Of a DNA stretch of 13,429 bases, positions 1 through 13,429 are shown one piece after another. Made by a program: the position numbers and the translations under genes. The DNA comes from Candidatus Desantisiibacteriota bacterium (GTDB lineage: Bacteria; JACRDZ01), in contig JACQWU010000212.1 of assembly GCA_016209155.1 (NCBI GenBank), forward strand, positions 3,359-16,787. Direction: 5' to 3'. The notes beneath the pieces were generated by a model. The model ran no database searches, was not told the origin of the DNA, and saw only the letters and a program-made list of their open reading frames with translations. Numbering within the stretch: the stretch's first letter is position 1; each line of letters begins with the position of its first letter.

Positions 1-1
1 T

Positions 2-871
2 TATGCAGATAATTTTCCTATTCGTAGAACAAAAAAAGTATTAAATATTACAAGCCCGACATATCCAATTACCTCTATTGTAAGTGATATAGCTGTTGAT
101 CAAAACACGAATGTGCTTTATGTCTCTAATTATAAATTCAATAAAATCCAGGCCTATGATACCGCCGGAGGATTATTATTTGAATTTGGAGGAGAGGATG
201 AAGACTCTACTTTAAAATATATTATGGGTTTATGGGTGGATTCCTCAGGAAAAATATTTGTAGTATCTCAAGGTAATAACAAAGTATGTGTTTTTAATCC
301 ACAGGGCAATTTGTTATTAAAATTTCCGACTGAACATAATGCATATGATGTGATAACTAATTCCTTTGGTGATATATTGATAAGTATTAATGATACAGGC
401 AAAAGTCGAATTCTGATATATGATAATGAAGGTAAATATAAATTTGCAATCAGAAAAGTAACAACCGGTGACGGGAAAAAATTTGATTTAGGCAGTCCTA
501 CATGGCTTGGCATAACAACTGATGATAATCTGTTTGTTGTAGATAAAATACCTTGTAAAGTTTATATATTTGACGCAAAAGGAAGGCTTACAAAGTCTTT
601 TGGCGGAAGAGGCGATACAGCCGGAAGTTTTTTTTCAATGGGCGGTATTTCTGTGGATAATAAAAATAGGGTTTATGTTGCAGACTATACCCGCGGGATT
701 GTACAAATTTTTACTAAAGATGGTGAATTTATTGCCGCTGTATCAGATGAAAAAGGGAATAGAACAGCTTTAAGCATGACAAAAGGTATTGCCTTAGACT
801 CAAACAATAGATTATATTGTCTTGAACCGGTTGATGCCAGAATATCAGTATTTTCATTCTTAGATAAATAG
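2..871 (+). CDS. NHL-repeat beta-propeller protein (5' end outside window)
   Basis: The frame is open from base 2 with no stop, so the true start lies upstream; the GTG at 113 is internal to a repeat. About 289 residues are visible and contain roughly six NHL-type blades. Each has the pattern of a hydrophobic strand ending in G-I-x-V-D, then N/G-x-x-Y/F-V-x-D, then x-V-x-I-F-x-x-x-G (for example GISVDNKNRVYVADY and GIALDSNNRLYCLEP). NHL propellers are known as protein- or ligand-binding scaffolds, often extracytoplasmic in bacteria. Whether this one has a signal peptide cannot be seen. The gene lies 115 bases upstream of a 14-heme cytochrome on the same strand, so a joint role in surface or periplasmic electron transfer is inferred. 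No catalytic motif is evident. The NHL family call is fairly sure; the function is not. Confidence 0.8.
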   Translation, partial: YADNFPIRRTKKVLNITSPTYPITSIVSDIAVDQNTNVLYVSNYKFNKIQAYDTAGGLLFEFGGEDEDSTLKYIMGLWVDSSGKIFVVSQGNNKVCVFNPQGNLLLKFPTEHNAYDVITNSFGDILISINDTGKSRILIYDNEGKYKFAIRKVTTGDGKKFDLGSPTWLGITTDDNLFVVDKIPCKVYIFDAKGRLTKSFGGRGDTAGSFFSMGGISVDNKNRVYVADYTRGIVQIFTKDGEFIAAVSDEKGNRTALSMTKGIALDSNNRLYCLEPVDARISVFSFLDK

Positions 872-970
872 TGAAAAGTATTGATAAATATTTTTGATAC
901 CTGGAATCGTTTAAATTTGTATATAAATTATAAGGATGCTGCTGTATTTATAATCTGTTTGAATTGTGCA

Positions 971-978
971 GGGAGGAG
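971..978 (+). promoter_or_regulatory. Shine-Dalgarno site that fixes the cytochrome start
   Basis: GGGAGGAG sits about 8 bases before the ATG at 987. An in-frame GTG at 966 would begin upstream of this site and has no ribosome binding site of its own, so the ATG at 987 is the better start. Confidence 0.75.
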
Positions 979-986
979 AATGTAAT

Positions 987-3635
987 ATGGTAAAAAGGGA
1001 GTTACATAAAAAAACAAACAGGATTTTAATAATAGTAATAATAATCGGCGGTTTTTTTATTGGAATAAACTATTTAAAAGCAACAATAATAAATTCCGGA
1101 CATGATGTTATATCTGTAATGCGTGAAAGAGGCGGTGAACCGGAAGAAAATCAGGGAGTATGTTCTTTTTGTCACATACCGCATTTTGCTCAAGGCGCGA
1201 GATTATGGCCGGTTGTGCTTACCGACCTTGTAATAACAAAGGTGGGACAAGTTGGCGCAATGTGCAGCACCTGTCATACTACACCGCCAACCTCCACAGC
1301 TCCCGTAATGGATGAAATAATAACGGATGCAGGGAATAGAACTCATCCCCTTTTAGATACTTATACAGTTCCTGATACAAATAAAAAATATTCAGGATGG
1401 CCATATACTGATGGACAATTGATGGAGTGCAGTTCCTGTCATAATCCGCATGAACAGCATGAACCCTTTACTGCTTTATTTTCCAGAGCAAATTCAGTGG
1501 CGAGATTAGGAAATTTTACCACTGTCCCCATGTATGAAACCGGAAGACCTTTAAACCCCGAACCGCGCAGAATAGTAAATTTAGATACAATGTATGTAAA
1601 ACCAAATTTACCAGCATTATTTTGCAGTTATTGTCATCAGTACCGGGCATATGATAGTTCAGGCCGAAAAACGCATATTCTATTTAAACATGGCAATTTT
1701 AGACGAAAAACAGGAAATGGAGTATATTTTGAGACTACTCCCCGCCGTATTTTTAATGAATATGAAACTACAGCCGTATTTGTGTATGATAGTATGAGTC
1801 CTAATCCGGGTGGAGGACACTTATCGTATTTTGAAACAGGTACGATTATATGTAATACATGTCACAAACCTCATGGAGCCGCACCCGGCGGGAAATTGTT
1901 AGTATATGATAATAGACATAAAACATCATATAATACTCCATATGATTCTATGAGTGCTTTATGTGAAGCCTGTCATGATACAAATCCAAATCCAACATTA
2001 CATACCAATCCATCATTACATGATTCGACAGATATTTATTATTCACATCCGTTTGACAGCGCAACTTTAGATCTTGTAGATTCAAGAGGGAAAACTATTT
2101 ATAATAATATTCCAACCAAACCGTTATATAATGAAAACTGGCCGACTATTGATACAACCAGTCGCAGAGGCATTGTCTGTATGACATGTCATAAGCCGCA
2201 TCTGGCTCAGACAGATACTGAAATTCTGAGAGAAAGTAAGAAAGGTGACAACAGAATTTGTGATGATTGCCATTCTTCATATCCTAAATCACCATCCGGT
2301 GTAACATTTCCGGGTCCAGGACCTGCCGCAGACACTACAAATCCGCTTGCTTATCAGGGTTATGGTACAGAATCGCATCCTATTCATATAACATTGAATA
2401 CTTCTGATTATGACTCAATAATATGGCCTAATAATGATTGGTTAAGATTATTTGATACATCCAGAGGGAAAGTATATAATAGTACTCGAGCGTTAAGGAG
2501 AACAGGGCTAATGTCCTGTGAAACATGTCATAATGTTCATAGAGCATATAGTAAACCCATTCTTGAATATCCGGGATCTGACTATTCTGAAATGTGTGTC
2601 GGATGCCATACGGATTTTAAAAAACTTACCAGAGGGAAAATCTGGGTAGAAGGAAAATATTTAGATAAAACAATAGGAGGTGTAAATTATACTGATCCAT
2701 TTAATAGTACAAGAAATAACTATATTATAGCTGAAGGTACAGGCGGATATTATACTAATAATTATATTGGTGCTATAGCAGGTAATGATACAACATTTTC
2801 AGCTAATCCTTCAAGATATATAAGTGAATATACCGAGATAGCTTCTTCCCGTCTTGGTACGCATCCATCCGGAATGAAAGTAGATGATTTATTAAATGAT
2901 TCAACACGATGCAGTCCGGCAGGATCGGCTGACTATGCGTTTAGAGGTATATTCCCGGGATCTAATCAGAAAGCAAGCTGGGGAACAAAATCAAACGGTA
3001 CCAGAGACACTACAATTATTTGCCAGTCATGTCATACCCCGCATGGTGCAGCATCCGGTCTCGTAGAACAAAATAGAGGGGCTATGAATACAGACCCTAC
3101 GCCAAATAGCGCGCTGCTTCTTGATCATAATGATTCTTCAAGTTTGTGCGTAGCCTGTCATAAAGGAAAAATAAAAACTGGTACGACTGAAGTAATGCCG
3201 ATTGTTGCACATCCAATGAATATGGTTATTTGCAGCGGTATTGATTATTATGATACATTCTGGTATGTGAGAAACATAGAAAAACAAATTCCTTTAAATG
3301 TATTTAAACCGCGTGAAGGAGACAGTGAACCGCTTAAATGTTATTGTTTGAGAGATGGATTGTCAATGCCTGCTAATTTCCCTGGAAACAGGCTTGTATG
3401 TGATAGTTGTCATGCTCCGCATGCTGCGGAAACCTCATCAGGAAGCAGAATACTTGATTCTAAATATGTAATAGATTCAAGTAATTTTGATTCTACCTAT
3501 AATTTGGATTTAAATACTAAATTTGGAGGGAAGCGTTATTATAAAGATAAATATGATCCATCCAGGTTTTGTCATCAGTGTCATTCCGTATCTAAAAGCG
3601 AATGGAATTATTGTACAACGATACCAAGCAGATAA
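987..3635 (+). CDS. Membrane-anchored or exported 14-heme c-type cytochrome, doubled-CXXCH type
   Basis: This predicted 882-residue protein has a basic N-terminus followed by one hydrophobic stretch (residues 13-27), which is either a signal peptide or an uncleaved anchor. Fourteen CXXCH heme-binding motifs start at Cys 59, 93, 148, 213, 289, 326, 398, 425, 511, 537, 679, 721, 805 and 862. They alternate strictly: every odd one is CXXCHxPH (CXXCHxVH at 511) and every even one is plain CXXCH, giving seven doubled-CXXCH modules. His-Pro pairs at His 120, 354, 464, 626 and 742, plus Thr-His at 230, fall in the gaps between modules and may be distal heme ligands. Five extra cysteines (642, 749, 785, 787, 876) lie only in the last third. 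Known members of this class move electrons in the periplasm or at the cell surface; donor and acceptor are not visible here. The upstream NHL gene is a likely partner. No strong promoter is evident in the 115-base gap, so co-transcription is possible. Confidence 0.93.
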   Translation: MVKRELHKKTNRILIIVIIIGGFFIGINYLKATIINSGHDVISVMRERGGEPEENQGVCSFCHIPHFAQGARLWPVVLTDLVITKVGQVGAMCSTCHTTPPTSTAPVMDEIITDAGNRTHPLLDTYTVPDTNKKYSGWPYTDGQLMECSSCHNPHEQHEPFTALFSRANSVARLGNFTTVPMYETGRPLNPEPRRIVNLDTMYVKPNLPALFCSYCHQYRAYDSSGRKTHILFKHGNFRRKTGNGVYFETTPRRIFNEYETTAVFVYDSMSPNPGGGHLSYFETGTIICNTCHKPHGAAPGGKLLVYDNRHKTSYNTPYDSMSALCEACHDTNPNPTLHTNPSLHDSTDIYYSHPFDSATLDLVDSRGKTIYNNIPTKPLYNENWPTIDTTSRRGIVCMTCHKPHLAQTDTEILRESKKGDNRICDDCHSSYPKSPSGVTFPGPGPAADTTNPLAYQGYGTESHPIHITLNTSDYDSIIWPNNDWLRLFDTSRGKVYNSTRALRRTGLMSCETCHNVHRAYSKPILEYPGSDYSEMCVGCHTDFKKLTRGKIWVEGKYLDKTIGGVNYTDPFNSTRNNYIIAEGTGGYYTNNYIGAIAGNDTTFSANPSRYISEYTEIASSRLGTHPSGMKVDDLLNDSTRCSPAGSADYAFRGIFPGSNQKASWGTKSNGTRDTTIICQSCHTPHGAASGLVEQNRGAMNTDPTPNSALLLDHNDSSSLCVACHKGKIKTGTTEVMPIVAHPMNMVICSGIDYYDTFWYVRNIEKQIPLNVFKPREGDSEPLKCYCLRDGLSMPANFPGNRLVCDSCHAPHAAETSSGSRILDSKYVIDSSNFDSTYNLDLNTKFGGKRYYKDKYDPSRFCHQCHSVSKSEWNYCTTIPSR

Positions 3636-3636
3636 T

Positions 3637-6018
3637 TTAAGATGATTGCTTAAGACTTTTGCTTTCCAGTGCTATTTTAAATACATCATCAATATTTTCT
3701 ACAAAGAAATATTCAATCTGATTACGAATTTTTACGGGAATTTCTTCTATATCATTTTTATTTTTTTCCGGTAAAATAACTTTTTTAATTCCGGCACGAA
3801 TTGCAGCCAGAACTTTTTCCTTTATTCCTCCGACAGGCAGTACCTTACCTCTCAATGTAATTTCTCCTGTCATGGCAATATCAGAACGGATAGGACGATT
3901 AGTCAGTAAAGACAGGAGAGATACAGCTAAAGTAATTCCTGCTGAAGGACCGTCTTTTGGAATTGCTCCGGCCGGGACATGAATATGAATATCCATATTC
4001 CCGAAAAAATTTTCTTTGATATTATATTTTTTGGCTCTTCCTCTTATAAGACTTAAAGCGGTTTGAGCAGATTCCTTCATTACGTCACCAAGCTGTCCGG
4101 TCAGAGTTAATGATTTATTGCCATACATAGAAGTAGATTCAATAAAAAGAATATCTCCGCCATAAGGTGTCCATGCCATACCTGTAGCCACACCGGGTTC
4201 ATTTGTACGTTCTGCGATTTCAGAGAAAAATTTAGGATTACCCAGATATTCATGGACTTTTTCTTTGCTTATTACATATTTTTTTTGCTTCCCGGTTATA
4301 AGTACTTTTGTAACTTTGCGGCACAGTGTTGCAATTTCTCTTTCAAGATTTCTCAGCCCGGCTTCTTTTGTATAATGCTCAATAATTTCCTGAAGAGTAT
4401 CCGTAGGTATTTCAATATCACTATTTGTTATTCCATGTTCCTTTAGCTGTCTGTCAATAATATGTTTTTTAGCTATTTGTATCTTTTCTTCAAGAATATA
4501 TCCCGGAAGACGCAGAACTTCCATTCTGTCCTGCAAAGCAGGAGGGATAGTATCAAGTATATTTGCGGTTGTAATAAACATTACCTGTGAAAGGTTAAAA
4601 GGTAAAGCCAGGTAATGATCTGTAAACGCAGAATTCTGTTCAGGGTCAAGAACTTCCAGGAGTGCGGAAGCAGGATCTCCGCGAAAATCAGCTCCTATTT
4701 TATCAATTTCATCAATCATGAATACAGGATTGATTGAATTTGCTTTTTGTATTCCCTGTATAATCTTCCCCGGTAGAGCACCCACATAAGTGCGTCTGTG
4801 ACCTCTTATTTCAGCTTCATCCTTAACTCCACCAAGTGAAATACGTACAAATTTTCTGCCCAATGCCCGTGCTATGGATCTTCCAAGTGAAGTTTTTCCT
4901 ACACCGGGAGGTCCTGCAAAACAAAGAATAGGCCCTTTCATATCATTCTTTTTTTTACGTACAGCCAGATATTCTAAAATTCGTTCTTTTATTTTTTCAA
5001 GATCATAATGGTCTTCATCAAGGATTTTAGATGCCTGGGTTATATCAAGATTATCCTCAGTCTGTTTAGCCCAGGGCAGACTGCACAACCAGTCAAGGTA
5101 GGTGCGGGAAACAGTATATTCTGCGGCACCTATCGGCATTTTCATTAGACGTTCAAGTTCTTTATGCGCCTCTTTTTCAATTTCAACGGGCATTTTTGAT
5201 TCAACTATTTTATTTGCTATTTCTTTAGCTTCAATTTTGCGTTCATCATCTTCATCCCCAAGCTCTTTTTGTATGGCTTTCATTTGTTCGCGTAATAAAA
5301 AATTTTTCTGGTTTTTATCCATTTCCTGCTGGACCTGTTTTTGTATTTTAGATCCCAGTTCCAGCACCTCAATTTCCTTATTTAGCAGGACCATAACTTT
5401 TTCGAGACGGAGTTTAACCGGTAAAGTTTCCAGAATATCCTGTTTTTCAGATACACTTAAATTCAGGTTTGCAGCAACAAGGTCTGATAAGAGACTGGGA
5501 CTATTAATATTCATTACAACAATTTGTAATTCATCCGGCAGATAGGGCTGCATACTGATAACTTTTTGAAATTGTGAAGATACACTGCGGGTAAGAGCAT
5601 CAAATTCCATACCTTTTTCTATACTATCATCCAGAGGTTCAACATTAGCTATAAGATAGGGATCTTCCTGAATGTACTCATTAATTTTAATTCTGCGAAT
5701 TCCATGCACTATAATACGGATAGTATTATCAGGAAGGCGCAGCATCCTGAAAATTTTAGCGGCCACACCGTACTGATATAGATCTTTAGGTTCAGGTTCT
5801 TCAATATTACTGTTTATTTGTGCAACTATTCCGAATATTTTTTCTTTTACAATTATTTCATCAATTAATTTGGTTGATTTTCCTTCGGTGATTAAAATAG
5901 GGATACTGATAAAAGGGAAAAGAACTGTCCCTTTTATAGTTAAAACCGGGATACTGCCCGGAATTTTAGTTTTTTCAAGCTCACTTTTATCCCAGGGATT
6001 AGTTGAAGTTACACTCAT
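3637..6018 (-). CDS. lon: ATP-dependent protease Lon
   Basis: This cytoplasmic AAA+ serine protease degrades misfolded and regulatory proteins. The 793-residue length is normal for bacterial LonA. The N-terminal substrate-binding (LAN) domain spans about residues 20-215, followed by a charged coiled-coil linker (about 215-300). The AAA+ module has Walker A GPPGVGKT at 369-376, Walker B VFMIDEID at 432-439, and a sensor and arginine region at about 483-561. The C-terminal protease domain has PKDGPSAG with catalytic Ser692 and GIKEK with Lys735, the same 43-residue separation as the E. coli Ser679/Lys722 dyad. All key residues are present. The start ATG lies 10 bases after the hsp20 stop, so the two genes form an operon. 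The stop codon is one base from that of the convergent cytochrome gene. Confidence 0.98.
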   Translation of the reverse strand: MSVTSTNPWDKSELEKTKIPGSIPVLTIKGTVLFPFISIPILITEGKSTKLIDEIIVKEKIFGIVAQINSNIEEPEPKDLYQYGVAAKIFRMLRLPDNTIRIIVHGIRRIKINEYIQEDPYLIANVEPLDDSIEKGMEFDALTRSVSSQFQKVISMQPYLPDELQIVVMNINSPSLLSDLVAANLNLSVSEKQDILETLPVKLRLEKVMVLLNKEIEVLELGSKIQKQVQQEMDKNQKNFLLREQMKAIQKELGDEDDERKIEAKEIANKIVESKMPVEIEKEAHKELERLMKMPIGAAEYTVSRTYLDWLCSLPWAKQTEDNLDITQASKILDEDHYDLEKIKERILEYLAVRKKKNDMKGPILCFAGPPGVGKTSLGRSIARALGRKFVRISLGGVKDEAEIRGHRRTYVGALPGKIIQGIQKANSINPVFMIDEIDKIGADFRGDPASALLEVLDPEQNSAFTDHYLALPFNLSQVMFITTANILDTIPPALQDRMEVLRLPGYILEEKIQIAKKHIIDRQLKEHGITNSDIEIPTDTLQEIIEHYTKEAGLRNLEREIATLCRKVTKVLITGKQKKYVISKEKVHEYLGNPKFFSEIAERTNEPGVATGMAWTPYGGDILFIESTSMYGNKSLTLTGQLGDVMKESAQTALSLIRGRAKKYNIKENFFGNMDIHIHVPAGAIPKDGPSAGITLAVSLLSLLTNRPIRSDIAMTGEITLRGKVLPVGGIKEKVLAAIRAGIKKVILPEKNKNDIEEIPVKIRNQIEYFFVENIDDVFKIALESKSLKQSS

Positions 6019-6023
6019 ATTTA

Positions 6024-6030
6024 TTTTCCT
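6024..6030 (-). promoter_or_regulatory. lon Shine-Dalgarno overlapping the hsp20 stop codon
   Basis: On the minus strand the hsp20 stop TAG runs directly into GAAAA, so the AGGAAAA binding site for lon shares two bases with that stop and sits 5 bases before the lon ATG. The arrangement suggests translational coupling of hsp20 and lon. Confidence 0.6.
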
Positions 6031-6436
6031 ATTTCATTAGTTCAATTTCAATGAATCCATCATTATATTCAGCAGATATATCTTTTATTTCAAAATTTTC
6101 CGGAATAGTTATCATTTTTTCGAAATAACCGTAATTGATTTCCATGCGTTTATAATTAATTTTTTTATCTTTAGAATTGTCAAAGCGTTCACCTGTAATT
6201 ATAAGAGTATGTCCAATTAATTTAATTTCCAGATTGTCAAGTTTTACACCGGCTATTTCCATCTTAATAATTATTTTTCCTGAAGTTTCATATACATCAG
6301 TAGGCGGCCGCCAGATATTTTCTGTTATCATCGCCAGAGGACTATTGAACACAGAAAATTGTTTTGAAATCCGTTCCAGTTCCTTAGTGATTATATCAAG
6401 GTCTTTCAAAATTTTAATTTTTATCAAATACCCCAT
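6029..6436 (-). CDS. Hsp20 / alpha-crystallin small heat shock protein, short C-terminus
   Basis: This 135-residue ATP-independent holdase chaperone of the Hsp20 family has a short helical N-terminal arm (about 1-43). The alpha-crystallin domain follows (about 46-135), shown by WRPPTDVYET, IKMEIAGVKLDNLEIKL, LIITGER, YGYFEKMITIPENF and the end strand DGFIEIEL. The chain stops right after that last strand (ELMK), so the usual C-terminal tail with an I-x-I/V motif, which drives oligomer assembly in the family, is absent. The gene is the promoter-proximal member of an operon with lon, pairing a holdase with a protease for damaged protein. The start is supported by AGGAAA about 9 bases upstream of the ATG. 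The family call is firm; whether the short tail is natural or secondary truncation is open. Confidence 0.9.
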   Translation of the reverse strand: MGYLIKIKILKDLDIITKELERISKQFSVFNSPLAMITENIWRPPTDVYETSGKIIIKMEIAGVKLDNLEIKLIGHTLIITGERFDNSKDKKINYKRMEINYGYFEKMITIPENFEIKDISAEYNDGFIEIELMK

Positions 6437-6458
6437 AAATTACTATTTCCTGTTTTAG

Positions 6459-6488
6459 ATAATAAATGTAAATTTAAATAATCTACAA
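6459..6488 (-). promoter_or_regulatory. Possible hsp20-lon promoter
   Basis: On the minus strand, TTGTAG (-35, poor match) is followed 18 bases later by TATTAT (-10, good match), about 22 bases before the hsp20 ATG. The -35 is weak, so a sigma-70 type promoter is only tentative, and an alternative heat-shock sigma factor cannot be excluded. Confidence 0.3.
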
Positions 6489-6641
6489 ACATTTAAAGGA
6501 CGGTTTAACTGCTGTTGCAACGCTCTTGCCGGTAGTGCGACGATGCAATGAAATTTTCTTATTTTTTAATTTTTAACATATTAATTCTAAAAAAGCAAGT
6601 TAATCTTTGGGAATTTTTTATTTACTCCCTTGCAATTTAAT

Positions 6642-6674
6642 GAAGAACCTCGTAGCAAGCTGCGAGGTATCTTC
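6642..6674. repeat. Intergenic palindrome (hairpin) A
   Basis: ACCTCGTAGC (6647-6656) and GCTGCGAGGT (6659-6668) form a 10-pair stem with one G-T pair around an AA centre. The stem extends outward through GAAGA and TCTTC with a single bulged A (6669). No T-run follows on either strand, so it looks like a short palindromic repeat rather than a standard intrinsic terminator. Confidence 0.65.
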
Positions 6675-6707
6675 TGTCTCTCTTCGGAATTCTTTATTAT
6701 TTATTTT

Positions 6708-6753
6708 AGTGCCAATTCATCCCTGCCTTAAAAGGCAGGGGATTAATGGCACT
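6708..6753. repeat. Intergenic palindrome B, overlapping the end of the lipoprotein gene
   Basis: The perfect inner stem is CCCTGCCTT (6721-6729) against AAGGCAGGG (6732-6740), with AA at the centre. Outer arms AGTGCCA (6708-6714) and TGGCACT (6747-6753) pair perfectly; the bases between inner and outer stems pair only partly. The right arm contains the stop codon and last two codons of the minus-strand lipoprotein gene. It may help end that transcript, but it lacks a T-run. Confidence 0.7.
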
Positions 6754-7192
6754 TCCAGATAAATTGAAGCATTTTTGTTGTTTTTATAAGTTTTTCACCT
6801 TCTTCTTCAGAAATAAAAACTGTTTTATTCCCGGGAGTAATTTTATCCAGGATTGTAGTCTGTTTTACATAATATTTACTGCCTGCGGCCGCATCCAATT
6901 CAAGTTCTGTCGTATTTCCCGAAGTGGTTTTCATTATGTGTTTTCCGGGAGAAGTATAAAAATAAAAATATGTTTTACCTTTAGTAAGTCCAATAGGTTT
7001 ATCATCAAGATATACCTTAAATGGCACCATAAACCCCACAAAAGACGGACGCAGAACATATATCAATGCTTTATCTTTTAATATTTGCGGATGAACAGGA
7101 TTTTCATTTATAATATAATCAAATTGCCTTGAGCATCCAATTAATGACAAAATAATAAAAGAAAATAATATATATCTTATTATCTTACTCAT
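6743..7192 (-). CDS. DUF2846-like lipoprotein
   Basis: This 149-residue protein has a signal peptide with a lipobox, LSLIGC, and lipidation at Cys20, so it is predicted to be a membrane-attached lipoprotein. The mature part resembles DUF2846 proteins: ALIYVLRPSFVGF near residue 42, then a short beta-rich core (FKVYLDDKPIG, YFYFYTSPGKH, GSKYYVKQ) and a terminal VFISEEEGEKL segment. The molecular function of that family is unknown. SD AAAGGA lies about 7 bases before the ATG, and a promoter at 7219-7248 drives it divergently from the CPBP protease. The last codons (Cys-His-stop) are encoded within palindrome B, which suggests the natural C-terminus was altered by that repeat. The domain assignment comes from pattern recognition. 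Confidence 0.78.
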   Translation of the reverse strand: MSKIIRYILFSFIILSLIGCSRQFDYIINENPVHPQILKDKALIYVLRPSFVGFMVPFKVYLDDKPIGLTKGKTYFYFYTSPGKHIMKTTSGNTTELELDAAAGSKYYVKQTTILDKITPGNKTVFISEEEGEKLIKTTKMLQFIWKCH

Positions 7193-7218
7193 TTTAATTC
7201 CTTTTGTTATCTAACTAA

Positions 7219-7248
7219 ATTATAGCAGTATAATAATAATATTTCCAA
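7219..7248 (-). promoter_or_regulatory. Promoter of the DUF2846-like lipoprotein gene
   Basis: On the minus strand TTGGAA (-35) is separated by 18 bases from a perfect TATAAT (-10), which carries the extended TGC just before it. It lies about 27 bases upstream of the start codon. Confidence 0.55.
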
Positions 7249-7263
7249 TAATTTAATTAATTA

Positions 7264-7296
7264 TTGACAATTAAAAATTTAATGACAAAATATAAT
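7264..7296 (+). promoter_or_regulatory. Possible promoter of the CPBP protease gene
   Basis: Both hexamers are perfect, TTGACA (7264-7269) and TATAAT (7291-7296), but the spacer is 21 bases, longer than the usual 16-18. The -10 is credible; the pairing with this -35 is doubtful. Confidence 0.35.
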
Positions 7297-7334
7297 CGGA
7301 TATATAGAAAATTTGAAGGACAATATAAAATAAC

Positions 7335-8015
7335 ATGAACGAAAATATTTTTAATGTTAAAAGGTCTTTATTAATTATTTTAATTTTTTTTATAAATCTG
7401 ACAGCAATTAGTATACTTTCCCCGTCAGAGGAGTTAACCTATACATCATTAAAAATAATTAATGTTTTTCATATACTTTATCTCTTAATATTTTTTCACC
7501 TCGTTATATTTAAATGGAAAGGAACATGGAAAGATCTTGGATTTTATACTGAAAATCTGCGTCATGATATAAAATGCGTTTTTTATTTTATTTTCGGGTT
7601 CGGCGGTATTATTCTTTTTATTATGGCGATAAGTTTTATTTTTTTTAAAATAAATATCCTGCCTGAGCTCGTAGATTATAATTTACCTATAAAGGATTAT
7701 AAATACATGATTTTATATTTTTTTACAACCATATTTTCCGCTGTATTAGTTGAGGAGCTTGTTTTCAGGCACATTATATATAGAAGTTTAAGAAACAAAC
7801 TCAATGTTTTTTTATCCATTTTAATAACTTCATTTATTTTTGCATCTTTACACCTTGTCAGCGGGCTTAACCTGATTATCCCAATGACAGGCGGTATCCT
7901 ATTCGCGATTTTATACGAAATGACAGGTAACCTCATAGCCCCTGTTATAATGCATGCCGCCGGAAATCTTGCCCTTACGCTTATTAGCGTGTTTTACAGA
8001 ATAAATACATTATGA
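7335..8015 (+). CDS. CPBP-family intramembrane metalloprotease (Rce1/CAAX-protease-like)
   Basis: This 226-residue polytopic membrane protein has about six hydrophobic segments. It carries the family signature: motif 1 EELVFR with Glu140, Glu141 and Arg145; motif 2 FASLH with Phe169 and His173; and motif 3 HAAGN with His207 and Asn211. These glutamate and histidine residues form the predicted active site within the membrane. Known relatives include CAAX prenyl endopeptidases and bacteriocin-immunity or processing proteases; the substrate here cannot be read from sequence. The only usable start is the ATG at 7335, because an in-frame stop lies at 7326-7328. The GAAGGA site is 14 bases upstream, an unusually long spacing that hints at modest translation. 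It is likely monocistronic, since carB has its own promoter. Confidence 0.9.
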   Translation: MNENIFNVKRSLLIILIFFINLTAISILSPSEELTYTSLKIINVFHILYLLIFFHLVIFKWKGTWKDLGFYTENLRHDIKCVFYFIFGFGGIILFIMAISFIFFKINILPELVDYNLPIKDYKYMILYFFTTIFSAVLVEELVFRHIIYRSLRNKLNVFLSILITSFIFASLHLVSGLNLIIPMTGGILFAILYEMTGNLIAPVIMHAAGNLALTLISVFYRINTL

Positions 8016-8056
8016 AAATTTTGCAATATAATTTCCAATGCAAATAATAAAACTAA

Positions 8057-8085
8057 TTGACAATTTATTTAAGCATTAGTATTAT
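8057..8085 (+). promoter_or_regulatory. carB promoter
   Basis: TTGACA (8057-8062), a 17-base spacer and TATTAT (8080-8085) make a near-consensus housekeeping promoter. The predicted transcript starts near 8092 and has a leader of about 80 bases containing a perfect palindrome. Confidence 0.65.
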
Positions 8086-8114
8086 TTATAGAAATGTTTT
8101 TGAATCTATCATCC

Positions 8115-8145
8115 TGCAGGGAACGGTTTGAAACCGTTCCCTGCA
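8115..8145. repeat. Perfect 31-base palindrome in the carB leader
   Basis: The left arm TGCAGGGAACGGTTT (8115-8129) and right arm AAACCGTTCCCTGCA (8131-8145) are exact reverse complements around G8130, which would give a 15-pair hairpin in RNA or a cruciform in DNA. It ends 28 bases before the carB ATG and 16 before its SD (AGGAG, 8162-8166). The only T-run (8157-8161) begins about 12 bases after the stem, so it is not a standard terminator. Confidence 0.85.
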
Positions 8146-8173
8146 ATATAATTATATTTTTAGGAGCTAATTT

Positions 8174-11100
8174 ATGCCCAGGCGACAGGATTTAAAGAAA
8201 ATACTTATAATAGGCTCAGGCCCTATTGTTATCGGACAGGCGTGTGAATTTGATTATTCTGGGACACAGGCATGTAAAGCTTTAAAAGAAGAAGGATATG
8301 AAATAATTCTTATCAATAGTAATCCGGCAACAATAATGACGGATCCTGAAATGGCAAACCGGACATATATTGAACCAATCACAAAAGATATCATAGAAAA
8401 AATTATCGAACGTGAACGACCTGATGCAATACTACCGACTATCGGCGGGCAGACAGCTTTGAATGTCACAGTTGAACTTGCTGATGCGGGTGTACTGGAA
8501 AAATATAATGTGGAAATGATAGGCGCAAAAATCGGAGCAATAAAAAAAGCTGAAGACCGTAAACTATTCAAAAAAGCAATGGAAAATATCGGAGTAGATT
8601 TACCGGAAAGCGATTTTGCTTATAATATAGAAGATGCTTATTCGATAGTAAAAAAAATAGGTTATCCGGCTATTATACGTCCGTCTTTTACTCTTGGTGG
8701 AACAGGCGGAGGAATAGCATATAATATTCACGAGCTTGAAGAAATTGTTTCACGGGGAATCGAGTATTCACCGATTGGGGAAGTCCTTGTTGAAGAATCC
8801 GTTATAGGCTGGAAAGAATTTGAACTTGAAGTAATGAGAGACCTTAACGATAATGTTGTAATAATTTGTTCAATCGAGAATTTTGATCCTATGGGTGTTC
8901 ATACGGGTGACAGCATTACAGTGGCTCCAGCTCAGACTCTTACCGATAAAGAATATCAAATAATGAGAGATGCGGCAATAAAAATTATACGCGAAATAGG
9001 AGTTGATACCGGAGGATCAAACATACAATTTGCCTTAAATCCACGTGATGGACGCATGGTGATAATAGAGATGAATCCGCGCGTATCACGAAGTTCCGCT
9101 CTTGCTTCAAAAGCCACAGGATTTCCAATCGCCAAAATTGCCGCAAAACTTGCTGTCGGATATACACTTAATGAGATACCAAATGATATTACAAGAGAGA
9201 CCCTCGCTTCATTTGAGCCTACAATTGATTATTGTGTTGTAAAAATTCCGCGCTGGGCATTTGAAAAATTTCCTGAAGCGGATGATATACTCGGAACACA
9301 AATGAAATCTGTGGGCGAAACCATGGCAATCGGCAGAACCTTTAAAGAAGCGCTGCAAAAAGGATTACGCTCCCTGGAAATAGGGAGACACGGTCTTGGC
9401 GCAGACGGTAAAGATAAAGTCACATCAAGTAATCTGCCGCCGATAGACAAAATAGAGCAAAAATTAAAAGTTCCAAACTGGGAAAGAATTTTTTATATCC
9501 GGTATGCCATGAAATATTATAATATGAAAATAGAAGAAATATATAAACTTACCTGGATTGATCCATGGTTTTTATATAATATTATGGAAATTATTGAAGT
9601 TGAAAATCTTCTGGAGAAGTCCTCTGCTAAAACTATATCGGAAGACCTTTTAAGAAAAGCCAAAGAATATGGTTTCTCTGATAATCAACTTGCATATTTA
9701 CTTCGTACACAATCTAAAGAAATTAATTTTTTAAGAGTCTCACATAACATTAAACCTGTTTTTAAAACCGTTGACACATGTGCCGCGGAATTTGAAGCAT
9801 ATACTCCGTATTATTATTCCACTTATGATAAAGAAAATGAAGCATTTAAAAGTGATAAGAAAAAAATAATAATTTTAGGGAGCGGCCCAAACCGGATAGG
9901 GCAGGGGATAGAATTTGATTACTGTTGTGTTCATGCCTGTTTTGCTTTGGCAGAGGATGGATACGAAACCATAATGATAAACAGTAATCCTGAAACAGTA
10001 AGCACGGATTATGATACCTCAACACGTCTTTATTTCGAACCTCTGACTTTTGAAGATGTAATGAATATCATTGAACATGAAGAACCTGACGGAGTAATAG
10101 TCCAGTTTGGCGGCCAGACACCTTTGAAATTAGCTATTCCTCTTGAACGTGCAGGGGTTAATATTATTGGTACATCGCCGGACAGCATTGATCTTGCAGA
10201 AGACAGAGGAAGATTCAGCCAAATACTTGATGAATTAAAAATCCCTCAGCCTCCAAACGGTGTTGCATTTTCTTTTGACGAAGCAAGAAGCGAAGCGAAA
10301 AAGCTTGAGTACCCTATACTTGTAAGACCTTCTTATGTTTTAGGCGGCAGGGCAATGAAAATAGTTTATGATGAAGATGTATTAAAAGATTATATGCTTA
10401 CAAAAGCGGAAATTTCACCTGAGCATCCTATTCTGATAGACAAATTTTTGGAAGAAGCGACAGAAGTTGATGTTGACGCAGTTTGTGACGGTACGGATGT
10501 TGTTATATGCGGGATAATGGAACATATTGAAGAGGCAGGAATTCATTCAGGTGACAGTGCCTGTGTAATGCCTCCTTTCAGTCTTGCTCCAGAAATAATT
10601 AAAACAATTCGTGAATATACCAATAAGCTTGCATATGCTATTAAAGTAAAAGGGCTGATGAACATCCAGTATGCAGTAAAAAAAGATATTGTTTATGTAC
10701 TTGAAGTTAATCCCAGAGCATCACGAACAGTTCCGTTTGTAAGCAAAACAACCGGTATCCCGTGGGCAAAAATAGCCTCCAGAGTTATGTGCGGCAAAAC
10801 ATTAAAAGAAATGCGGATACCAAAAGAAGTGGAATTACCTTATATCTCCGTAAAAGAAGTTGTATTCCCGTTTATTAAATTTCCCGGGGTTGACACATTA
10901 CTCGGTCCTGAGATGAAATCGACAGGTGAAGTAATGGGCATAGATTCTTCTTTTGGCAGAAGCTTTGCAAAATCTCAGATAAGCGCGGGACAGATTTTAC
11001 CTAAAAAAGGAACGGTATTTATAAGTGTTAATGACAGAGATAAACATTCAATCATTTCTCTTGCAAAAAAACTAACCGGTCTGGGATTTGAAATAATAGC

Positions 11101-11419
11101 CACAAAAGGAACAGCGCAAGTGCTTAATGAACATGGCATAAAAGTTATTCCGGTATTAAAAGTAGTGGAAGGCAGACCCAACATTGTTGATAAAATAAAA
11201 AACGGAGAAGTTCATCTTATAATCAATACCCCTTTCGGGAAAAAATCTCATCACGATTCATATTCAATCCGCAGAAACGCGCTTATCCATTCCATTCCGA
11301 TAATAACCACAATCTCAGGCGCATCAGCCGCTATAAGCGGAATAGAATCTCTGATAAATGAAAAAATTACCGTTAAATCAATACAGGAGTTTCATAAGGA
11401 AATAAAAATAATATTATAA
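8174..11419 (+). CDS. carB: Carbamoyl-phosphate synthase, large subunit
   Basis: With the glutaminase subunit CarA it makes carbamoyl phosphate from bicarbonate, glutamine-derived ammonia and two ATP, feeding pyrimidine and arginine synthesis in the cytoplasm. The 1081-residue length is typical. Two homologous ATP-grasp halves are visible. The carboxyphosphate half (about 1-400) starts with [20 protein letters not shown]. The carbamoyl-phosphate half starts near residue 562 with [19 protein letters not shown], after the oligomerisation region. Metal and nucleotide motifs [17 protein letters not shown] and [17 protein letters not shown] are intact. The C-terminal MGS-like regulatory domain (about 943-1081) keeps ATKGTA at 976-981 and the INTPFG and SIRRNAL segments, so UMP or ornithine control is plausible. 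AGGAG lies 7 bases before the ATG. carA is not adjacent or elsewhere in the window. No frameshift or missing motif was noticed. Confidence 0.98.
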
Positions 11420-11420
11420 G

Positions 11421-11536
11421 TTCAGGTGAATAGACTGAAGGTGGAAGGCTGTTAGTACAGATTTTTGTAAATTTTTTGTAGGGCAAGGCTTTAGCCTTGC
11501 TTATTATTGCTAACATACTTCAACCTTCAGCCTGAA
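11421..11536. repeat. Nested inverted-repeat element between carB and ubiX
   Basis: Imperfect outer arms (11421-11455 and 11510-11536) pair through TTCAGG/CCTGAA, CTGAAGGT/ACCTTCAG, GAAG/CTTC and TGTTAG/CTAACA, interrupted by an 8-base insertion in the left arm and small mismatches. Inside lies a second perfect hairpin, GCAAGGCT (11483-11490) and AGCCTTGC (11493-11500), preceded by a near direct repeat of ATTTTTGTA (11461 and 11471). The element begins two bases after the carB stop and has no coding capacity. It resembles a small non-autonomous or palindromic repeat insertion and may also act in carB 3'-end formation. Confidence 0.65.
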
Positions 11537-11561
11537 TATCTAAATAGAAAGGTAATCGCTT

Positions 11562-12155
11562 ATGTATAATAATAAACCCATCGGTTTTGCAATAACCGGT
11601 GCAAGCGGTATAATTTACGGATTACGCACAATAGAAGAAATTTTAAAATCCGGATATGATATTTACCTTACAGTTTCAGACACCGGCAAAATTGTGCTTA
11701 AGCAGGAATTAAATATTGATATAACCGATAATCCTTCAACATTTTTTAAAAATTATTTTAAAAGCAATAATATTTCTTATTATTCACCCGATGATTTTTT
11801 TTCCCCACTTGCCAGCGGCTCATCACATATTGAAGCAATGCTTATTATCCCGTGCAGTATGAAGACAGTCGCCGCCATTGCATCCGGAAACACTCAAAAT
11901 TTAATCGAACGCGCAAGCGATGTGTCTTTAAAAGAAGGCCGTAAACTGATTTTAGTCCCGCGTGAAACTCCTTTAAACCAAACCCATCTTGCCAATCTTC
12001 TAAAACTCGCTCAGATGGGTGTACATATAGTCCCTGCAATGCCCGGATTTTATAACCATCCACAGAAAATAGAAGATCTTGTAAATTTTATAGTTGCAAG
12101 AATTCTAAATCTCCTTAAAATTGAACATAATCTTGTTATCCCCTGGGGCAAATAA
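11562..12155 (+). CDS. ubiX: UbiX-family flavin prenyltransferase
   Basis: The family transfers a dimethylallyl group to FMN, making prenylated FMN, the cofactor of UbiD-type (de)carboxylases used in quinone synthesis or aromatic breakdown. The 197-residue length is normal. Visible motifs are the flavin-binding ITGASG near the start (GASG 13-16), SDTG at 39-42, PCSMKTVAAIASG at 97-109, LVPRETPL at 131-138 and VPAMPGFY at 157-164, so FMN and substrate sites look intact. GAAAGG lies about 9 bases before the ATG. The gene follows carB on the same strand but is separated by the nested repeat; no UbiD gene is in the window. A Pad1-like or phosphopantothenoylcysteine decarboxylase-like flavoprotein is the alternative, but the PRETPL motif favours UbiX. 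Confidence 0.93.
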   Translation: MYNNKPIGFAITGASGIIYGLRTIEEILKSGYDIYLTVSDTGKIVLKQELNIDITDNPSTFFKNYFKSNNISYYSPDDFFSPLASGSSHIEAMLIIPCSMKTVAAIASGNTQNLIERASDVSLKEGRKLILVPRETPLNQTHLANLLKLAQMGVHIVPAMPGFYNHPQKIEDLVNFIVARILNLLKIEHNLVIPWGK

Positions 12156-12185
12156 CATTAAAAATCAGACCCTATATTTTTAATG
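12156..12185 (+). repeat. AT-rich inverted repeat just after ubiX
   Basis: CATTAAAAAT (12156-12165) and ATTTTTAATG (12176-12185) are exact reverse complements around a 10-base spacer and begin immediately after the ubiX stop. The stem is nearly all A-T, so it would be a weak terminator at best. Confidence 0.45.
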
Positions 12186-12209
12186 AACAAGTCGGAATAA
12201 TAGGTAGTA

Positions 12210-12225
12210 GCTGACTCCTGTCAGC
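12210..12225. repeat. Short perfect hairpin GCTGAC-TCCT-GTCAGC
   Basis: A six-pair stem with a four-base loop lies in the 155-base spacer between ubiX and the convergent lipoprotein gene. No T-run follows. The rest of that spacer shows only a small ATGAAA/TTTCAT repeat (12271-12286) and no gene. Confidence 0.4.
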
Positions 12226-12310
12226 GATAATTTTCAATCAATATAATCCGGTTGTCCCGTTAGGTGAATAATGAAAAGTATTTCATCAAGGATTAAAAAT
12301 CACGAGAAAG

Positions 12311-12751
12311 TTATTTTTTAATATATTTGAAAAATTTTGAATCCCCAATAATTTTATTATTTTCTAAATCTAAAGCTATTGATGTCCCTGTACAAAAATC
12401 AGCATCTTTAGGAGTTAACGCAACCCGGTTATTAATGTTATTAATATAGCTATGTAGAGATTCATCTATATCTACAGGTAGAAATGCCCTCTTTGTTTGT
12501 TCTTCCCAAATTGAACCATCATAGAATCTTTTTGGAAAACTTATACCTTTTGTTGAGAACCAATTTATTAATTTCTCATGTGAGTCCTCTGTTAACGGGA
12601 CATTAAAATGTTTATCAGGAGTTTCTATTACATATTTTACTTTTGGATCTATTCTCTTATTATTGTTGGAGTTTTCTTTGCTCTTATAATTGCAGGAAGT
12701 GAATAATATATCAATAAAAATTATGATAAGAATAAAATGCAGGTATTTCAT
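12311..12751 (-). CDS. Hypothetical lipoprotein of unknown family
   Basis: This 146-residue protein has a hydrophobic signal segment ending in LFTSC, so lipidation at Cys20 is likely although Phe at -3 is not the classic lipobox residue. An Asn/Lys-rich linker (about 21-35) precedes a small polar domain. I recognise no family. Notable stretches are YVIETPDKHFNVPL, INWFSTKGISFPKRFYDG, the acidic PVDIDESLHSY and DADFCTGTSIALDLENNKIIG; the latter carries the only other cysteine (about 119). GAGGG lies 6-7 bases before the ATG. It has its own strong promoter with a palindrome at the predicted transcription start and is convergent with ubiX. It looks like a real, singly transcribed gene; function unknown. 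Confidence 0.72.
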   Translation of the reverse strand: MKYLHFILIIIFIDILFTSCNYKSKENSNNNKRIDPKVKYVIETPDKHFNVPLTEDSHEKLINWFSTKGISFPKRFYDGSIWEEQTKRAFLPVDIDESLHSYINNINNRVALTPKDADFCTGTSIALDLENNKIIGDSKFFKYIKK

Positions 12752-12781
12752 TTAATCCCTCGTTTAAAAGGAACATATTAT

Positions 12782-12798
12782 TTTGAAAATTTTTCAAA
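12782..12798. promoter_or_regulatory. Operator-like 17-base palindrome at the lipoprotein transcription start
   Basis: TTTGAAAA (12782-12789) and TTTTCAAA (12791-12798) are exact reverse complements around T12790. The repeat abuts the -10 box and covers the predicted start of the minus-strand lipoprotein transcript, a position where a dimeric repressor could bind. A chance palindrome in AT-rich DNA is possible. Confidence 0.4.
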
Positions 12799-12826
12799 TA
12801 ATATCAAAAAAATCTGATTTTGTCAA
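12798..12826 (-). promoter_or_regulatory. Promoter of the hypothetical lipoprotein gene
   Basis: On the minus strand, perfect TTGACA (12826-12821) is followed after 17 bases by TATTAT (12803-12798), about 46 bases before the ATG at 12751. Spacing and both hexamers are close to ideal. Confidence 0.7.
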
Positions 12827-12874
12827 AAAATAAAAGTCAAAAAAATAGAAAAATCTAAAAAGTATAAAAATTTT

Positions 12875-12904
12875 TTGACAACCATATTTCTTTATGATTA
12901 AATT
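12875..12904 (+). promoter_or_regulatory. Possible promoter upstream of the DUF362 remnant
   Basis: Perfect TTGACA (12875-12880) is followed 18 bases later by TAAATT (12899-12904), a moderate -10. A 14-base perfect palindrome, GATTAAATTTAATC (12896-12909), covers the -10. Together with the lipoprotein promoter it would make this a divergent regulatory region. Confidence 0.35.
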
Positions 12905-12952
12905 TAATCAAACTATTCCTCGATCTTCTCCACTGGCAAGCAGTTTTGTATT

Positions 12953-13371
12953 ATGGCTAACTGGTGGGAGAGCGATCATACAAATCTTGAAGCGGTAAAA
13001 AAAATGGTTTCCATGGTTATCCGGGTGTGGCATCCATGAATACAGATAAAGAAGCCTGGAACGAAATATTTAGATATAGCAATCGGAATAGGGGAAAAAA
13101 TGATATAGGGTATCAGGCAGGAGAAAAGATTTGCATTAAATTAAATCTAACCACCTGCAATGCCAGGAAGAATCAAGTAAATCCTATAACCTATGAAAAA
13201 AATTCTAATCTGCTTAACAGGATCGATAATTCCCCGTATATAATATTGGCACTGCTAAGGCAGTTGGTAAATATAGCCGGGGTGGCGCAGAATGATATTA
13301 CAATCGGAGATCCCACTGCATTGGTTCCAAATTATTATTGGAACATCTTATATCATGAATATGGTTTTTAA
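12953..13371 (+). pseudogene. Broken DUF362-family gene fragment
   Basis: Two overlapping frames read like consecutive parts of one DUF362-family protein. The first (12953-13039) gives MANWWESDHTNLEAVKKMVS and then MVIRVWHP before TGA. The second (open from 12991, ATG 13036, stop 13369-13371) gives NTDKEAWNEIFRYSNRNRGK, then DIGYQAGEKICIKLNLTT, an NSPYIILALLRQLVN helix and ITIGDPTALVP. The frame change falls between about 13022 and 13036, and the ATG of the second part overlaps the TGA of the first as ATGA. Usual N-terminal and long C-terminal parts of the family are missing, and neither frame has a good ribosome binding site. The frameshift could be a sequencing error, but truncation at both ends argues for a decayed gene. 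DUF362 function is not established. The family call comes from recognising the conserved pattern. Confidence 0.6.
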
Positions 13372-13402
13372 AAAGGGGCGGTTACACTGCCCCTTTTTTT
13401 TT
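13371..13402 (+). terminator. Intrinsic (Rho-independent) terminator
   Basis: GGGGC (13375-13379) pairs with GCCCC (13389-13393) across a 9-base loop. The stem is extended by flanking A's and T's and followed by nine T's (13394-13402). It starts at the stop codon of the DUF362 remnant and is the clearest terminator in the window. The A-run on the left means it could work weakly on the other strand too. Confidence 0.9.
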
Positions 13403-13429
13403 GTTCAACAAATGAAAATGATTATCCAT

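Follow-up and report, generated by a model that had tools for sequence, protein, structure and literature searches.

The gene at positions 987 to 3635 (+ strand) of the 13,429-nucleotide stretch of DNA analysed here (the window) encodes a protein, P0001, with 14 CXXCH motifs, and it raises the question of what so many hemes on one chain are for and whether their number matters. The answer that we hold to be likely is that P0001 is a Sec-secreted bis-His wire of fixed length, with its 14 hemes carried on modules of the OmcE/OmcS kind, and that it would serve in extracellular electron transfer together with a beta-propeller partner. The window comes from contig C78; the host genome measures 3.08 Mb, is 79% complete and has 73 doubled-CXXCH matches.

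The frame runs from an ATG at 987 to a stop codon at 3633-3635 and gives 882 residues; frame, domain match, motif scan and homologues were all used to call it a 14-heme doubled-CXXCH cytochrome. An in-frame GTG 21 nt before the ATG is an alternative start, but 987 is the better one because a Shine-Dalgarno-like GGAGGAG (972..978, + strand) stands approximately 8 nt before it. The first-pass annotation had placed a frame with 14 CXXCH motifs at 987-3635; its coordinates were correct and all the sites are present (residues 59, 93, 148, 213, 289, 326, 398, 425, 511, 537, 679, 721, 805 and 862). Its strict alternation was reproduced as well, with xPH after the odd-numbered motifs (xVH at 511) and absent after the even-numbered ones, as was a within-pair spacing of 26 to 65 residues. 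Residue shuffles of P0001 (5000) fell far below this, with a mean of 0.05 CXXCH and a maximum of 2, and given that seven of the 14 motifs are of the CXXCHx(P/V)H type, strict alternation has a chance of 1/3432. The doubled-CXXCH model proposed as a check, PF09699 (Paired_CXXCH_1), matched P0001 in seven stretches at 92.3 bits against a cut-off of 20.6 (1.4e-26). Five Cys lie beyond the CXXCH motifs, at 642, 749, 785, 787 and 876 (window 2910, 3231, 3339-3347 and 3612), and include one CYC pair.

Six His residues in the gaps between motif pairs had also been pointed out (120, 230, 354, 464, 626 and 742). All are there, but a seventh, H39, in TIINSGHDVIS ahead of module 1, had been overlooked. 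Once H39 is counted, P0001 divides into seven equal modules, each consisting of a gap His, CXXCHx(P/V)H and CXXCH. Module 1 (1101..1277, + strand, as are the others) has gap His39, CXXCH 59 (heme 1, with H66 of the xPH) and CXXCH 93 (heme 2). Motif scan and alignment placed module 2 at 1344..1637 (gap His120, CXXCH 148 with H155, CXXCH 213), module 3 at 1674..1976 (gap His230, CXXCH 289 with H296, CXXCH 326), module 4 at 2046..2273 (gap His354, CXXCH 398 with H405, CXXCH 425) and module 5 at 2376..2609 (gap His464, CXXCH 511 with H518 of the xVH, CXXCH 537). Module 6 (2862..3161) has gap His626, within a conserved RLG(S/T)H, CXXCH 679 with H686, and CXXCH 721; module 7 (3210..3584), again from motif scan and alignment, has gap His742, CXXCH 805 with H812, and CXXCH 862. 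The seven gap His and the seven x(P/V)H His together provide 14 distal His candidates for 14 hemes.

Homologues were collected with profiles. The host genome has three further long copies, on contigs C328, C128 and C117 (the last stops at the contig end), and three other genomes of the window's phylum have one to four copies each. A profile made from 12 copies from the window's phylum (A1) found copies in G373's phylum, where 6 of the 12 genomes have a match, as well as in G312 and G288. The same profile widened with the newly found copies (A3) gave matches in 7 of 295 Nitrospirota genomes (so labelled after the record of L011, which is a Thermodesulfovibrionales MAG) and additional copies in G288 and G312. 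Searches with P0001 itself returned only two remote relatives from a genome-contig set and one remote match from viral contigs. Exactly 14 CXXCH motifs were present in all 26 complete collinear homologues, which come from four phyla (the window's, G373's, Nitrospirota and G288's) and are 23-33% identical to P0001. G312's phylum has only contig-cut copies, which agree with the 14-heme layout as far as they reach. We conclude that the fixed 14-heme family spans at least four phyla, and probably five.

Other doubled-CXXCH proteins from the same searches have 4 to 28 CXXCH motifs. Proteins with 11, 26 and 28 also score with the family profile and were classed as other doubled-CXXCH proteins by score and motif layout. 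Paired_CXXCH_1 (PF09699 / TIGR01905) is a domain without a fixed copy number, whereas the 14-heme family always has seven pairs; a variable repeat array was rejected as a description of P0001, the heme count being constant. A search of the open-access literature for 'tetradecaheme' found nothing.

The constancy extends to the heme-binding residues. Across all 26 complete homologues the 28 Cys and the 14 proximal His show no substitution, and the distal His, counted in strict alignment columns, are present in 22 to 26 of them, except for H686 (10/26) and H742 (14/26). The count for H742 is largely an alignment shift, because an equivalent THP is present, while H686 is restricted to the window's phylum; H66 is absent in 4 of the 26. 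Another residue, H278 in GGGHL before heme 5 (window 1818-1820), is shared by 17 of the 26 homologues; it may act as an additional ligand, one that perhaps substitutes for H686 in other phyla. H278 raises the plausible ligands to 15, one more than the hemes, and H686 is phylum-restricted, so the exact ligand-to-heme assignment is unsure. P0001 itself keeps all 14 family distal His and has no CXXCK site. It is a genuine electron-transfer protein that looks functional and is under unusual constraint.

The N-terminus had been read as an anchor, a claim that comparison with the homologues does not support. The ends of cleavable signal peptides in homologues (SFAG-I, VKA-S) line up with the LKA-TIINSGHD that closes the hydrophobic stretch of P0001 (residues 13-30), and a conserved candidate heme-ligand His follows only 7 residues past the putative end. 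By hydropathy and the aligned signal ends, residues 1-32 (987..1082, + strand) are a probable Sec signal peptide cleaved after LKA. The N-terminus therefore looks like a Sec signal peptide rather than an anchor, and a membrane anchor was rejected on the signal-peptide pattern of the homologues.

The first-pass annotation further proposed that the protein grew by repeat duplication, and the duplication part of this was borne out. The seven modules are alike beyond their motif residues (z = 9.2 against within-module shuffles). Growth was not seen here, since module k of one homologue best matches module k of the others, with module 5 of P0001 as the exception, and the count is always 14 hemes. 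Across phyla, the k-to-k match is still the highest for most positions, modules 5 and 6 being unclear. The k-to-k matching and the constant heme count together point to an old duplication and a fixed number, and the duplication of modules most likely predates the spread of the family across phyla. The four copies of the host genome form one clade (99/97), within which P0001 sits on a long terminal branch (1.62) at only approximately 30% identity to its paralogues. On this tree, the gene itself is duplicated more recently than its modules.

Relationships to proteins of solved structure were examined with A3 against the PDB. The best match was OmcE (7tfs, 6.7e-21), whose entire chain aligned to modules 1-2, followed by 9yuq (3.6e-17), labelled only 'putative multiheme cytochrome c', in the same region, and OmcS (6ef8, 2.1e-15) on modules 6-7. 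Weaker matches were obtained to 6r2q (5.9e-6), which we take to be MtrA (its table label is a different name), and to NrfB (1.7e-5), with low-level matches to NrfA-type chains. The control consisted of 500 shuffles in which Cys, His and His-Pro were held in place and all else was permuted. OmcE scored 75.5 bits with the family profile, against 28.5 ± 6.5 for its shuffles (maximum 50.6), 9yuq 62.8 bits against 29.9 (maximum 53.3), and OmcS residues 7-148 38.2 bits against 16.8 (maximum 33.4). OmcS residues 233-406 were not significant, since 15 of the 500 shuffles reached the score. P0001 alone gave a weak signal with OmcE (18.7 bits, shuffles at most 16.9) and did not beat the shuffles with 9yuq; the relationship to OmcE and OmcS is thus a property of the family.

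The likeness to OmcE, a tetraheme extracellular nanowire protein of Geobacter sulfurreducens, covers a signal peptide, an SxHD(L/V)-type start and the succession CXXCHxPH, CXXCH, HP, CXXCHxxH, CXXCH. OmcE has two modules against seven in P0001, and it forms a polymer, which for P0001 is a possibility. The hexaheme nanowire OmcS (6ef8, 6nef) has alternating doubled-CXXCH modules, as in the family, but three rather than seven of them, and the aligned part of OmcS is without the SxHD start. The decahemes MtrA (6r2q) and DmsE are doubled-CXXCH chains like P0001 and match it in part; they differ from it in having 10 hemes and a porin partner, and the score is far weaker than for OmcE and OmcS. The DmsE family model gave 44.8 bits on P0001, under its cut-off of 192.2, and no enzyme family matched P0001 above cut-off. 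By homology, the P0001 family is a variant within the doubled-CXXCH, OmcE/OmcS-like cytochromes.

Directly upstream, the 3' part of a gene for an NHL-type six-bladed beta-propeller protein occupies positions 1..871 (+ strand; Pfam NHL 5.5e-7, DUF5128 4e-12). The gene starts upstream of the window, with a probable TTG start and a Shine-Dalgarno-like GGAGG at about L009:3235, and its 5' end is broken by a 13-N scaffold gap (L009:3346-3358) just ahead of window base 1. Propeller homologues adjoin most other 14-heme copies, in the window's phylum, G373's phylum, Nitrospirota and G288/G312. Those lacking an adjacent propeller of their own are C328 and the tandem copies C49a/b, which lie behind C49c. 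Pairing of a cytochrome with an NHL propeller is itself not new. Secreted multiheme cytochromes of Desulfovibrio ferrophilus IS5 (DFE_0448-0465) lie beside the NHL or six-bladed propeller genes DFE_0451 and DFE_0463 (PMC8322314; PMC9769857), a resemblance to the window in gene adjacency that was compared by gene arrangement only, and multiheme cytochromes adjoin NHL propellers in Dethiobacter.

The other genomes of the phylum, and C128 of the host, have a larger cluster comprising a 14-heme/propeller pair, a 15-heme cytochrome, a TPR protein and further cytochromes. The 15-heme cytochrome belongs to the main cluster in each of the phylum's four genomes (L047:15046-16566, L042:10254-11927, L043:6191-7864 and L044:7126-8817) and is followed by the TPR-type protein where the contig permits. 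The window copy stands alone, outside this main cluster (C128), between an opposite-strand thioredoxin/TPR-like gene and lon. The genes around it are unremarkable: Lon protease and Hsp20 (- strand), and CarB and a UbiX-like flavoprotein (+ strand), at window 3637-6436 and 8174-12155. PADLOC returned no match, and a defence function was rejected on this result. A scan for promoter-like sequences gave 22 hits against 14.6 ± 4.2 in shuffles and was uninformative.

These observations suggest how the protein may work. Each module would give two heme sites and two distal His, so that all 14 hemes could be bis-His coordinated, low-spin electron carriers with no catalytic site, as the conserved ligand set suggests. 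Built from OmcE/OmcS-kind modules, the hemes are most likely closely packed in single file. The rise per heme of the solved filaments, 34 Å per 4 hemes in OmcE and 47 Å per 6 in OmcS (PMC12954529), would put the length of the wire at roughly 110-120 Å. P0001 would work beyond the cytoplasmic membrane, with the cell surface as the most likely place, and deliver electrons to an extracellular partner or take them from it. It would be made together with the propeller protein encoded upstream, and the observed gene association suggests that the propeller probably docks, assembles or caps it. The heme wire of the first-pass annotation is accordingly upheld in part: homology to OmcE and OmcS and the conserved ligand set speak for it, while heme spacing falls outside this support, the AlphaFold2 model from the single sequence having a mean pLDDT of 31 and no usable structure.

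Polymerisation into a nanowire, with subunits that exchange a heme ligand in the manner of OmcE and OmcS, is possible. P0001 would then be the subunit of an extracellular filament, in which a His of one subunit, with H39 or H66 as candidates, completes a heme close to the C-terminal end of its neighbour. OmcE and OmcS, which are among the best relatives of solved structure, are polymers, both of which borrow a His from the adjacent subunit (PMC9473688; PMC7096707; PMC12954529), and the opening SxHD...CHxPH segment of OmcE is conserved in the family. A closed monomer could equally be made from modules of this type, however, H66 is absent in 4 of the 26 homologues, and a single chain holds a candidate ligand for each of its hemes, so the sequence demands no neighbouring subunit; we regard polymerisation as a tentative prospect. 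A monomer could also be an MtrA-like conduit through the outer membrane or periplasm, sitting inside a porin or bound to the propeller protein. At about 110 Å the chain would have sufficient length, the propeller gene adjoins, and MtrA and NrfB are among the weaker profile matches. We consider this conduit unlikely, as the MtrA score is far under those of OmcE and OmcS, the window copy has no porin gene beside it, and MtrB/PioB was not matched in the host genome (79% complete).

A catalytic role is much less probable still. Low-level NrfA-type matches would fit a multiheme reductase of nitrite, hydroxylamine or metal instead of a wire, although they are expected for many multiheme proteins; the lack of CXXCK, the apparent distal His for every heme and enzyme families all below cut-off make a reductase very improbable. 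The long terminal branch (1.62), the low identity to paralogues and the position among housekeeping genes, away from the main cytochrome cluster (C128), could be signs of a decaying duplicate. Against decay, the frame is intact, the 28 Cys, 14 proximal His and 14 family distal His are all kept, the ribosome-binding site is good and the propeller partner is retained, and we give this reading hardly any credence.

A multiheme cytochrome as such is no surprise; what surprises in the secreted 14-heme wire that we favour is that its heme number is frozen and that its family bridges OmcE and OmcS in sequence. Constancy of 14 hemes at 23-33% identity in at least four phyla, with a propeller, points to a precise requirement of length or ligand pairing and to a conserved two-protein electron-transfer device. 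Nanowire subunits carry 4 hemes in OmcE, 6 in OmcS and 8 in OmcZ. A more ambitious proposal, to which we attach little weight, is that the family constitutes an undescribed nanowire class with a 14-heme subunit, an OmcE-like head, an OmcS-like tail and a dedicated beta-propeller for assembly, in at least four phyla. If true, its subunit would be larger than OmcE, OmcS and OmcZ, and the class would connect two filament families that have been described as without recognisable sequence similarity. OmcE and OmcS are reported to share a common heme geometry without such similarity, and the case for a common ancestor has so far rested on that geometry (PMC9473688). With a match to OmcE at the start of its profile and one to OmcS towards the end, the family offers a sequence bridge for testing whether the two do share an ancestor.

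Two kinds of unusual protein were observed alongside the family. Giant doubled-CXXCH proteins are encoded at L048:5682-9275 (host genome, C141) and L021:211-3288 (G013), where the sites number 26 and 28. On C26 of G003 (L049:4260-7196), the first six hemes (modules 1-3) are followed by ankyrin-like repeats, recognised by eye, in an apparent fusion that an NHL propeller gene adjoins.
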